In this document: positions 1-64,000 of the stretch, one piece after another | Numbering within the stretch: the first letter of the stretch is position 1 | How the letters are laid out: each line of letters opens with the position of its first letter | Source: Niastella vici | GTDB taxonomy: Bacteria > Bacteroidota > Bacteroidia > Chitinophagales > Chitinophagaceae | Length of the DNA: 64,000 nucleotides | Assembly: GCF_002077945.1 (NCBI RefSeq) | Contig: NZ_LVYD01000113.1 | Coordinates: forward strand, 186,001 to 250,000 | Reading direction: 5' to 3' | Notes under the pieces: model-generated | Database searches by the model: none | Told to the model about the DNA's origin: nothing | The model's input: the letters and a program-made list of their open reading frames with translations, nothing else | Program-made: the position numbers and the translations under genes

Positions 1-759
1 TTTATCGTAGGTGTTTTGTTTAATGCTGTACCGGTGCATGCCTCTGCTGCTGCCCACCCAAATAAGATCGCCTTTTACCTCGAGGCAACTGGCATTGGTA
101 ATGGATGCGTTTACCAGGCGGAGTTTTTTCGCGGCAGCATCAAAACGGTACAATCCTTTTGCCCGTACAAACACCCATATCGTTTTATCGGTGCCTTTTT
201 TAATGGAGGCAATGTCGAGCACCTGCCCTGCTGCCTCCCCATCCATAGGAACGCGAACACAAACGCTGTCACCTGCCGCGCAAAAATATACGCCGGCATC
301 AATGGTGCCAATAAACATATTGCCATCGCCATCGCTTTCGAGATCGCGGATCACGTTTGTTAATTTAACGAGCGGGCCTTTACCTGTTTTATAATAAACG
401 GGCGTAAAACTATTGGCCAGGCTGTGGTAAACAGCGACTCCCTGCCGGGTGCCTACCCAAATGTTACCAATGTTGTCTTCATCGATGGCGTTGATGAAAT
501 TGTTGGGTAAAGAAAGCGGGTTGTTGAAATTATTGCGGAATACTTTAAAATTATAGGCATCGTACCGGTTCAACCCATCATAGGTGCCGAACCATACAAA
601 ACCTTTTTGATCCTGGAAAATACAACGTACCGAATTGTTTGATAAGCCCTGTTCTATACCCAAATAAGAGGTGATCGGGTAATCCGTAGCATAGAGGGGC
701 CGGAAGAGATTAATTAACAGTAACGACAATACTGTCGCTTTGACAATTCCTATTTTCAT
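1..759 (-). CDS. Hybrid two-component sensor, N-terminal propeller part (partial)
   Basis: A frame on the minus strand is open from an ATG at 757-759 to the window edge, giving the first 253 residues of a larger protein. It begins with a signal-peptide-like stretch (KIGIVKATVLSLLLINLF). Then come repeated blades with the two-component-regulator propeller pattern: GLSNNSVRCIFQDQKGFVWF at about residues 36-55, NIGNIWVGTRQGVAVY, GNMFIGTIDAGVYF and LIWVGSSRGMHRY. This start is typical of Bacteroidota hybrid sensors (periplasmic propeller, Y_Y_Y domain, histidine kinase, receiver, AraC-type regulator), which sense carbohydrate breakdown products. Only the sensing part lies here, so the kinase half is inferred. 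Its upstream neighbour is a secreted lyase-like enzyme on the same strand, a plausible target, but a terminator at 986-1013 separates the two units. Confidence 0.85.
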   Translation of the reverse strand, partial: MKIGIVKATVLSLLLINLFRPLYATDYPITSYLGIEQGLSNNSVRCIFQDQKGFVWFGTYDGLNRYDAYNFKVFRNNFNNPLSLPNNFINAIDEDNIGNIWVGTRQGVAVYHSLANSFTPVYYKTGKGPLVKLTNVIRDLESDGDGNMFIGTIDAGVYFCAAGDSVCVRVPMDGEAAGQVLDIASIKKGTDKTIWVFVRAKGLYRFDAAAKKLRLVNASITNASCLEVKGDLIWVGSSRGMHRYSIKQNTYDK

Positions 760-931
760 ACGCAAGCACTAAAGCAACAACTTAGAGCTAATTCTGGTTA
801 CACCATAAATGTACAATTCTTGCTGTATGCGTAACCATATTTTTGCGGGAATTTTAAACTGTTGAAAGGAATATTTTAAAAATCAATCGATTAATCCTTC
901 GACGGGAGGCATCGCTCAGCGCATGCCACGC

Positions 932-979
932 TCCTTCGATACTTCGGCTACGCTCAGTGCGCTCAGTACCAGTGCGCTG
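932..979. repeat. Short dispersed repeat (CGCTCAG type)
   Basis: The stretch CCTTCGATACTTCGGCTACG followed by CTCAGTGCGCTCAGTACCAGTGCGCTG is GC-rich and internally repetitive, with GCTCAGT twice and AGTGCGCT twice. It lies between two minus-strand genes. A related sequence in the opposite orientation is at 24560-24588. Such CTTCGACTACGCTCAG-like elements are, to my knowledge, common intergenic repeats in Bacteroidota genomes. Confidence 0.5.
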
Positions 980-985
980 CCCACG

Positions 986-1013
986 AAAAAATCCCCCGAC
1001 TAATGTCGGGGGG
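986..1013 (-). terminator. Intrinsic terminator of the lyase-like gene
   Basis: A perfect 8-bp stem (CCCCCGAC at 993-1000 pairing with GTCGGGGG at 1005-1012) has a 4-base loop. It is followed on the minus strand by a run of Ts (AAAAAA at 986-991 on the plus strand). It lies 34 bases beyond the stop of the gene at 1047-2936. Confidence 0.85.
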
Positions 1014-1046
1014 TGCTCTGATGTGTAAACGTTTACAATCTGTAAA

Positions 1047-2936
1047 CTACTCTTTAATAATTGTCCTGACTACATTACCCGCTCCCTGGTTCACTTTTAC
1101 GAAATAGGAACCGGGCGCCAGTCTCGAAATATCGATGGTATGCCTACTGCCCTGGGCATTAGCCGAATACATCAATTGCCCATTCGCATTATACACCTGT
1201 ATAGTTGCTTTTTCTTTGAAATAAACGGTCACCTGTTTTTGAGCCGGATTGGGCGTTATCAACAAGGTGTTTTGTTCAGTGGTTGTTGTGCCGTTTTCGG
1301 TGGTAACCATTCTTGCACCTGAAACAGGAACGAGTTGCCATTGCTGATTGGCGGCGGCGAGGTACGTCCACTGTTGAACAAGCGCGCCATCTGCTGTGGA
1401 ACCACCGTTTACATCGAGGCATTTGCCACTATGTACCGGAGTAATGCGATAATACCCATTACCGGCAGGAATAAAGGTGAACCGTTGATTATTGCCGCCA
1501 GTGGATGTCCAGATCTGCACTTTGGCGCCATCGGCGGTGGAAGCGGAATTTATATCCAGCGCTTTTCCACTGCCTACGCCGGTTACCATATAGCTGCCGC
1601 TGCTTTGGAACGCCAGGGTCCACTGTTGGCATGCACAGGTGTTCGCCGTCCATTGTTGTACCTGGCTGCCATTGGCGGTTCCATTGTTTAGTACATCGAG
1701 CGCCTTGCCACTGTGCCGGGCATAGATCTTATAGGTGCCATTGGCAACAGTATTCGCCACAAAGGGATCGCGGGTAAAGGTCAATGAGCCAAAGCCCAGT
1801 TGATCGAATCCGCCACTGGCGGTGCCATAATTGCCACCGCCACCTTCGGGCCTGTGCAGCTGAGCATAGGCGGCCATACCGGGCACAGCTATTCCGAGGC
1901 GATTGGCATAATGGTTATACACCATTTCCCAAACCGGGCGCAGATTGCCCCTGCTGGCGTCAGAAATAACTGTTTGCGACATTTGCGCACAATTTTGACC
2001 GTTGCCCCAGGTATATGTAGTGTAGGGCACGGTATTGCCGATATTATATTGTGCCACATATTCGGCGCCTTTCATAAAACGGTTGCTATCGTACCCATAC
2101 ATATCATCGCCCTGGTTCCAGGCCATTTCACAAAAAGAAGCCAGCAAACCAATACCCAGGGTGCAATGGCCCTGGTCGCGGCCACTCTCCTGCCACTGGC
2201 CCAATGTGGCCGAGTGCAGGTACCAAACAGCATGCATGATGGAACCATTGCCCGCGCCGGTTTTGAAATAGTCAATGGCACGGTTGTAGAGGTCGCGGCG
2301 ATCGCACAGCACACCAATGGCCAGAATGGCGGCCATATTGCAGAGGTCCCAGTTAGCCCAGTAATTGGTGATGCAGGCGCCGTTGTGATTGAGGAGAAAG
2401 TTATCGCACAGGGGATAAAATTCATTCAGCATCATGTTCTTGAAGCGGGTAAAATCGACTGCGGCCCAACCGCTGTAGGTGCGCATGATCTCGGCCGCAT
2501 TGGCGAACTGATACCCATAAATGCCCGAAGCAAGAAACCGGTCGGCATTTCCCGTGATCTCCTTCAGCGTAGATGACCAGGCATTCATGATGGCGATGCT
2601 TTTATCGGCGTAAGCATCATCGCCCGAAATTTTCCATCGCAACGCACATTGATAGGCAGCGGCAATGTCGTTGTACAATTGTGGATAGTTCTGGTTGGTG
2701 CCGCCTCTTCGCACGGTATCTGTAGGCCGGGCTACATACCCCAATTGCGAATGGCTATTGGCGACAAGCAGGTCCCAACTCCCTTTCCAGGGTTGAGCGC
2801 CGGCATTGACCTTGGTTCGCATTCGGGTGAAATCGGCTTCGGTGTGTAACAAACCGGGATGAACAAACGCCTGTGCGGCAGCTTGCCGGGCGGTAATGGC
2901 AATGAATAGCAAGCAAAGAACAAGGTTCTTTTTCAT
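1047..2936 (-). CDS. Secreted alginate-lyase-superfamily protein with ricin-type lectin and T9SS tail
   Basis: This 629-residue protein starts with a signal peptide (MKKNLVLCLLFIAITARQAA AQA). Residues of about 25-385 resemble the alpha/alpha-barrel alginate lyase superfamily, with NYWANWDLCNMAA and QWQESGRDQGHCTLG as conserved-looking core motifs. Residues of about 395-530 form three ricin B-type beta-trefoil repeats, each ending in a QxW-like motif (QQWTL, NQRFTF, NQQWQL), which should bind carbohydrate. The last ~75 residues (LLITPNPAQKQVTVYF to FVKVNQG..VVRTIIKE) are a type IX secretion sorting domain, so the enzyme is expected to leave the cell or stay on its surface. The true substrate (alginate or another uronic-acid polymer) cannot be told from sequence. 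It stands alone, with its own terminator. Confidence 0.8.
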   Translation of the reverse strand: MKKNLVLCLLFIAITARQAAAQAFVHPGLLHTEADFTRMRTKVNAGAQPWKGSWDLLVANSHSQLGYVARPTDTVRRGGTNQNYPQLYNDIAAAYQCALRWKISGDDAYADKSIAIMNAWSSTLKEITGNADRFLASGIYGYQFANAAEIMRTYSGWAAVDFTRFKNMMLNEFYPLCDNFLLNHNGACITNYWANWDLCNMAAILAIGVLCDRRDLYNRAIDYFKTGAGNGSIMHAVWYLHSATLGQWQESGRDQGHCTLGIGLLASFCEMAWNQGDDMYGYDSNRFMKGAEYVAQYNIGNTVPYTTYTWGNGQNCAQMSQTVISDASRGNLRPVWEMVYNHYANRLGIAVPGMAAYAQLHRPEGGGGNYGTASGGFDQLGFGSLTFTRDPFVANTVANGTYKIYARHSGKALDVLNNGTANGSQVQQWTANTCACQQWTLAFQSSGSYMVTGVGSGKALDINSASTADGAKVQIWTSTGGNNQRFTFIPAGNGYYRITPVHSGKCLDVNGGSTADGALVQQWTYLAAANQQWQLVPVSGARMVTTENGTTTTEQNTLLITPNPAQKQVTVYFKEKATIQVYNANGQLMYSANAQGSRHTIDISRLAPGSYFVKVNQGAGNVVRTIIKE

Positions 2937-3163
2937 GATCGTTAGTATTGAGGTTTAATAATTAACTTATTACAACCTGTTTTTCATGTGCTATAAGTGG
3001 TGCAGCGTTTAAGAGAGGATAGTCAAAAATAAATGGGGGGTGGAAAAAGGAAGGCGGGGGCAATGGTCAAATAAAGGGGGTGGAATGACCAAAGGAGAAT
3101 GGTCAATGGTGAATGGTGAATAACTCGCGTTATTCGAGATTAATAACTGATTTTGGGCCCTAG

Positions 3164-3463
3164 TTACCAATAAATTAATTTTGAAGGAATAAATTCGCAA
3201 ATGATCAATTCTGTGGCAGTTTCAATAAATACAATAGTGTATTTCTTTTTATATGGAGTGCATTTATAACCTAAACGTTCGCGGGAGGGTTCTTTACAAA
3301 CGGCATATGATTTCCTTTGATCCGAAAGTTTCAGGAAGTGATCATATACATTATCAACAAATTTGTCGGCAGTAGCAATTAAACCTTTGGATTCAATATA
3401 CCAGGCAATAGCGGCAATATTATCTGCTGCTGATTTTTTTACTACGACTTTTCTGCTGCCCAT
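3164..3463 (-). CDS. RelE/ParE-type toxin-like protein
   Basis: A small basic protein of 99 residues with the layout of the RelE/ParE superfamily: an N-terminal helical pair (KKSAADNIAAIAWYIESKG), a central RERLGYKCTPYKKKYTIVF and a C-terminal strand (ELIICEFIPSK). In that family the protein cleaves ribosome-bound mRNA or inhibits gyrase. Its start codon lies inside the 3' end of the upstream small gene, with a 22-base overlap, which is the usual antitoxin-toxin arrangement. The catalytic residues of this fold are poorly conserved, so mRNase and gyrase activities cannot be told apart. Confidence 0.65.
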   Translation of the reverse strand: MGSRKVVVKKSAADNIAAIAWYIESKGLIATADKFVDNVYDHFLKLSDQRKSYAVCKEPSRERLGYKCTPYKKKYTIVFIETATELIICEFIPSKLIYW

Positions 3464-3615
3464 TTCCTGATCATTTTTTTACTATGGGCCCTTGCTTCCT
3501 CGATAGTAAACAATTTTTCAGGTTTTGTTTTCAGCGCTGCCTTTTTTTGTAAGGCCTGAAAATCTTTCTCCGGGATCAAAACATACTTTTTCTTGTCTAT
3601 TACAATCGCTGTCAT
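3442..3615 (-). CDS. Putative antitoxin of the RelE/ParE-like pair
   Basis: This is a 57-residue protein. I prefer the ATG at 3613-3615 to a TTG seven codons upstream. The product starts MTAIVIDKKKYVLIPEKDF, resembling the short N-terminal strand of Phd/YefM-like or related antitoxins. It continues with a charged helical tail (FTIEEARAHSKKMIRKWA) suited to wrap a toxin. It lies immediately upstream of the toxin-like gene and overlaps it by 22 bases, so the two are likely cotranslated and autoregulated. The family assignment of the antitoxin is weak and rests mostly on context. Confidence 0.55.
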   Translation of the reverse strand: MTAIVIDKKKYVLIPEKDFQALQKKAALKTKPEKLFTIEEARAHSKKMIRKWAAEKS

Positions 3616-3681
3616 AATTGCCTGTTTATTAGTCAAATTTAATAAAAAAATGGCAAAAAGAAGGGACGAATTCGGCCGTTT

Positions 3682-5349
3682 TTACTGGTTGAAGATCCTT
3701 TCCGCATGCTGCAGCGATTGATTGGCAGTGAGCTCGTAATTATAGAGGGCCACTTTGCCAATGCTGCCATGAAAGAATGAACCGGTGTCGGCGGTGGCAA
3801 TGCGAAAAGGGGCTGAACCGGCCTGCGGCACAACGGAATAGCCGATGAGTGCATCTTTATCCTGGAAAGTAACAACGGTGCCGCTGTTGTTTTTGCGATG
3901 TACATACAGTTTTGTATAGCCGGTTGGATAGTCGGAAGAAATATCAATCGTATTTATGATCAACATATAATGGATCCACTCCCCGGTTTGAACGGGCCAA
4001 TTGGCAGCAGCCTGGTAATAAGAACCGGCACCTTTGCCGCCTGGTAAATTAAAGGCATAACCTGAGATGCGGTTCAGGCGGTTGCTATCTTCCCCGGTAG
4101 GATGTTGCCCATACATTCTGGCCACATATTCGCATTGCCCGTTCTCCCGCTTGCCCAACCAGTGCACATAACCGGTACCTTCTGTTTTTTCAAAGTCAAG
4201 TATATCGGGGCGCAGCCAGGCTTCCACCGTTAGCACGCCGGTAACGGGTACGGAAAAAGCGGGTGCGTTGGCCACTTCCCCATATTGCGAAACACCATTA
4301 AACACCAGCGATGCATCGCCATTGGGCATGGTAGTTACCCCGGGGTTGTTTATAAATGCTGCAGCATGTCCATGACCGGTGAGATCGGTTCCGGCCGTAT
4401 TCCAGTAAGCAACGGGATTCCCCGACAGAACAAGATTATCATAGCCAAACATAGCGTTGCCATGTTGGGCCAGGCGCGCACTGTCGGGTTCATAACTGTA
4501 GAGCGCCGCTTTGCCTATAGCGCCTTTGAAGAAAGAACTCAAATTGCGGGTCCCTATGCGAAATGGCGCGGTGCCGGCCAATAATTCACTTCCATTCAAA
4601 GGGTCCTGGTCTTCAAAACTGATAAGCTCGCCATTGCTGTTCCTGCGTTGTATATACAGCTTCGTATAACCGTAAGGTTGTTGTGCGGAAACAGCTTTTG
4701 TATTTATTACAAATACATAATGGATCCATTCGCCGGCTGAGATTGCCCAGTCGGCACCTGGTTGATAATATGAGCCCGCAGCTGAACTACCGGCAAGCGT
4801 ATACGCATTGCCTGCCAGCCGGTTGGTGCGGCCCTGATCATTTCCGGTGGGGTTTTGTGCGTACATTCTGCATACATATTCATGCTGGCCGCTTTCGCCC
4901 TTACCCATCCAGTTTATATAGCCCGTACCTTCCATATCAGGAAAATCAAGTACATCGGGGCGTAACCAGGCTTCCATGGTAAGGACGCCGGTTGCCGAAA
5001 CAGATAACGCCGGCGCTGCATGCACCTCGGCATACTGATTAACACCATTGAACAACAAAGAGCGATCGCCATTAGGCAAAGCAGTGGTGGTGGGCGTGTT
5101 CATCAATACACCGGTATAGCCATGACCGGTAACATCAGTACCTGAAGCATCATTCCAGAAAGCTACCGGCTGATCGGCCAGGATCATATTATCATACGGA
5201 CTTACTGCTGCATTGATAGTAAAGGCCAGGCGCGCCGTATTGGCGGCGGACTTATTTTCATTCTTTGTATCAGGCTGAATTTCCAGGTTGCGGTGGCAAC
5301 GGGTGAAACATATTATAACAACTAAACAGGCCGGTAATATTGTTTTCAT
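3682..5349 (-). CDS. Secreted protein with two LamG/concanavalin-like domains
   Basis: This 555-residue exported protein has a hydrophobic N-terminus (ILPACLVVIICFTRC). Cys-19 could be lipidated, but the lipobox is poor. The rest is two copies of a ~245-residue LamG-type jelly-roll domain, at about residues 53-295 and 305-555. Matching segments are YDNMILADQPVAFWN / YDNLVLSGNPVAYWN, LLFNGVNQYAEV / LVFNGVSQYGEV, TMEAWLRPDVLDF / TVEAWLRPDILDF and GEWIHYVFVIN / GEWIHYMLIIN. Such domains usually bind glycans or serve as adhesion modules. No catalytic module is present. The duplication is internal and the two halves are clearly diverged, so it is not recent. Confidence 0.75.
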   Translation of the reverse strand: MKTILPACLVVIICFTRCHRNLEIQPDTKNENKSAANTARLAFTINAAVSPYDNMILADQPVAFWNDASGTDVTGHGYTGVLMNTPTTTALPNGDRSLLFNGVNQYAEVHAAPALSVSATGVLTMEAWLRPDVLDFPDMEGTGYINWMGKGESGQHEYVCRMYAQNPTGNDQGRTNRLAGNAYTLAGSSAAGSYYQPGADWAISAGEWIHYVFVINTKAVSAQQPYGYTKLYIQRRNSNGELISFEDQDPLNGSELLAGTAPFRIGTRNLSSFFKGAIGKAALYSYEPDSARLAQHGNAMFGYDNLVLSGNPVAYWNTAGTDLTGHGHAAAFINNPGVTTMPNGDASLVFNGVSQYGEVANAPAFSVPVTGVLTVEAWLRPDILDFEKTEGTGYVHWLGKRENGQCEYVARMYGQHPTGEDSNRLNRISGYAFNLPGGKGAGSYYQAAANWPVQTGEWIHYMLIINTIDISSDYPTGYTKLYVHRKNNSGTVVTFQDKDALIGYSVVPQAGSAPFRIATADTGSFFHGSIGKVALYNYELTANQSLQHAERIFNQ

Positions 5350-5421
5350 TGGTAATATGATCTTGGGTAATGATCACCAAGATGGTAAAAGAAATGACAG
5401 AAAACAAATATGCTATTTTGA

Positions 5422-5622
5422 TTATTTGACAAGATGCGGCACAGGCTTTACTGATCGCAGGTAGGAATAAATGGCATTGACCTGTTTATCGGTGAGACTT
5501 TTAAATTTATCCATGGGTGGAGATAGCTCTCTTCCCGTTTTAAAATAAAACCGGCAACCGATACCAGTAAGGATTATCAGCAGGATGTAAACAGGCCATC
5601 TTGCTTTATTGCGTACCACCAT
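5422..5622 (-). CDS. Small membrane-anchored protein with cytochrome-c-like tail
   Basis: The gene encodes 66 residues: one N-terminal membrane segment (VYILLIILTGIGCRFYF, about residues 11-27) and a tail PPMDKFKSLTDKQVNAIYSY. That tail looks like the C-terminal end of class I cytochromes c, where a Met ligand precedes a LTDxxLxAIxxYL helix. The CxxCH heme site is absent, so it cannot bind heme covalently as read here. It is 10 bases downstream of the DUF2231 gene and probably cotranscribed. It may be a remnant of a longer cytochrome gene or a genuine small protein. Confidence 0.5.
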   Translation of the reverse strand: MVVRNKARWPVYILLIILTGIGCRFYFKTGRELSPPMDKFKSLTDKQVNAIYSYLRSVKPVPHLVK

Positions 5623-5632
5623 TGGATAAATT

Positions 5633-6124
5633 TTATGCTTGTCTTATTTGGATCCGTTCTTTCAAACTTATTTCCGGCTTGTCATCGTCTACTCCTACAT
5701 GGTGTTTCTGAACAAGCGTCCAGCCCAAAAAGCCGGCGGCCAGTGTTAATATAAAGCCGAGGGCAGTAAGCGGAATGGCCAGGCCCAGCGAAGGCGTGGC
5801 ATCGTCCCATTTTTTATATTCAACAAGCGCCGCTATACCGAAACATACCAACGCCGCCACATTGCAAAGCATGTGATAGATGCCGGTCTTTTTTGCTTTT
5901 GAGTCAGTTGGGATATTTAACCAATCAATGAAGCCGGGGATTGCCGCTAAGGCTGCCATGGCCACACCGGCTATATTGGCCACTACTGCCACTTTAAACC
6001 AGAAAGGATTGCTATTACTATTGTACACAATGTAGCATACAAGTGCGGCTGTATAAAATGCTACGGGGAAGGCAACCAGCATGGGATGCACCGGGTGCCC
6101 TGCAATTTTTATTTTGGAATACAT
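5633..6124 (-). CDS. DUF2231-type membrane protein
   Basis: A 163-residue integral membrane protein with four predicted helices, starting with the HPVHPMLVAFPVAFYTAALV motif of the DUF2231 family. A second family-like segment is GFIDWLNIP. The function of this family is not established; members often sit near redox or cytochrome genes. It is followed closely by a small protein with a cytochrome-c-like tail, which agrees with that association. The C-terminus (KPEISLKERIQIRQA) is charged and cytoplasmic. Confidence 0.75.
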   Translation of the reverse strand: MYSKIKIAGHPVHPMLVAFPVAFYTAALVCYIVYNSNSNPFWFKVAVVANIAGVAMAALAAIPGFIDWLNIPTDSKAKKTGIYHMLCNVAALVCFGIAALVEYKKWDDATPSLGLAIPLTALGFILTLAAGFLGWTLVQKHHVGVDDDKPEISLKERIQIRQA

Positions 6125-6231
6125 AAAAGAGCTTTATTAAAATTGCTGTAAAAGCTGTGCCATACCCCGGCTTAGCCAGGCTCTTTTGTATTTTTTAAAA
6201 AGAAATAGGACGAAGTATGTATCATACTACA

Positions 6232-7641
6232 TCAGGAAGCAATCAACCTGCCGAGCTGTTTTAATTTATGTTGCACTTCATCTGTCCAATATAAACCAAG
6301 CGAAAACCGCATACAGTTTTCATATTGATTTTGCAGGGTGTACATTCTGCCGGGGGCAATGCATATTTTTTGTTTAAGGGCTACATCAAACAGTTCCGAG
6401 GTATTTACTTTTTTATCGAAGGCAACCCATAAAGCCAGGCCACCCTGCGGCCGGCTGGTTTTGGTGCCTTTCGGAAAATATTCAGCAATGCCATCTATAT
6501 AATGCTGATAATTGCGTTGCAAGGTCAGCCGCATTTTTCGCAGGTGATTTTCATACCGGCCGGTCTTTAGAAAATTGGCTACTGCTTCCTGTGTAATGGT
6601 AGAAGAAGAAATGGCATGCACCAGTTTTAATTTCATTATCTGGTCCCTGTATTTTCCGGGGGCCACCCACCCTACCCGGTAACCCGGCGCCAGCGTTTTT
6701 GAAACAGCACTGCACCACAAAACGGTGCCTGTTGTATCAAATGCCTTGCAACATTTTGGACGTTGATTGCCGAAATACAGATCGCCATAAATATCATCTT
6801 CAATAAGCGGAATATTATGTTTCGCCAGCAGCTGTACCACTTCCTTTTTATTTTCGTCGGGCATACAACTGCCCAATGGTGTATTGAAGTTGGGGACCAG
6901 CAAACAAAGATCGATCTTGTTAACCACCTTCCTGAGGGCATCTATTTCAACACCTGTAACCGGATGCGTAGGTAACTCCAATACTTTCAGGCCCAGGCTT
7001 CGGGCCAGTTGCAAACTACCGGGGTAACAGGGACTTTCCATTGCAATGGTATTACCGGGTTTACTCAACGCCATCATGCAAAAGGATAAAGCATTCATGC
7101 CGCCTGCAGTAGTTACCAGGTCATCTTCGCGCAGGTTCCCGCCCCACGATAAAGAACGGGCGGCAACCATCCGGCGCAAGCTTTCATTGCCCTGTAACTG
7201 TTCATATTCCGTACCGCTGCCACGTAACTGGCGCGTTGCATACATTATTTCCTTATTCAGTTTTGACAAAGGCAATAATTCGCCGGATGGCGCGCCTATG
7301 GAAAAAAGCATCAGGTCTTTACGGCCCATGGTAGCATACACTTTCCTGATCAATTCATAGGGCTCTTTCGGGCTACTTACCAATGATGGCTTGCTGACCT
7401 CCGGAAGCGGCAGCCGCTGATAAGGCAAGGGACTTACAAAATAACCCGACTGAGGTTTTGATTCAATAAGCGACTGTGCTTCCAGCTCGAGGAATACTCT
7501 TTTTGCCGTGTTCATACCAATGCCATGTTCCTGACATAATAGTCGCACCGATGGCAGGCGTTCACCGGCCTTTAAAACGCCATTCCTGATTAGGCTGGCA
7601 ATATTGTTAGAGATGGCTACGTATAGAAAATCCTTTTCCAT
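6232..7641 (-). CDS. MocR/PdxR-type transcription regulator (GntR HTH plus aminotransferase-like domain)
   Basis: This 469-residue protein fuses a GntR-type winged helix (residues 4-71, including GERLPSVRLLCQEHGIGMNT) to a fold-type I aminotransferase domain (about 105-469). The PLP-binding lysine is K315 in SKTLAPGYRVGW. The cofactor-ring pair motif is EDDIYGDL at 281-288 and the NFNTP substrate-side motif is at 251-255. MocR proteins bind PLP or its Schiff base and control a divergently transcribed gene, often in vitamin B6, amino-acid or antibiotic metabolism. Here the divergent gene is a GNAT acetyltransferase, and direct repeats in the 96-base gap look like its operator. The ligand is unknown. 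Confidence 0.88.
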   Translation of the reverse strand: MEKDFLYVAISNNIASLIRNGVLKAGERLPSVRLLCQEHGIGMNTAKRVFLELEAQSLIESKPQSGYFVSPLPYQRLPLPEVSKPSLVSSPKEPYELIRKVYATMGRKDLMLFSIGAPSGELLPLSKLNKEIMYATRQLRGSGTEYEQLQGNESLRRMVAARSLSWGGNLREDDLVTTAGGMNALSFCMMALSKPGNTIAMESPCYPGSLQLARSLGLKVLELPTHPVTGVEIDALRKVVNKIDLCLLVPNFNTPLGSCMPDENKKEVVQLLAKHNIPLIEDDIYGDLYFGNQRPKCCKAFDTTGTVLWCSAVSKTLAPGYRVGWVAPGKYRDQIMKLKLVHAISSSTITQEAVANFLKTGRYENHLRKMRLTLQRNYQHYIDGIAEYFPKGTKTSRPQGGLALWVAFDKKVNTSELFDVALKQKICIAPGRMYTLQNQYENCMRFSLGLYWTDEVQHKLKQLGRLIAS

Positions 7642-7653
7642 TCAACAAAAATA

Positions 7654-7701
7654 ACTGTGTCCATCAAAATACACAAAACTGGGACTGTGTTTATCAAACA
7701 C
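7654..7701. promoter_or_regulatory. Candidate MocR operator between divergent genes
   Basis: The element ACTGTGTCCATCAAAA at 7654-7669 is repeated as ACTGTGTTTATCAAAC at 7684-7699, 30 bases apart (about three DNA turns). The second copy also forms the palindrome GTGTTT-ATC-AAACAC (7687-7701). MocR regulators usually bind such direct repeats in the shared promoter region. The downstream copy lies just before the promoter-like box at 7709-7716. Confidence 0.55.
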
Positions 7702-7708
7702 GCAAGAC

Positions 7709-7716
7709 TAGTTTTG
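7709..7716 (+). promoter_or_regulatory. Candidate -7 box of the acetyltransferase gene
   Basis: TAGTTTTG matches the Bacteroidota -7 consensus TAnnTTTG and ends 21 bases before the ATG at 7738. No clear -33 TTTG is seen; its expected place is covered by the candidate MocR operator. Confidence 0.5.
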
Positions 7717-7737
7717 CATAAATAAATACAGGTACAT

Positions 7738-8163
7738 ATGTCGCAAGTGATCATTAAAACAGGAAAAGAAAATATGGATGTCAATGTGATACATCGTTAT
7801 TTAAGTGTAGATTCTTATTGGGCAAAAGGCATCTCTTATACGCTGGTAGAACGTTCGATGGAAAATTCTTTTTGTACCGGCGCCTTTGTAGATGGGAAGC
7901 AGGTAGGTTTTGTTCGGGTGATCACCGATTATTATACATTCGGCTGGTTCGCCGATGTTTTTGTATTACCTGAATACCGGGGCCAGGACATTTCGAAAAA
8001 AATGCTCTCGCATATTCTTGATCAGCCCTGGAGTAAACGCCTGCGCAGAAAAATGCTGAATACCAGCGATGCGCATGGGTTGTACCGCCAATTTCAGTTT
8101 AAGGAACTTGCCACACCTACGAACCTCATGGAAATTGTTAATGCAGACATTCATTTGAAATAG
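7738..8163 (+). CDS. GNAT-family N-acetyltransferase
   Basis: A complete GNAT fold of 141 residues. The acetyl-CoA-binding region is FADVFVLPEYRGQDISKKML at about residues 75-94, with the R-G-x-x loop (YRGQDISK). The start SQVIIKTGKENMDVNVIHRY and the phrase SYWAKGISYTLVERSMENS resemble a family of single-domain acetyltransferases found throughout Bacteroidota. The acceptor is unknown. It is divergent from the MocR-type regulator and probably its target. No close downstream partner exists, because a 21-bp repeat array begins 71 bases after the stop. Confidence 0.82.
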   Translation: MSQVIIKTGKENMDVNVIHRYLSVDSYWAKGISYTLVERSMENSFCTGAFVDGKQVGFVRVITDYYTFGWFADVFVLPEYRGQDISKKMLSHILDQPWSKRLRRKMLNTSDAHGLYRQFQFKELATPTNLMEIVNADIHLK

Positions 8164-8234
8164 AGTCTGCGATACACATTCCTCAAAGCATCTCGTGCAG
8201 ATAACTCTATAAGTTTGGAAGATTGGAGCTCAGC

Positions 8235-8906
8235 ATACCAGGCTAAGTTTTCGCCTTACCAGACTCAAAATGTCACATTTTGACTTAAGGATGCCGCATT
8301 TTGATTCAACATTTCGACTTACCAGAGCAACTTCAGCGCATTGCAGCCCCGGGTTGAGCCATACCTGAATGGAATTTCATCCTACCAGACTCGATTTACA
8401 TCATACCCGAATGGATTTTCATCATCCCAGGCTAAGATTTGGCCATACCAAAGGGAGGTATAGCCAAATCTTAGCCTGGAACGGCGAATTCTTAGCCAAT
8501 GATACCACAATGTTGCTTACTGACGCTCCATAATGAAATTTGGATACGACATTATGAGTTCCGGATACACTATAGTAATATCGGGATATTATATAGTTAT
8601 TACTGAAAATTGCATAGTTCCTGGATGCTGCCCCAAAGTTGCTAATTATGCCGCATATGTTGTAAACGATGGGGCACTTGTTGCAAACTATGGGACATTT
8701 GTTGTGAACGATGGGGCGCTTGTTGTAAACGATGGGACACTTGTTGTAAACGATGGGGCACTTGTTGCAAACGATGGGGTGCTTGTTGCAAACGGTGGGG
8801 CACTTGATCGCAACTTCTTGTGGAAAGTTTTTAAGGTTGAGGTGAAACTTCAAAACATTGGGGTCTAAGTTGCGAACATTGGGGCCTAAGTTGCGAACAT
8901 TGGGGC
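8235..8906. repeat. Array of 32 degenerate 21-bp units in unbroken phase
   Basis: The stretch divides into 32 consecutive units of exactly 21 bases with no insertion or deletion. Two related sub-families are seen. The left part (about 8235-8444) shares TACCAGACT near the unit start and CATC or GCC at the end. The right part (about 8508-8906) shares GTTGCAAACGATGGGGC, with seven near-identical copies at 8655-8801 and two identical copies at 8865-8906. Seven-codon heptads appear on translation: NDGALVV on plus and PIVYNKC on minus in the right half, TRLDLHH-like on plus in the left half in another frame. No frame is open through the whole array. I therefore regard the reading frames at 8422-8853 and 8533-8868 as by-products of the repeat rather than genes. 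Confidence 0.85.
8427..8479. repeat. Long inverted repeat inside the 21-bp array
   Basis: The 23-base arm at 8427-8449 pairs with 8457-8479 with a single mismatch and a 7-base loop (AAAGGGA). The core CCAGGCTAAGATTTGGC is matched by GCCAAATCTTAGCCTGG. It spans three units of the array and lies near the change from the left to the right sub-family. Transcribed RNA would fold into a strong hairpin. No T-tract follows on either strand, so it is not a standard terminator. Confidence 0.8.
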
Positions 8907-8981
8907 GTAGGTAAAAAACAAGAGACAGAGAATTTGATTTACCCTTTTGGCGAGGGCGTGGATTTGAGATGCCGCTTTCTA

Positions 8982-9279
8982 AGCTTGCTCCCAGGATTCC
9001 CGTGCCTCTTCACACCGTGGTAACGGAGCGATAGAAGAAAGCACGATCACAGAAGAAAAGATCAGGAAGGTATACGGGCTGAATAAAATTGCATTGGAGC
9101 GAGGTCAGAATTTAGCCCAGATGGTCTTATCATGGGTGTTGCGCGACAAACGGATCACTTCTGTCCTTTTAGGCGTCAGCAAGCCTGAACAGCTTACAGA
9201 CTCGCTGAAATGCCTGGCAGCCGCCCCTTTTACAGATGAAGAGTTGAAACTTATTGAAGATGTATTGCGCGGCTATTGA
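8982..9279 (+). pseudogene. Aldo/keto reductase remnant (C-terminal part)
   Basis: The frame ending at 9279 reads DSRASSHRGNGAIEE, ITEEKIRKVYGLNKIALERG, QNLAQMVLSWVLRDKRITSV and LLGVSKPEQLTDSL. This is the last quarter of the YghZ/AKR14-like aldo/keto reductase family. The frame is closed by a stop just before 8982, and the N-terminal barrel with the catalytic Tyr, Lys and His is missing. No intact upstream part is present: the preceding DNA is the 21-bp array. The fragment is therefore a truncated gene, perhaps cut when the array formed or was inserted. Confidence 0.7.
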
Positions 9280-9380
9280 TAAATATTCCAGAAAACAAGA
9301 TTTACGTTTTTTTATGTAACTGTCCAATTCACCCCACTATAAAGTCCATTTAAGCCCCGCCTGGGGCGAAATATAGCCAG

Positions 9381-9388
9381 TACATTTG
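9381..9388 (+). promoter_or_regulatory. Candidate -7 promoter box
   Basis: TACATTTG fits TAnnTTTG and ends 19 bases before the GTG start of the oxidoreductase gene at 9408. A -33 TTTG element is not evident. Confidence 0.4.
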
Positions 9389-9407
9389 TTGCCTAAAACC
9401 TGGCATC

Positions 9408-10415
9408 GTGAAAGCAATTCAGCTGGAACAATTTGGTATTGAGCATTTACAACTCAAAGAAATAGCAACCCCATCAATTGGGGAAAATGAAGTACTGGTG
9501 AAAACCACTGCCGTTTCATTGGAGTTTCACGACCTGATCATTGTAGAGAACAGGATCCCATTTGGCATTCCGCTTCCACTTATTCCCGTTTCTGAAGGCG
9601 TAGGAATAGTAGAAGAAGTCGGCGCTAAAGTGTCACGTTGGAAAAAAGGCGACCGGGTTATCATTCCTTTTATCTCCCGTTGGGAAGCAGGCAAAAACAC
9701 TCCTTACAACGACCAATTGCGAACCAGCTTTTCACGTCCGGGCCTTTTGGCAGAATTCACCGTGCAACCTGAAAACACGTTGGTAAGAACACCCAAAAAT
9801 TGTACAGATGAACAGGCAGCTCCATTATCAGTTTGCGGTCTAACGGTTTGGACCATTCTTGTTGAACAGGCTAATATCCGGGCCGGACAAACAATGCTGA
9901 TCCAGGGCAGTGGCGGTGTTAGTTTGTTTGCATTACAGATAGCCAAAACATTTGGACTGAAAGTGATAGCCACCACCGGCAGAAAGGAAAAAGAACAGCA
10001 ACTGAAAAACCTGGGAGCCGATGAAGTGATCAACTATAAAGAATTTCCACAATGGAGCAATGAAGTAAAACGCCTGAATGGTGGCGCCGGTGTAGATGTA
10101 ACGCTGGATGTAGCCGGCACAGACACTATTGAACAAAGCATACTCTCGGTAAAACAACACGGATTTGTTGGCCTGATCGGCCTCATGACAGGCACCAAAC
10201 TAACCATAGACCTGATCCCGCTTATTACGAACTACATCCGGCTGCAAGCTTATTCAGTTGGCAATGCACAGGAATTAAATGACCTGGTAAACGCTATTGA
10301 AAAAAATAACATCATACCCGTTATCGACAGCGTTTTTCCGCTGGAAAAAGTTCAGGATGCCTTTCACCGGTTTAAATCGGGCAAGGCATTTGGAAAAGTG
10401 ATCGTTACCTTATAA
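9408..10415 (+). CDS. Zinc-free medium-chain alcohol dehydrogenase / quinone oxidoreductase-like
   Basis: The gene starts with GTG and encodes 335 residues of the medium-chain dehydrogenase/reductase superfamily. The catalytic domain reads VSEGVGIVEEVGAKVSRWKK at about residues 63-82. At the place of the zinc-ligand GHE motif it has SEG, and the structural cysteine lobe is missing, so it should be zinc-free and probably reduces enone or quinone-type substrates with NADPH. The Rossmann motif is QGSGGVSLFALQIAKTFGLK, at about 167-186. The next gene (SRPBCC) starts 24 bases downstream and may be cotranscribed. The substrate is unknown. Confidence 0.85.
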   Translation: MKAIQLEQFGIEHLQLKEIATPSIGENEVLVKTTAVSLEFHDLIIVENRIPFGIPLPLIPVSEGVGIVEEVGAKVSRWKKGDRVIIPFISRWEAGKNTPYNDQLRTSFSRPGLLAEFTVQPENTLVRTPKNCTDEQAAPLSVCGLTVWTILVEQANIRAGQTMLIQGSGGVSLFALQIAKTFGLKVIATTGRKEKEQQLKNLGADEVINYKEFPQWSNEVKRLNGGAGVDVTLDVAGTDTIEQSILSVKQHGFVGLIGLMTGTKLTIDLIPLITNYIRLQAYSVGNAQELNDLVNAIEKNNIIPVIDSVFPLEKVQDAFHRFKSGKAFGKVIVTL

Positions 10416-10439
10416 ACATTCAAATTTAAATCTATAAAA

Positions 10440-10985
10440 ATGACTACATCAGATTTTACTACAACCATACTGGTCAATCGAACACCGCATGAAGCATTCA
10501 ATGCCATCAACAATGTTCGTGGCTGGTGGTCTGAAGAAATTGAAGGCAATACCAATACACTCAATGATGTGTTCAATTATCATTTTGAAGACATTCACCG
10601 TTGTCAAATAAAATTAATAGAAGTAATCCCTGACAAAAAAGTAGTTTGGCTGGTAATGGACAACTATTTCAAACCGGGGATCTTCGATGAAACGTCGAAA
10701 AATAAGGGTAGCAAGCAACCGTTCCCACATGACAAAAGCGAATGGACAGGTACCACAATCAGTTTTGAAATTGCTGAAAAGGATAACAAAACGCAGGTGC
10801 GCTTCACTCATATCGGACTGGTTCCCGACTATGAATGCTTTGAAGTTTGCCAAAATGCCTGGACGCACTATATACAGCAAAGCTTGATGGGTTTAATTAC
10901 CACAGGCAAAGGCCAGCCGAACGGTAGCGGCAAACCCATGACCGAAGATGAAGAGAAATTTCATGGGGCAACAGGCAAAGCATAA
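10440..10985 (+). CDS. SRPBCC/AHSA1-like domain protein
   Basis: A 181-residue single-domain protein of the START/Bet v1-like (SRPBCC) superfamily. The N-terminus ILVNRTPHEAFNAINNVRGW matches the usual first strand and helix. The strand LIEVIPDKKVVWLVMD and the C-terminal helix (CQNAWTHYIQQSLMGLITTG) complete the helix-grip fold. Such proteins bind hydrophobic ligands or act with Hsp90-activator-like roles; no catalytic residue can be assigned. It follows the oxidoreductase gene by 24 bases. The acidic loop around residues 35-45 and the hydrophilic tail after 160 are variable parts of the family. Confidence 0.75.
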   Translation: MTTSDFTTTILVNRTPHEAFNAINNVRGWWSEEIEGNTNTLNDVFNYHFEDIHRCQIKLIEVIPDKKVVWLVMDNYFKPGIFDETSKNKGSKQPFPHDKSEWTGTTISFEIAEKDNKTQVRFTHIGLVPDYECFEVCQNAWTHYIQQSLMGLITTGKGQPNGSGKPMTEDEEKFHGATGKA

Positions 10986-11074
10986 TTTTTCAAACGGGGT
11001 TGTGCCGATTTATCGGGACGGCCCCGTTTGCCCTTTCCCGGTTACCAATAAAATTGTATATTGGCACCCTACTT

Positions 11075-11728
11075 ATGAAAAAGTATCAAATCATCCTGAT
11101 CAGTGTTTTTGGGGCCCTTGTTTTATTAATCGTTATCGGGCGTTTAACCAATGCACTTCAATATTACAGCGTTCCCACAAAATCAAATGAACCCACTTTC
11201 AAAACAGGCTCACATTTCCTGGCCTCCAACTTATTTAAGCCTCAAAGATTCGATTTCATTTGTTATAAATCAACCGCCCCTGAATACGAAAAACAAACCT
11301 GGTTTCATAGAGTATGCGGGATGCCGGGTGATATTGTTGAGATCAGAAATGGCGACCTGTTCGTAAATGGTAAAAACAGTGATGGACCGCTTAACCTGAA
11401 AAAACTATACGTTATTCCCTATGCTATTGCAATCAATCTCGATTTTGAAGAGGGCGAAGCAATACCGCTTCCGGGCGATAGCATTTTGGCGCCCCTGGAA
11501 ACTATTAAACAAAAAGACATCATACAAAAATGCAGGCTCTATATTGACAGTAAAGAAGACCCTGCCATACATAGCACTTTTGGCAAACCCTGGTCGCCCT
11601 ATAATTTCGGGCCCTATACCGTTCCTGCCAATACCTATTTTGTAATGGGTGATAACCGGTACCGTTCTATGGACTCCAGGTATAATGGTCCGGTGGAAAA
11701 GAAAAATTACCTGACTACCCTATTTTGA
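11075..11728 (+). CDS. Signal peptidase I-like protein with His at the catalytic Lys site
   Basis: I use the ATG at 11075 (MKKYQIILISVFGALVLLIV), which gives one N-terminal membrane anchor and 217 residues; an upstream in-frame ATG at 11000 would put 25 unlikely residues before the anchor. The S26 boxes are visible: nucleophile Ser-37 in SNEPTFKTG, GMPGDIVEIRNG at 82-93 and the late box MGDNRYRSMDSRYNGPV. The residue that should be the general-base lysine (KR before the GxPGD box) is His-78 (FHRVCGMPGD), as in ER-type signal peptidases. It may use a Ser-His pair, or be inactive. It is convergent with, and 15 bases from, the peptide-export island, so a role in processing there is possible but unproven. 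Confidence 0.75.
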   Translation: MKKYQIILISVFGALVLLIVIGRLTNALQYYSVPTKSNEPTFKTGSHFLASNLFKPQRFDFICYKSTAPEYEKQTWFHRVCGMPGDIVEIRNGDLFVNGKNSDGPLNLKKLYVIPYAIAINLDFEEGEAIPLPGDSILAPLETIKQKDIIQKCRLYIDSKEDPAIHSTFGKPWSPYNFGPYTVPANTYFVMGDNRYRSMDSRYNGPVEKKNYLTTLF

Positions 11729-11743
11729 TAACTGCAAACGGCA

Positions 11744-13072
11744 TTATTTTTTAAAAAGCATTATATAGGCATTGTGGATCTGATTGATCCGGTGGGTGCT
11801 TTTTGCAAATAAGAAATTGAGCATTCCGGCATTTTCATTATGCATAGGTGTAACATCTGAATACCCAAAATCTTTTTGTTGAGAAATGAACGGGCAAAAC
11901 AACATCTTGTTTACAGTCATTTCAGAAAGCTTTTTGTCACCTATTACAGAATCATCAAAAGGTTCATTGAGAATAGATTGAAAGAATTTTTTAAAAATGA
12001 TTATAAATTGAGTTGAAAAACAAAAATTGGTCCATACCCTGTTTTCACTAACGGGTAATGCCAATCCAAATTTGCCCGATCCGCCAGACATATAATCAAC
12101 GTGCTGACCGTGTGCTTCAATAATATTTCTTATGAGTATCTCTTTGGAGTAATTTTCAGTGAACTCATGATCGTCTTCGCAAATAATAATTACATCATCA
12201 TCATTGACTATTGCTGCTTCAATTACTTTCCTGATACTCAACCATAAACCAACTGCCCCAACTTCATGACGGCATGCCTGTATTATGGAAACGTCGAACT
12301 CATTTTTTCCTCTAAATTGTTCCTCTATGTGTTTCCTTCGCTCGGTTCTTTCAGGTAGGTTGATTATATAAGTTGGAATTCTATATGATCCTATTTCGCA
12401 AAGATCCACCTCTTCCTTTAGCGAAAGGGTGTTATGGTAAAACTCCGAAATGTCTTTAATGGCATCAATTGTGGTGCAACTCTTTTTAAATAATGCTTCC
12501 ACCCTGCCCTCTACATTGTTCTTTGCAGTGGCATCGGAGTATCCAAACTCCTTTTGAACGGAAATAAATGGACAAATAAAAAATCTACGGTCTGTTAAGC
12601 TACAGATCTTATAATCGGCATCATCTCCGGCATTAAAACCGGCATTTAGCATTGTTTCAAAGAAATTCCTGAAAATTATCAGAAACTGAGTACCCGAAAA
12701 CATTTCCATCCAATACACATGCTCTGTACACTGTATAGTTCCGGTGAACCAACTTACCCCACCAGACAATACATCAGCGTTCAGCTTTTTTGCATCTGCA
12801 ATGGCGTTAAATAGTTTTTCTGACGAATAATCATCTGTGAACTGATGATCATCTTCACAAACTACTATAAAATCGGCTGACCTATTTTGAGCAATGGTTA
12901 TAACCTTTTTGATACTATTCCATAAACCAATAGGGCCAATATCGTGTGAACAGGCTTCAATTATCTGAACATCGAATTCCTTTTTATTTTTAAATTCCTG
13001 TAAAATGTATTCTTTTCTTTCTGTCCTGTGCTTTAAATTGATCACATAAACAGGAATAGGATGGTTGAACAT
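11744..13072 (-). CDS. Tandem-duplicated GT25-like glycosyltransferase
   Basis: Two copies of one glycosyltransferase domain make up 442 residues: about 5-205 and 228-435. Both start with the GT25-like signature (VYVINLKHRTERKEYI / TYIINLPERTERRKHI), share EACSHDIGPIGLWNSIKKVI / QACRHEVGAVGLWLSIRKVI, and keep the acidic VCEDDHQF / ICEDDHEF motif expected to bind metal and nucleotide sugar. Both also end with CPFISxQKxFGYSD. GT25 enzymes transfer galactose or glucose to saccharides or hydroxylysine. No membrane segment is seen, so it should act in the cytoplasm. It ends the minus-strand arm of the peptide island, 24 bases after the TlpA-type gene, making the exported peptide a candidate acceptor. 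Confidence 0.75.
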   Translation of the reverse strand: MFNHPIPVYVINLKHRTERKEYILQEFKNKKEFDVQIIEACSHDIGPIGLWNSIKKVITIAQNRSADFIVVCEDDHQFTDDYSSEKLFNAIADAKKLNADVLSGGVSWFTGTIQCTEHVYWMEMFSGTQFLIIFRNFFETMLNAGFNAGDDADYKICSLTDRRFFICPFISVQKEFGYSDATAKNNVEGRVEALFKKSCTTIDAIKDISEFYHNTLSLKEEVDLCEIGSYRIPTYIINLPERTERRKHIEEQFRGKNEFDVSIIQACRHEVGAVGLWLSIRKVIEAAIVNDDDVIIICEDDHEFTENYSKEILIRNIIEAHGQHVDYMSGGSGKFGLALPVSENRVWTNFCFSTQFIIIFKKFFQSILNEPFDDSVIGDKKLSEMTVNKMLFCPFISQQKDFGYSDVTPMHNENAGMLNFLFAKSTHRINQIHNAYIMLFKK

Positions 13073-13096
13073 GAATAATTTTTATTTGATAACATA

Positions 13097-14230
13097 TCAT
13101 TTAACTGACCTGGAAAGTAAATCAACCAGAACACCCGGCCTGTCTTCTTCACTGCTATAAACAATTACGCCTTCCTTATTGATCAAATAAATCAATGGAA
13201 TTGGTTTGCCACCATAATTTGTATAAATTTCCCTTTGGCGGTCGAAAATGGTTGTCCAATTTATTTTATGTACACCCATGGCCTTTGCGAAGGCTGAAGA
13301 ATCTGAATCGATGCTTATACTTATTACCTCCAGTCTATCGGCGCTGTAATTATCACGGATCTTTCTGATCGATGGCATTTCCTGCAGGCAGGGACGGCAC
13401 CAGGATGCCCAAAACTGCAGCAGAATATATTTCCCCCTGTAATTGCCTGTATTAATTGTTACGCCTGTAATATCGTTCGCCGAAAAAGCAGGCGCTTTTA
13501 GCCCTTTATTTGCGTGCACAATTCCATTCATAACTCTAACGGTCTCTTTCCCCTCAAAACTATTTCTAACAGCTGCAGGAAACGAAGCAAATACCTTTGA
13601 TAAAACGTCGGGCTTAATAAAGTTAGTTCCTGAAATATTCCGTTTGAACACCCAAAAGGAATAATATTGATCATTATACTTTTTTACAAATTCCAGTTGC
13701 TTTTTAACAAGAACACCTGACCTTTCATGCATGACCTGCATAACAGAATCCTTATTTGTTTCGTTAGTTTTATTGTCATAATAATCCATAATTTCATCCA
13801 GCTGCGAGGTTTCTTTTGCTGTAAAAAGGCGCATTTTTACTGCTGCCGGCAATTTCCTGATCTCAATGGCATTTAAAAGTTTGCAGCTATCTAAAGGATC
13901 AGCGGGTGTATCGCCATTTTTGCTTTCTGCAAAAACAAGTGAAGAAGACCCTTCGTTCAGGAAATACTCATTACTATAAAATGCCCCTGATGGCTTTCTG
14001 TATAAAACTGCAAGCATTACATATTTTGAATAAAACGTACCGGAAATGGTGGCTTTATTTTCATTAAACGTTGTGGCAACCGGGTATACCGTTTTGCCAT
14101 TATCATATTGCATAATGACCTTTCGGGTATCTATATTTGCAGGAAACCGGATCTCAGTAGTAAACTTTTTTTGGGCATAACAATCCTGCGCAAGGTATAT
14201 CGAAAGGGCAGCAATGAAATATCGCATCAT
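13097..14230 (-). CDS. TlpA-type thiol-disulfide oxidoreductase with DUF4369-like domain
   Basis: This exported protein of 377 residues has a signal peptide ending near CYAQ. The first ~120 residues resemble the beta-rich DUF4369 domain often fused to TlpA proteins in Bacteroidota. A helical linker follows. A C-terminal AhpC/TlpA thioredoxin fold starts at about residue 238 (APAFSANDITGVTINTGNYR) and carries the active-site motif WASWCRPC. The cis-Pro region is GKPIPLIYLIN. It should act in the periplasm as a reductase or isomerase of disulfides. In the peptide island it is a natural partner for the six-cysteine precursor and the VKOR fusion. A hairpin separates it from the precursor gene upstream. 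Confidence 0.85.
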   Translation of the reverse strand: MMRYFIAALSIYLAQDCYAQKKFTTEIRFPANIDTRKVIMQYDNGKTVYPVATTFNENKATISGTFYSKYVMLAVLYRKPSGAFYSNEYFLNEGSSSLVFAESKNGDTPADPLDSCKLLNAIEIRKLPAAVKMRLFTAKETSQLDEIMDYYDNKTNETNKDSVMQVMHERSGVLVKKQLEFVKKYNDQYYSFWVFKRNISGTNFIKPDVLSKVFASFPAAVRNSFEGKETVRVMNGIVHANKGLKAPAFSANDITGVTINTGNYRGKYILLQFWASWCRPCLQEMPSIRKIRDNYSADRLEVISISIDSDSSAFAKAMGVHKINWTTIFDRQREIYTNYGGKPIPLIYLINKEGVIVYSSEEDRPGVLVDLLSRSVK

Positions 14231-14261
14231 ATTCTAATAAGTTAGGTACCTATAAAGATAA

Positions 14262-14305
14262 AATATTTCTCCAGGTTATTCCCGGGTGCAACCTGGAGAA
14301 ATATT
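14262..14305 (-). terminator. Strong hairpin between precursor gene and tlpA-like gene
   Basis: Perfect 16-base arms (AATATTTCTCCAGGTT at 14262-14277 and its complement at 14290-14305) enclose a 12-base loop. It begins 24 bases after the stop of the precursor gene on the minus strand and is followed by a T-rich stretch. It could be a partial terminator or an mRNA-stabilising end that makes the precursor more abundant than the genes after it. Confidence 0.65.
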
Positions 14306-14329
14306 AATGATACCCGGTTTCAGGTAATA

Positions 14330-14554
14330 TTAGTGACAGGAACTATTGGAACCGTCGGGGCATACACATTGTGTATAACCGCTAACTACCTTTGTATTGC
14401 ACACTTTATATGAACTTCCCACAACACACAACGTAGAACATTGGCCGCTTCCGCCATCGTCTAAAACAGAACCACCAAACACATTTTTTAACTGATCTCT
14501 GGAAAGAACTTCTTTAGCGCCGAGTTCAAGCGCTTTCAACTTCAATTTTTTCAT
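14330..14554 (-). CDS. Double-glycine leader precursor peptide with six-cysteine core
   Basis: A 74-residue precursor. Residues 1-28 form a leader of the Bacteroidetes GG type: MKKLKLKALELGAKEVLSRD, then QLKNVFGG, with the LSRDQLKxVxGG pattern recognised by C39 peptidases. Cleavage after Gly-28 would release a 46-residue core starting SVLDDGGSGQC. The core has six cysteines at 39, 43, 52, 63, 65 and 73, enough for three disulfides, and many Ser and Thr residues that could carry sugars. There is no YGNGV motif, so it is not a bacteroidetocin-like pediocin. The gene lies between the VKOR fusion and the TlpA-type gene and opposite a peptidase-containing exporter. Bacteriocin or signalling activity is inferred only. 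Confidence 0.85.
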   Translation of the reverse strand: MKKLKLKALELGAKEVLSRDQLKNVFGGSVLDDGGSGQCSTLCVVGSSYKVCNTKVVSGYTQCVCPDGSNSSCH

Positions 14555-14588
14555 TTTTTTTCGTTTAGGACTGTTTAATAATTAAGAT

Positions 14589-14605
14589 CTTATCAGTTTG
14601 ATAAG
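14589..14605 (-). other. Small hairpin upstream of the precursor gene
   Basis: CTTATCA-GTT-TGATAAG gives a 7-bp perfect stem with a 3-base loop, located 35 bases upstream of the precursor start and 27 bases after the upstream stop. It may be a weak terminator, an attenuator or an RNA-processing site that isolates precursor mRNA. Confidence 0.45.
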
Positions 14606-14631
14606 AAATATTTCCCTCCATTGTACCATGG

Positions 14632-16278
14632 TTAAACAGAAAGAAAATATTTTAGATCTGTTACATTATACATTTTTGGCAACTGATAGCCGTTTACAAA
14701 AAAAGTGGGGGTAAAATCTATCCTGTTTTCCATACACCAATGCTGCATACGTTCTACTTTGCTGACCTGGTCTTGAATTTCGCCATTCAGCGGGTACATT
14801 TTTTCGAACATTTCATAGTCTTTTATATTTCTCATATACCAGTTATCCAACGCCTCTCTTGTTATTGTTTCATCGCCTTTTTCAGCTATCGCCATTAAGT
14901 GTCTTGCTACAGGTTTTCTTATATCATCTTCTTCGTTGGCTGTAAAAAAAATAATTTGTACCTGCAAATCAGGATTATTGGCCAGGAGACCATCTATGAT
15001 CTTATGAGATTCGGAACAGGGTTTGCAATATGGATTGCAAACCTTAACAATCCGGGTAGTTGCGTTTCGATTCCCCAACAGCAGCCCCATCCCCTCCACT
15101 GACCTATCTATACTTCTTTCCCGAACCAGCAATGTTTCAAATATTTTGGGACTATGTTTAAGCCGTTGCAATTGAAGCTTGTTGCTTTTACTTTGTTTGG
15201 CCGAACGGTACGCCGGCTCCAGCAAACTTACTGATACAAAAGGGACAAGAATTGCTACAACAACCGGAAGCAGGATGTAAGCAGACAGGGCTTCATCAAC
15301 CGGTATGGCCGTATGCCATTCTGCTATAATGGAAGTGACCAACTGCAGGAGTAAAATAAATTGTACTGACAGGCATAGCACACACCATTGTTTTATCACG
15401 CGCCATTGATAAAAAACAGAAAACAATATGTAAGGCGCTGCCATTGCATTGAGCCAGGAGATAACAAAAAGCGCCCTGGGATTGGTTATACCCCAAAATA
15501 GTAACAATAATATTTGTGCGGAAAAATAAGTAAACCCAAGGGTAGCCCAACTGATACCGGCTATTTTAGCCCCCCTTGAATTAAGCACCGCTCCACAATT
15601 GATCTTATTCGTGGGGCGACATATTTTTTGAAGAACGGGCGTATACTGATCCAGCTCGAATAACAGCAGTAATACGCCAACGACTGCTCCCGCAAGTGTA
15701 AGTATTGACATTGAAAATGGGAGCAAAGCATTCATTCCCTGTTGGGCAAAACTAAATACACCGTAAACAAGAAACACAAGAGGTAAACAAATTGAAATAG
15801 CCGCAAGAAAAAACTGTTTATTATTCTCCTGCCTTATTTTCTTGTTGTAATCGATTTCACCAGCACCTTCTTCTACTTCCGCCATTAAAATAACGCCTGA
15901 ACTTCTTTCATAAAAGTCATCAGCACCACAAGTTTCCCACCTGGCATTCTCATGATCGTAATATCGAACAGCACCATTGTTTATTGAAGAAACTACCGCA
16001 AAATAATTGACAGGTCTTTTTATACCTCTTAGGTTGGTAATAAACGGAGTGGGCACTTCAAAAAAACTGTTTTTGTCGAAACTGGCTGAAATATTAGAGA
16101 TCCCATAGCTATTCAGCACATCGCTAATACTTAAAAGACTTGGATAATCAGGATGTTCTTCAATGTCTTTTGTAAGTGAGGCATTCGTTATTTTAACCCG
16201 TAGCAGATCAGCAAACAATTTAGCGGATTCAAAGCAATTGGTTTTAGGCTCAAATAGCTTATAGATAATGTTGAACAT
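14632..16278 (-). CDS. Fusion of C39-like domain, VKOR domain and thioredoxin
   Basis: I use the ATG at 16278 (MFNIIYKLFEPKTNC), three codons after a GTG. Residues of about 1-130 have the C39-peptidase layout (CFESAKLFADLLRV, HPDYPSLLSISDVLNSYGIS, DHENARW), but the active-site His is replaced (VNYFAVVSS), so it is probably a leader-binding C39-like domain. Residues of about 150-350 are five membrane helices of a vitamin K epoxide reductase homologue, with a loop Cys (NKINCGAVLNS) and the CxxC motif WCVLC. Residues of about 390-548 are a thioredoxin-like domain with CNPYCKPC. VKOR-thioredoxin fusions form disulfides in exported proteins and pass electrons to quinone. This one stands directly upstream of the six-cysteine precursor, which it may recognise by its leader. 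Confidence 0.82.
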   Translation of the reverse strand: MFNIIYKLFEPKTNCFESAKLFADLLRVKITNASLTKDIEEHPDYPSLLSISDVLNSYGISNISASFDKNSFFEVPTPFITNLRGIKRPVNYFAVVSSINNGAVRYYDHENARWETCGADDFYERSSGVILMAEVEEGAGEIDYNKKIRQENNKQFFLAAISICLPLVFLVYGVFSFAQQGMNALLPFSMSILTLAGAVVGVLLLLFELDQYTPVLQKICRPTNKINCGAVLNSRGAKIAGISWATLGFTYFSAQILLLLFWGITNPRALFVISWLNAMAAPYILFSVFYQWRVIKQWCVLCLSVQFILLLQLVTSIIAEWHTAIPVDEALSAYILLPVVVAILVPFVSVSLLEPAYRSAKQSKSNKLQLQRLKHSPKIFETLLVRERSIDRSVEGMGLLLGNRNATTRIVKVCNPYCKPCSESHKIIDGLLANNPDLQVQIIFFTANEEDDIRKPVARHLMAIAEKGDETITREALDNWYMRNIKDYEMFEKMYPLNGEIQDQVSKVERMQHWCMENRIDFTPTFFVNGYQLPKMYNVTDLKYFLSV

Positions 16279-16741
16279 CACTTGCACTTTTAAAATTTAC
16301 AGAAAGAGGATATGCAATAACTATCCATTTGAATATTCTCTTAAAGAATATCCAGCGATTCAAAATGACAATACCTGATCATGCATGTTACAACATGCAA
16401 TCACTACAACTGATTAATTTTTCCCGAATGTTTACGCTGTCTGATTAACGGCTTAGGTAAGTCGGATGCTTTTTATTACTTTTATTTCCCCGATTGTTGA
16501 AGAGTTTGTTACCGGGTTGAATTGAATTGAAATTTCTACTCTTGTACAACAATGATCAAAAAACTTCTTTCTGGTTTCTTTCTGTACTGAAGTTATTAGT
16601 TTTTTTCGTTTCCCAAAATTTTTTTTATTCAACCAGTTTGTTAAAACCGTGACAAAAGATACATCCTGGTCATAAGGCTGATCAAAAAAAATTACTATCC
16701 TTAAGAATTGATAAAAAGAATTAATCTAAAAAGAAAAAAGA
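16279..16741. promoter_or_regulatory. Divergent control region of the peptide island
   Basis: This AT-rich gap holds no convincing gene. It separates the minus arm (VKOR fusion, precursor, TlpA, GT25-like) from the plus arm (exporter, HlyD, GT14-like). Two inverted repeats stand out: ATATTCT at 16333-16339 with AGAATAT at 16345-16351, and the perfect TGCATGTT-AC-AACATGCA at 16382-16399. The second is symmetrical enough to be a dimeric regulator site. TACTCTTG at 16537-16544 is a one-mismatch -7 box for the plus arm. No regulator gene is linked to the island. Confidence 0.5.
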
Positions 16742-18928
16742 ATGTCCTTTACACATTATAAGCAATTAAATGCTATGGACTGCGGTCCTACCTGCCTGCG
16801 AATGGTGGCAAAAAAATATGGGAGGCATTATAATGCAGAAACCCTGCGGCAAAAAACCGGATTTAGCAAAAGAGGAACTTCTCTTTTAGGAATAAGCGAA
16901 GCCGCTGAAAACATTGGATTCAGGACAAGAGGCGCTCAAATATCATTCGATAAATTACAGATGGTTCCTTTACCTGCAATTCTACATTGGTCAAGCAACC
17001 ATTTCGTAGTATTGACTGATATTAATAAAAGGAAGGCCACTATAGCAGATCCGGCCTTAGGCATTTTAACGTACAAAAAAGGAGAGTTCCTTCAATATTG
17101 GATATCTAACAAAGCTGCATACGCCGGCGGTATTGGAACAGTATTGCTGCTTGAACCAACACCCGCATTTTTTGAGTCTGAAAGTGAAAAAGAAGAAAGG
17201 GTGACCTGGAGTTTACTTACCAGGCATCTTACACCAGGCAAGTGGCAATTAATGCAGGTATTAATGTCTTTACTTACAGGGATGTTACTCCAATTGATAT
17301 TACCATTCCTGAGCCAGAGCATGGTTGATACGGGCATCAATACCGGCAACTTACAATTTATAACCATTGTATTGCTTGCACAACTGGCGCTTACTTTAGG
17401 AAGCACTATCAATGAGTTTATCCGAATGAGGCTTCAAATGCGCATTTCCAATATCATTAATATTTCTCTGCTCTCCGACTTCTGGATAAAAGTAACAAAG
17501 CTTCCGGTATCTTATTTCACTTCGCACCATACCGGTGATACACTGCAGCGCATAGGCGACAACAAAATAGTACAATCATTTCTTACCAGCCAGGCATTGT
17601 CGATGTTAATTTCAATTTGCAGCTTTTTTGTTTATGCCGTTATTCTGAGCTTATACAGCATCCCCTTATTTGTAGTTTTCTTTACCGGCAATCTGCTTTA
17701 TTTTGGATGGATACGGCTCTTTCTTCGTTTTCGCAGAAAGATGAACTATGCAGGCTTTCATCTTTCCAGCAAAATGAATAATACAACATTGCAGCTCATT
17801 CAGGGAATGCAGGAAATTAAATTGAATAACGCCGAACAATTGAAACGCTGGGATTGGGAAAATTTGCAGGTGCAGCAATTCAAACTTAATTACAAAAACC
17901 TTAACTACGATCAAATTCAAAATATTGGCGCCTTATTTATTAGCCAGGGTAAAGACCTGATACTAAGTTTTATGGTTGCTCAAATGGTAGTTCAGGGACA
18001 GTTGACCCTGGGTACGATGATAGCTGTTCAATTTATCATCAGCCAGTTAAGCGGACCGGTTTCTCACCTGGTCAATCTTGCTCAAAATATGCAGGACGTG
18101 AAAATAAGTCTCGAAAGACTTAATGACATATACAAAATAGAAGACGAAGAACCTGCGGGTAAAACTTTTATAACCCAATTGCCACATAATAAAAGTATCA
18201 ATTTAAGCCGTGTGTCCTTTACTTATAAGGGCGATGGCAACAAGCCGGTATTGGAAGATATTTCATTATTGATCCCCCAGGGCAAGGTAACTGCAATAGT
18301 TGGCATAAGCGGGAGCGGCAAAACAACACTTTTAAAACTATTATTAAAAATTTACGACCAGTATAATGGAGAATTAAAGGTTGGCGGAGCTGATCTTAAG
18401 CATATAGGACATTCTTTCTGGAGAAATCAATGTGGAGCAGTATTACAGGACGGATATATTTTCAATGATACAATCGCCCGCAACATTGCAGTAGGCGACG
18501 AATACATTGATGAAGACAGGCTTTTACATAGCTGCCAAATGGCAAATATCCTTTCTTATATTGAAACACTTCCCAATGGTTTTAATACCCAATTGGGATC
18601 AGAAGGAGTTGGTATAAGCCAGGGGCAAAAACAACGGTTGTTGATTGCGCGGGCAATTTATAAAGATCCCCAATACCTTTTTTTTGATGAAGCAACCAAT
18701 TCACTTGATGCCAACAACGAAAAGATAATTGTAAAAAATCTGAATGAGATCTTTAAGGGCAGAACCGTTGTCGTAGTAGCCCATCGCCTTAGTACAGTAA
18801 AAGACGCCGATAAAATAGTTGTATTACACAACGGGAAAATAATTGAAGAAGGAACGCATACCGAATTAACTTCGATCAGAGGCGCCTATTATGAACTGGT
18901 TAAAAATCAACTCGAGTTAGGCAATTAA
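16742..18928 (+). CDS. Peptidase-containing ABC transporter (C39 peptidase, TMD, NBD)
   Basis: This 728-residue protein cleaves double-glycine leaders and exports the peptide. The C39 peptidase domain (1-~130) has its full set of residues: Gln-8, Cys-14 (NAMDCGPTCLRM), His-87 (NHFVVL) and Asp-103 (ADPALG). About six membrane helices follow (~165-440). The ATPase domain has Walker A GISGSGKTT near residue 521, a signature loop GISQGQKQR near 624 (Q in place of the second G of LSGGQ) and Walker B YLFFDEATNSLD near 646, then the H-loop AHRLS. The HlyD-type gene follows 16 bases later. It is the obvious processor of the GG precursor at 14330-14554. Confidence 0.93.
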   Translation: MSFTHYKQLNAMDCGPTCLRMVAKKYGRHYNAETLRQKTGFSKRGTSLLGISEAAENIGFRTRGAQISFDKLQMVPLPAILHWSSNHFVVLTDINKRKATIADPALGILTYKKGEFLQYWISNKAAYAGGIGTVLLLEPTPAFFESESEKEERVTWSLLTRHLTPGKWQLMQVLMSLLTGMLLQLILPFLSQSMVDTGINTGNLQFITIVLLAQLALTLGSTINEFIRMRLQMRISNIINISLLSDFWIKVTKLPVSYFTSHHTGDTLQRIGDNKIVQSFLTSQALSMLISICSFFVYAVILSLYSIPLFVVFFTGNLLYFGWIRLFLRFRRKMNYAGFHLSSKMNNTTLQLIQGMQEIKLNNAEQLKRWDWENLQVQQFKLNYKNLNYDQIQNIGALFISQGKDLILSFMVAQMVVQGQLTLGTMIAVQFIISQLSGPVSHLVNLAQNMQDVKISLERLNDIYKIEDEEPAGKTFITQLPHNKSINLSRVSFTYKGDGNKPVLEDISLLIPQGKVTAIVGISGSGKTTLLKLLLKIYDQYNGELKVGGADLKHIGHSFWRNQCGAVLQDGYIFNDTIARNIAVGDEYIDEDRLLHSCQMANILSYIETLPNGFNTQLGSEGVGISQGQKQRLLIARAIYKDPQYLFFDEATNSLDANNEKIIVKNLNEIFKGRTVVVVAHRLSTVKDADKIVVLHNGKIIEEGTHTELTSIRGAYYELVKNQLELGN

Positions 18929-18944
18929 TAATAAAACCTTATCT

Positions 18945-20285
18945 ATGGATAAAAAAGATATCAATGGCGCTTCAAAAGAAACGACCTTTGCCGAAAGTAT
19001 TAAAGAAACCATCAGTCAGCGGTCTGAAATAGTTCAGGACGTTTTGGACCGAAAACCAAAATTTATTGAAAGATGGGCCTTCCCATTATTCCTGATCATT
19101 TTAATAGCCCTGTCAGGCGCTTCCTGGTTTGTTCAATATCCCGACATCATTGAAACAAGGGCGACTATTACTGCAGCCAATGCGCCCAAAGAGATCATGC
19201 CTTATCAGGAGGGAAGAATAGTTAAACTATTTATTAAAAACAAGGACATTGTAAAAAAAGGCGATCTGTTAGCCTGGATAGAAAGCACGGCCAATCATGG
19301 AGAAGTATTAAAGTTATCGACTCTTCTTGATAGTTGCATAGAATTAATAAGCACAGGGCAAAACGCTGCCGTATCAGAGCTGTTCAATACCAATTTTAAC
19401 AATTTAGGTGAACTGCAACAGGAATATCGTGGGTTTGTTTCTTCATTGCAATTATTCAATGACTATATCGCAAACGGGTTTTATACTAAAAAGAAAAGGA
19501 ACATTGAAAATGATATACAGTCATTAGAAGGAACCAGGCAAACAATACAAAACCAAAAGAACCTAACCGAACAGCAGCTTAAACTGGTTGAAGAATCATA
19601 CAATATGAATAACACTTTGTTCAAAGACAGGATCATATCTGCAGAAGAACTAAGGACACAAAAGGCAAATTTATTAAATAAGCAAATGGATGTTTCGAAA
19701 ATAGACGCGTCACTGTTTTCCAATGAAGTGCAAAAAAGAGAAAAGCGCAAGGAAATAGAACAGATCGATCACGATATTTCGCAACAGGAAAATATATTTC
19801 AACAGGCACTTCTTTTACTGAAAAGCTCGGTTGATCAATGGATAAAGCGATACGTGCTGCAATCACCTATCGACGGAGAGGTAAGCCTTGTGATTCAATT
19901 GCAGGAAAACCAGTTTATACAACAAGGCAGATTAATTGGATTTATTAATCCCCGTGACAGTCGTTTTTATGCCGAGACCTATTTGCCACAACAAAATTTT
20001 GGCAAGATAGCAACTGGTGCCAAAGTGCAATTAAGAGTAGACGCTTACCCTTACCAGGAAACAGGGATCCTTAATGGGAAATTAGACTATATATCAAATG
20101 TCGCATCAGATAGTGGTTTTTTGGCGACCATACAATTCGAAAGAGGTTTGACAACTAATAATAAGTTTACCATTCCCTATAAAAACGGCCTAAGGGCACA
20201 GGCTATAATTATAACTAAAGACATGCGGTTATTACAACGCCTCTATTATGGTTTAATTAAATCAACTTCAATAGGAAAAAAGTAA
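18945..20285 (+). CDS. HlyD-family periplasmic adaptor of the peptide exporter
   Basis: A 446-residue membrane-fusion protein: cytoplasmic N-terminus (~1-42), one transmembrane helix (WAFPLFLIILIALSGASWFV), a split lipoyl/barrel domain with MPYQEGRIVKLFIKNKDIVK at about 85-104, and a long coiled coil (~150-285, rich in Q, E and K). The returning half-motif is YVLQSPIDGEVSLV at about 301-314. Such adaptors join an inner-membrane exporter to a TolC-type channel. No TolC gene lies in the island, so the channel must be elsewhere; the TolC homologue at 26844 belongs to an RND operon. The gene is cotranscribed with the C39 exporter and ends 2 bases before the GT14-like gene. Confidence 0.88.
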   Translation: MDKKDINGASKETTFAESIKETISQRSEIVQDVLDRKPKFIERWAFPLFLIILIALSGASWFVQYPDIIETRATITAANAPKEIMPYQEGRIVKLFIKNKDIVKKGDLLAWIESTANHGEVLKLSTLLDSCIELISTGQNAAVSELFNTNFNNLGELQQEYRGFVSSLQLFNDYIANGFYTKKKRNIENDIQSLEGTRQTIQNQKNLTEQQLKLVEESYNMNNTLFKDRIISAEELRTQKANLLNKQMDVSKIDASLFSNEVQKREKRKEIEQIDHDISQQENIFQQALLLLKSSVDQWIKRYVLQSPIDGEVSLVIQLQENQFIQQGRLIGFINPRDSRFYAETYLPQQNFGKIATGAKVQLRVDAYPYQETGILNGKLDYISNVASDSGFLATIQFERGLTTNNKFTIPYKNGLRAQAIIITKDMRLLQRLYYGLIKSTSIGKK

Positions 20286-20287
20286 TT

Positions 20288-21148
20288 ATGCACCTCAACT
20301 ATTTAATATTAGCCCATAATAACCTGGCACAATTAGATCTGTTGATTGATTCCCTTGATAATGACAAAACCAGCTTTTTTATCCATGTCGACAAAAAAGT
20401 ACCTGCAGCTGAGATCAAAAAATACAGGTTTTACAGAAACAGCCGGGTTAAAATTACCGGGAACAGGATCAGTATAAACTGGGCAGGGTTCAGTATGATA
20501 CAGGCAACACTGCTATTAATGAAAGCAGCAATAGCGGCGAAGAAGAAAGGATATTTCATTTTGCTAAGCGGCCAGGATATGCCGGTAAAATGCAACGAAT
20601 ATATTTATGATCACTTACACGCCAACTATGGAAAAGAATACATTAACTTCTGGACTATTCCATATAGTGGCTGGGGACGCGACGGTGGGGCGCACAGGAT
20701 CAATTACTACTGGCTTATTGATAAAATAGGATATGAAGAAAGTCATGTTCTTTATATTCTTCAAAGAAAAGTTAACCTGAAGAGAGCATTCTTTAAAGAT
20801 TTTGCGCCTTATGGCGGATCTCAATGGTGGTGCTTAACGCATGATTGCATTAAATACATATTAAAGTATATCAAATTCAATCCGGTGATCATGGATTATT
20901 TTGAATTAACTGCATTTGCTGATGAAATTTTTTTTCAATCAATAGTACTGAACTCTCCTTTACAGGACCATATAGTAAATGATAATTTAAGATACATTGA
21001 CTTTCAGGATGGGGAATCGCACCCCAAAATATTAACCGCTGATGATATACCTGTCGCAATACGATCTGACAAACTCTGGGCAAGGAAATTTGACTTCCAG
21101 CATAACAGCATCATTTTTGAAGAGCTCGCAAATCAATTGAAAACCTAA
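20288..21148 (+). CDS. Core-2/I-branching-type (GT14) glycosyltransferase
   Basis: This 286-residue cytoplasmic protein resembles the core-2/I-branching beta-1,6-N-acetylglucosaminyltransferase family (GT14). The start HLNYLILAHNNLAQLDLLID and the segment SFFIHVDKK are family hallmarks, followed by YFILLSGQDMPVK and the SQWWCLTHDCIKYI and DEIFFQSIV segments near the C-terminus. In bacteria these enzymes modify surface or secreted glycans and peptides, and most substrates are unknown. The 2-base gap to the HlyD gene implies a shared mRNA and translational coupling, so it very likely works on or with the exported peptide. It is unrelated to the GT25-like enzyme at the other end of the island. 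Confidence 0.8.
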   Translation: MHLNYLILAHNNLAQLDLLIDSLDNDKTSFFIHVDKKVPAAEIKKYRFYRNSRVKITGNRISINWAGFSMIQATLLLMKAAIAAKKKGYFILLSGQDMPVKCNEYIYDHLHANYGKEYINFWTIPYSGWGRDGGAHRINYYWLIDKIGYEESHVLYILQRKVNLKRAFFKDFAPYGGSQWWCLTHDCIKYILKYIKFNPVIMDYFELTAFADEIFFQSIVLNSPLQDHIVNDNLRYIDFQDGESHPKILTADDIPVAIRSDKLWARKFDFQHNSIIFEELANQLKT

Positions 21149-21151
21149 AAA

Positions 21152-21760
21152 CTAATTGAATAGCTTATATCTTTTAAAGGTTCTTCCCTTCCGCCGTAAC
21201 CAGGCATGGTAACAGGAAGGGATATCGCATTCCGGCCCGGGCAACAGGGAAGAGATAATGATCCTGTCTATTTGCGATAGTAAACCAGTTACCAAACAAA
21301 TACGAAACAACCAGAGCGGCTGCGTTCCTGCCAGCAGAAATGTAAAAGTAAAAAGCAACAGAACGCCCCAGGTTTTGGAAAGCCAGTTATGGGCGCAGCC
21401 GCTTTTTTTGAACTTCACCAGGTTGATGAGATCCGATACCGGTTCCAGCAAAAACAACACGGCAATAAACCCCAGATGGTCTTTCAGCAATTGCCCGTTC
21501 AGCAACCAGATACAAACTCCCGCCGCCAGCCAGAATACAATATCAACATTGGCATCCCATTTACGCAGGCTGTTGGTAGCCACCCCCAGATTGCGCGCAA
21601 TGATGCCGTCAAAGATATCAGAGATCATTCCGGCCCACAAACAACTCACCAGGAACCAGCCGCTTCGATGGGTTTGCAAAGTGTAGCCAAGCATTACCGG
21701 CGCCAACAGCAGCCGGAAGATCACCAGCGAAAAAGGGACCGCTTTTTTTATTTTTTCCAC
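21152..21760 (-). CDS. CDP-alcohol phosphatidyltransferase family protein
   Basis: The start is GTG, inside the last codons of the upstream MFS gene (13-base overlap). The first residues KIKKAVPFSLVIFRLLLAPV suit this family, and the product has 202 residues with about five membrane helices. The CDP-alcohol transferase motif is DIFDGIIARNLGVATNSLRK followed by WDANVD, so the four metal-binding aspartates are kept. The glycine normally eight residues after AR is Leu. These enzymes join CDP-diacylglycerol or another CDP-alcohol to an alcohol to make phospholipids. The product cannot be deduced, and the altered glycine makes a typical phosphatidylglycerol-phosphate synthase less likely. Confidence 0.78.
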   Translation of the reverse strand: MEKIKKAVPFSLVIFRLLLAPVMLGYTLQTHRSGWFLVSCLWAGMISDIFDGIIARNLGVATNSLRKWDANVDIVFWLAAGVCIWLLNGQLLKDHLGFIAVLFLLEPVSDLINLVKFKKSGCAHNWLSKTWGVLLLFTFTFLLAGTQPLWLFRICLVTGLLSQIDRIIISSLLPGPECDIPSCYHAWLRRKGRTFKRYKLFN

Positions 21761-23037
21761 GCTTTATTGATTAGTTGAAGGAATATAAAACCAATGACAA
21801 AGAACAGGCTCAACGTAGCCACGCTCGAGCGCATGGAGCCCGTCATGTATTCCATTAACCCAAATAAGAACGTGCCTATCACCACGCCTATTTTGTCGAG
21901 CACATCATACAGGCTGAACCAGGTGGCATATTCATCCTTTTCTTTTTGAATGAGGGTGGCAAACAAGGAACGCGACATAGCCTGGGTTCCACCCATCACC
22001 AGTCCTACCAGGCAGGCCATAATATAAAATTGCGTACTATTTTGTACCGAATAGCCGATGAAACAAATAAGCACCCAGAACAATACGGATATTTTTACCG
22101 CCATCAAATTGCTGAACTTTTTTGAGACCCATACAAATACATAAGAGCCGGCAATGGCCAGCAATTGCAGTATGAGTATAACACCGATCAAATGGGCCGT
22201 AGTAAGATTGAGTGTTTTAGTGGCAAATACGCTCGACATGCCCATGATAGTGGTAACACCCATATCGTAAAAAAAGAAGGCCAGCAGGAACAGCGCAATA
22301 ATGCGGTGCTTGCGCGCCTGGCGAAAAGCCTGCACAATGCGCGCATAAGACTGAACAATTATTTTAAAACTGATAGCATGATGCTTATGATCGGGCGGCA
22401 GTCCCTTTAATGAATAGGCGGCAAATAACAACCACCACATTCCAATAAAGACAAATGAAAGCCGCACCGGGATGGCGGCGTGGATTTGTTCGGATGAGAA
22501 CCCGATGGTTCCGGCAAATTGAATGATAAGCAAACTGATCACCAATGCGATCATGCCACCCAGATAGCCCCAGGCAAATCCTTTGGCACTTACCGTATCG
22601 TATTGTTCGGGACCAGCAATCTCGGGTATATAGGCATTATAAAACACCACACCAAGGCTATAGCAAACACTGGATATTATAAATAATGCAGCAGTTAACA
22701 GGATCTGTTGAGAAGTTGAAAAATACAGCAGGGCGCAACTGATGGCCCCGATGCCCGAGAAGAAGGTCATGAAAAATTTCTTGCGGCCGGCATAATCTGC
22801 GACAGAACCAAAAAGCGGACTTAAGAACAGCAGGAACAAGCTGGCGAATGAATACATGTAGGCATACAAAACGGAGTTGCTGAGCTTTTGCCACCAGGCC
22901 GTACCGTTACCCGCCGTATCAAGACTAAGGAAATAACTCGGAAATATAGCCGAGGTGATCACCAGGGAATAACTCGAGTTGGCCCAATCGTACCAACACC
23001 AGGCGTTGATCGTTTGGTTTTCCTTTTTTTTCAACAT
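21748..23037 (-). CDS. UMF1-type MFS transporter
   Basis: I use the ATG at 23037 (MLKKKENQTINAWCWYDWAN); an upstream TTG would add 17 non-conserved residues. The 429-residue product has twelve predicted membrane helices and the AWCWYDWANSSYSLVITSAI start of the UMF1 branch of the major facilitator superfamily (Atg22-related). The inter-helix motif FGSVADYAGRKKFFM corresponds to MFS motif A. In fungi Atg22 exports amino acids from the vacuole; the bacterial substrate is unknown. Its 3' end overlaps the CDP-alcohol transferase gene, so the two are cotranscribed. Confidence 0.85.
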   Translation of the reverse strand: MLKKKENQTINAWCWYDWANSSYSLVITSAIFPSYFLSLDTAGNGTAWWQKLSNSVLYAYMYSFASLFLLFLSPLFGSVADYAGRKKFFMTFFSGIGAISCALLYFSTSQQILLTAALFIISSVCYSLGVVFYNAYIPEIAGPEQYDTVSAKGFAWGYLGGMIALVISLLIIQFAGTIGFSSEQIHAAIPVRLSFVFIGMWWLLFAAYSLKGLPPDHKHHAISFKIIVQSYARIVQAFRQARKHRIIALFLLAFFFYDMGVTTIMGMSSVFATKTLNLTTAHLIGVILILQLLAIAGSYVFVWVSKKFSNLMAVKISVLFWVLICFIGYSVQNSTQFYIMACLVGLVMGGTQAMSRSLFATLIQKEKDEYATWFSLYDVLDKIGVVIGTFLFGLMEYMTGSMRSSVATLSLFFVIGFIFLQLINKAWKK

Positions 23038-23131
23038 AAGGGTTAGCGGGCAGGGTTTACCGTTTTTGAAAGAACGATAATAATACAAAAAATGGTGAAT
23101 AAAAGGATTTTAACATTTTAGAAAACAGCGC

Positions 23132-23408
23132 TTATTTTCTGTTTATCCGCATATACAAACCGGCTTCGCCAATAAAAACAATATCGTCGAACCGGTTATT
23201 CAGATAATCGCGACCGGTATAGGTATGTATCAAAAAGCCAACTTCATTGGTAATAGATGGCATATAAGTGAAATAGGTATGCCAGCCTAAGCGGTACTTA
23301 TTCTCTAAAGGGAAGTTACCAAGCTCACCAACAATATACTCAAGATCGGTGCGAATGGAGAACTGTCTTTTCCTGGCAATCTTTTCTGAAGCAGAACAGG
23401 CAGCTTAT
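23132..23408 (-). pseudogene. Remnant of an outer-membrane-type protein (C-terminal)
   Basis: A frame on the minus strand reads RKRQFSIRTDLEYIVGELGN, FPLENKYRLGWHTYFTYMPS and ends NNRFDDIVFIGEAGLYMRIN before the stop at 23132-23134. The alternating pattern and terminal aromatic strand suggest the end of a beta-barrel protein. The frame has no credible start: an ATG-begun frame at about 23445 is shifted by one base and stops early. It is therefore probably a decayed gene. The family is not identified. Confidence 0.5.
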
Positions 23409-23527
23409 CAAAAATGCCAACCTTTTCATTGACAGTTGTTTTCATATTCATTGAAAAAAACATACCCCATCATTTCTGTACTGGGGTTCACATTGATTAT
23501 TAAGTTATTAAGCGTATATTGCCTGAT

Positions 23528-23535
23528 TAATTTTG
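23528..23535 (+). promoter_or_regulatory. Candidate -7 promoter box
   Basis: TAATTTTG fits TAnnTTTG, 19 bases before the ATG at 23555. An AAGGAG ribosome site lies between them. A -33 element is not obvious. Confidence 0.45.
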
Positions 23536-23554
23536 CCACAAGGAGAAAAACAGC

Positions 23555-24325
23555 ATGATACACCCTTATACGCATATTAAAGACGGCGCTAAACTTGCCC
23601 AGAATGTAAAAGTAGATCCGTATACGACCATTTATGATAATGTGGAAATAGGTGGCGGAACATGGATAGGCAGTAACGTTACTATTATGCCCGGCGTCAG
23701 GATCGGCACCAACTGCCGCATTTTCCCCGGCGTGGTAATAGCTGCCTTAGAGGGTGAAGAGGAAGTGTATTCAGATAAAATTTGCGTGGAGATCGGTGAT
23801 AATACCATTATCAGGGAATACGTGACCATTGACCGCCCCCTGAAAGACCCCATTAAAACCACCATTGGTAAAAACTGTATGATCAACGCCTATAGTTGTG
23901 TAGGCAGCGGCAGTACCATCGGCAATAATTGTGTTATCATAAATTGTACACAGATCAAGGAATTTGCACGCATAGATGATTGGGGCTGGGTAGCCGGCAT
24001 GTGCTATGTAAATGAGGATGTGCATATAGGCAAACATGCATTTATTGCAGGCGGCAGCACGGTCGACAAAGATGTGCCGCCGTTTGTTAAAGCCGCCCAC
24101 ACCCCATTGGGCTATGCAGGCATAAACAGCACCGGTTTAAAACGCAGAGGATATGCGCTCACCTCAATCAATCATATTCTTGATATTTACCGAAGCATTT
24201 TTAATGCCGGACTCACCCTCGAAGAAGCGCTCTTAAAGATTGAAGAGGAATTAATGATGAGTGAAGAAAAAGACGAGATCCTGACCTTCATCCGCAGCAG
24301 CCGCAAAGGCATTATTACCAGGTAA
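23555..24325 (+). CDS. LpxA-like left-handed beta-helix acyltransferase homologue without catalytic His
   Basis: This 256-residue protein follows UDP-GlcNAc O-acyltransferase (LpxA) from end to end: hexapeptide repeats (residues 1-170), EIGDNTIIREYVTIDRP at 79-95, DVPPFVKA at 173-180, the GINSTGLKRRGY hinge at 189-200 and the C-terminal helices. LpxA starts lipid A synthesis. However, the INAHxAHD segment with catalytic His-125 of the E. coli enzyme is replaced by INAYSCVGSGST (110-121), and the second family His in GMTAVHQ is Asn (GMCYVNED). There is no His between residues 111 and 156. It may act on another substrate or have a non-enzymatic role. It appears to be monocistronic with its own promoter-like site. 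Confidence 0.75.
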   Translation: MIHPYTHIKDGAKLAQNVKVDPYTTIYDNVEIGGGTWIGSNVTIMPGVRIGTNCRIFPGVVIAALEGEEEVYSDKICVEIGDNTIIREYVTIDRPLKDPIKTTIGKNCMINAYSCVGSGSTIGNNCVIINCTQIKEFARIDDWGWVAGMCYVNEDVHIGKHAFIAGGSTVDKDVPPFVKAAHTPLGYAGINSTGLKRRGYALTSINHILDIYRSIFNAGLTLEEALLKIEEELMMSEEKDEILTFIRSSRKGIITR

Positions 24326-24626
24326 TATTGGGTGAACCACTTCAAGGCGCCAGTACTGAGGCACAGCTTCTGTGGTCATTAACACCAAAGGCATGATGGT
24401 AGCAGCCAAAACAATGGCGTTCTCCTGTATTGACCTGTTTACCCAACAGGCGCTGATCGCAAAGGCAACCGAAGAGTTCAACCAGGCCAAAGGCCCCGGC
24501 TTTAAATACCAATCTTTGATCGGCGACCGCAAACCGGCGCTGAATTACCGCGACCAGGGCCCTGAGCGCCCTGCCCGTAGTCGAAAGGTAGCACCCAAAA
24601 GCGTTGCGCGAAGTGGAAAAGCTTAA
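24326..24626 (+). pseudogene. Remnant copy of the M20 amidohydrolase C-terminus
   Basis: The frame from about 24372 reads GMMVAAKTMAFSCIDLFTQQ, ALIAKATEEFNQAKGPGFKY and GDRKPALNYRD. It matches the end of the intact gene just downstream (GMINAAKAIVLTGIDLFTQP, GDRKPALNYRD). About 15 earlier residues with a shifted frame may also match. The rest of the gene is missing. It is the tail of a former tandem paralogue. Past the stop-equivalent point the frame runs into a dispersed repeat (24560-24588). Confidence 0.75.
24560..24588. repeat. Short dispersed repeat, second copy
   Basis: CCTGAGCGCCCTGCCCGTAG followed by TCGAAAGG is, in reverse complement, related to the element at 932-979 (CTTCG..TACG..CGCTCAG). 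It sits directly after the amidohydrolase remnant. The match is partial, so the link between the two copies is suggestive only. Confidence 0.4.
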
Positions 24627-24669
24627 CTAAGCGACATTAAATTTATCTTTAGAGAACAACCAGCATAAT

Positions 24670-26151
24670 ATGAGAAAATTATTCCTGCTCAACCTGATCA
24701 TAACAGGGGTACTGGCTCTTCAAAGCGACTTTCTGTACGCACAAAAAAAAGCGACCGGCAATGCCGATGCGCTAAAAACAACCGCCCTCAACGATGTTCA
24801 ATCGCAGTACGATCTCTACAAAAAAACCGAGCAGCAGATCTGGAGCTATGCCGAAGTGGGTTATAAAGAATACAAAAGCTCCCATTTATTGCAACAGGTT
24901 TTGCGCGACAATGGATTTACCGTCGACAGCGGCGTAGCTGAAATGCCTACCGCCTTTGTAGCAACGTACGGTAGCGGAAAACCGGTGATCGGTATACTCG
25001 CAGAATTCGACGCCCTACCCGGCTTATCGCAGGACACCAGTCCTGAAAAGCATCCACGCCCCGACATGAAAGAAGTGAATGCCGGACATGGTTGCGGACA
25101 CCATTTGTTCGGAACGGCCTCTGTAGCTGCCGGGGTGGAATTGAAAAAACTGATCGAAACTGGCAAACTGAAAGGCACCATCAAAGTATATGGCTGCCCG
25201 GCGGAAGAAGGCGGTTCCGGAAAAGTTTACCTGGTGCGCGCAGGATTATTCAATGGCGTTGACGTAGTGATGCACTGGCACCCCGGCGACCGGAATGCAG
25301 TGAATGCAGGGCGAAGCATGGCCAATATCAGCGCCAAATTCCGTTTTCATGGCATTTCGGCCCATGCGGCCGCTTCACCCGAAAAAGGACGCTCGGCAGT
25401 AGACGCAGTAGAAGCCATGGACAATATGGTCAATATGATGCGCGAACATATTCCATCGAGTACCCGTATCCATTATATTATCACCAACGGCGGCAAAGCC
25501 CCCAATGTGGTGCCCGATTTCGGTGAAGTGTATTACTATGTACGCAACCAGGACCGTGAAATAGTGCGCAGCGTATTTGAAAGAGTGGTGAATGCCGCCA
25601 AAGGCGCCGCATTGGGAACCGGCACTACGATGGATTATGAAATTACCGGTGGCGTATACGATCTGTTACCCAATATGGTATTGAGCGAAGCCATGTACAA
25701 AAACCTGGTTAAAGTAGGGGGCGTAACCTATACGGCAGCAGAAGAAGCCTATGCAAAAAAAATACAAACAAGCTTCGATTTTAAAGCCCCTGATGTTGAG
25801 GCAGCCAGCAAAATAGACAGCCTGAAAGCCGATACAAGCGGTGAAGGGTTCGGTTCTACAGACGTAGCCGATGTAAGCTGGACGGTGCCTACCGTGGGTT
25901 TAAGCACCGCCACGTGGGTACCCGGCACACCGGCCCATAGCTGGCAGGCGGTAGCCGCAGGCGGTATGGAGATAGGCGCCAAAGGCATGATCAATGCCGC
26001 CAAAGCTATTGTACTTACCGGCATCGATCTGTTTACACAACCAGCGTTGATCGGGAAAGCTACGGCTGAATTTAACCGGGCAAAAGGCGCCGGTTTTCAA
26101 TACAGACCCATGCTGGGCGACCGTAAGCCCGCATTGAATTACCGGGATTGA
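24670..26151 (+). CDS. Secreted M20D-family amidohydrolase (AbgB-like)
   Basis: A 493-residue metallohydrolase with an N-terminal signal peptide (LFLLNLIITGVLALQSDFLY, cleaved near AQ). The peptidase M20 fold carries GILAEFDALPGLSQ at about 117-130, the metal site GHGCGHHLFG at about 139-148, PAEEGGSGK at about 177-185 and HWHPGD near 203. The order fits the aminobenzoyl-glutamate/aminoacylase subgroup (M20D), which hydrolyses N-acyl amino acids. The signal peptide places it in the periplasm. A weak -7-like TATCTTTA occurs at 24654-24661. A tail fragment of a second copy precedes it, and a terminator follows. Confidence 0.88.
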   Translation: MRKLFLLNLIITGVLALQSDFLYAQKKATGNADALKTTALNDVQSQYDLYKKTEQQIWSYAEVGYKEYKSSHLLQQVLRDNGFTVDSGVAEMPTAFVATYGSGKPVIGILAEFDALPGLSQDTSPEKHPRPDMKEVNAGHGCGHHLFGTASVAAGVELKKLIETGKLKGTIKVYGCPAEEGGSGKVYLVRAGLFNGVDVVMHWHPGDRNAVNAGRSMANISAKFRFHGISAHAAASPEKGRSAVDAVEAMDNMVNMMREHIPSSTRIHYIITNGGKAPNVVPDFGEVYYYVRNQDREIVRSVFERVVNAAKGAALGTGTTMDYEITGGVYDLLPNMVLSEAMYKNLVKVGGVTYTAAEEAYAKKIQTSFDFKAPDVEAASKIDSLKADTSGEGFGSTDVADVSWTVPTVGLSTATWVPGTPAHSWQAVAAGGMEIGAKGMINAAKAIVLTGIDLFTQPALIGKATAEFNRAKGAGFQYRPMLGDRKPALNYRD

Positions 26152-26191
26152 CCAACAGCAGTTTGTTCCATTCAAATATGGTGATCGTAAA

Positions 26192-26217
26192 ATGGCCCCG
26201 AACAGGGTCATTTTTTT
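26192..26217 (+). terminator. Intrinsic terminator of the amidohydrolase gene
   Basis: ATGGCCC pairs with GGGTCAT (one G-T pair), with flanking AAA/TTT, followed by seven Ts at 26211-26217. It lies 41 bases after the stop. Confidence 0.7.
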
Positions 26218-26336
26218 GGCGGGAAAGATGCGCCAACAACGATTATTTTATTAACAGATTGTTATTGACAACGGTTCCCGCCCGTTAAATTACCAGGGCG
26301 TAGCCGGGGTTTTGATTTTTTTTATAATTTTACCGC

Positions 26337-26714
26337 ATGCAGCGTGTAAAGCTCAGGTCTGTATTAGGAAAATCCGGCATATTGGGGGTGTATCTACTTT
26401 TCTTACTGGTTCAATTAAACCTGAAGTATACCCTTCCCAATGCAAGCGACATAAACATAGTTGCGGCTGCCGGCAATGACCTCAACAGTGCAAAAAGCTG
26501 CAAGTACATTTCTCCCTCAGATAAAAAGTTGTCGGTTTTACAGCCCCAGCTTAACAAGCGTTACTTTCATCAGCAGGTTTATCAGCTTAATCATTTACCC
26601 AAACACATCGCTGTTGCTTTTGCTGTAGAACGCAAACAATTCATTCACCCCGTTCCCACCTTACAAAGCTTTAAACAGCTACACTCCCCTTTTCGAGGGC
26701 CACCTGTTGCCTGA
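26337..26714 (+). CDS. Hypothetical membrane-anchored protein upstream of an efflux operon
   Basis: A 125-residue protein of unknown function. It has one N-terminal membrane segment (SGILGVYLLFLLVQLNLKY, about residues 13-31), then a polar domain with KSCKYISPSDKKLSVLQPQL and NKRYFHQQVYQL. The length, the clean signal-anchor and a separate 129-base gap before the TolC-type gene suggest a real gene, perhaps periplasmic and co-regulated with the efflux genes. No catalytic motif is seen. One cysteine (Cys-59) and several histidines could bind metal, but this is speculative. Confidence 0.6.
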   Translation: MQRVKLRSVLGKSGILGVYLLFLLVQLNLKYTLPNASDINIVAAAGNDLNSAKSCKYISPSDKKLSVLQPQLNKRYFHQQVYQLNHLPKHIAVAFAVERKQFIHPVPTLQSFKQLHSPFRGPPVA

Positions 26715-26843
26715 TCTCTTACTGATTATCTTACTATTAATTCCTGTTATTAAAGACTGGCATGCGCGCCCCTTTATGCAGTAAAATACTGCCTAAGCGG
26801 CCAATTCATTCCCATCAGGCATGTGGCATAAACTTTCATCAGC

Positions 26844-28244
26844 ATGGTACTATTAAAAAAAGCGCATCTCATTTGCGCTTATTGCTCGTTATCGTTTATT
26901 TATAGTTCGGTACAGGCCCAAACGTCAGCTGCTGTGCCCGCATTAAAACTATTACTCGACCAGGCCAATGAGCGGTCGCCTTTTCTGCGTGCCGATTCAA
27001 TGGCTATTTTAATACGGCAGGCACAGCAACATGCAATAACCTATAATTGGTTGCCCGATCTCAATGTTGGTATGCAGGCCGATATAGGTACCAATAATAA
27101 TATGCCCGGCGGCTATTTTTCTTATGGCATGGTACCCGGTAATTCAAAGGTACGCGCCATCGGCAACTCTTCTTCTATACTCACCGACCTGGCTATTGCC
27201 GCTGTTGATTTCACGATCTATGATTTTGGCGGACGCAAAGCGCAACAGCAGCTGGCTGCGTCTGATGTGCAGGTGGAATTATCAAAATTCAATCAACGGA
27301 AATATCAATTGCAGGCCCTGGTGATCGACAACTACCTGCAATGGCTTCGCATTGAAGACCTGTTGGCTATTCAACAATTAAATATTCAACGGAATATAGA
27401 AATACGGCAATCGGTGATGGCCCTTGCCCGCAGCGGCGTTAAAGCCGGTGTTGATACCAGCATTGCAGAAGCGGAGATCTCGAAATCACGGTTGAATTAT
27501 GTTGAGCTCAAAGGCCAGCGGCAACAATACAAGCTGATGCTTTCGGCCATTACGAGTATACCCACTGAACAATTACAACCCGATACCGGGTATGTAAACA
27601 AACTGGTTGAACACAACCAGGCGCCGCCATCCATTGATACTGCCCTGGCGACCCATCCGCTGATCACTTATTATAAATCGCTTTACCGCAACAGCCTTGA
27701 AAAGGAATCACTGGTAAAGAAGAGCTACTACCCCAGCGTTTCCTTACAGGGCGCGGTATGGGGGCGTGGCAGCAGCATCAACCCCACCACCGATGAGTTC
27801 CGCAAGCTGTCGACCGGTATTGGGTTGGAACGCGGCAATTACCTCGTTGGCGTTGGCATTAAATACGACCTGTTCGATCTGAAACGGAAACAATTACAAT
27901 TAAAGACGCAGCAGGCCTATACCAATTATGCCGAAAAGCAATTGCAGGAACAGGAGATGCTGTTATCGCTTAGTGAGAACAGGCTCGATGCCCAACTGGT
28001 GACCGCCGGCGAACGATTGCAGGAAATTCCGCACCAGCTGGCAGCAGCGCAGGCCGCTTACCGGCAAAAACTTTCTTTATACAAGAATGGCCTTACCGAC
28101 ATTTTAGAACTCAATTCAGCCCTTAACGTGCTATACCGCGCCGAAACCGACCTTATCATGGCGAAATACCTGTATTGCAAAACACTGTTTGAAAAAGCCA
28201 TTGCAGCGAACCAGGTACAATCACTTTTACGCATCACCAATTAA
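26844..28244 (+). CDS. TolC-family outer-membrane channel of an RND efflux system
   Basis: A 466-residue protein with signal peptide (MVLLKKAHLICAYCSLSFIY, cleaved near VQAQ). It has the tandem long-helix TolC architecture with repeated segments (about 35-250 and 255-460), rich in Gln and Ala in the tunnel helices. The channel passes substrates across the outer membrane for RND pumps. It precedes the RND pump gene by 9 bases and should be cotranscribed with it. The order TolC, pump, adaptor is typical of Bacteroidota heavy-metal or multidrug clusters. Confidence 0.88.
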   Translation: MVLLKKAHLICAYCSLSFIYSSVQAQTSAAVPALKLLLDQANERSPFLRADSMAILIRQAQQHAITYNWLPDLNVGMQADIGTNNNMPGGYFSYGMVPGNSKVRAIGNSSSILTDLAIAAVDFTIYDFGGRKAQQQLAASDVQVELSKFNQRKYQLQALVIDNYLQWLRIEDLLAIQQLNIQRNIEIRQSVMALARSGVKAGVDTSIAEAEISKSRLNYVELKGQRQQYKLMLSAITSIPTEQLQPDTGYVNKLVEHNQAPPSIDTALATHPLITYYKSLYRNSLEKESLVKKSYYPSVSLQGAVWGRGSSINPTTDEFRKLSTGIGLERGNYLVGVGIKYDLFDLKRKQLQLKTQQAYTNYAEKQLQEQEMLLSLSENRLDAQLVTAGERLQEIPHQLAAAQAAYRQKLSLYKNGLTDILELNSALNVLYRAETDLIMAKYLYCKTLFEKAIAANQVQSLLRITN

Positions 28245-28253
28245 CCCGGTATT

Positions 28254-31200
28254 ATGTCATTAGTTTCATCGGCGCTTAAAAAGCCCATTTCAAATATAGT
28301 CATCGCAATCAGCCTGTTGTTCTTTGCGGTACTGGCAACATTGAAAATGCCCGTTGATATATTCCCGCAATTGAACCTGCCAACGATCTATGTGATCGAA
28401 AGCTACGGCGGCATGAGTGCCCAGCAAATGGAAGGCTTTTTCAGTACCCGCCTGCAGGACCAGTTCCTGTATGTGAACGGCGTGAAAAGCATTTCCACCA
28501 AAAACATCCAGGGGCTCACCATGCTCAAACTGAGTTTTTATGAAAAAACCGATATGGCCGAAGCAAGCGCCCAGGTAGCGCTGCAGGTGAACCGGGCCAT
28601 GAAGTTCTTTCCGCCCGGCGCACTGCCCCCGCAGGTTATTCGTTTTGATGCATCGTCCCTGCCGGTTGGGCAGTTGGTTATTTCGAGCAAAACCCGCAGC
28701 CTGAAAGAGATCTACGATCTGGCCGCCACCCGTATACGCCCTTCATTTGCCAACGTTTCCGGTTTAACGGCTCCCCCGCCCTTTGGCGCCAACTCAAGGT
28801 CAATTACCGTAAATGTTGACCCCGATAAATTGCGCAGCTACAACCTTACGCCTGATGAAGTGGTGAGCGCCCTCGCCAAATTCAATGTAATGTCGCCTTC
28901 GGGCAACCTGCGGCTCAACAATACCATGTATGTAACCACCATCAACACCCTCATAAAGGATGTGACCGAATTCGGCGATATACCCATTACTACCAAAAAC
29001 GGCGTGCCTGTTTTAATAAAAGATGTGGCGCGCGTAGCCGATGCAGCCGATATTACGGTCGATTATGCATTGATCAATGGTAAACGGTCAGTTTACATAC
29101 CGGTGGTAAAAACTGCCGATGCCAGTACCTGGCAGGTGGTAAAAGACCTGAAGGCAAAACTGCCCGATATCCAAAGCCTGTTACCCGATGATGTAAAGAT
29201 CTCGTATGAATTCGACCAATCGGTGTTTGTGGTGAATGCGGTGAAAAGCCTCGCCACCGAAGGAGCGCTCGGCGCCCTGCTTACGGGGCTTATGGTGCTG
29301 CTGTTCCTGCGCGATTGGCGCAGCAGCCTCATCGTTATTATTACCATCCCGGTTTCCATCTTTATTGGACTGCTGCTATTAAGCCTGTTTGGACAAACCA
29401 TAAATATTATGACGCTGAGCGGACTGGCGCTGGCGATCGGTATCCTGGTTGACCAGGCAACAGTTACCATTGAAAATATTCACCAGCACCTGGAGATGGG
29501 AAAGAACAAAAAACAGGCGATCTACGATGCCTGCGAGGAAATTGCCTTTCCCCTGCTATTGATCCTGCTGTGTATACTGGCGGTTTTTGCGCCTTCGTTT
29601 TTAATGACCGGTGTGCCCAAAGCCATGTTCCTGCCCTTATCACTTTCCATTGGGTTCACCATGATCGTTTCATACATCGCAGCGCAAACACTGGTACCCA
29701 TTTTTTCAAACTGGCTAATTAAAGCAGAGCGGTACCAGCATTACCATCATGGCCACATACACGCCCATGCCGCCCAGGCGCTCAATGACCAGGAGATAAA
29801 CCAGGTGAACAATCACCTGGAAAATGAAAAAAAGGAACCGGAAAAGAACGATTTGTTCGAACGGGTCAAGCTCCGCTACATGCATTTTTTACAACGCGGC
29901 ATGAAACGCCGGAAAGCAACAGTCATTGTTTACCTGGCCTCCGTACTGGCATTGGCAGCATTGGGTTTTGTTATCATAGGCAAAGACATGATGCCCAAAC
30001 TGAACAATGGCCAGTTTCAGGTACGCATTAAAATGCCCGATGGTACGCGGCTCGAGCGCACAGAGGAAAAATTACGGCAGGTGCTTACGGTGATCGATAA
30101 AACAGTGAACCACCAGGTGAGCATCAGCTCGGCTTATATTGGGTTAATTCCCAGTAGTTATGGCACCAGCAACCTGTACATTTTTAATACGGGTACGCAC
30201 GAAGCCGTTTTACAGGTGAACCTGAACGAACATTACAAAGTGAATATGGATGAACTGAAAGACGCCTTACGCAAAAACATTCGCCATGAAGTACCGGAAG
30301 TACGTGTATTGTTTGAACCGATCGATATGACGGAAAAGATCATGAGCCAGGGCGCCGCCACGCCAATTGAGATCAGGGTAGCAGGAAAAGATATGAATGA
30401 AATTGAAGGTTATGCCAACAAGATCGTTGACAGCCTCAAAAAGATCCCCTACCTGCGCGATGTACAAATAGCCCAGCCGCTGAAATTTCCTGTTGTCTCT
30501 ATTTCAATTGACAGGTTAAAGGCGGCTCAAATGGGATTGAATGTGCAGGATATTGCCCGGTCAGTAACAGCCAGTACCTCCTCGAGCCGGTTCAGCGAAA
30601 AGAACCAATGGCTCGATGAAGCCAAGGCCTATACCTACCAGGTGCAGGTGCAAATACCCGAATACGTTATGAATACCATGGATGAGCTGCGCGAGATCCC
30701 GCTCGTTAAAGGGCAAAGCAGCCCCGTATTGGGTGATATAGCCACATTTAAAACCACCTACGTACCCGGAGAATATGACCGCAGCGGCCCCAGGCGCTTT
30801 GTTACCGTAAATGCCAACATCTTTAAAAAAGACCTTGGCACTGCCACTACCGATGTACAACACGCATTACGTTCTATAGGTGCGCCACCCAAAGGATTGG
30901 TCGCGGAGGTAAGAGGGATGTCGAGCCTGCTTACAGAAACCCTGTCGAGCCTGCAAAGCGGATTATTGTTTGCCGTGCTGGTGATGTTCCTGTTGCTGGC
31001 GGCGAATTACCAGTCATTCAAATTATCGCTTACTGTATTATCAACCGTTCCGGCGGTGATCACCGGGTCGCTGGCCGCCCTGCTGCTGACCGGTTCTACC
31101 CTGAACCTGCAATCGTATATGGGCATGATCATGAGTACCGGCGTATCGGTAGCCAATGCCATCCTCATTGTTACGAATGCCGAGAAATTACGGCTGGAAT

Positions 31201-31535
31201 ACCGCGACGCCACCAGGGCCGCCGTCATGAGCGCCTCCATCAGGTTGCGGCCTATTTTAATGACCAGCTTCGCTATGATAGCAGGCATGGTACCCATGGC
31301 CTCGGGCATGGGAGAAGCCGGTGAACAATCGGCCCCGCTGGGCCGGGCCGTAATTGGCGGTTTAGCCGCTTCTACCCTGGCCGCTCTACTGATATTACCA
31401 CAGGTTTTTGCCTGGGTACAGAAAAAATCGAGCTACCAATCGCCTTCCCTGATGCCGGAGCCTGAGGACAGGGAGCATTCCATGAATGGCAAAACGAATA
31501 CACACATCCACTCAACCGTAAATATAAACGCATGA
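28254..31535 (+). CDS. RND efflux pump (AcrB/CusA superfamily)
   Basis: This 1093-residue inner-membrane transporter has the usual two-fold architecture. TM1 is near residues 10-28 and is followed by MPVDIFPQLNLPTIYVIESY. TM2-TM6 lie at about 335-490, with GLALAIGILVDQATVTIENI carrying the conserved acidic residues of the proton relay. The second half repeats this (TM7 near 555, final TMs from about 900 on). A His-rich cytoplasmic insertion (QHYHHGHIHAHAAQ, near residues 495-510) precedes TM7 and could bind metal ions. The sequence falls in the broad multidrug/heavy-metal class; the substrate is uncertain. Its stop overlaps the adaptor start as ATGA. Confidence 0.9.
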   Translation: MSLVSSALKKPISNIVIAISLLFFAVLATLKMPVDIFPQLNLPTIYVIESYGGMSAQQMEGFFSTRLQDQFLYVNGVKSISTKNIQGLTMLKLSFYEKTDMAEASAQVALQVNRAMKFFPPGALPPQVIRFDASSLPVGQLVISSKTRSLKEIYDLAATRIRPSFANVSGLTAPPPFGANSRSITVNVDPDKLRSYNLTPDEVVSALAKFNVMSPSGNLRLNNTMYVTTINTLIKDVTEFGDIPITTKNGVPVLIKDVARVADAADITVDYALINGKRSVYIPVVKTADASTWQVVKDLKAKLPDIQSLLPDDVKISYEFDQSVFVVNAVKSLATEGALGALLTGLMVLLFLRDWRSSLIVIITIPVSIFIGLLLLSLFGQTINIMTLSGLALAIGILVDQATVTIENIHQHLEMGKNKKQAIYDACEEIAFPLLLILLCILAVFAPSFLMTGVPKAMFLPLSLSIGFTMIVSYIAAQTLVPIFSNWLIKAERYQHYHHGHIHAHAAQALNDQEINQVNNHLENEKKEPEKNDLFERVKLRYMHFLQRGMKRRKATVIVYLASVLALAALGFVIIGKDMMPKLNNGQFQVRIKMPDGTRLERTEEKLRQVLTVIDKTVNHQVSISSAYIGLIPSSYGTSNLYIFNTGTHEAVLQVNLNEHYKVNMDELKDALRKNIRHEVPEVRVLFEPIDMTEKIMSQGAATPIEIRVAGKDMNEIEGYANKIVDSLKKIPYLRDVQIAQPLKFPVVSISIDRLKAAQMGLNVQDIARSVTASTSSSRFSEKNQWLDEAKAYTYQVQVQIPEYVMNTMDELREIPLVKGQSSPVLGDIATFKTTYVPGEYDRSGPRRFVTVNANIFKKDLGTATTDVQHALRSIGAPPKGLVAEVRGMSSLLTETLSSLQSGLLFAVLVMFLLLAANYQSFKLSLTVLSTVPAVITGSLAALLLTGSTLNLQSYMGMIMSTGVSVANAILIVTNAEKLRLEYRDATRAAVMSASIRLRPILMTSFAMIAGMVPMASGMGEAGEQSAPLGRAVIGGLAASTLAALLILPQVFAWVQKKSSYQSPSLMPEPEDREHSMNGKTNTHIHSTVNINA

Positions 31536-32614
31536 AAAAAAGCTGTTCCGCATTCCTGATCAGCCTGCTGCTTTTCGGCTGTTCGCAAATTGAAAAACCC
31601 ATTGACCTCACGGCAAAAGCAGTAAACGAGAGCAGCAGGTACGAAACCGGCCATGTAACTGAAAACCCTTTATCGAGCTATGTAAAGCTGCCCGGCCAGT
31701 TAAAACCTTTTGAAGAAGTGAACATTTATGCCCGGGTAAACGGGTTTGTGGAGGAAGTGTTCGCCGATCGCGGTACCGTGGTAAAAAAGGGACAACTATT
31801 GGTGCGCCTGGTGGCGCCTGAAATGGAATCGCAGGTGCAACAGGCCGCTTCAAAGTATGTGCAGGCACAGGAAAATGCCATTGCCAGCAAGGAGAAATAC
31901 CGGCGGCTAAAAGAAGCCGCAAAGGAAGAAGGAGCTGTAGCGCCATTAGACCTCGACAATGCCATGGCCCGCATGAAAGCCGATGATGCTATTGTGATGG
32001 CTGAAAAATCGAATGTAGATATGATGAAGAACGTTAACAGCTATCTTATCATCAGAGCGCCTTTTGATGGGGTTATTACCCAACGCAATATTTCAGCAGG
32101 CGCCCTGGTGGGGCCCGGCAGCAAATCGAACGACCAGCCCATGCTGGTATTGCAGCATTTGCAAAAGCTGCGGCTCGAAGTGTTTATCCCCGAAGCATAT
32201 GTTGACCAGGTTGATGTGAAAAGACCCGTCAATTTTGTTTTTAACTCAATGCCCGGGAAAACGCAGGAAGCCAAAATAAGCCGTTCGGCCAATGCGCTTA
32301 CAAATATGCGTTCAGAGGCCATTGAAATAGATGTGCAGAATAAAAGCCAGGAACTGAAACCAGGCATGTATGCCGAAGTAAAGATCCCCCTGCTGTCTGC
32401 GGCCAAATCTTTACTGGTGCCCAATAATGCCATTGTACGGTCGACAGAACGCCAATACGTAATTACCGTTAAAGCCGGGAAAGCCAGCTATATAGATATC
32501 AGGGAAGGACTTAAAACAAAAGATTCGACCGAAGTATTTGGCGAGCTGGCCGGCGGCGATGAGGTATTGCTACATGCAACGGATGAAATAAAAGAAGGAA
32601 CGGTCATTAAATAA
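31532..32614 (+). CDS. RND periplasmic adaptor lipoprotein
   Basis: A 360-residue membrane-fusion protein with a lipoprotein signal (LISLLLFGCSQ, lipid on Cys-17). The half-lipoyl motif INIYARVNGFVEEVFADRGT-like (starting EVNIYARVNGFV near residue 63) and the return motif YLIIRAPFDGVITQRNISAG near 170 surround a hairpin helix. A barrel and a membrane-proximal domain follow. It bridges the RND pump and the TolC channel. The start overlaps the pump stop by 4 bases, so translation is coupled. It ends the operon before the terminator at 32747-32783. Confidence 0.9.
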   Translation: MKKSCSAFLISLLLFGCSQIEKPIDLTAKAVNESSRYETGHVTENPLSSYVKLPGQLKPFEEVNIYARVNGFVEEVFADRGTVVKKGQLLVRLVAPEMESQVQQAASKYVQAQENAIASKEKYRRLKEAAKEEGAVAPLDLDNAMARMKADDAIVMAEKSNVDMMKNVNSYLIIRAPFDGVITQRNISAGALVGPGSKSNDQPMLVLQHLQKLRLEVFIPEAYVDQVDVKRPVNFVFNSMPGKTQEAKISRSANALTNMRSEAIEIDVQNKSQELKPGMYAEVKIPLLSAAKSLLVPNNAIVRSTERQYVITVKAGKASYIDIREGLKTKDSTEVFGELAGGDEVLLHATDEIKEGTVIK

Positions 32615-32746
32615 TTGTTACGCCTACAATTCCATTATGACCACCGTTCAACGACAATCATAAGTGCGGGTGACAAGCATCAACTGCTGCAAAACCCCAA
32701 TACGATATTTTTACATCGGTTTTTCATAGGATATTGGATTAATACC

Positions 32747-32783
32747 GAAGCCTCCCGATTCATCGGGAGGCTTCCTCATTTTT
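32747..32783 (+). terminator. Terminator of the RND operon
   Basis: A perfect 13-base stem (GAAGCCTCCCGAT / ATCGGGAGGCTTC at 32747-32759 and 32762-32774) is followed by CTCATTTTT. Confidence 0.9.
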
Positions 32784-32849
32784 GAACATCGATGGTGGTA
32801 CCTGTCATTTATTACGTATCTACAGTATACACCAAAGATACCAGCCATA

Positions 32850-34328
32850 ATGAATCGACTATTCGTTTTTGCCGGCGCCCTGGCGCTCGTTCATTCAACC
32901 CTGGTTGCACAAACCGACACCAGCAAGGTTACCATTAACTGGGATAAACAGCTCATTGTATCAAAAACCACAGCCACCCTGCAGTTGGTCGAAAACCCGA
33001 TGGTGCGGCCCAATTCCCCCATTCATAAAAATACCTTTAAAGCATTGAAGGAATTAGGCGCCGATTATGTTCGCTATGTTCCCTGGTTCCCCTACCCTAA
33101 AATGGCAGTAGCGGAACTGGAACCACCCACAGCTACCAAAACATACTGGGACTTTACCTACCTCGACAGTACCATGGCTGCGCTGATGGAAGCTACAAAA
33201 GGGCATTCAACCGTCATCAATTTCAGCACCACACCGGCCTGGATGTGGAAGACCGCCAAACCGGTGAAATACCCTGATGATCCTTACGGCCTTGGCTGGG
33301 ATTATAACCAGGGCACCGAACTACGTGACACCACTATGAAAGAATTAGCCGGATATTTTGCGCGGCTGTTCAGTTGGTATACAAAAGGCGGATTTACCGA
33401 TGAACTGGGCGTATACCACAAATCGGGACACTATTACGATATTCCCTATTGGGAAGTGCTTAATGAACCAGACCTGGAACATCATATACCGGTTCAATTA
33501 TATACAAAAATGTACGATGCCATTGTAGGCGAGCTGAAGAAAATATCATCCCAAACAAAATTCATTGGGTTATCCCTTGCCTATATACGCGAACCGGAAT
33601 ATTTTGAATATTTCCTCAATCCCAACAATCATAAACCCGGCATTCAGCCCGAAGGTATTTCGTACCATCATTATTCAAGACCTTCCTGGCCACAGCAAAC
33701 TATCGAAAATTATCAGTATACGTTTTTCGAGCAGGCTGAATCTTTTCTTGACAAGCTGCGTTACATCGAAAGCATAAGAAAGCGTTTGGCGCCACAGGTA
33801 TTTACCACGATCAATGAGATCGGCGTTATTCTGCGCTCACCGCGCGAATCGGGGCCCATACCCGATGATTACTGGAACCTCGCCGGCGCTATGTACGCTT
33901 ATATTTTTCTTGAGCTAATAAAACTGGGCATTGAGGTAGCAGGCGAATCGCAACTGGTAGGCTATCCCACCCAGTTCCCTGATGTAAGCATGATGAACTG
34001 GGAAAATGGCAATCCCAATGCGCGGTATTGGGTGTTGCGCCTGCTGAAAGAAAATTTTGGTGCGGGTGATATCCTGGTGAATACTTCCTGCAAAGGGAAA
34101 AGCGGCTATGTAATTGCACAGGCTATTAAAACCAAACAGGGAAAGAAGGTGCTGCTCATCAATAAACACAATACCCCGCAACAGGTGCTGTTGCCCCAGG
34201 CGAATAACCGCATCATAAAACAGGTTGATGTAGACACGCGCGAAAACCCGCCGGCACAAACAACGATAACAGGCAACCTGGTTACATTAAAACCATTTTC
34301 TGTAGCGGTGGTGGAGATAAAAGATTAA
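32850..34328 (+). CDS. Secreted glycoside hydrolase, GH39-like (clan GH-A)
   Basis: A 492-residue exported enzyme with signal peptide (LFVFAGALALVHSTLVAQ). The (beta/alpha)8 barrel has the acid/base motif WEVLNEPDLEHH near residue 202 (Glu in NEP) and the putative nucleophile Glu in TTINEIGVI near residue 322, the distance expected for clan GH-A. A C-terminal beta domain follows (about 400-492). The closest match by motif is GH39 (beta-xylosidase/alpha-L-iduronidase), but several clan families share these motifs. It is a single-gene unit with a terminator after it, in the interval between the RND operon and the SusCD locus. Confidence 0.72.
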   Translation: MNRLFVFAGALALVHSTLVAQTDTSKVTINWDKQLIVSKTTATLQLVENPMVRPNSPIHKNTFKALKELGADYVRYVPWFPYPKMAVAELEPPTATKTYWDFTYLDSTMAALMEATKGHSTVINFSTTPAWMWKTAKPVKYPDDPYGLGWDYNQGTELRDTTMKELAGYFARLFSWYTKGGFTDELGVYHKSGHYYDIPYWEVLNEPDLEHHIPVQLYTKMYDAIVGELKKISSQTKFIGLSLAYIREPEYFEYFLNPNNHKPGIQPEGISYHHYSRPSWPQQTIENYQYTFFEQAESFLDKLRYIESIRKRLAPQVFTTINEIGVILRSPRESGPIPDDYWNLAGAMYAYIFLELIKLGIEVAGESQLVGYPTQFPDVSMMNWENGNPNARYWVLRLLKENFGAGDILVNTSCKGKSGYVIAQAIKTKQGKKVLLINKHNTPQQVLLPQANNRIIKQVDVDTRENPPAQTTITGNLVTLKPFSVAVVEIKD

Positions 34329-34347
34329 GATCATATAAAAAACAACA

Positions 34348-34381
34348 GAGGCTATCAGAAATTGATAGCCTCCCTGTTTTT
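34348..34381. terminator. Terminator after the GH39-like gene (possibly bidirectional)
   Basis: GAGGCTATCA / TGATAGCCTC arms (34348-34357, 34363-34372) with a 5-base loop are followed by TTTTT on plus. An A-run before the stem gives Ts on minus, so it could also serve the convergent protease operon, whose stop is 170 bases away. Confidence 0.75.
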
Positions 34382-34542
34382 CAAGAAAAAAGAGCAAGTA
34401 AAAACAAGCCCTTTTTATGCTATTACAAGCATCACATGAGAGCAATTCAGGAATCTCCAATCCTGCATTTGTAATCGAATACGGATTAACAATGTGCTGT
34501 TTCGACCGGGTTTTTCCAGGAATAATTCAATTCGTGTTTACA

Positions 34543-37104
34543 TTATTTTGTACTGAGCGTATTATCTATTTTTTCAATCAGGTCCTGTAAATGGTATTTT
34601 GTCATAGTATCCTGCACCACCGGCAAAGCCCCCCTCATTTTTGACCTGAGCATAACCAGTTGCGCCCTTCCTACAGCCGATATTTCAGAGCTTTTTAAAG
34701 GAGTGGTACCGGCAGGCGGCTTTACATAAAATGATAACCTGTCGATGTACAGTTTTTGCAAATTGCGCCGGTACACATCGATGGGGGCCTTTGTTTCCAG
34801 TTCACTCCATACACCTTTGTACAGATCGTTAAAGAATTGAAGCGCTGTATAGGTTTTGCTATTGACCGATTCATTATTCATCAACCGGCTTAAAGTTTGT
34901 GAACTGAGCAGCTTCGAAATCGCACCATCCTGTAAGGCATTTATGATCTCCATTGGGTAATTGCCGGTATAGGAAAGGATCTTTTTATCGAGTAACCAGG
35001 TGGGGGTAATGAATACATTTTGATGAATAAAACGCATGGCTTCCGATTGCACGGCTTCGGGCACCGCTTCATATACAGGGCCTGGCTGTTCTACAGACTT
35101 GAATGTTTCGTACCGCCCGCCGATATTTTTCAGCACATGGCCCACATAGCGGTTGAACTGCTGAAATAATTGCACATGCATGTTCTGCAGGTTATCGTAG
35201 CCTTCGTTGTCTTCTTTTGTCCATTCAACCAGGTGGGTCATAATGCGCTTCAGGTTTTTAATCCCATACTCACCGGCTTTCATGGCATTATCGCCCAGGT
35301 CTTCGTTCTGGCTGCGCGGGTCATCTTCGCTTCGCTCGTATCCAAACCAGTAGCGTTTGTCGGCTGAACGGGCGATGATCCATTTATTCAGGGTAGGTGT
35401 TTCTTCTGTGGCCGTTTTCACGTCAGGTATTAACCGGTATCCCCATTCAATGGCCCATTTATCGTATTCACCTATACGGGGAAATAAGCCCTTTTCTGAA
35501 ATGCTGTCTTCGGGTTGAGCTACATAATTGAAGCGGGCATAATCCATAATGGAAGGCGTATGTCCGTTTGCTTCCACCCATTTTTTATCGCGTAATTTTT
35601 CAACAGGCGTTGTTGAGCTGCTGCCGAAATTGTGCAGGAGGCCCAGCGTATGCCCTACTTCATGCGAAGAAACAAACCTGATCAGTTGTCCCATTAATGC
35701 ATCACTAAAGTGCATGGTACGGGCAGCCGTATCAACGGCAGCCGCCTGCACAAAATACCAGTCGTGCACCAGCTTCATTACATTATGGTACCAGTTGATA
35801 TGCGTTTCAATAACCTCTCCGCTTCGGGGATCAACAATATGCGGACCGCTTGCATTTGGCACCGCTGAAGGCTTGTATACAATGGCCGAGTGACGGGCAT
35901 CTTCGAGGCTCCAGGTAGAGTCTTCTGCAGCTGTAGGCGCCATTTTCCCGATGATGGCATTTTTAAACCCGGCTTTTTCAAAAGCCACCTGCCAATCGTT
36001 TATACCCTGTATAAGATAAGGCACCCATTTAGCCGGCGTTTCCGGATCAATGTAAATAACAATGGGCTTCACGGGTTCTACCAGCTCGCCGCGATTATAT
36101 TTCTGCATGTCTTCCTTTTTTGGTTCCAGCCGCCAGCGCTCAGCAAAGGATACACGCTTTACGCCCTGGGGGTTGGCGTCGAAATCGGTATAGGAAGTAG
36201 AAAAATAACCCACCCGGTCATCGGCATAACGGGCCTGCATAGGTTTTTCAGGCAGCATTACAATACTGGTATTCAATTCAACCGTAACCAGTTTGGGGGC
36301 CGGCGTATTGGTGCTTAGTACGCCATTGAACAGGTTGGCGGTATTGTTGGCCACTTTCATATAAGTTTTCACCGTTCTGATCTCGGTATTGATCGGAAAG
36401 CTTTTTACATATTGCAGGTACGATTTATCGGGTTGATAACCGGCAACGCTGAATTTACCTTTTGACCCGCCCCAGAAGAAGAGGTCGTTATCGCCATTAA
36501 TGATATCGGTGAGCTCAATAACCGTATGTTGCACGCCAGATATGGAATCCTTTCTGGTTGCCCGAATATCAAATGCCAGGCTGATGGGCTGTATGTTTGA
36601 ATTCATGACCGCTTTATACATATCACTGGCAGTATCTTTTACGCGTTCGCTATAGGAAATATCGCGGATAAAGAGCTTGTTGTTCGGCCCTTTTTCGAAC
36701 CGCACTACCGACTCATTAAGCACATCACCTGCATAGCCCGACATGGAACTGCCCGAGCGCATATCGGCGCCGGCCTTCGCCAGGCGGCTGATGATCAGCA
36801 TATCGTGGTTGAGAATACTGTCGGGTAATTCAAAATAAATTTTATCCTCTACCTTATGCACAATGAACAAACCGGTACAGGATACTGCTTTGGCGGTAAT
36901 AATATCCTTATAAGCTTTTGGTGCGGCCTTTACCGCCGGCGACGGCTGAGCGCCTGCATTACCTCCACCGCCTGTTGCGGCAGACCCTTCAGATTGTTTT
37001 TGCTGGGCAAAGCCTGAAACAGTAATAAAGGTCACAGCAATCAATTGTTTTATTCTTTTATGCACGACCAATACCTGCCTGTTACTTTTCACTGAGTGTG
37101 TCAT
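34543..37104 (-). CDS. Secreted zinc metalloprotease with HEVGHTLGLLHNF site
   Basis: An 853-residue exported protein. The N-terminus has a hydrophobic stretch (LIAVTFITVSGFA) that can act as a signal sequence after a longer polar head. A later in-frame ATG is possible, since the annotated start overlaps the previous stop by 23 bases. The extended zinc site HEVGHTLGLLHNF near residue 480 belongs to the metzincin-like zinc-dependent protease family common in Bacteroidota (DUF5117/DUF4953 type). A downstream SIMDYARFNY gives the Met-turn. It is the last gene of the SusCD-peptidase locus and probably cleaves peptides or proteins in the periplasm or at the surface. Confidence 0.85.
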   Translation of the reverse strand: MTHSVKSNRQVLVVHKRIKQLIAVTFITVSGFAQQKQSEGSAATGGGGNAGAQPSPAVKAAPKAYKDIITAKAVSCTGLFIVHKVEDKIYFELPDSILNHDMLIISRLAKAGADMRSGSSMSGYAGDVLNESVVRFEKGPNNKLFIRDISYSERVKDTASDMYKAVMNSNIQPISLAFDIRATRKDSISGVQHTVIELTDIINGDNDLFFWGGSKGKFSVAGYQPDKSYLQYVKSFPINTEIRTVKTYMKVANNTANLFNGVLSTNTPAPKLVTVELNTSIVMLPEKPMQARYADDRVGYFSTSYTDFDANPQGVKRVSFAERWRLEPKKEDMQKYNRGELVEPVKPIVIYIDPETPAKWVPYLIQGINDWQVAFEKAGFKNAIIGKMAPTAAEDSTWSLEDARHSAIVYKPSAVPNASGPHIVDPRSGEVIETHINWYHNVMKLVHDWYFVQAAAVDTAARTMHFSDALMGQLIRFVSSHEVGHTLGLLHNFGSSSTTPVEKLRDKKWVEANGHTPSIMDYARFNYVAQPEDSISEKGLFPRIGEYDKWAIEWGYRLIPDVKTATEETPTLNKWIIARSADKRYWFGYERSEDDPRSQNEDLGDNAMKAGEYGIKNLKRIMTHLVEWTKEDNEGYDNLQNMHVQLFQQFNRYVGHVLKNIGGRYETFKSVEQPGPVYEAVPEAVQSEAMRFIHQNVFITPTWLLDKKILSYTGNYPMEIINALQDGAISKLLSSQTLSRLMNNESVNSKTYTALQFFNDLYKGVWSELETKAPIDVYRRNLQKLYIDRLSFYVKPPAGTTPLKSSEISAVGRAQLVMLRSKMRGALPVVQDTMTKYHLQDLIEKIDNTLSTK

Positions 37105-39379
37105 TTGTATTTTCTATTAAATAAGTTGCGAAATAGCGTCGCAGTTTTTGTTCAAAAAATGTTTTGTATATGCCTTCATAATGATGCGATTGCCCGGGCA
37201 ATACCAGCATATCGAAATCGCGGCCTTCCCTTATGAGCGCATCGGCCATTCTGAAGGTATTTCCGGGATGAACATTGGCATCTGTTTCACCGGTAACCAG
37301 CAACAAATGGCCTTTAAGGTTCTTTGCCAGCGTTTGATTAACATCTGTTTTAAAAGGAAAAGAAGTAACCAGTTTGCCATTGGGCAATGTATCCGTCTTC
37401 TCTGTGATGCCCTGGTAGGTTTCACCCCAGGTGCGGTTGTAGATTTTATTATCATGGTTACCCGAAGAGGCAACCGCCACTTTATAAAAATCGGGATAGG
37501 TGCAAATAGCAGCCGTTGCCATCATAGCGCCGCCTGAATGACCGAAGATGCCTACACGTTTCAGATCGATATATGAATATCGTTGCGCCAGTTGTTCCAG
37601 TCCATGCTTATCATCGGCCAGTGGCGCATCGCGCAGGTTGCCATATTGAAAGGTGGCATATTTCTTCTCCCGGTAAGGCGAACCGCCCCTATGCCCCATG
37701 CAAACCACAATACAACCCAGTTGCGCCAAAGGCGCATTGTTGTATTTGTCAAAAATGGTAAAGTCACTCCATACGGTTTCGGTTTGCGGCCCCGGATATA
37801 CTTGTGATATTACCGGGTATTTTTTGGTGGAATCGAAATCGAAAGGCTTCCACATGATCCCGTACAGGTCTGTTACGCCGTCTGCCGCTTTGATGGTGAA
37901 CGGCTCGGGCGGCCGCCAGCCATAGTTGTATAATTTTTCAAGGTTTGGTTGGGCCACCGTCAATATCAGTTTACCGGTATGATCGCGTAATACGGTCTGT
38001 GGCGGTGTATTTATGGTTGAAAAATTATCAACGAAATAATGACCTGTTGGTGATAAATAAACTGTATGCGTGGCATTCTCCGGTGTTAGCAAAACGGCTT
38101 GCTTGCCATCGAAGCTTACTTTATATAGATGCGCATAATACGGGTTACGGCCGGCTTCCTTTCCATAACCATACAGGTACAACGTTTTGGTAAGGGAATC
38201 TATATACACTATTCTGCCCGCTGTCCAGTTGCCCTGTGTTAATGCGCCCTTTAACTGGCCATCACCCGAGTACAGGTAGTAATGCCCCCACCCCGTGCGG
38301 TCGCTCCACCATATGATATCCCTTCCATTGTTGATGACCGACACATTGAACAGGTCTTCATTGATATAGGGTTTACTGGTTTCATGAATGATCACGCGCA
38401 CCTCCCCGGTTGTCATATTACCGGCGCACAACTCTACTTCATCACGGGTGCGCTTTTTTCGCAGGAAATAAATTTCATCCGAAACGAATTTGGTTTTCAC
38501 CACTTCCAGCTCCTGGTCTTCCCATTTGGCAGTCTTTATTTTTACCAGACGGCCGGTTGCGAAATCCCCGGCAAACAATTCATATTGTGTAACGTTCTTA
38601 TCGCCCGGCAACTGGTATTTATAGGTTTCGAGGCGGGGCCTTGGCCATGCCAATGAATGAACAATCGATAAGGTTCCTACTTTCCTGTTGTCTTTGCGAA
38701 CGAGATAAAACCTTTTACTATCTGCCAGCCATACGGCATCTGCCGGTTGCTTTTGTGTGAGGGATGTATCGCCTTCATTGATTGCAAAGGAATAATAAGG
38801 CGCCGCATCTTTACTAAGCTGCATTTCTGTTGTATCGCCCAGTTGTTGCAGGTACAGGTTGTGGGCCAGCGTATACAACTGCCATTTTTTATCGGGCGAC
38901 AGGGTTCCCACCGCTCCCTTTGGATAACCGGGCACTTTTTCTTCCCTGGCGGCGGCCAACAGGCTATGCTTATAAAAATTATATGCATATGACTGTCCTT
39001 TATAGGCTACAATTACAGTTTGCTGATTGCCGGCAATATTGAAGGGAGCGTTAAAATTGATAAGCGCACTATCAATAGTTTCTTTCCGCAATTGTTGTAA
39101 CAGTGCTGCCACCAATGACCGGTTGTACAGGAAGCCCTTTTCTTTTTTTGCCGGATCAACATAATAATAATTCCTGCCCAGCTGGTCTTCATAAACAAAC
39201 CAGAACCGGTCATCGTTTTTGAAAAAGAAGGGCAGCACGGTCAATGAACCCACTCTTTTTTGCAGATTGGGTACATCATACTTTTCTGCGGCGGCATAAT
39301 TGGCCAATTGGGCATTCGCCATCACCGGCAACCATAGCACAGCCAGTAAGAAGCAACAGCTCCTTTTCAAATACATCAT
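37082..39379 (-). CDS. S9-family prolyl oligopeptidase (DPP IV-like)
   Basis: A 765-residue exported serine peptidase with signal peptide (CCFLLAVLWLPVMANAQ). Residues of about 80-480 form the beta-propeller DPPIV N-terminal domain. The alpha/beta-hydrolase domain has the nucleophile elbow GIFGHSGGAMMA near residue 613, the Asp region TGETDANVHPGNT near 697-709 and the His in GQSHHYEG near 736. Such enzymes remove N-terminal dipeptides, often X-Pro. It lies 22 bases after the thioredoxin-type gene and overlaps the metalloprotease start by 23 bases, so the three form one transcript. Together they suggest breakdown of imported peptides. Confidence 0.92.
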   Translation of the reverse strand: MMYLKRSCCFLLAVLWLPVMANAQLANYAAAEKYDVPNLQKRVGSLTVLPFFFKNDDRFWFVYEDQLGRNYYYVDPAKKEKGFLYNRSLVAALLQQLRKETIDSALINFNAPFNIAGNQQTVIVAYKGQSYAYNFYKHSLLAAAREEKVPGYPKGAVGTLSPDKKWQLYTLAHNLYLQQLGDTTEMQLSKDAAPYYSFAINEGDTSLTQKQPADAVWLADSKRFYLVRKDNRKVGTLSIVHSLAWPRPRLETYKYQLPGDKNVTQYELFAGDFATGRLVKIKTAKWEDQELEVVKTKFVSDEIYFLRKKRTRDEVELCAGNMTTGEVRVIIHETSKPYINEDLFNVSVINNGRDIIWWSDRTGWGHYYLYSGDGQLKGALTQGNWTAGRIVYIDSLTKTLYLYGYGKEAGRNPYYAHLYKVSFDGKQAVLLTPENATHTVYLSPTGHYFVDNFSTINTPPQTVLRDHTGKLILTVAQPNLEKLYNYGWRPPEPFTIKAADGVTDLYGIMWKPFDFDSTKKYPVISQVYPGPQTETVWSDFTIFDKYNNAPLAQLGCIVVCMGHRGGSPYREKKYATFQYGNLRDAPLADDKHGLEQLAQRYSYIDLKRVGIFGHSGGAMMATAAICTYPDFYKVAVASSGNHDNKIYNRTWGETYQGITEKTDTLPNGKLVTSFPFKTDVNQTLAKNLKGHLLLVTGETDANVHPGNTFRMADALIREGRDFDMLVLPGQSHHYEGIYKTFFEQKLRRYFATYLIENTNDTLSEK

Positions 39380-39401
39380 AAAGACTTCCAGTATTTATTG
39401 A

Positions 39402-40502
39402 TTACAGACTTTTTGCAAACCGAACCAGATTTTCGTTCCTGTTGCTTTGAATGATGTTGTCAATTACCCGCCTCAGCTGCGGGTTCTGCCTCAATTGCGT
39501 TGCATTGAACATGCTCATGTAAGCAAAACCAACCTGTTGATTTTCGCTGGAGAACCCACCAATATTTTCTATCATCAGGGTGGTCACTCTTTCCGTATCT
39601 TTTTCGCAGGCCGCCTGGGCAATATTCATCAGGGTGGTCAATTGAGCTTTATCTTTGAAGTCGGTACTTTTTATTTGCGCCCGGTAACGGTCGAATTCTG
39701 TTTTATCATACGGTATCGGGTTCTTAAGCCTGTCTTTCAAATACCAGCCATGCAAACAAAACTCCGCTATCCGCTGGTACATATGACGCATTTTGTTTTC
39801 CACCACTTCCCTGCCATTTGTTTTTACAAAATCGCGCCAGTGATCGGCCAGGTACATAAACGTTCGGCTATGCACGTTCGACAAATAAAGAGAATACCGG
39901 TTTTCGCCAAACAGGAACCAGTTCTCAGGCATTACTTTTTCTTTCGGGGTAAGCATACTAAAATATTCACCGGCAACCTTTTCGCCTATTGACATTTCCA
40001 TACCCTCGATCTTTATTTTAATATATTCCCGTAACAGGTCTTTGGTGCGTTCGCCGCTGTTATACCGCTCGTTGAGGATGGCCACACGGTTCAGGGTATC
40101 CATACCTTTTTTGATCTTTGCCAGGAACGTATCGGCGGGCATTGCACCCACAAAACGATAGATGAGCTTGCGGTTGCTGTTCAGCAGCAAATAGGTGGGG
40201 AAAGCTTCTACATGAAATTCTTTTTGTATGGCAGGTCCTTCACCCTTTTCCATATCCAGCTTTACATTTACAAAATGTGCATTGAAAAAGTCGGCCACAC
40301 TGTCCTGTGTAAATACAAACTTGCTCATTTCTTTACAAGGGCCACACCAGGAGGTGTAACAGTCAACAAAGATCAACCTGTTATCGCTTTTTGCTTTTGT
40401 GAACGAGTGTTCCAGGTTGCTGCTGTCAAAACTGATGCTCCTGTTTTGGGCCACCATATTGCCTGCAAACAGCAATATGGTGGCGAAAAATGCCTGTTTC
40501 AT
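39402..40502 (-). CDS. Secreted thioredoxin-fold protein with WCGPC site
   Basis: A 366-residue exported protein with signal peptide (MKQAFFATILLFAGNMVAQN). Its N-terminal ~130 residues are a thioredoxin fold with the active site CYTSWCGPCKEM near residue 50 and cis-Pro in EAFPTYLLLN. A helical C-terminal domain of about 220 residues follows, of a type seen in Bacteroidota secreted thioredoxins. It probably reduces or isomerises disulfides of substrates or proteases in the periplasm. It lies 35 bases after the metallohydrolase-like lipoprotein gene and 22 bases before the S9 peptidase gene. Confidence 0.85.
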   Translation of the reverse strand: MKQAFFATILLFAGNMVAQNRSISFDSSNLEHSFTKAKSDNRLIFVDCYTSWCGPCKEMSKFVFTQDSVADFFNAHFVNVKLDMEKGEGPAIQKEFHVEAFPTYLLLNSNRKLIYRFVGAMPADTFLAKIKKGMDTLNRVAILNERYNSGERTKDLLREYIKIKIEGMEMSIGEKVAGEYFSMLTPKEKVMPENWFLFGENRYSLYLSNVHSRTFMYLADHWRDFVKTNGREVVENKMRHMYQRIAEFCLHGWYLKDRLKNPIPYDKTEFDRYRAQIKSTDFKDKAQLTTLMNIAQAACEKDTERVTTLMIENIGGFSSENQQVGFAYMSMFNATQLRQNPQLRRVIDNIIQSNRNENLVRFAKSL

Positions 40503-40537
40503 GAATATAGGTTGTTTAAATGATCTCTGTTTACCGG

Positions 40538-41479
40538 TTATTTATCTGCAGCATTGCCTATGGCCTGCAGGTCAACACCATAATTTGTGATAAAATAATT
40601 GCGGATAATATTATAGCGCTGTCTTATTTTCCCGTTGCTGTCCTTGGTGGTGTTTAAAATGCCCATGTAGGTCATATCGGTATTGGCCGTGCTCTTTTTC
40701 AGGTTTGCCTCCGACCGGCTGACCATCGCCTCCATATAAGCATTCCAGTCGAGCTGGGCGCTGCGACCGTTGTAATAAATGGTAATGATCCCTTGCGCAT
40801 AGGCGTTGGCCTGGCTGCTGAACGTTCCATTGTAATTTGCAACGGAAGTAAAATCATTGGTGGGGGCGCTCAGGTTGCGACCCGGGATACTTTGTATAAA
40901 GATGAGATTGGTCTTTGCCAGGAATTTAAGAGAATCACCGGATGTCATAGCAGTAACCCCCGCATTACCATAATTCACACATATGTTATCATAGTTGAAC
41001 CAGGCGCCTACGCTTTTGTCTGCATTTATAGCCTGAAAGGTTGGCGTAAATACATAGGTGGTATACAATGAATCGACCGATGCGCACAACATAACCTTTG
41101 CAGGCAGAAATTTGACAAGGAACTTATCCGTGTAATAGGAAAGCCATAACTTTTTGATCAACGCCAGTTGGCTGGAAATGAAATTAGTATCAGCCCTGGT
41201 TACCCCGTATCCTGTATTCCAGGTTCCGGAGGAATTCAGGGTAGCATTCTTCCAGCCGGTGGGTGTCCAGTAGGTGTCTTTATCTGTAAAACGGTACAAA
41301 AAATATGCGCTGTACTTATTGTATAAATCAAGGATGGTAGTATCGTAACCATGATAACCTTGCGGCAACGTATACCCCTGCTCATCTTCCGAGGCAGTCA
41401 ATGCGCCTTCTTTCTTACAACCTGTTACCATCAGTGCCGTTATAAAGATCAGAGCTGTTATATATGTTAGCTTGTACAT
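40538..41479 (-). CDS. SusCD-linked metallohydrolase-like lipoprotein without HExxH
   Basis: This 313-residue lipoprotein (ITALMVTGCKKEG, lipid on Cys-21) has the length and place of the substrate-import-associated zinc metallohydrolase family that accompanies SusC/SusD pairs. In that family a conserved HEFGH-like zinc motif follows a FLARTxFH segment. Here the matching part reads FLAKTNLIFIQSIPGRNL (residues 186-203), so all zinc ligands are replaced. It may be a non-catalytic binding protein. It is the gene directly after susD. The family assignment rests on the layout of the flanking segments and is moderate. Confidence 0.6.
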   Translation of the reverse strand: MYKLTYITALIFITALMVTGCKKEGALTASEDEQGYTLPQGYHGYDTTILDLYNKYSAYFLYRFTDKDTYWTPTGWKNATLNSSGTWNTGYGVTRADTNFISSQLALIKKLWLSYYTDKFLVKFLPAKVMLCASVDSLYTTYVFTPTFQAINADKSVGAWFNYDNICVNYGNAGVTAMTSGDSLKFLAKTNLIFIQSIPGRNLSAPTNDFTSVANYNGTFSSQANAYAQGIITIYYNGRSAQLDWNAYMEAMVSRSEANLKKSTANTDMTYMGILNTTKDSNGKIRQRYNIIRNYFITNYGVDLQAIGNAADK

Positions 41480-41507
41480 AAGTCGTTTTTTCAGGTGAGT
41501 GGAAATT

Positions 41508-43055
41508 TTACCGGGGATTCTGTTGCAGGTTATAATTCCTGTTTATGGCTGTATAAGGAATGGGCAGCGCATATAACGGGCTATTACCAGCCAGTGTATA
41601 ATCGGAGGCGACCCCATTAACATCAATAAAATGATGTGTAACTGAAAGCCCCCAGCGCTTCAGATCGGCCCAGCGGTGACCGTCTTCCAGGCAAAGCTCA
41701 CGGCGGCGTTCATCCCTGCAAAAACTCAATAGGGCATCAGGGTTGGTAATAGTAACCGGTACATAAGCGGTATTGCGGGTATCGTACCGGCTGATGCGCA
41801 GGGTGTTCAGATCGCTCAGGGCAAGGGAAAGGTCGGCCGCCGCACCACTCTTTTTATAACGCCGTATAAGGGCTTCGGCACGGTTCAGGTATAACTCGGC
41901 CACCCGCAATCCTTTATCGCCATAAATAACGTTTAAGCCCACTTTATAGCTTCGGTAAGGCCAGGCCGGCGAGCCGGAAGTTTTTACAAAATAGGCGGCA
42001 TAACGAAGATCACCGAGATTGCCTGTACCTGAACCTGTACCCTGATCGTACAGATTCACCAGTTCCTGTGAAACACTGAAAGGCGGTTGCGAAGCCCCCG
42101 ATTGTAATGACTGGGGATAAAAATAAGCCAGCCCTTTGGGATTGGAGCTGTATTGCCAGATCACTTCCTGGCTATAGGTAAGATCGTAAATGCCAGCTGC
42201 ATTAAATGCGGTAGCAGATGTAAAATAAGTGGTTAAAAAGGTGAGCGCCGGTTTTTCGGCCAAAACATTGCCGGCGTATAAAATAACATTATCCATATCC
42301 TGGTCGCGCCCCATATACAGGTACAACCTGCTTAATAGTGCGTAGGCAGCCAAATGACCTGCGCGGAAGGTATTGCCCGGCACAAAATTATTCTTCAACA
42401 GGTCAGCAGCCTCGAGCAGGTCTTTTTCGATCTGGCTGTATACTTCGCCCAGCGTATTACGCGGTTTATTTTCATCGGTGACCTGACTGGTGAGTATTAG
42501 CGGCACCCCGGCGGCAGTAGCCGGGTCAATGCCTGTGCCGTTATAGGGCTGGCAATACAGCGTAACCAGTTTTAAATAATAAAAACCACGCAGGAATAAT
42601 ACCTGTCCTTTCAGGGCGCTCTTTTCTTTATCCGTTCCCGACACCTTGCTGATATAATCCAGCACCACATTACAGCCCTTTATTTTTCCATAGTAGATCT
42701 TCCAGGAGTCAACACCACTGAGGTTAACCAAATTAACCGACTGCGTGCTATCGAACATGGTGGCATCGAAAGTAAATATGGGGGCGCCGTAATTCAGAAA
42801 ACCCCTGTATACATCTGTTGTCAACGACCCGTTCACGGGTATGCCCGTGCATTGAATATCATCGGTGAGCAGGTCGATATAACTATCCATCACGGCTATA
42901 TAAGGATATGCTTCGCCGTTCATAAGCTGGGTAAGGTCGGCCACTGAAGAAGGGATCAGCTCATCCTGGCTGGTTTGTGTAAGAAATTTTTTGCAGGAGG
43001 TGAATACCAAACCCGCCAAAAATAACCAACTATATTGCTTTAATATTTTTTTCAT
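41508..43055 (-). CDS. SusD/RagB-family nutrient-binding lipoprotein
   Basis: A 515-residue lipoprotein (AGLVFTSCKKFLTQ, lipid on Cys-21) with the SusD layout: TPR-like N-terminal half (LRGFYYLKLVTLYCQPYNG near 155-173 and the GAPIFTF region), substrate-binding middle, and the C-terminal segment FCRDERRRELCLEDGHRWAD, L, KRWG (about 450-475). It binds substrate at the cell surface and closes over the SusC channel. It is encoded 17 bases after susC. With the protease genes in this operon the ligand is more likely peptide than glycan; this is inference. Confidence 0.93.
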   Translation of the reverse strand: MKKILKQYSWLFLAGLVFTSCKKFLTQTSQDELIPSSVADLTQLMNGEAYPYIAVMDSYIDLLTDDIQCTGIPVNGSLTTDVYRGFLNYGAPIFTFDATMFDSTQSVNLVNLSGVDSWKIYYGKIKGCNVVLDYISKVSGTDKEKSALKGQVLFLRGFYYLKLVTLYCQPYNGTGIDPATAAGVPLILTSQVTDENKPRNTLGEVYSQIEKDLLEAADLLKNNFVPGNTFRAGHLAAYALLSRLYLYMGRDQDMDNVILYAGNVLAEKPALTFLTTYFTSATAFNAAGIYDLTYSQEVIWQYSSNPKGLAYFYPQSLQSGASQPPFSVSQELVNLYDQGTGSGTGNLGDLRYAAYFVKTSGSPAWPYRSYKVGLNVIYGDKGLRVAELYLNRAEALIRRYKKSGAAADLSLALSDLNTLRISRYDTRNTAYVPVTITNPDALLSFCRDERRRELCLEDGHRWADLKRWGLSVTHHFIDVNGVASDYTLAGNSPLYALPIPYTAINRNYNLQQNPR

Positions 43056-43072
43056 GTTTCCCGTTTTAAAAA

Positions 43073-46000
43073 TTAAAAACTGGCATTCAGGGTAAGCGTA
43101 TAAGTTCTTGTGCGGGGCTGATTGCCGGTTGCTACTTCCGAATCGATGCCCTTAAAATCTTTGCTTACAATGGCAAAAGGTGATGTAACGCCAGCCCCTA
43201 CCCCAGCCGTCTTAAGCCGCATCTTAGTGATGAGCCTGGCGGGCAATAAGTAGTTGATGTTAATATTGTTGCAACGCAAAGTTGACGCGTTCACCACCCT
43301 GGCCGTACTGTAATTGTACATTTCATAAGGATTGGTATAGGTTTTACCATTTGGCAGCAAGGTGGAATTACCCACGTTCTTATCGGGCAAACCGGGGAAG
43401 GCAGCGTCTGTTTTTCCGGGCGTCCAGCGGTCTAACAATTCCCTCGACAGGTTCTCGAATTCAGACGGCAGATAAGTAGTGAGTTTATAGGCGGGTGCAC
43501 GGAACTTCTTGCCGCCTACCTGCAGGTAAAGTGAAGTTGACAATGACAGCATTTTATATCTGAAAACCATTGAAAGGTTGGTAGTAAGATCAGGGTCCAT
43601 CTTTCCCATATATTTCATATAAGAAGTAGGATCGTTAAGAGAATCGCCGCCAGCTTTGGGTTTGTAATTTATGACAGGATAGCCGTTCGACGAATTTATA
43701 CCCTGGTAATCGAAAGCCCAAAAACCGGAAACCGGATAACCAGCCTTGTATAATTGTCCGCTGGTGGCGGTTTTCCAGGTAAGACTTTGAGCGGTACCCG
43801 TCTTTTTGATCTCATTGAAATTCTTTGACAGGGTGAGGCCCACTGACCAGGAAAAATTTTTGGTACGAACAGGTACGAATGAGGCGCCTATTTCCACGCC
43901 ACGGTTATTGAGGGAACCGCCATTTACGGGCATGCTCTCTACCCCGTATTCCTCAGGCACCACCAGGTAAGTGATGATATCGCGGCCCATTTTCTGGTAA
44001 TATTCCACAGAAGCATTGACCTTGTTTTTAAACAGGCCCATGTTCATACCCAGATTAATAGTTGTATTCTTTTCCCAGCGCAGGTCGGCATATGGCAGGT
44101 TCGAAATGGTCAGCAGATATTCGCCGGTAAACTGGTCGGTAACCGTACTGGCGGGTGTAGTTGGTATTTTCAGCACCAGGTCTGGACTGAAATTGCTGGC
44201 CAGGTTACGCTGAAAACCAAACGAAGCTCTTACACTAAATTCCGAAAGCCAGGCACTGCGATCGAACCATTTTTCATTGGCCACATTCCAGCGAACACCA
44301 CCGGCCCAAACGGGGTTGAATTTTTCGCGCGTATCCTGTCCAAAGCGGTTCGAAGCGTCGGACCGTACGCTCATGTTCAGTACATAGCGGTTATCGTAGG
44401 TATAACCGGCGGTTGCATACATGCCCATATTGTTCACCACTTTGTCGGTTATGAGGTGCGGCATTTGCAATAAGGGATTGGCAACGTTCGATGAAGTATA
44501 GGTCAATGGCACTGCTGCAAATGCATTTCCCCGGTCGCGCAACCAGCCATAGGTTGTTTCGGTAAAACCGGTATAATGAGTAGAATTGATCTCTTCACCG
44601 ATCAACACCGTGACGGCGTGTTTATGATTAAACAATTTTGCCCAGTTGATGCTGTTGCGCCAGTTGAGGGCCACACTTTGTTCATTATCCTGGTTATATT
44701 CGCCGCCAATGGGCAACTTGCTGTTGATATAGGCCGCATCGGTTATTTTAGCTGTCCCGTATTCGAACCCACGCAGGGAGTCGATATAGTTGCTCTTGTC
44801 TGTAGCGTAGCTAACGCCGTTGGTTGACGTAACACTGTAACTGAACAGGGTTTGGAAGGTAACGTCCCTGAACACGTTATAATTCACTTCAACATTAGCA
44901 TTGGCCATCAATGTTTTGTTATAACTAGCCGTATTATCCAGTTCGTCGAGTATATTGAAAGTATATCCCGGGCCATTGTTAAGCGTATTGGCATAAAAAT
45001 ACCGGTTGCCTGCAGAATCATATGCCGGTATTACCCGGCTGGTGAACGATGCATACCCGTACGGGTTCACCCTGAAAAACCCGTCGGTCTTTCTTTGCGA
45101 CGCCGACAACCTGATGCCTACATTTAATTTGTTGGTCAACCGGCTGTTGATTGATAAATTACCAGTGTACCCTTTATTGTTGTTACCGATGGCCGTTCCC
45201 TTTACATCACTGAAACCAAGCGAGGCATAATACCGGGTATTGGAGTTGCCACCGCTTATGCTGAGGTTGTGGTTAGCGCTGATGGGGGCGCGGAATAAAA
45301 TATTGAACCAGTCGGTATTGGCAGTTTCGGCAGCCCTTACCCGCCGGTTAAATTCATCATAATCGATGCGCTTGAACAGGTAATCGTTCAACGCACCTGC
45401 ATAGCCAATACTTGTGTTATAGTTGTTTTGAGAGATCAACCCTCGTTCAAAGATCTCTTTTGAAACAGCCACCCTGTCTTTTGAGTTCATGAGGTTCAGC
45501 TTGTCGTAGGTCACCTTTTCTGAGATGCTGGTATTTACCGAATAATTAATGGTGGCCGGCCCTGTTCTTCCTTTTTTGGTGGTGATCACGATGACCCCGT
45601 TACCGGCGCGGATGCCATAAATGGCTGTTGCGGCAGCGTCTTTCAATACGGTGATATCCTCAATATCCTGTGGGTTCAGCCAGGAAATGGCATTGCCCAC
45701 ATAATCTCTTACATAATCATAATTGTCTTTGGTAACGCCCCCTACTGCATCGAGGGTGCTGGCTTTGAAAGGCAGTGGATCCTGTTGTATAATGCCATCC
45801 ACCACCCAAATGGGGTCCTGGTTACCGAATAAGGTAGAAGTACCGCGCACCCGGGTCTTCTGGCGAACGCCAACCTGGCCGCTTTCATTGGTAATAGCTA
45901 CACCTGGCAGCTTACCCTGCAAAGCCTGCTCAAGGGTGTTGATGCCATTGAAATTTAATTCAGATGCTTTTATGGTATTGGTTGAACCTACCACCTGTGA

Positions 46001-46693
46001 ACGTTTTAAAAACTGGTAACCGGTAGGCACTACTTCCACATCATCGAGCTTATCGATGCGGGCATCCAGCTTAACAACCAGCTCCGTATTATCAGCGGTG
46101 ATGGCAATATTTTTGGGCGTAAATGAAACAGAGGAAAAGAGCAACACATCGCCCGGGTCGGCCTGTATGCTGAAATGGCCATTCTTATCGGTCCTTACAC
46201 TTTTTCCTTTCCCTTTAATGGTCACCGTGATATCAGGAATTGGCCTTCCCAGCGAATCACGCACAATACCGCTAATGATCGTTTTGGGCGCCGGTTTCTC
46301 TTCTTCAACTGCCGGCGCCTCTTTCATTTTTACCGTTACCAGCCTGCCTTCAATTGAATAAGTAAGCGGCTGGTTTTTAAAACAGGCATCCAGGGCTTCC
46401 TGCAGCGATACGCCCGTTACCTGCACGGTAACCGGTTTACTTTTTTCGAGAATACGGTAGTTGTAAAAAAATACATACCCCGATTGCTGTTTAACCGACT
46501 GCAATACCGATTCCAACGAAGCATTTTTTTCCCGAAGTGTAATAGATTGCGCCAGGCCCCGGCCGGCAACCTGTAAACAGCCGGCCACCATGAAAAACAT
46601 CAATAGTCTCATAAAACGCAAGGTTTTCCGGAATGCCTTGCTGCCGCTTTTCTTTTTGACAGCGCAGACGATTCCCTTAGCAGTTAAATGCAT
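43073..46693 (-). CDS. SusC/RagA-family TonB-dependent transporter with STN domain
   Basis: I use the ATG at 46693 (MHLTAKGIVCAVKKKSG); a TTG eight codons upstream is weaker. The 1206-residue product has a signal peptide, then an STN domain (about 50-130, LESVLQSVKQQSGYVFFYNY) of the kind that signals to a FecR anti-sigma factor. A carboxypeptidase-like domain (IISGIVRDSLGRPIPDITVT) follows, then a plug domain with ATAIYGIRAGNGVIVITTKK. The ~700-residue beta-barrel ends in an aromatic terminus (LTLNASF). It imports large oligomers through the outer membrane. The STN domain agrees with the linked sigma/FecR genes, so expression is probably inducible by its substrate. Confidence 0.93.
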   Translation of the reverse strand: MHLTAKGIVCAVKKKSGSKAFRKTLRFMRLLMFFMVAGCLQVAGRGLAQSITLREKNASLESVLQSVKQQSGYVFFYNYRILEKSKPVTVQVTGVSLQEALDACFKNQPLTYSIEGRLVTVKMKEAPAVEEEKPAPKTIISGIVRDSLGRPIPDITVTIKGKGKSVRTDKNGHFSIQADPGDVLLFSSVSFTPKNIAITADNTELVVKLDARIDKLDDVEVVPTGYQFLKRSQVVGSTNTIKASELNFNGINTLEQALQGKLPGVAITNESGQVGVRQKTRVRGTSTLFGNQDPIWVVDGIIQQDPLPFKASTLDAVGGVTKDNYDYVRDYVGNAISWLNPQDIEDITVLKDAAATAIYGIRAGNGVIVITTKKGRTGPATINYSVNTSISEKVTYDKLNLMNSKDRVAVSKEIFERGLISQNNYNTSIGYAGALNDYLFKRIDYDEFNRRVRAAETANTDWFNILFRAPISANHNLSISGGNSNTRYYASLGFSDVKGTAIGNNNKGYTGNLSINSRLTNKLNVGIRLSASQRKTDGFFRVNPYGYASFTSRVIPAYDSAGNRYFYANTLNNGPGYTFNILDELDNTASYNKTLMANANVEVNYNVFRDVTFQTLFSYSVTSTNGVSYATDKSNYIDSLRGFEYGTAKITDAAYINSKLPIGGEYNQDNEQSVALNWRNSINWAKLFNHKHAVTVLIGEEINSTHYTGFTETTYGWLRDRGNAFAAVPLTYTSSNVANPLLQMPHLITDKVVNNMGMYATAGYTYDNRYVLNMSVRSDASNRFGQDTREKFNPVWAGGVRWNVANEKWFDRSAWLSEFSVRASFGFQRNLASNFSPDLVLKIPTTPASTVTDQFTGEYLLTISNLPYADLRWEKNTTINLGMNMGLFKNKVNASVEYYQKMGRDIITYLVVPEEYGVESMPVNGGSLNNRGVEIGASFVPVRTKNFSWSVGLTLSKNFNEIKKTGTAQSLTWKTATSGQLYKAGYPVSGFWAFDYQGINSSNGYPVINYKPKAGGDSLNDPTSYMKYMGKMDPDLTTNLSMVFRYKMLSLSTSLYLQVGGKKFRAPAYKLTTYLPSEFENLSRELLDRWTPGKTDAAFPGLPDKNVGNSTLLPNGKTYTNPYEMYNYSTARVVNASTLRCNNININYLLPARLITKMRLKTAGVGAGVTSPFAIVSKDFKGIDSEVATGNQPRTRTYTLTLNASF

Positions 46694-46780
46694 ACATTTG
46701 TTTGGTTGGGTTAACAATGTGCCAGCTGGTACTTTACAAGAGGAGCAGCCCGGCAGTTTTGGTTTATTAGCTCAATACTT

Positions 46781-46815
46781 AACCGTTCCGGCTCGCGAAG
46801 CCGGAGCGGTTTTTT
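46781..46815 (+). terminator. Hairpin in the FecR-susC gap, terminator-like on the plus strand
   Basis: AACCGTTCCGGCT pairs with AGCCGGAGCGGTT (one mismatch) with a 5-base loop. A run of Ts follows on the plus strand only. On the minus strand, along which the genes run, it is a 5' leader stem of susC mRNA. It may stop antisense transcripts or, as a leader stem, influence susC expression. Confidence 0.55.
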
Positions 46816-46881
46816 CATGGTAATACTATGATCGGCTTGTTAGGTAGGTTTTATGATATATTGATTAGTTGAAAGCTTTTG

Positions 46882-48093
46882 TTATGGGGTCACTATTACT
46901 TTCTTTCCCTGAATGGTAAAATGTACCAGGCTTTGTTCCAGCGCATGCAGCACCTGCGACAAAGTGGCGTCCCTGGGTATACTGCCGCCGAACCTGTCAT
47001 TTGTAACCGGCCCGTTATATTGAATATCCACATCGTACCAGCGTGCTATCTGCCGCATCACGGTTTGAATATCAGCCCGCTCAAATTGGAAGAAACCGTT
47101 CTTCCAGGCCATTACCACATCTGTCTGAACTGCGATGGGTTGGGATAATTGGGATGACTGGGATAAGGAAACCTGTTCTCCAGGACTTAATATTGACGAT
47201 TGACCATTCACCTGTGACGACATTTTCACTTTTCCTTCGAGCAAAGTGGTCTTTATATTCTCCTCATCATCGTAGGCATTGATATTAAAATGAGTACCCA
47301 GTACCTCAACCCGCCCATTATTACCTGATGACGTTTTTATATTTACGATAAATGGCCGGGCGGCATTTTTGGCCACTTCAAAGTAGGCTTCGCCGGTGAC
47401 TTCCACCACACGTTCCTTTCCTTCAAAAACAGCCGGATAATGAATGGAAGAAGCCGCATTCAGCCACACTTTTGTACCGTCTGACAAAACCAACCGGAAC
47501 TGACGGCCCCGCGGTGTGCTTAATGTGTTATAAGCAATGGCGGCGTTATGATTACCTACGTTAGCAGCCTCGCCATAGTCGATCAGACTGTCGTGCTTAA
47601 TTATATGTAACCCGGGCTGGGCGGTCAATGCGCCATTATCAGCACTATCCAAAACCAGTTTTTGCCCATTGCTTAAGGTCAAAATTGCGCCGTTCTTACC
47701 GGGCATAATATCGGTTTTCATGGCAACAGTGGGCTTGTTAATTTGATTGTCCGAACCTTTTTGCAGCCACCACCAGGCGATCATTCCTATACAAACTACT
47801 ACCGCGGCCGCAATGCCTATTTTTCTGAATACCCGCATGGTACGAACAGGCGACGGCGCTGCAACCTCCTGTTGCTGCAGCACCGTCTGCAACAGATGCT
47901 GCCAGTTTACCTGTTCTTCCGCTTCGTGGTACCGGCTGTTACGCACTTCTTCCAGCAATAGTTCCTCAATTTGCGTTATCTCTGTTTGCACTTTAAGCAA
48001 TGCCAGCAATTCCTGGTATTCTTCATAGGTGCAAGAACCTGTTATATATTGTTTTACTAAATAAGCGGTTCGGTCGTCAATAGATTGCGACAT
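46882..48093 (-). CDS. FecR-family anti-sigma factor
   Basis: A 403-residue protein: cytoplasmic N-terminal helices (~1-85) that would bind the ECF sigma factor, one transmembrane helix (IGIAAAVVVCIGMIAWWWLQ, about 92-111) and a periplasmic FecR domain. The FecR-type core reads TPRGRQFRLVLSDGTKVWLN near residues 194-213 and later GKVMSS..SILSPGEQ near 293-309, with a C-terminal domain that contacts the transporter's STN module. It relays occupancy of the SusC transporter to the sigma factor. Unusually, two genes for secreted proteins separate it from the sigma gene. It stands 188 bases before susC. Confidence 0.92.
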   Translation of the reverse strand: MSQSIDDRTAYLVKQYITGSCTYEEYQELLALLKVQTEITQIEELLLEEVRNSRYHEAEEQVNWQHLLQTVLQQQEVAAPSPVRTMRVFRKIGIAAAVVVCIGMIAWWWLQKGSDNQINKPTVAMKTDIMPGKNGAILTLSNGQKLVLDSADNGALTAQPGLHIIKHDSLIDYGEAANVGNHNAAIAYNTLSTPRGRQFRLVLSDGTKVWLNAASSIHYPAVFEGKERVVEVTGEAYFEVAKNAARPFIVNIKTSSGNNGRVEVLGTHFNINAYDDEENIKTTLLEGKVKMSSQVNGQSSILSPGEQVSLSQSSQLSQPIAVQTDVVMAWKNGFFQFERADIQTVMRQIARWYDVDIQYNGPVTNDRFGGSIPRDATLSQVLHALEQSLVHFTIQGKKVIVTP

Positions 48094-48187
48094 AATAAAT
48101 TAATTAAAAGATAAGGTGCTGTTTATAAAGTGACGGGCGGGAAAATAAGATGGACTAGTTGTAAATTAAATTTTTTCTTTGTTACCC

Positions 48188-48221
48188 AAAAAAATCCCCA
48201 GTGCATTTAATTGCATTGGGG
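48188..48221 (-). terminator. Terminator-like hairpin after the 187-residue protein gene
   Basis: CCCCAGTGCA pairs with TGCATTGGGG (one G-T pair) with a 6-base loop. It is followed on the minus strand by a T run (A run at 48188-48194). It lies 26 bases after the stop at 48247 and before the FecR gene, so it may divide the locus into two transcripts. Confidence 0.75.
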
Positions 48222-48246
48222 ACAGCGTGGCTAATGATTACCGGGG

Positions 48247-48810
48247 TTATTTTAGATTCTTCTGCTTTGGGGCAGGCTGGGTCCTTAATTGTATAGTATC
48301 ATTCATAAACACCCGCAGCACCATATTTTCGAAGGGATGGCAGGTTCTGCTATTGGACAAATATTCGTACCAGAACAGTTTACCCGGGTGTGCAAATGTT
48401 TTATGAAGCATTGACTGATGGTTTGACGACAGGTAATATAACTCGTACATAGCCAAACCAGGATTAAAATAAGCACCCAGCAACCTATGCCCGCTGATCT
48501 CTTTTGGCTCTTTGTTGAAAAGGTTGTTGGTTACCCGTTTATATGTTTCGGCGGTTGCTCTTTTTGTACCATAAGCATAAATAAACGTAATTTGGTTGGC
48601 GTCGCTGTAGTCTACCCTGGTAGTAAATTCCGTTTGAAGCCTGGGGCCAAAATTCAATTTATTGCCATTTCTTTTATCGGGACAGGCAGAATATTTAAAG
48701 AAGCAAACCTTTTGCTGCGCAAAAGCAGAAGTTAACAACACTGAAAAAAATACCGCCAACAATATCGTTCTGCCTTTGTATCCGGGTTTAAACAATGTAT
48801 GCCTGTTCAT
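48247..48810 (-). CDS. Secreted protein of unknown function
   Basis: A 187-residue protein with an N-terminal membrane or signal segment (TILLAVFFSVLLTSAFAQQK, about residues 15-34). The mature part contains the segment KVCFFKYSACPDKRNGN and, later, ISGHRLLGAYFNPGLAMYEL. Three cysteines could form a disulfide. No family is recognised. It starts 6 bases after the stop of the lipoprotein gene upstream, so the two are cotranscribed. Both sit between the sigma factor and FecR genes, which makes a role in envelope or substrate sensing plausible but unproven. Confidence 0.6.
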   Translation of the reverse strand: MNRHTLFKPGYKGRTILLAVFFSVLLTSAFAQQKVCFFKYSACPDKRNGNKLNFGPRLQTEFTTRVDYSDANQITFIYAYGTKRATAETYKRVTNNLFNKEPKEISGHRLLGAYFNPGLAMYELYYLSSNHQSMLHKTFAHPGKLFWYEYLSNSRTCHPFENMVLRVFMNDTIQLRTQPAPKQKNLK

Positions 48811-48816
48811 TTTTTA

Positions 48817-49839
48817 TTAATTTGATGGTATTCCTAAAAAATAGGATCCTCCGTCACTGTAAACCAAAAAGGGAACTTCCTGCTGCGGAAAATTACAAGA
48901 GCCGTCGTAATAATCTTCATGTAAAATATCATTATCATAAAACTGAAATTGGAAAGTCACTGAATAGCTTGTTTGTGCATCAATAGAATATTTAATAACA
49001 TCACCATTAGGAAGCACTGCTCCTACGGGATAATTTTGCGAACTGGCGGCCTTAAACATACGAGCCCCACTATTGGTTACAATATAGACCCTTTGTTCTT
49101 CCATTTGACCATGTACTGTTCCAATACCAAATTCATTTATCTGAATATCAGCAGATTGACCAAATTTTATACCTGTGGCTCCCGAAACTGAAAAAGCGGG
49201 CGGCTGATTTCCTTCTGCATACATCATTTTCGGATAGGCGCCATTAGCACGAGGTGCAAATTTTACCGAAAAACTTATTGAACATGATATCCCCCGTTCT
49301 GCATAAACGGCCGAAAAAGCCGGCTTTACTATCTTTGACCCCCCATAAGGCCCGATATAAAATGCACCATATGGACTACTAAACCAATAAGGGCATACAT
49401 CACTGAACACGGTGCCACTATACGTACGAAGACTCCAATCGGTTTCCCATAAATAAGTGGCTGGAAGATCCTGTCCCCAAATAATACCGGTGGTACTTGC
49501 GCTGTTGATGCTTGCTACGGGTGAAGGTATCTGATCATTATCAAGCGTATTGGCTGTTCGGCCATTTGCAGTTGAAACGGTTGCTTTTTGGGTAGTTCCA
49601 TAAGGGGTACCATCCTTATTTACCCGGGTGTAATTTTTAGTCATGAAATCTATAGCTTCCCATAAGGAAGCAAATTTCACAGGGATTTTTACATCCGGAT
49701 TGCTTTTCTTATCAAAATACATGGATCCGGATAATTTAACACCTGCTTTAGCCGTGTCAGCAGTCTCAATGCCCACTTGCTTCTTACAAGCAAAAAGAAC
49801 ACTGAAGCAAACCAGTAACAATGGTTGCAACTTTTTCAT
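48817..49839 (-). CDS. Lipoprotein of unknown function
   Basis: A 340-residue lipoprotein (LLLVCFSVLFACKKQ; lipid on Cys-18). The mature region is rich in Ser, Gly, Tyr and Phe. It contains SLWEAIDFMTKNYTRVNKDG and a beta-rich C-terminal half with segments such as VTFQFQFYDNDILHEDYYDG. No domain is recognised; the beta content suggests a binding or surface protein. It lies between an ECF sigma gene and a 187-residue secreted protein, 130 bases after the sigma gene, so it may be controlled by that sigma factor. Confidence 0.6.
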   Translation of the reverse strand: MKKLQPLLLVCFSVLFACKKQVGIETADTAKAGVKLSGSMYFDKKSNPDVKIPVKFASLWEAIDFMTKNYTRVNKDGTPYGTTQKATVSTANGRTANTLDNDQIPSPVASINSASTTGIIWGQDLPATYLWETDWSLRTYSGTVFSDVCPYWFSSPYGAFYIGPYGGSKIVKPAFSAVYAERGISCSISFSVKFAPRANGAYPKMMYAEGNQPPAFSVSGATGIKFGQSADIQINEFGIGTVHGQMEEQRVYIVTNSGARMFKAASSQNYPVGAVLPNGDVIKYSIDAQTSYSVTFQFQFYDNDILHEDYYDGSCNFPQQEVPFLVYSDGGSYFLGIPSN

Positions 49840-49968
49840 TTTAATCGATTTAAAGGTTAATTAAGTTGGTTAACTATAGTCAATTAAAATGACGGGATGA
49901 ATACGGGGTAAGACCAGCGGGAGGATGAATATTTTTTATCCTTATAAGACCGATTAGTGAAGTAAGGT

Positions 49969-50562
49969 TTAATTTATAAAAAGAAGCCCCGGAAAGGTAA
50001 CCAGCACCAGCACAATTGGATTGCCATATTTTTTTCCCAGGTATTCCCTGACAAACTTCAGGGCCTTCACCAGGTGATTTTTTACTGTGTTGCCGGCGAT
50101 ACCCAATTGTTCACCTATTTGCTCATAGTTTAATCCTTCGTAACGGCTCAATAAAAAAACTTCTCGTTGCTGCGGCGGCAACTGTGCAACGGCTTCATCA
50201 ATAAGCCGCTGGGTTTCACTAACCTGTACCTTTTGTAATGTGGGATTGTCAGATTCCGAAATGCCGGCCCATACTTTCTTTTGCAGGCCGGCGTCGAGCG
50301 AGAGGCGGCGTAAATAATCGACCCCGGCATTGCGGGCCATCATATGTAAATAGCCTGCGGGATTGTCAATGGCTGGTAAATTTTGCCGGGCAAGCCACAA
50401 TTTCACAAAACATTCCTGAACCAGCTCTTCTGCCGCTGTATGTGATTTGGTGATCTTTATGCCATAATCGAAAAGGGATGACTTATAGCGGTGGAAAATA
50501 ACGGCGAAAGCCGATTCATCGCTTTCCCCTATTCGCCGAAATAGCTCCTTCTCATTATACAT
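49969..50562 (-). CDS. ECF RNA polymerase sigma factor (Bacteroidota FecI-like)
   Basis: I use the ATG at 50562 (MYNEKELFRRIGESDE); a GTG five codons upstream is possible. The 197-residue product has the sigma-2 region (FAVIFHRYKSSLFDYGIKIT, then EELVQECFVKLWLARQNLP) and the sigma-4 helix-turn-helix (LPPQQREVFLLSRYEGLNYE followed by QIGEQLGIAGNTVKNHLVKA). It lacks sigma-3, as expected. The C-terminal tail (NPIVLVLVTFPGLLFIN) is hydrophobic, a feature seen in some members. It should be held by the FecR protein and turn on the SusC/SusD genes. It is transcribed first in the minus-strand locus. Confidence 0.92.
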   Translation of the reverse strand: MYNEKELFRRIGESDESAFAVIFHRYKSSLFDYGIKITKSHTAAEELVQECFVKLWLARQNLPAIDNPAGYLHMMARNAGVDYLRRLSLDAGLQKKVWAGISESDNPTLQKVQVSETQRLIDEAVAQLPPQQREVFLLSRYEGLNYEQIGEQLGIAGNTVKNHLVKALKFVREYLGKKYGNPIVLVLVTFPGLLFIN

Positions 50563-50641
50563 TTCCGATTGAGGCACGGGAATTTATCTGCAGTTTTAGT
50601 TTTGCAGGTAAATTTATCAAAATTTCTCAAACTGTTGGCAG

Positions 50642-51658
50642 TTAATCAAGATGCCCTGTATATGCCATTAACCCGCGCTTCTTTAATTCGGTCCAAAAGC
50701 CAGGCGGCATGGGTATGGTAGCCATATCGATATTTACTTTCACTTTCGAAGGCCTGCTGGTGCTTAATGCAATACTGGTTACTCCGGGTGCCTGAATGCC
50801 AAATTGTATACCCGCATGCGCCGGTTCAATCCCATATTCCGCGCAACGGGCAAAGAATTCCTTCCGCCATTGCAGCAATGCATCCTGGCCGGGTTTTCCG
50901 GCCTCTACCAGTTTGTAATTATAATAATCCCCACCAGTTAAAAAACCGCCGTTGAACACGGCCGAGTTGATGATGCTGGTATTTTTTGTTTTCAGCTGTT
51001 GCATGTATTGCAACAGATCGCTGGGATGCGAATGCAGGGTCATGCTGTTGGCGATCATCACCCAATCAAGTTGTATATGATCGGTGATCTCTTTTATGAT
51101 TTTCCAGTTCTTTGCCCCTACCCCAATGGCTTTTACTTTCCCTTCTGCTTTGAGCTCGAATAAGGCGCGGTATGCTTCTTTAATGTTTTCAAATCGTTGA
51201 GCCCTGTCTGCTTCACTGCTGGCAGCCGCCAGGTATTCATCAGGATCGTGAACCGATACTAGGTGTGCATGGTAACCATTTAGCAATTCGTTGCCCTGCT
51301 CGTAGCATTGCAGTATTCCTTCATAACTGATGCGTTGTTCTGCATCGTATTGAATATCTTTCCAAACACCCGGTTCAAAAGTAGGTTCGGCTGTAGTGAG
51401 GGGTATGCGATACCAGCCCAGTTTGTTGCTGATAAGTACATCTTCCGGCTTCACCTGTAACTGGCGCAAACATTTCCCCAATGATTCCAGGGATAACCCG
51501 GCCCCGTATTTACCTGCTGAATCAAAGACAGCGGGTATGGTTGAATGTTGTATACATTCTTTTACAATAGCGCATTTATCGGCCTCAGATAAGGCAACAT
51601 ATAAATTACCCAGGCCGCTGGTGCCAAAGATGACCTTTGGCAGGTTGAGCTCACTCAT
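50642..51658 (-). CDS. Aldo/keto reductase (D-threo-aldose / L-fucose dehydrogenase-like)
   Basis: I use the ATG at 51658. The 338-residue TIM-barrel enzyme has the aldo/keto reductase site: FDSAGKYGAGLSLESLGKCL holds the catalytic Tyr and nearby Asp, followed by ISNKLGWYR with Lys, and the region VSVHDPDEYL. The sequence type is that of D-threo-aldose 1-dehydrogenases, which oxidise L-fucose among other sugars. It is 20 bases downstream of the alpha-L-fucosidase gene, so a two-gene unit that frees and oxidises L-fucose is likely. Confidence 0.85.
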   Translation of the reverse strand: MSELNLPKVIFGTSGLGNLYVALSEADKCAIVKECIQHSTIPAVFDSAGKYGAGLSLESLGKCLRQLQVKPEDVLISNKLGWYRIPLTTAEPTFEPGVWKDIQYDAEQRISYEGILQCYEQGNELLNGYHAHLVSVHDPDEYLAAASSEADRAQRFENIKEAYRALFELKAEGKVKAIGVGAKNWKIIKEITDHIQLDWVMIANSMTLHSHPSDLLQYMQQLKTKNTSIINSAVFNGGFLTGGDYYNYKLVEAGKPGQDALLQWRKEFFARCAEYGIEPAHAGIQFGIQAPGVTSIALSTSRPSKVKVNIDMATIPMPPGFWTELKKRGLMAYTGHLD

Positions 51659-51678
51659 CAACTATTCTTTAATATTTA

Positions 51679-53331
51679 TTAACTGATCTTCAAAACTACT
51701 GCATATTGTAATGGTGGCCTGTTTTCGGGGAGCATTACTTCCAACGCCACTGCATTTTGTTGGAACCGCAATTCTCCACCGCCAAACATTTCTATTTTGC
51801 TGATGCTGCCGGGCCTGAATGCGTTTCCGGCGGCCAGGCTTTTGATATTTATTTTGCCGTCTTCGGGCCAGCCTAATAAAATTGTATAAAGGATATCGCC
51901 CTTTACTGTAAAACGCATATCTCCTGCGCCTAATGGTTTTCCTTTACCCTCATTAAAGCCCTGGGCCGAAAGCGCCGCTGCTTCCTGCATGGCTGGTCCT
52001 TCGCCAAATACTTTCCAGGGTCTTGTATCATAAATGCATTCTGAATTCAGCTTCATCCATGCAGCCACTTCTTCCAGAATGGCCGTTTCCTGGTCATCGA
52101 TGGTGCCATTGCCTTTAACCGGTATATTCAGCAGCAGGTTGCCGTTCTTACTCACTACATCAACCAGCGTTTGCACTACGGTTTTGGCGGTTTTATACCG
52201 CTTGCCCTCATACACTCTTTTATCATAATGCCAGCCGCCGATACAGGTATCTGTTTGCCAGGTGAAGGGTTCTATTACATTGCTTTGTCCTCTTTCAATA
52301 TCCCACACCATGCATTTGCGTTGCATTTCATTCAGGATCTTTCCATTTAACACCGCCTGCAGCTTTCCCTTGTTGCGTTTAATACTTTGGTTGTAGTGAT
52401 GCGCCGCGATCTGCAGCCCGGTGTCATTCAGCGGGTAGAAAGGCAATACGGTATCATCGAAGTAAATAAGTTCCGGTTCGTATTTATCGATCAGCTCCAT
52501 AGTCCTTTTCATGAATAGCTCGCAATACGCATTTGACGGTTTTGCCGCTCCCGCGCCCCAATCCCAATGCTTACCCATATCGCCGCCTTCACTGAGCGGA
52601 TGGTTTTGCGCATACAATGCCTGCGGGTCGAGGCCCTGCCACCAGGCGCCTTTTCCGGCTGCTTTCGTCAACTTTCCATCATAGGGCATGCCGGCAAGGG
52701 GGCCATTTTTATCGGCGCCCTGCGCCACTTCGTACCAGGTGTAGGCATGGGCGGCATGCACACTTACGCCAAAAGGCAGCCCCTGATTTTTGGCGGCTTT
52801 TGCCCAACCACCGATCAGGTCTTTTTTGGGACCAACCTTCATAGCATTCCAGGGTTGATATTTCGAATCCCACAGGTCCATATTGTCGTGGTGATTGGCC
52901 ATGGCAAAAAAGTATTTCGCCCCTACCCGTTTGTACAGGGCAACCAGGTGTTCGGGGTCCCACTGATCGGCCTTCCATTGATTGATCACATCCTTAAAAC
53001 CGAATTTGGATGGATGGCCATATTTCTGCACATGGTATTTGTAATGATCGCTGCCTTCTTCATACATGCCACGGGCATACCAGTCGCCATGCTCGGGTTC
53101 GCACTGCGGGCCCCAATGCGCCCAAATACCAAACTTGGCATTGCGATACCATTCGGGCACCGTATAGTTCTGTAATGATTCCCAACTGGCATTAAAAGGC
53201 CCGGCGGCAAAAGGCGGGGCGGGTATATCCAGCAAAGAGGCACCTGCGTGTTTTGAGAGCAGGTAACTTGGTATTGACAGGCCCAGGTATTTGACAAGCG
53301 TTCTTCTATTCATTTTTCGGTTTTTATTCAT
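51679..53331 (-). CDS. Secreted GH29 alpha-L-fucosidase
   Basis: I choose the ATG at 53331 (MNKNRKMNRRTLVKYLGLSI); a longer frame back to 53523 adds 64 residues with no conserved features and no signal peptide. The product is about 550 residues with a twin-Arg-like N-terminus (NRRTLVKYLG) and a hydrophobic stretch. GH29 hallmarks are AHWGPQCEPEHGDWYARGMY near residue 70, NHHDNMDLWDSKYQPWN near 145-160 and the nucleophile region ELIYFDDTVLPFY near 290. A C-terminal beta domain follows. It releases L-fucose from glycans. The aldo/keto reductase gene follows directly, which would oxidise the sugar. Confidence 0.87.
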   Translation of the reverse strand: MNKNRKMNRRTLVKYLGLSIPSYLLSKHAGASLLDIPAPPFAAGPFNASWESLQNYTVPEWYRNAKFGIWAHWGPQCEPEHGDWYARGMYEEGSDHYKYHVQKYGHPSKFGFKDVINQWKADQWDPEHLVALYKRVGAKYFFAMANHHDNMDLWDSKYQPWNAMKVGPKKDLIGGWAKAAKNQGLPFGVSVHAAHAYTWYEVAQGADKNGPLAGMPYDGKLTKAAGKGAWWQGLDPQALYAQNHPLSEGGDMGKHWDWGAGAAKPSNAYCELFMKRTMELIDKYEPELIYFDDTVLPFYPLNDTGLQIAAHHYNQSIKRNKGKLQAVLNGKILNEMQRKCMVWDIERGQSNVIEPFTWQTDTCIGGWHYDKRVYEGKRYKTAKTVVQTLVDVVSKNGNLLLNIPVKGNGTIDDQETAILEEVAAWMKLNSECIYDTRPWKVFGEGPAMQEAAALSAQGFNEGKGKPLGAGDMRFTVKGDILYTILLGWPEDGKINIKSLAAGNAFRPGSISKIEMFGGGELRFQQNAVALEVMLPENRPPLQYAVVLKIS

Positions 53332-53572
53332 ATAGCAATTACAGCGATCAGCATTAATGATATCCGCCCCATAGCAAGGTGGTTCATCAATTGCCAGCCT
53401 GACAAAGTTAACCGCAGCAGTATTTCCCCTATTTTCTGAATAAGACTTTGTTTTATACAAATCCGACCTTTTTGGTACTTTCAAACCTGCTGTACGCGTA
53501 TGAATAAAATATTGTTTAAACATGCCTTTGATGAAGGAGAAGGGTCCAGCTCGCTGGTGAAGTCGATATGAG

Positions 53573-56500
53573 CTAGCTTTTTTTGACCCCGCGGGTATTA
53601 TAATCAGCAGAAAAATTAACGCCGGTTATGTGTATAACTTCTGAAGCATTCTTTGTAGCCGGGATCTTTCCTCCTTCCTGCGGCAACTGATTGCGGGGGA
53701 GTTTTATTTTCTCTACATCGATCTGTTTAGAAGCATCCTTTACATATGCTCCAAGGAATTTAACAAAGAAAATGACAAATGAATCTGCCTGTTTTTCGTC
53801 AGTGCTTTCGGTATAGTATTCCTTCACAGTCAGGCGAGCTTTAGCATTTGATTTAAGTTCCTTGATAATAAAGCTAATGACATTATCCTTTTCTGTGGTA
53901 CGATTACCAAACATATAGAAATACCCCAGGTCAATATTTTGTGGAGCAATGACCGGATTGTTGGCTGCAGGTGGAACCTGGCTTGTTTGCGCCGGATAGT
54001 TATTCTGAACAGGACTATTAGCTTTTTGATCATCTTTCGCAAGCTTCTCAAACCTCAGGTTTAATTTCAGCCAAATTCGCTGGAATGGCAGAAAACTCCG
54101 ATCAGCCGCAGTATTGAAGCTAATATACAGGTCATCTATCTCATCAGGATACTTACTATTGGCCAGAATCCTTTTCATGTCCGGTAACCGCTTTTGATCA
54201 GTAGCATTGGATGCAACGCCATACATTGATACTTTTTGATTCATAATATTACCATATATCGAATCCACCTTCCGGTCAAGCTTTCTTTTTTCCGATGGCA
54301 CCAGTGTATAACCAGACACAGGTAAATAAATAAGTTCCGGATCATTGGGATAAAACAGGCCCATGGTATTGAACCGGTCGCAATACGATTCATCGCGCTT
54401 CCGCAATTCTTCTTTGGTAGCAGCAAAATCCTGACAAACGCTCAATTCAAAAGATTGCGGTTTTACATTCCGGATAAAAAACAACTTATAACCCTGCCGG
54501 GTATGTGTTATGATCCTGTAAACTCCATTGCCATTAAAGCAGACCTCATCGAAACCATAAGTACCATAGGTATTGATGTCACCTGTAGAATAATACATCA
54601 CCTTGTTCGCCAAATCAATTTGCAAAAACCGGTTAATGGTACTGGTACTGCCTTTCCATATCTCGTTCAGCGAAGCAGGTAAGGCGCTTGCTGCAATTGA
54701 CGTACAGTTTTGCCGTGGGTTCAACCAGATCGCCAGATCGGGTTTGTTTACAAGGGGGGTCGTGAAATCACCGACCAGTTCGGGCTTAATATTTAATTTC
54801 AACAGATCGTTCACGGTAGCGGCAGCCAGTTGCGCATCGGGCAAATGGTTGGCAGATAAATAATATACCCGCGCGGCTGTGGTATCCTTTAAGTTTACAT
54901 TGTCCAATTCGACATTAAATGCGGCCGGCAAGTTTTCCGCAATGGATTTTGCCAACGGAACAGCTGCGACATTGCCGTAAAGAATGGCAAGAGGAGTTTT
55001 AGGTATTTCTTTCAGATCAATATAATAAGTATCGGCATTCACCCTGAAAGAATCCTGAAGAAGAAGTTGACCACCGTCTGTAGTAATAGTATAGGCGCCC
55101 ATAACATTTGTATCTGTCAGGGGTAATATATCAAAACTAAAATGCGGGGTATCTGATGGGAACGGCAATGGTACTGGGAATACCTGTGTTACAGAAATGT
55201 TCCTGCCTAAATTAATAGATAAATTTCTCACTGATGCCGTAGCCCCGGTTATAACAAAACGCTGCACCACGGGAAGCGTTTTTGTCCAGGTGAGATAATC
55301 AGTTTTTTCTTTTATCAGGAAAAAAGCAGCTACGGCCACTCCTACAACTATCAGCAGCGAATAACCGGCGGTCACAAAAAAGTTATGGCGGAACTTCAGT
55401 TTGAAATAATCACGAATACCAACAGGTGAATCCTTCTTGAGCGGATTGCGCAGCAAGGTATTCCGGCCTTTTTCGAGAAAGATGGCCTGGCCTTCATCTA
55501 ACTGATCGCTGTTTAACAGGTTCCAGATATAAGCATCAGCTGACCGGGAGGTACTATCGTTATTGTGTATGGCCAACAACCAGTTATTGAGCTTACGGTG
55601 CCTGTCGAACCGGGTTTTAACGATCGAATCATCCGGTATGGTTTCTTCTATCAATTCTAACTGACCGGCCAGTACCTGCCTGGCCAGAGCCTCTGCATCG
55701 CGGCTAAGGTAAGTGAGCATTTGCACCCGCAGCGATTGCGGCAGTATACCATCCTGCATCCAGGAAATGCGGCCCAGCTTCAACAGGTTGGTATAATTCA
55801 CCAGGCTCACCGGCTGGCCCTTATCGTTCGCTTTTTGCTCAATGGCCTTACCCATAGCCAGCGTAAAATTCCAGTCAATGGCATTGTATACCGCCAGGCT
55901 GCATACCCATTGCAATAACCATGCATCGTTAAGGTATTGCTGCAGTACTTCAAATTCATTGAAATTAAGAGTACGGCTGCGATAGGCATCATCGAGCGGT
56001 TCTTTCTTCTGTGCAGGAATATCAATGTGCCGGCTAATGACTTTGTCCAATACTGGTATACCCGACAGATCTGCCGGCAGCACCACAAAACCCGAATCGA
56101 TCAACAGCTTTTCCTTTTTATCCCAATCGGCTTTTGCATAAGGTGTAATAAGGAACCTTACCGGCCAGCTTTCGAGCTTACGCGAAACCCAGCTTTTCAG
56201 CGTGCCTTTTACCGGGTACAGGAAATAGCGGGCATCACCAAAAATAAACAGGGTGGTATCGGGATACAGGGCTGCCATTTTTTCGAGCGGAATGCGGTTA
56301 TGGTTCAGCTTTTCATTGCTCAGGAACAACGGTTCTTTGAAGTATTCGTACACATACACGTTCACCTCTTCTCTCTTCAGCTTTTCCATCAAATACCCGA
56401 ATAACCTGGTCAGGTGGCTATCGGGTTTTTCTTTATCGATAAACACCAGGTAATTCAAAGGTTTGGTGAGGGGGCGGAATTGTAAAACCGGCAAACCGCC

Positions 56501-57793
56501 GGCAGTGATGGTGGCACGAATGGTTTTGCGCATGTTCAGGATACTCACTTCACTCACCTGACGTTTTCGAAGTACATCAGCCAGTTTGCTGATCCCATGC
56601 TCTGTATTGATATTATTATGCTGATCGGGAAATTCAATGGCAAAAGGACCTTCGGTGCCGGGTTCCAACACCTCAGCTTTTGGTAAACGCCTCTTCCTGG
56701 CACTGAGCAAACGAAACGCAAGCATTCCAATAACGGCAGGGGTCAACAACAGCCATAGTACACTGAACAGTATATTGCCCCAGTTGGTATTGTTGTTTAT
56801 CTGCGGCCGGCCTTTTGTTTGCAAAGTTGCTTTTACAGCTGGTGTAGCAAATATTTTTGCCGTCATAGAATCCATGCTGCAATGGAGGCCCCTGGGCCAA
56901 CCAACAACCAGCGCTATACTATTGTACGGTTTTGCATAGGTGAACACCGCATTGGTTGAAGCCAGTGAATCGTCAACATACCATCTGTAAGTATATTTAT
57001 CTTTTTTCGGAGAAGGGTTTGTGAACTGAGCGGTAAACTGTTTCTTTTTGCCGGGCACTTTATAGCTGCCGGATGAAACATCTTTTTCGTCGATAGCTAC
57101 GGAGGGCGTCGCTTCACAATAAACAGTGTCCTGATATGTATCCGAATCAATGATGCGGCCTCTACTGTTTTTCAGGTAAACCGTTAATAAGAAAGAGCAT
57201 GGCCGTGTAAGAACTTTTACTACTGTTAACTGATTCCCGATAACCGTATCTGCCATTTTCCATTCAACATGCACGTTAGCCGTATCGATACTTTTATCGA
57301 GGACAACAGCGGTGAACCCGACAGTATCGTTTACTATAAAGGAATGCATGTTGCCCTTAATTGAAGTGATCCTGATCTTCTTTCCCTCCGCGTGAAAATT
57401 CCTCACAAAAAACCAGGCCATTGTTATTAACCCGCAGGCAATGATCGCAAGGAGACCCAACCACAGGTACTGGAATTTATTTGGAGTTTTTTGGCCGCCC
57501 GCCTTAATGACTGGCGCCGGAGGTAACGCCGCCGGTTTGTATTCTTTTTCCAGTACACCTTCCAGTTTGTCGAAAACCTTATGCACAAGTTCCTGGTCTT
57601 CTTTATTGCGGCAGATGAGCGGACTGAGCAGGTATTTCAACCCAGCCAACGACTGCCCTTCCTGTAAATTAACCCTGGCAAGCACCTTTTCTATATCTAT
57701 AGCTGTAGTGGTGGTGATCTCAATACCTTCCTCCTGCAATATTGATATTAACCTTTGCAGCAAAAGTGTCTTATATATCAGCAGTTCACTCAT
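53573..57793 (-). CDS. Giant three-pass membrane protein with vWA-like cytoplasmic domain
   Basis: This 1406-residue protein is coupled to the MoxR gene through TAATG (stop and start share an A). Layout: cytoplasmic N-terminal helical domain (1-108), TM1 (109-130), two Ig-like periplasmic domains (~131-340), TM2 (~342-363), cytoplasmic part (364-805), TM3 (~806-827) and a large periplasmic part (828-1406). The cytoplasmic part contains a vWA-like fold (NYLVFIDKEKPDSHLTRLFG near 447-466, TTLFIFGDARYFLYP near 513-527, then WPVRFLITPYAKADW) without a DxSxS metal site, and helical repeats to ~780. Such TM-vWA proteins work with MoxR ATPases. The periplasmic part ends in a segment weakly like OmpA. 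The exact role is unknown. Confidence 0.75.
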   Translation of the reverse strand: MSELLIYKTLLLQRLISILQEEGIEITTTTAIDIEKVLARVNLQEGQSLAGLKYLLSPLICRNKEDQELVHKVFDKLEGVLEKEYKPAALPPAPVIKAGGQKTPNKFQYLWLGLLAIIACGLITMAWFFVRNFHAEGKKIRITSIKGNMHSFIVNDTVGFTAVVLDKSIDTANVHVEWKMADTVIGNQLTVVKVLTRPCSFLLTVYLKNSRGRIIDSDTYQDTVYCEATPSVAIDEKDVSSGSYKVPGKKKQFTAQFTNPSPKKDKYTYRWYVDDSLASTNAVFTYAKPYNSIALVVGWPRGLHCSMDSMTAKIFATPAVKATLQTKGRPQINNNTNWGNILFSVLWLLLTPAVIGMLAFRLLSARKRRLPKAEVLEPGTEGPFAIEFPDQHNNINTEHGISKLADVLRKRQVSEVSILNMRKTIRATITAGGLPVLQFRPLTKPLNYLVFIDKEKPDSHLTRLFGYLMEKLKREEVNVYVYEYFKEPLFLSNEKLNHNRIPLEKMAALYPDTTLFIFGDARYFLYPVKGTLKSWVSRKLESWPVRFLITPYAKADWDKKEKLLIDSGFVVLPADLSGIPVLDKVISRHIDIPAQKKEPLDDAYRSRTLNFNEFEVLQQYLNDAWLLQWVCSLAVYNAIDWNFTLAMGKAIEQKANDKGQPVSLVNYTNLLKLGRISWMQDGILPQSLRVQMLTYLSRDAEALARQVLAGQLELIEETIPDDSIVKTRFDRHRKLNNWLLAIHNNDSTSRSADAYIWNLLNSDQLDEGQAIFLEKGRNTLLRNPLKKDSPVGIRDYFKLKFRHNFFVTAGYSLLIVVGVAVAAFFLIKEKTDYLTWTKTLPVVQRFVITGATASVRNLSINLGRNISVTQVFPVPLPFPSDTPHFSFDILPLTDTNVMGAYTITTDGGQLLLQDSFRVNADTYYIDLKEIPKTPLAILYGNVAAVPLAKSIAENLPAAFNVELDNVNLKDTTAARVYYLSANHLPDAQLAAATVNDLLKLNIKPELVGDFTTPLVNKPDLAIWLNPRQNCTSIAASALPASLNEIWKGSTSTINRFLQIDLANKVMYYSTGDINTYGTYGFDEVCFNGNGVYRIITHTRQGYKLFFIRNVKPQSFELSVCQDFAATKEELRKRDESYCDRFNTMGLFYPNDPELIYLPVSGYTLVPSEKRKLDRKVDSIYGNIMNQKVSMYGVASNATDQKRLPDMKRILANSKYPDEIDDLYISFNTAADRSFLPFQRIWLKLNLRFEKLAKDDQKANSPVQNNYPAQTSQVPPAANNPVIAPQNIDLGYFYMFGNRTTEKDNVISFIIKELKSNAKARLTVKEYYTESTDEKQADSFVIFFVKFLGAYVKDASKQIDVEKIKLPRNQLPQEGGKIPATKNASEVIHITGVNFSADYNTRGVKKS

Positions 57794-58950
57794 TAGCCGG
57801 CGTATGCATACTTCTTTTTCAGGACAGAAAGGCTTTCATCGTTTTTAGCCAGTACCGGCAACGCCAGGTAAAAGGATGCCTGTTGTTCCCTGCTAAGCTT
57901 ATTGAAGTCAACACCTCCATTAAAGAAGCCCAGCTTCTCCAGCGCTTTCACCCATTCAAGTAGTTCTGCCGTGGCAGGCTGTTTATCAGTCAATATATTC
58001 CTGATCTCTTCGAATTTTTTGATAATAGCTTCCAGGTTGTCGTTAATATTACTCATTACACGCGCCAACTTCTCCCCTTCTTTTCCATATAATTCATTCA
58101 GGTGCGGTTTCAATCGGGTGCTCACGATCTTCATAAGACTGTTGATACCGGGAAACGGGATATGATAAAAAAGACAACGGCGCAAAAAAGCATCGGGCAG
58201 GTTTTTCTCAAAGTTGCTTGTCATGATCACCACGATCTGCGCCTGCGTGGGCGGCATGGCAACCGGCTTGTTCATGAGTTCACTGATATAAAATTTCAGA
58301 TTTTCAATCTCGTACAACAGGTCGTTTGGAAAATCGCGCGGCGCCTTGTCTATTTCATCGATAAGCACTACCGAGCTGCGCGGTCCTTTTTCCAGTTTAT
58401 TGAATTCTGCCAGGTATTGCAGATCATTCAGGTCTTCATTTTGCAAAATGGCATCCTTGCCCCAGGCTTGCAAGATGGCATTGCCCAACGCATTCATTTT
58501 AATAAAGGGATGGGCCGTAGCCCCCTTTTTTTCTTCAGCGCCCCTTCCATCGTGAGCAGCAGAGGCCGAACTGGTAACTGTGACCTTTCCGGTGGGCGCA
58601 TATACATTCACTTCGTTTTCCATTTCGTCTACATACCGGCGCTGAAAATGCCGCACGGCGTCATAATAATAGAACAGGTCGGTGCCCGTGCTGGTGGTCT
58701 TGGTATTGAAAACAAAAGGTTTGTCGAGAAACGGACAGGTACTGTCAACATTGCTATTGCCCCCGGCCGACAGTAAATTCGCCACCTTGAAGGCCAATTG
58801 GGTTTTGCCCGTTCCCGGCGCTCCCGTAAGCAATAAAGGCTTGCCCAGCCAAATGGCCATTTGCACTGCGGTTTTGAGCCCTTCGTCATCCAGCACATAA
58901 TGTTCTGGCGCTGTGTCGTGTTTGGTGCGGATGGTCTTTAGGTCGAACAT
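57793..58950 (-). CDS. MoxR-type AAA+ ATPase
   Basis: A 385-residue cytoplasmic ATPase of the MoxR class. Walker A is GAPGTGKTQLAFKVANLL near residue 42, Walker B is VVLIDEIDKAPRDFPNDLL near 198-216, sensor 1 is VIMTSNFEKNLPDAFLRRC (with the arginine finger RR). A loop rich in Ser and Gly between the Walker motifs (about 115-145, with TVTSSASAAHDGRGAEEKKG) is longer than usual. MoxR ATPases remodel a vWA-domain partner; here the giant protein downstream has such a domain. The gene is 17 bases after the DUF4062 gene and is translationally coupled to the giant gene. Confidence 0.9.
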   Translation of the reverse strand: MFDLKTIRTKHDTAPEHYVLDDEGLKTAVQMAIWLGKPLLLTGAPGTGKTQLAFKVANLLSAGGNSNVDSTCPFLDKPFVFNTKTTSTGTDLFYYYDAVRHFQRRYVDEMENEVNVYAPTGKVTVTSSASAAHDGRGAEEKKGATAHPFIKMNALGNAILQAWGKDAILQNEDLNDLQYLAEFNKLEKGPRSSVVLIDEIDKAPRDFPNDLLYEIENLKFYISELMNKPVAMPPTQAQIVVIMTSNFEKNLPDAFLRRCLFYHIPFPGINSLMKIVSTRLKPHLNELYGKEGEKLARVMSNINDNLEAIIKKFEEIRNILTDKQPATAELLEWVKALEKLGFFNGGVDFNKLSREQQASFYLALPVLAKNDESLSVLKKKYAYAG

Positions 58951-58967
58951 AGCTGATGGTTTAAATA

Positions 58968-60227
58968 TTAACGGTTATACAGATCAATGATCCTTGCCAG
59001 GCACCCTTCCACTTCCTTGAAGAACAGGGGTCTGGTATGCAGTTCTTTCAGGTACAAACTGATCAGTTCTTCTTTACGCGATTCCAGCATTTCAATTCCC
59101 GCATCTTCGAGCCAGAATTTGATGTCCTGTATGCCGATCTTGTTTAGCTTCATGGGAGTATGCTCCCAGCGAATATTGCTGATGCGTTTATAGAATTCTT
59201 CTTCTGTTACCATATTGCCTTCTACGTATTGTAAAATGCCGAAGAAGAGGATACGCTTGTCGGTTTGCAGGCTGGCATTAATGCTATTGTACTTTTTGTA
59301 AAAGGAGATCACAAACTCTTTGAGCCGGTCATTCTTCCACAGGGCGCTTTCGATGAACCAGGAAATGGAAAGATAATCGAGCTTTTGTTCCGTCATATAA
59401 TCGATGACACCCTGCGGCGTTACATCTTTTGGCAGCCTGAACTTTTTATACTTCAGCTGGTTAAAGATCTCGCTTTTAATATAGATCTCGGCCTTGTCAA
59501 AATCCTGCACCGTATCTGGAATATTCGGTACTATACGGATATCTTTCCACGCCAGTTCCCTGTCCTCAAATTCTATTTCCTGCCGGCGGATAAAATAATG
59601 CGGCAGATCGTTTTCATGGCCATTCAACACAAAGAACTGGATGGGGTCTTCATCGATCGAGGACAGAAATTCCTGGTTCACTTCCGTTCTGTCGCACAGG
59701 TAAATTTTGTCGCGCAACAGGTCTTTTTTCTCAATAACGGTTTCAATGCGTTTTAAAGTAAAATAGTCGAGGCTTTCCAGTATTTTTTGCGGTATCTCTG
59801 TTTGTTCGTTGTAATACACGGTTTGTATCTGCGAACGGGCGATCTCCTGCTTCCAGGCCGTTAACAGGGGCGGCTCATCAGGGGGTGGCGTACCAGCCTT
59901 GAGCAGGATCAGCCTTTCTATAGAATGGCCATTGGCCTTTCTTTTATTGGCCTGTTCATATTCCCAATAAGTAAAGGACCTGCCCGAAGGCTGCCCATCT
60001 TTTTGAGCAATGGAACCATACTGATCGCCCAGAATGAGTACATAAATATTGCAGTTATCTACATCTTCCAGGCATTTCTGCAACACATCCCTGTCGGCCG
60101 CCCGGTAATCTTCCATAGCCGTAATTTCATACAGGTATGTACGTGACTTTATAGCAGTGAGGAACTGCTCACGCGTGTCCCTGAACTCCATGTAGGGGGA
60201 AGATAAATAAACGTTCAACTTGCTCAT
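58968..60227 (-). CDS. DUF4062 protein with C-terminal iSTAND-like region
   Basis: A 419-residue cytoplasmic protein, first in its operon. The N-terminal DUF4062 domain (1-~165) has VYLSSPYMEFRDTREQF near residue 6, CLEDVDNCNIYVLILGDQYG near 52-71 and SFTYWEYEQANK near 84-95. DUF4062 has a Rossmann-like, TIR-related fold found in conflict-system effectors. Residues ~180-300 contain KIYLCDRTEVNQEFLSS and FFVLNGHENDLPHYFIRR, which resemble the inactive-STAND domains of signalling/conflict proteins; this second call is tentative. A 10-base palindrome lies 6 bases before the start. It may sense or set off the MoxR/vWA module. Confidence 0.72.
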   Translation of the reverse strand: MSKLNVYLSSPYMEFRDTREQFLTAIKSRTYLYEITAMEDYRAADRDVLQKCLEDVDNCNIYVLILGDQYGSIAQKDGQPSGRSFTYWEYEQANKRKANGHSIERLILLKAGTPPPDEPPLLTAWKQEIARSQIQTVYYNEQTEIPQKILESLDYFTLKRIETVIEKKDLLRDKIYLCDRTEVNQEFLSSIDEDPIQFFVLNGHENDLPHYFIRRQEIEFEDRELAWKDIRIVPNIPDTVQDFDKAEIYIKSEIFNQLKYKKFRLPKDVTPQGVIDYMTEQKLDYLSISWFIESALWKNDRLKEFVISFYKKYNSINASLQTDKRILFFGILQYVEGNMVTEEEFYKRISNIRWEHTPMKLNKIGIQDIKFWLEDAGIEMLESRKEELISLYLKELHTRPLFFKEVEGCLARIIDLYNR

Positions 60228-60232
60228 TCGTC

Positions 60233-60242
60233 ACGTATACGT
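60233..60242. promoter_or_regulatory. Palindrome just upstream of the DUF4062 gene
   Basis: ACGTATACGT is a perfect 10-base palindrome only 6 bases before the start codon at 60227, covering the ribosome-binding region. It could be a regulator site or just chance. The rest of the 249-base gap (60228-60476) contains no gene. Confidence 0.3.
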
Positions 60243-60412
60243 TTATGTGTTAACCCGGATATTGTTCATTATCATGGGGAATCAGCCTGTCAAATATTAA
60301 GAAATAGTTGACTCTTATACAATACCACAATATGGTTATGCCTAATTACGACAATTTAGCGGGGTAAAAATGGGTGTTTTTCACGTTTTTCTATAGAAGT
60401 GGGCTGAAATGA

Positions 60413-60451
60413 AAACAGGCCATCCCGACTCTTAGCCGGAATGGCCTGTTT
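60413..60451 (-). terminator. Terminator of the DUF4256 operon
   Basis: AAACAGGCCAT pairs with ATGGCCTGTTT (11 bp; inner bases extend it partly) with a T-rich tail on the minus strand (TTTTCATTT). It lies 26 bases past the stop at 60477. Confidence 0.7.
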
Positions 60452-60476
60452 AACTTTATGGTTAAGTTACCTGTAA

Positions 60477-61043
60477 TTACACCCTAAGTGCGCCCCGGAA
60501 GCCCCGGGCGGCATAATATGACTCTGCGCCATTGTGATACAGGAAGACGGTGCCATAACGGTAATCACAAAACACAGCGCCGCCGAGCTTTCTGATAGCA
60601 GCCGGTGTTTTTACCCAGCTCGATGTTTTTGTATCGAAAGTACCCAACTGTTGCAATGCGCGGTATTCTTCTTCCGACAACAATTCAATGCCCATTTCAG
60701 TGGCCATATCAACAGCGTTATCGGCTGGTTTATTTTCCTTTCTTGCCTCCAGTGCTTCGCGATCGTAACAAACACTTCTGCGGCCTTTAGGACTTTCGGG
60801 GGAACAATCATAAAAAATATATTCGCCCGTCTTTTTATCATAACCAACCACATCAGGCTCGCCGCCGGTTTCTTCCATTATATGGAGCGACCATAATTTT
60901 TCAGGGCCGGCATTGAGCTTTGCTTCCACTTCGGCCCAGGCAATTCCTTTATGACGATCTTTATTTTTCTCAAAACGGGTTTTCAGGGTATTGAGTAGTG
61001 CTGTATTTTCTTCCGAAGACAACTTCTTTTTATTATTTTTCAT
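60477..61043 (-). CDS. DUF4256-family protein
   Basis: A 188-residue cytoplasmic protein without membrane segments, matching the DUF4256 family by the segments FEKNKDRHKGIAWAEVEAKL, SLHIMEETGGEPDVVGYDKK and GTVFLYHNGAESYYAARGFR. The function is unknown. It is the last gene of the ArsR-led operon, 11 bases after the YdeI-like gene. Its position in such operons suggests a stress or small-molecule response rather than a central metabolic role. Confidence 0.8.
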   Translation of the reverse strand: MKNNKKKLSSEENTALLNTLKTRFEKNKDRHKGIAWAEVEAKLNAGPEKLWSLHIMEETGGEPDVVGYDKKTGEYIFYDCSPESPKGRRSVCYDREALEARKENKPADNAVDMATEMGIELLSEEEYRALQQLGTFDTKTSSWVKTPAAIRKLGGAVFCDYRYGTVFLYHNGAESYYAARGFRGALRV

Positions 61044-61054
61044 ATGCCGTATTA

Positions 61055-61636
61055 TTATTCGTCTTCCAATCCCTTTCCATCGAGAATTTGCTGTAAATAT
61101 TTTTCAATTCTTGACTCGCGGGTCTTTGACTGTTTGGCTGATGAAAAATAAAGCAGGTAGCCTCGTTGCCGGCCCGGCGTCAATGCATCAAAGGCTTTTC
61201 TGAGCGCAGGCATTTTATTTAACTTCTTTTGAAACTCTTCAGGCACCGCATATTCCTTGGTCTTTTTTAATTGCACCTTCAGGCCAAGCTTTTCTACTTC
61301 AATGGCTTCATAGATGTAAGCTTTCAGGGTTGATTCCAGTTTGACGATCTCTTTCAAACTGGTGAACCTGATCTGGCGTGCCGCCTGTACATTCTCCGTT
61401 TGCTGTACCAGTATACTATTGGGGTCACTTAACAATGCGCCTTTGAAAAACAAAAACGCACAGTATTCTTTAAACGCATGTATTAAAACGACATTAGTGT
61501 CCTGATACTGGTAACAGGGACAACCCCATTTTAATTCTTCCGTTAGTCCACAATCGAGCGCGATCGTTCTTAATTTCTCCAGCTCTTTTTGCCAGCTTTG
61601 TGCTTTGTCAAAGTAGAAATCAACCTTGGGATTCAT
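61055..61636 (-). CDS. YdeI/OmdA-type protein (DUF1801 plus OmdA domains)
   Basis: A 193-residue protein. The N-terminal half is a DUF1801 domain (ELKWGCPCYQYQDTNVVLIH near 34-53), related to YdhG/YdeI-like proteins. The C-terminal half is an OmdA-like bacteriocin-protection segment (VPEEFQKKLNKMPALRKAFD, then LTPGRQRGYLLYFSSAKQSK). Its biochemical role is unknown; the family has been linked to resistance or iron-chaperone-like functions. It is 6 bases after the DoxX-like gene and 11 bases before the DUF4256 gene. Confidence 0.85.
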   Translation of the reverse strand: MNPKVDFYFDKAQSWQKELEKLRTIALDCGLTEELKWGCPCYQYQDTNVVLIHAFKEYCAFLFFKGALLSDPNSILVQQTENVQAARQIRFTSLKEIVKLESTLKAYIYEAIEVEKLGLKVQLKKTKEYAVPEEFQKKLNKMPALRKAFDALTPGRQRGYLLYFSSAKQSKTRESRIEKYLQQILDGKGLEDE

Positions 61637-61642
61637 ACTACA

Positions 61643-62029
61643 TCATTTATTGGTAATTGAAATAGGTCTTCTATCTGCAGGCCTGAAGTACCACGATAAT
61701 ACGGTCAGTAAAATTAATAATATTGGTCCAAAAAACTCTTTGGCTGCCGAGCCGCTGGCAAAATGTGAAAACACAGCGCCCGACATGGCAAAAAAGAAGC
61801 CTGCATACGCCCATTCTTTTAATAATGGAAATTTAGGAATAAGTACGGCAATAACGCCCAGCAATTTCCAGATGCCCAGTATGGTTAGAATATACAGCGG
61901 ATACCCAAGGAATGCCATCTTACTGGCTTCTGCCGGCACTTTTAACAATTGTACAATACCGGTTGCCACCATTCCTAATGAAAGCCACAGCGTGGCGATC
62001 CAATAGATGATCTTGTTTCTTTTTGTCAT
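61643..62029 (-). CDS. DoxX-like membrane protein
   Basis: A 128-residue protein with four predicted membrane helices. The segment ASKMAFLGYPLYILTILGIW and WKLLGVIAVLIPKFPLLKEW resemble the DoxX-like family. Members often occur with SRPBCC proteins and ArsR regulators in Bacteroidota, as here (11-base and 6-base gaps). DoxX-type proteins have been linked to redox homeostasis in the membrane, but this subfamily has no assigned reaction. Confidence 0.82.
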   Translation of the reverse strand: MTKRNKIIYWIATLWLSLGMVATGIVQLLKVPAEASKMAFLGYPLYILTILGIWKLLGVIAVLIPKFPLLKEWAYAGFFFAMSGAVFSHFASGSAAKEFFGPILLILLTVLSWYFRPADRRPISITNK

Positions 62030-62040
62030 AAGATATTATT

Positions 62041-62523
62041 TTACTTTACTTTACTAACAACTTCCTGTAAGCGGTTATGCGCCATATTGAGGCCGGCCGC
62101 AAAAGGCATTTTCAGCAACTGATCTCTGAGCGCAACTGACTTGAATACGATGTGCATATTGAGCCGGCTGGTGTCGTCGGTGATTTTTTCAAATTCCAGG
62201 AACTCCAACTGCACATCAAAAGGCGTATTGGCACTTTCGAAGGTGCGGGTGATCTTTTGCTCCGGAACAAACTCATGAAATACCCCGCCGGCGCTGTACA
62301 GCACATTCCCTTTTGCATCAACGGTTTCAAATCCCCAGCTGCCATGCTTTTTATTTTCCAGCTGCAGCACTTTGGTTGTTCCATACTCATGCGACATCCA
62401 CTGCTCAAAAAGCTCCGGCTCTACATGCGCCTTGAAAAGTAATTCAACCGGCAGATCAAATTCCCTGGTTATTACCAGGTCATGTTTGCCATCTTCGGCA
62501 GTGACCTTTGTTTTTCGTTCCAT
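62041..62523 (-). CDS. SRPBCC/AHSA1-family protein
   Basis: A 160-residue helix-grip-fold protein of the AHSA1-like group. Hallmarks are the first strand VITREFDLPVELLFKAHVEP with ELFEQWMSHEYG, the segment GGVFHEFVPEQKITRTFE and the long C-terminal helix. These proteins usually bind small hydrophobic ligands, and several sit in ArsR-controlled operons. It begins 6 bases after the ArsR gene. Its N-terminus is basic. Confidence 0.85.
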   Translation of the reverse strand: MERKTKVTAEDGKHDLVITREFDLPVELLFKAHVEPELFEQWMSHEYGTTKVLQLENKKHGSWGFETVDAKGNVLYSAGGVFHEFVPEQKITRTFESANTPFDVQLEFLEFEKITDDTSRLNMHIVFKSVALRDQLLKMPFAAGLNMAHNRLQEVVSKVK

Positions 62524-62529
62524 GGTATG

Positions 62530-62853
62530 TTATTTTTTGGGTTTGTATTTTTTCATGATGTCTTCCAGCTTATTGAACCGGTCATCCCACAACTTGCGGA
62601 ATGGTTCTATGAAGTCGGCTACCTCTTTCATTTTTTTGGCGTTTATGTGATAGATTATTTCCCGGCCGTTCTGCTCCTGCTCAAGCAGTTCGCACTCGGT
62701 AAGTATTTGCAGATGTTTTGAAACGGTGGGCCTTGCCGTGTCGAAATTGGCCGCTATGGCTCCTGCCGTCATGGCCTGTGTGGCTACCAATAGCAAGACG
62801 GCCCTTCTGGTAGGGTCTGCTATGGCCTGAAATACGTCTCTTCGTAAATTCAT
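62530..62853 (-). CDS. ArsR-family winged-helix repressor
   Basis: A 107-residue ArsR-type regulator: start [20 protein letters not shown], the recognition helix [20 protein letters not shown] and the wing GREIIYHIN. It has no CxC metal-binding pair, so it probably does not sense metals; members of this branch (SdpR-like) instead respond to other signals. Two near-identical palindromes lie just upstream of its start, so autoregulation is likely. It leads the operon ArsR, AHSA1, DoxX, YdeI, DUF4256. Confidence 0.9.
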
Positions 62854-62858
62854 TTTAT

Positions 62859-62900
62859 GTAGCTATTTGACTACAAATATAAATGTAGTCATTTAACTAC
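62859..62900. promoter_or_regulatory. Candidate ArsR operator pair
   Basis: Two 16-base pseudo-palindromes, GTAGCTATTTGACTAC (62859-62874) and GTAGTCATTTAACTAC (62885-62900), are spaced 26 bases apart, directly upstream of the ArsR start at 62853. The second has perfect 5-base arms. Together they suit two repressor dimers. Confidence 0.65.
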
Positions 62901-62924
62901 GCAAATATATTTTTGCGGGACCTC

Positions 62925-64000
62925 TTATTTAGTGGTATCCTTCTGGTGTTTCCACAATTCCTGGAAAATGGGGCTGTGCTCGCGCAGGTGTTCAAAAGTT
63001 CCCTCGGCAGCTACCTTTCCCTGCTTTAATACATAGATATAATCGAACTGGTACAGCAGGTGCAGGCGGTGCATGGAAGAAATAAGCGCCTTGTTTTTAA
63101 ATGCGCTAAACATCTTCTGGTAGATCATGGCTTCCGTTTTGGGATCAACACTGCTGGTAGGTTCATCGAGCAACACCACTTCGCTTTCGCTGGCCGCCAG
63201 GATTCCACGGGCAAGCGCCAGCCGTTGTTTTTGTCCGCCCGACAGGTTCACGCCTTTTTCCCGGATATCCGATTCCAGTCCTTTCGGCAACTGACTGATC
63301 ACATCGGTGAAATGGGCGCTTTCACTAACCGCCATAATTTCCTGGTCAGAAAATGGCAGGCCAAGCGTAATATTATAAGCAATGGTGTTCTCAAAGATCT
63401 CCGGCTCCTGCGGGAACAAGGTTACGGTTTCATTGATAGTGCTCAATGCAAAGGGTTTGCCATCAACCTGTAACTGCAGGCCCTCTTCGGGATTGTACAG
63501 TCCGCGTAATAAGGCCAGCAGGGTGCTTTTACCACTGCCACTTTCACCAATAAGCGCAATCTTTTTTCCCCGCCCAATGGTGAGGTGCAGGTTATGCAGG
63601 CTTTGCGGCGCATGCTCGCTATCGTACTGGTTGCGGTGTGAGAAGCTGAGATTACTTATCTCGATGGTCTTCCAGTCTTCCGGCAAATCGGTAAGCTGAT
63701 CGGGGCGATGCTGTTCGTGGTAGGCCTTTTCAATATTGCGGGCTGTTTCCAGATGCGTGTTGTACTGTACAATTTCGGTGTATTGCCAGGCCACATCATG
63801 GAATACGGTGGTGAACTGATTTACAAAACCCAACAGGGTAACCAGTCCGGCCACAGGGAAAACCCTGCCCGGTTCCCAGTTCTGGTATACAAAGCCGGCG
63901 GCGATCACCACATAAATAAGCGTGACCATCATATCGGCCACAAACCATTTCCATTCATTGATGGTGGCATTCTTTCTGAATGGCCGGGCAATCAACTGCA
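62925..64000 (-). CDS. ABC transporter permease-ATPase, C-terminal part (partial)
   Basis: The coding frame runs into the window edge, so the start is missing; the apparent first codon at 63995 is an internal TTG. About 358 residues remain. They hold the last membrane helices (MMVTLIYVVIAAGFVYQNW) and the ATPase domain: Walker A ALIGESGSGKSTLLALLRG near residue 150 of the visible part, signature VNLSGGQKQRLALARGIL, Walker B VVLLDEPTSSVDP and the H-loop SSMHRLHLL. The H-loop context is slightly unusual (SMHRL rather than AHRL). It is a half-transporter-type exporter; the substrate cannot be told from this part. Confidence 0.85.
   Translation of the reverse strand, partial: QLIARPFRKNATINEWKWFVADMMVTLIYVVIAAGFVYQNWEPGRVFPVAGLVTLLGFVNQFTTVFHDVAWQYTEIVQYNTHLETARNIEKAYHEQHRPDQLTDLPEDWKTIEISNLSFSHRNQYDSEHAPQSLHNLHLTIGRGKKIALIGESGSGKSTLLALLRGLYNPEEGLQLQVDGKPFALSTINETVTLFPQEPEIFENTIAYNITLGLPFSDQEIMAVSESAHFTDVISQLPKGLESDIREKGVNLSGGQKQRLALARGILAASESEVVLLDEPTSSVDPKTEAMIYQKMFSAFKNKALISSMHRLHLLYQFDYIYVLKQGKVAAEGTFEHLREHSPIFQELWKHQKDTTK

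Follow-up and report, generated by a model that had tools for sequence, protein, structure and literature searches.

Two described groups of bacterial peptides come closest to the locus reported here. Glycocins (sublancin, glycocin F, and thermoglycocin/orniglycocin with three disulfides) are small ribosomal peptides containing disulfides, described along with a glycosyltransferase, thioredoxin-like proteins and a protease-exporter (PMC12457901). Bacteroidetocins (class IIf) are GG-leader peptides of Bacteroidota, likely disulfide-bonded, served by a thiol oxidoreductase and a peptidase-ABC exporter; the leader is 15–16 aa long, and four cysteines are found in bacteroidetocins A and B, at least two in the family (PMC6671954). 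The string "glycosyl" occurs 0 times in the main text of the latter paper.

The window analyzed here is a stretch of 64,000 nucleotides from Niastella vici, in which a sequence-only reading had proposed two divergent arms of seven genes; each of the seven ORFs is confirmed. The minus strand encodes a tandem two-domain GT25 glycosyltransferase of 442 aa (11744..13072), a TlpA/ResA-type thiol-disulfide protein (13097..14230), a precursor peptide (14330..14554) and a C39-like/VKOR/thioredoxin fusion (14632..16287). The plus strand encodes a C39-peptidase ABC exporter (16742..18928), an HlyD-family periplasmic adaptor (18945..20285) and a GT14 enzyme (Core-2/I-branching, xylosyltransferase-like; 20288..21148), whose gene begins two bases past the HlyD stop. 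A control region separates the arms, as proposed, its size depending on the start of the fusion: 454 bp (16288..16741) with the GTG at 16287, and the 463 bases originally reported only with the ATG three codons on. TAnnTTTG, the Bacteroidota promoter element, is not found at the divergent region (16201–16760), and Rfam reports nothing at gathering scores within positions 11000–22000.

The protease-exporter and the thioredoxin-like proteins typical of glycocins are both recognized by Pfam in the locus. Glycocin peptide S/O-glycosyltransferases are of the GT2 type, whereas no Glycos_transf_2 match was found by Pfam in the seven locus proteins. Further differences are the GT25 and GT14 enzymes, the VKOR fusion, the Gram-negative host and the proposed glycosylation site, located in the linker before the first cysteine. 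The locus works like a glycocin in plan but is not one: the likeness initially suggested holds for the plan of parts and goes no further, the sugar being putative. No radical SAM protein was found by Pfam in the locus. The precursor, correctly recognized from the start as a GG peptide with six cysteines, is 74 aa long and consists, on the minus strand, of a 28 aa leader ending in GG (14471–14554) and a 46 aa core containing all six cysteines (14333–14470), for which, with three disulfides, a monoisotopic mass of 4623.94 was computed. It differs from bacteroidetocins in leader length (28 vs 15–16 aa) and, from A and B, in the number of cysteines (six vs four). Its similarity to the Bacteroidota GG-leader peptides of TIGR04149 stays below the curated threshold (19.6 bits, cut-off 25); the same leader type is seen in precursors of relatives.

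The fusion, the TlpA-type protein, the C39 exporter and the HlyD adaptor make up a widespread Bacteroidota peptide platform; the VKOR fusion is common to many GG-peptide loci of the phylum and not peculiar to this locus. Within the fusion, VKOR is well supported by Pfam (9.2e-16), and the Thioredoxin_4 and C39 matches are weak. Since the C39 match scores below the Pfam cut-off (18.2, cut-off 22) and starts at profile position 26, and C18, the sole cysteine in the N-terminal stretch, shows no conservation across 123 relatives, the "C39-like" part is probably a degenerate domain. The VKOR cysteines 223, 231, 302 and 305 and the thioredoxin cysteines 421 and 424 are conserved in 123 of the 123 fusion relatives, and the fusion is proposed to be a disulfide-forming membrane protein. 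The TlpA-type protein contains a CxxC motif (WCRPC), is assigned by Pfam to AhpC-TSA/Redoxin, and has an N-terminus resembling, by eye, a signal peptide. The exporter features Peptidase_C39 (4.8e-34) and ABC domains, along with DCGPTC and HFVVL motifs spotted by eye, and would be responsible for leader removal and export; the adaptor matches HlyD_3 in Pfam, and TIGR01843 below cut-off.

The tandem GT25 enzyme is the new part of the locus: an earlier tie of GT25 to such peptides was not found, open PMC literature on GT25 including, among the matches listed, no paper that links it with a precursor peptide. Family membership is supported by Pfam (PF01755, Glyco_transf_25: 4.7e-11 over two stretches; 43.4 bits, cut-off 24) and by an EDDH motif in both domains, nearly invariant in domain 1 (E73 D74 D75 H76, 37 relatives) and less so in domain 2. 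The AF2 model (pLDDT 91.8) has as nearest solved fold human COLGALT1, which galactosylates proteins and thereby favours a peptide substrate; it is aligned across both domains, with a two-domain fit of about 20 A rmsd. The tie to COLGALT1 and LH3 came only from the fold search: a PDB sequence search with the GT25 alignment gave no match at 0.1. COLGALT1, as well as XT1 and C2GnT-L for GT14, are the nearest solved folds, yet share only about 10–22% identity. Distribution of the GT25 enzyme is patchy, as an order-level scan of 248 genomes with that alignment returned the locus itself and one weak single-domain match.

When one genome was scanned for each species, 46 GT25-related loci emerged. Of these, 38 have at least one of three partners nearby (VKOR fusion, GG precursor, C39 exporter) if the exporter must carry a full-length C39 signature; the number is 41 if every match to the exporter query counts, even a short or partial one. 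The eight loci failing the strict rule are L094, L109, L110, L112, L118, L124, L132 and L134. L112 does have an ORF that resembles a precursor and carries an AG site; L110 starts near a contig end. The search for the same gene set across Bacteroidota, suggested by the sequence-only reading, found the whole set again in one further genome (G106, locus L070) and much of it in other GT25-related loci, a recurrence that is more than chance. Most sampled VKOR loci, on the other side, do not feature GT25: it is absent from 84 of 123 rows of the VKOR tree, in a sample enriched for GT25, where absence is judged by a single profile on stretches of limited length, so that a copy that is diverged or lies far away would escape notice. 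Location in peptide loci holds for the tandem GT25; a constant set of glycosyltransferase genes is not observed, and GT14 is optional.

Precursors adjoining GT25 feature a Gly/Ser linker (DGSG, DDGGSG) from the GG to the first cysteine; in the window precursor this is SVLDDGGSGQ (14441..14470, minus strand). "GS" is found in the linker of 26 out of 32 loci with GT25 and of 10 out of 64 without (p 4.5e-10), counts which retain L193 and L261, with spurious precursors, and from which eight loci were dropped as duplicates or a near copy; an earlier tally had left out L193. The motif was first noticed in GT25-positive loci, most of which had been found through GT25. When only the same leader type is considered, the figures are 25/28 vs 1/9 (p 3.5e-5), a small test with nine GT25-negative loci; within Chitinophaga, where VKOR positions were taken from the VKOR search, they are 13/15 vs 1/20 (p 9.1e-7). 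Among loci fetched after the idea had been noted, of which 6 out of 27 yielded no precursor, xGS falls within the first five residues in 4/5 vs 0/16 (p 8e-4). GT25 changes 20 times on the VKOR tree, 11 changes being forced by starred branches. Independent pairs, few in number, gave a median sign-test p of 0.22 before trimming and 0.0625 after, when they agree with the association by 5.2 to 0.1; trimming, by a rule set after the untrimmed result, dropped L193, L261 and 11 GT25-negative loci in which one flank of VKOR was shorter than 5 kb.

Since tandem GT25 occurs in peptide loci and is associated with the Gly/Ser linker, a glycosylated, disulfide-bonded peptide, as originally suggested, stands as the best reading, its sugar still presumptive. 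Judging from sequence, the locus would make a secreted, disulfide-bonded, O-glycosylated peptide, with the sugar placed by GT25 on a linker serine (probability about 0.6). The tandem GT25 would glycosylate the precursor in the cytoplasm, on the serine of the linker following the GG site (that of GSG in the window precursor), and the GT14 enzyme may add a further sugar. The VKOR/thioredoxin fusion and the TlpA protein would oxidize the six cysteines into three disulfides, the degenerate C39 domain of the fusion perhaps holding the leader. The C39 exporter would cut after GG and, together with HlyD and a putative outer-membrane channel, secrete the 46-residue peptide, which probably serves to antagonize other bacteria.

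The sugar might lie elsewhere: GT25 may modify Ser/Thr or Cys within the six-cysteine core, the Gly/Ser stretch being a flexible spacer that clears the C39 site. Accordingly, linkers also lengthen (median 9.5 residues with GT25, 6 without), GS is missing from the linker in four GT25-positive loci with a believable precursor (L092, L102, L123, L125), and a known glycocin enzyme puts GlcNAc on Ser and Cys of its own peptide, as stated in PMC12457901. Yet Ser (0.25 vs 0.09) and Asp (0.11 vs 0.06), not just Gly (0.31 vs 0.18), rise beside GT25, and the need for a spacer should hold also for GT25-negative loci of the same leader type, where GS is found in one of nine: modification of the core is rather unlikely. 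An ordinary unglycosylated disulfide peptide, similar to bacteroidetocins, with glycosyltransferase genes adjacent by chance or as remnants, would fit the abundance of VKOR loci lacking GT25, and a peptide, a thiol oxidoreductase, a TM protein and an exporter suffice for bacteroidetocin, according to PMC6671954. It is nonetheless very improbable, given the linkage of GT25 in most loci, the conserved GT25 and GT14 motifs and the second occurrence of the gene set.

The GT14 enzyme could also act before GT25, as an XT1-like enzyme glycosylating Ser-Gly of an acidic G-S-G (DDGGSG), with GT25 extending, as in animal proteoglycans. GT14 membership is supported by Pfam (PF02485, Branch: 4.6e-26; 92.3 bits, cut-off 23.4) and by the catalytic Glu, E213, which corresponds to the XT1 base E529 and is invariant in 25 sequences. 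Human XT1 is the best solved sequence relative (2e-8, vs 7e-5 for C2GnT-L); the two tie in a fold search with the AF2 model (pLDDT 95). Neither hallmark of an XT1-like peptide O-xylosyltransferase is found: D494, of the XT1 UDP-xylose site, aligns, as counted by hand, with Q178, and Branch is the sole Pfam match in 286 aa, with no Xylo_C domain. Initiation by GT14 is considered improbable, and GT14 probably extends the glycan. It is not a universal partner of GT25: it was counted in 8 of the 48 GT25 loci tallied and in 9 GT25 loci examined, and its relatives, found in 39 of 147 family genomes, lie near tandem GT25, by position comparison, in three of these, most being elsewhere. No GT14 was found in the VKOR loci without GT25 examined. 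The glycosyltransferases may, finally, leave the peptide alone and alter the surface glycan of the producer, protecting it from its own toxin. Pfam labels GT25 as "LPS biosynthesis protein", which counts against a peptide role, no immunity gene is recognized among the seven locus genes, and UDP-galactopyranose mutase occurs in some GT25 loci; the linker change with GT25 would however be left unexplained, and little credit is given to this possibility.

Other sugar genes in the 48 GT25 loci are GT10-like (7), GT2 (5), UDP-galactopyranose mutase (5) and DUF3405 (4), each group named from one member. Among the nine GS-positive loci without GT25, two have other glycosyltransferases beside the precursor (two Gly_transf_sug in L252, UDPGT in L176); none was identified in the other seven, 47 neighbour proteins being scanned across the nine. 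Those seven, and also L239, with a GT2 and a linker without GS, count against the proposed role of the linker. For GS-negative loci without GT25 the neighbour scan covered 120 of 275 proteins, with families from the best 25 in the tallies, and therefore no rate of other glycosyltransferases is claimed.

A wider proposal, held tentatively and at slightly less than even odds, is that of a phylum-wide Bacteroidota class of secreted mini-proteins, whose Gly-Ser linker, placed before the disulfide core, bears a short O-glycan, initiated by a dedicated two-domain GT25 peptide glycosyltransferase and elongated by changeable GT14, GT10, GT2 or galactofuranose (UDP-galactopyranose mutase) enzymes, thus using the same two enzyme families as animal collagen and proteoglycan Ser-Gly glycosylation. 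If so, GT25 would join the peptide-modifying enzymes, the glycosyltransferases of collagen and proteoglycans could be studied through small relatives from bacteria, and the linker motif would predict glycopeptides among Bacteroidota loci otherwise read as coding for plain disulfide peptides. Gram-negative bacteria, both soil and human-associated species, could also become a source of glycosylated disulfide peptides: related loci are found in soil species as well as in the human-associated Hoylesella oralis.

The island extends over positions 11744-21148 of the window, where the two-arm gene set proposed in the sequence-only reading is present, its domains being recognized by Pfam and NCBIfam. 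The minus arm is transcribed in the order: degenerate C39/VKOR/thioredoxin fusion (16287-14632), precursor peptide (14554-14330), TlpA-type protein (14230-13097) and tandem GT25 (13072-11744). The divergent plus arm encodes a C39 exporter (16742-18928), an HlyD adaptor (18945-20285) and, 2 bases 3' of the adaptor stop, a GT14 (20288-21148). The flanking genes, for a signal peptidase (11000-11728) and a CDP-alcohol phosphatidyltransferase (21760-21152), look unrelated to the island. The source genome, 10.06 Mb, is in 134 contigs.

The VKOR fusion is found in 26 of 147 sampled genomes of the family (E 1e-10) and 39 of 395 of the phylum (E 1e-30). VKOR cysteines 223, 231, 302 and 305 and thioredoxin cysteines 421 and 424 are kept in 123 out of 123 aligned relatives; C18, the sole cysteine of the N-terminal C39-like stretch, is not conserved. 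Since the former are kept and the latter is not, the fusion should form disulfides, its C39 part being probably without cutting activity. The fusions are surrounded by GG precursors, often with six cysteines, accompanied in many loci by a C39 exporter and HlyD. As this platform is widespread, and GT25 is absent from most sampled VKOR-fusion loci, the island's disulfide and export components are ordinary for Bacteroidota, and the tandem GT25 is the unusual part.

Eukaryote-type disulfide modules were found among 10 precursors picked by eye for scanning. GG precursors from Chitinophaga VKOR loci lacking GT25 matched a hevein-like chitin-binding core (PF00187, 1.9e-12) and LDL-receptor class A cores (PF00057, 3.8e-8 to 2.6e-11); precursors with such modules are located, in fetched loci of relatives (marked "L"), at L266:10538-10849, L237:7028-7375, L240:6944-7363, L271:10644-10955 and L273:10769-11134. 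Disulfide mini-proteins of diverse kinds seem to be exported by the platform. At L267:6462-8921, nine small GG precursors, six cysteines each, form a row adjoining one VKOR fusion.

A GT25 relative is present in 7 of the 147 family genomes, the window genome included. In L070, from sampled genome G106, GT25, a redoxin-like protein, precursor, VKOR, exporter, HlyD and GT14 recur together over about 12 kb that also include an interposed methyltransferase gene. When a five-sequence alignment was used to query a single genome for each species, 46 loci were obtained, from Chitinophaga, Niabella, Mucilaginibacter, Pedobacter, Sphingobacterium, Flavobacterium, Dyadobacter, Anditalea, Hoylesella and other genera; L105 and L107, both among these loci, correspond to regions already fetched from G071, a genome of the same genus as that of the window. 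In some loci GT25 is split into two adjacent single-domain genes. Within 8 kb of GT25, VKOR is found in 30 loci, HlyD in 29, TlpA in 13 and an exporter match in 33 (full length with C39 signature in 27); 28 of the 46 contain a precursor anywhere in the locus. GT25 is accompanied by VKOR, exporter or precursor in 38 loci when the exporter must be a full-length C39 protein, in 41 when any exporter-query hit, short or partial included, is accepted. Eight of the 46 loci fail the stricter form of this linkage rule (L094, L109, L110, L112, L118, L124, L132, L134). L110 starts near a contig start, the VKOR of the same genome lying near the end of another contig (L242), and L112 contains an ORF that resembles a precursor and has an AG site.

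Tandem GT25 is also seen in Longitalea luteola (L072:5519-10703, the same place as L107), where it follows a radical SAM protein and an exporter of the C39 type; the GG peptide has four cysteines and VKOR was not found in that stretch. GT25 may have a role with radical SAM peptides as well. At L105:16112-17983, seven similar GG precursors, with CCSxxxxSCC(G)-like ends, are arrayed near GT14, GT25, GT4 and C39 exporter genes.

Precursors accompanied by GT25 tend to have in common a leader terminus resembling E-[VIL]-L-[ST]-R-x-Q-L-K-x-[VI]-x-G-G, followed, up to the first cysteine, by a Gly/Ser-rich linker (DGSGTKD, TGSGGPDA, STGSGGSGGSGS; SVLDDGGSGQ in the window). With a single detection rule for all loci of the first sample, "GS or SG" occurs in the linker in 22/26 loci with GT25 versus 9/37 without. 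"GS" occurs in 26/32 versus 10/64 in the enlarged sample (p 4.5e-10), and in 25/28 versus 1/9 when only the same leader type is considered (p 3.5e-5). An unselected set was obtained by using the VKOR protein as query against 60 Chitinophaga genomes (42 places, 41 covered by loci): precursors from 35 loci feature "GS" in 13/15 versus 1/20 cases (p 9.1e-7), and [DNTSEA]GS within 5 residues of GG in 12/15 versus 0/20. For the latter motif, the 27 Chitinophaga regions fetched after the linker idea was written down, 21 of which gave precursors, score 4/5 versus 0/16 (p 8e-4). Four loci with GT25 and no "GS" in the linker (L092, L102, L123, L125) count against the association.

As to shared descent, GT25 has been gained and lost often, because 20 changes are needed on the VKOR tree (123 rows), at least 11 on well-supported branches. 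Supported branches offer 8 independent pairs, in which "GS" varies the same way as GT25 in 5.1, the opposite way in 1.1, and does not differ in 1.8 (median p 0.22). For the contrary row L243, the absence of GT25 is doubtful, since it lies at a contig end and the GT25 locus of the same genome (L111) begins at the end of another. A trimming rule, fixed after the untrimmed result was known, removed 11 loci lacking GT25 with less than 5 kb on one VKOR side and 2 with a spurious precursor: "GS" is then found in 26/30 versus 8/57 (p 2.8e-11), and 6 independent pairs give 5.2 the same way and 0.1 opposite (median p 0.0625). The direction of the association is clear; independent events are few.

C39 exporters cleave after GG, VKOR and TlpA proteins handle disulfides, and GT-A enzymes without signal peptide work in the cytoplasm; in the structure models of GT25 and GT14 alike, a strand begins among the first residues. 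Alongside the observed genes, linkage, motifs and association, GT25 would place a sugar on the linker serine, GT14 would extend the glycan and the product would serve antagonism; no immunity gene was recognized among the seven genes of the island. We give the whole reading, sugar addition by GT25 included, a probability of about 0.6. The calculated core mass is 4629.985, or 4623.938 with three disulfides.

The island resembles glycocins in its working, but lacks the GT2 enzyme typical of them. From bacteroidetocins its precursor differs in leader length. Among the matches listed from the open PMC literature, none joins GT25 to a precursor peptide. A survey of Bacteroidales RiPP clusters reports glycosyltransferases in two clusters, mentions S-glycosyltransferase domains and names neither GT25 nor VKOR (PMC10352776).

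Gene clustering over 48 GT25 loci (the 46, the window and L070) found GT14 in 8, a GT10-like family in 7, GT2 in 5 (two, L113 and L114, being near copies), UDP-galactopyranose mutase in 5 and DUF3405 in 4; all but GT14 are named by Pfam from a single member per family, with GT10 scoring just at the cut-off. L270 is a ninth GT14 locus. Nine loci feature a GS linker without GT25: the precursor adjoins a pair of Gly_transf_sug proteins in L252 and a UDPGT in L176, and no glycosyltransferase was identified in the other seven. The linker may therefore indicate glycosylation by enzymes of more than a single type, a suggestion only; L239 contains GT2 and lacks the GS linker. At L252:9480-13182, a VKOR locus with a Gly/Ser-rich linker, the Gly_transf_sug pair and one DUF5672 protein surround the precursor, perhaps as a second glycopeptide type.

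Elsewhere in the window, a tandem repeat (8658-8806; 21-base unit, 7.1 copies) is crossed by overlapping ORFs in several frames, probably not genes, and an 84-aa ORF (24372-24626), similar by eye to the C-terminus of the 24670-26151 protein, is perhaps a duplicate remnant.
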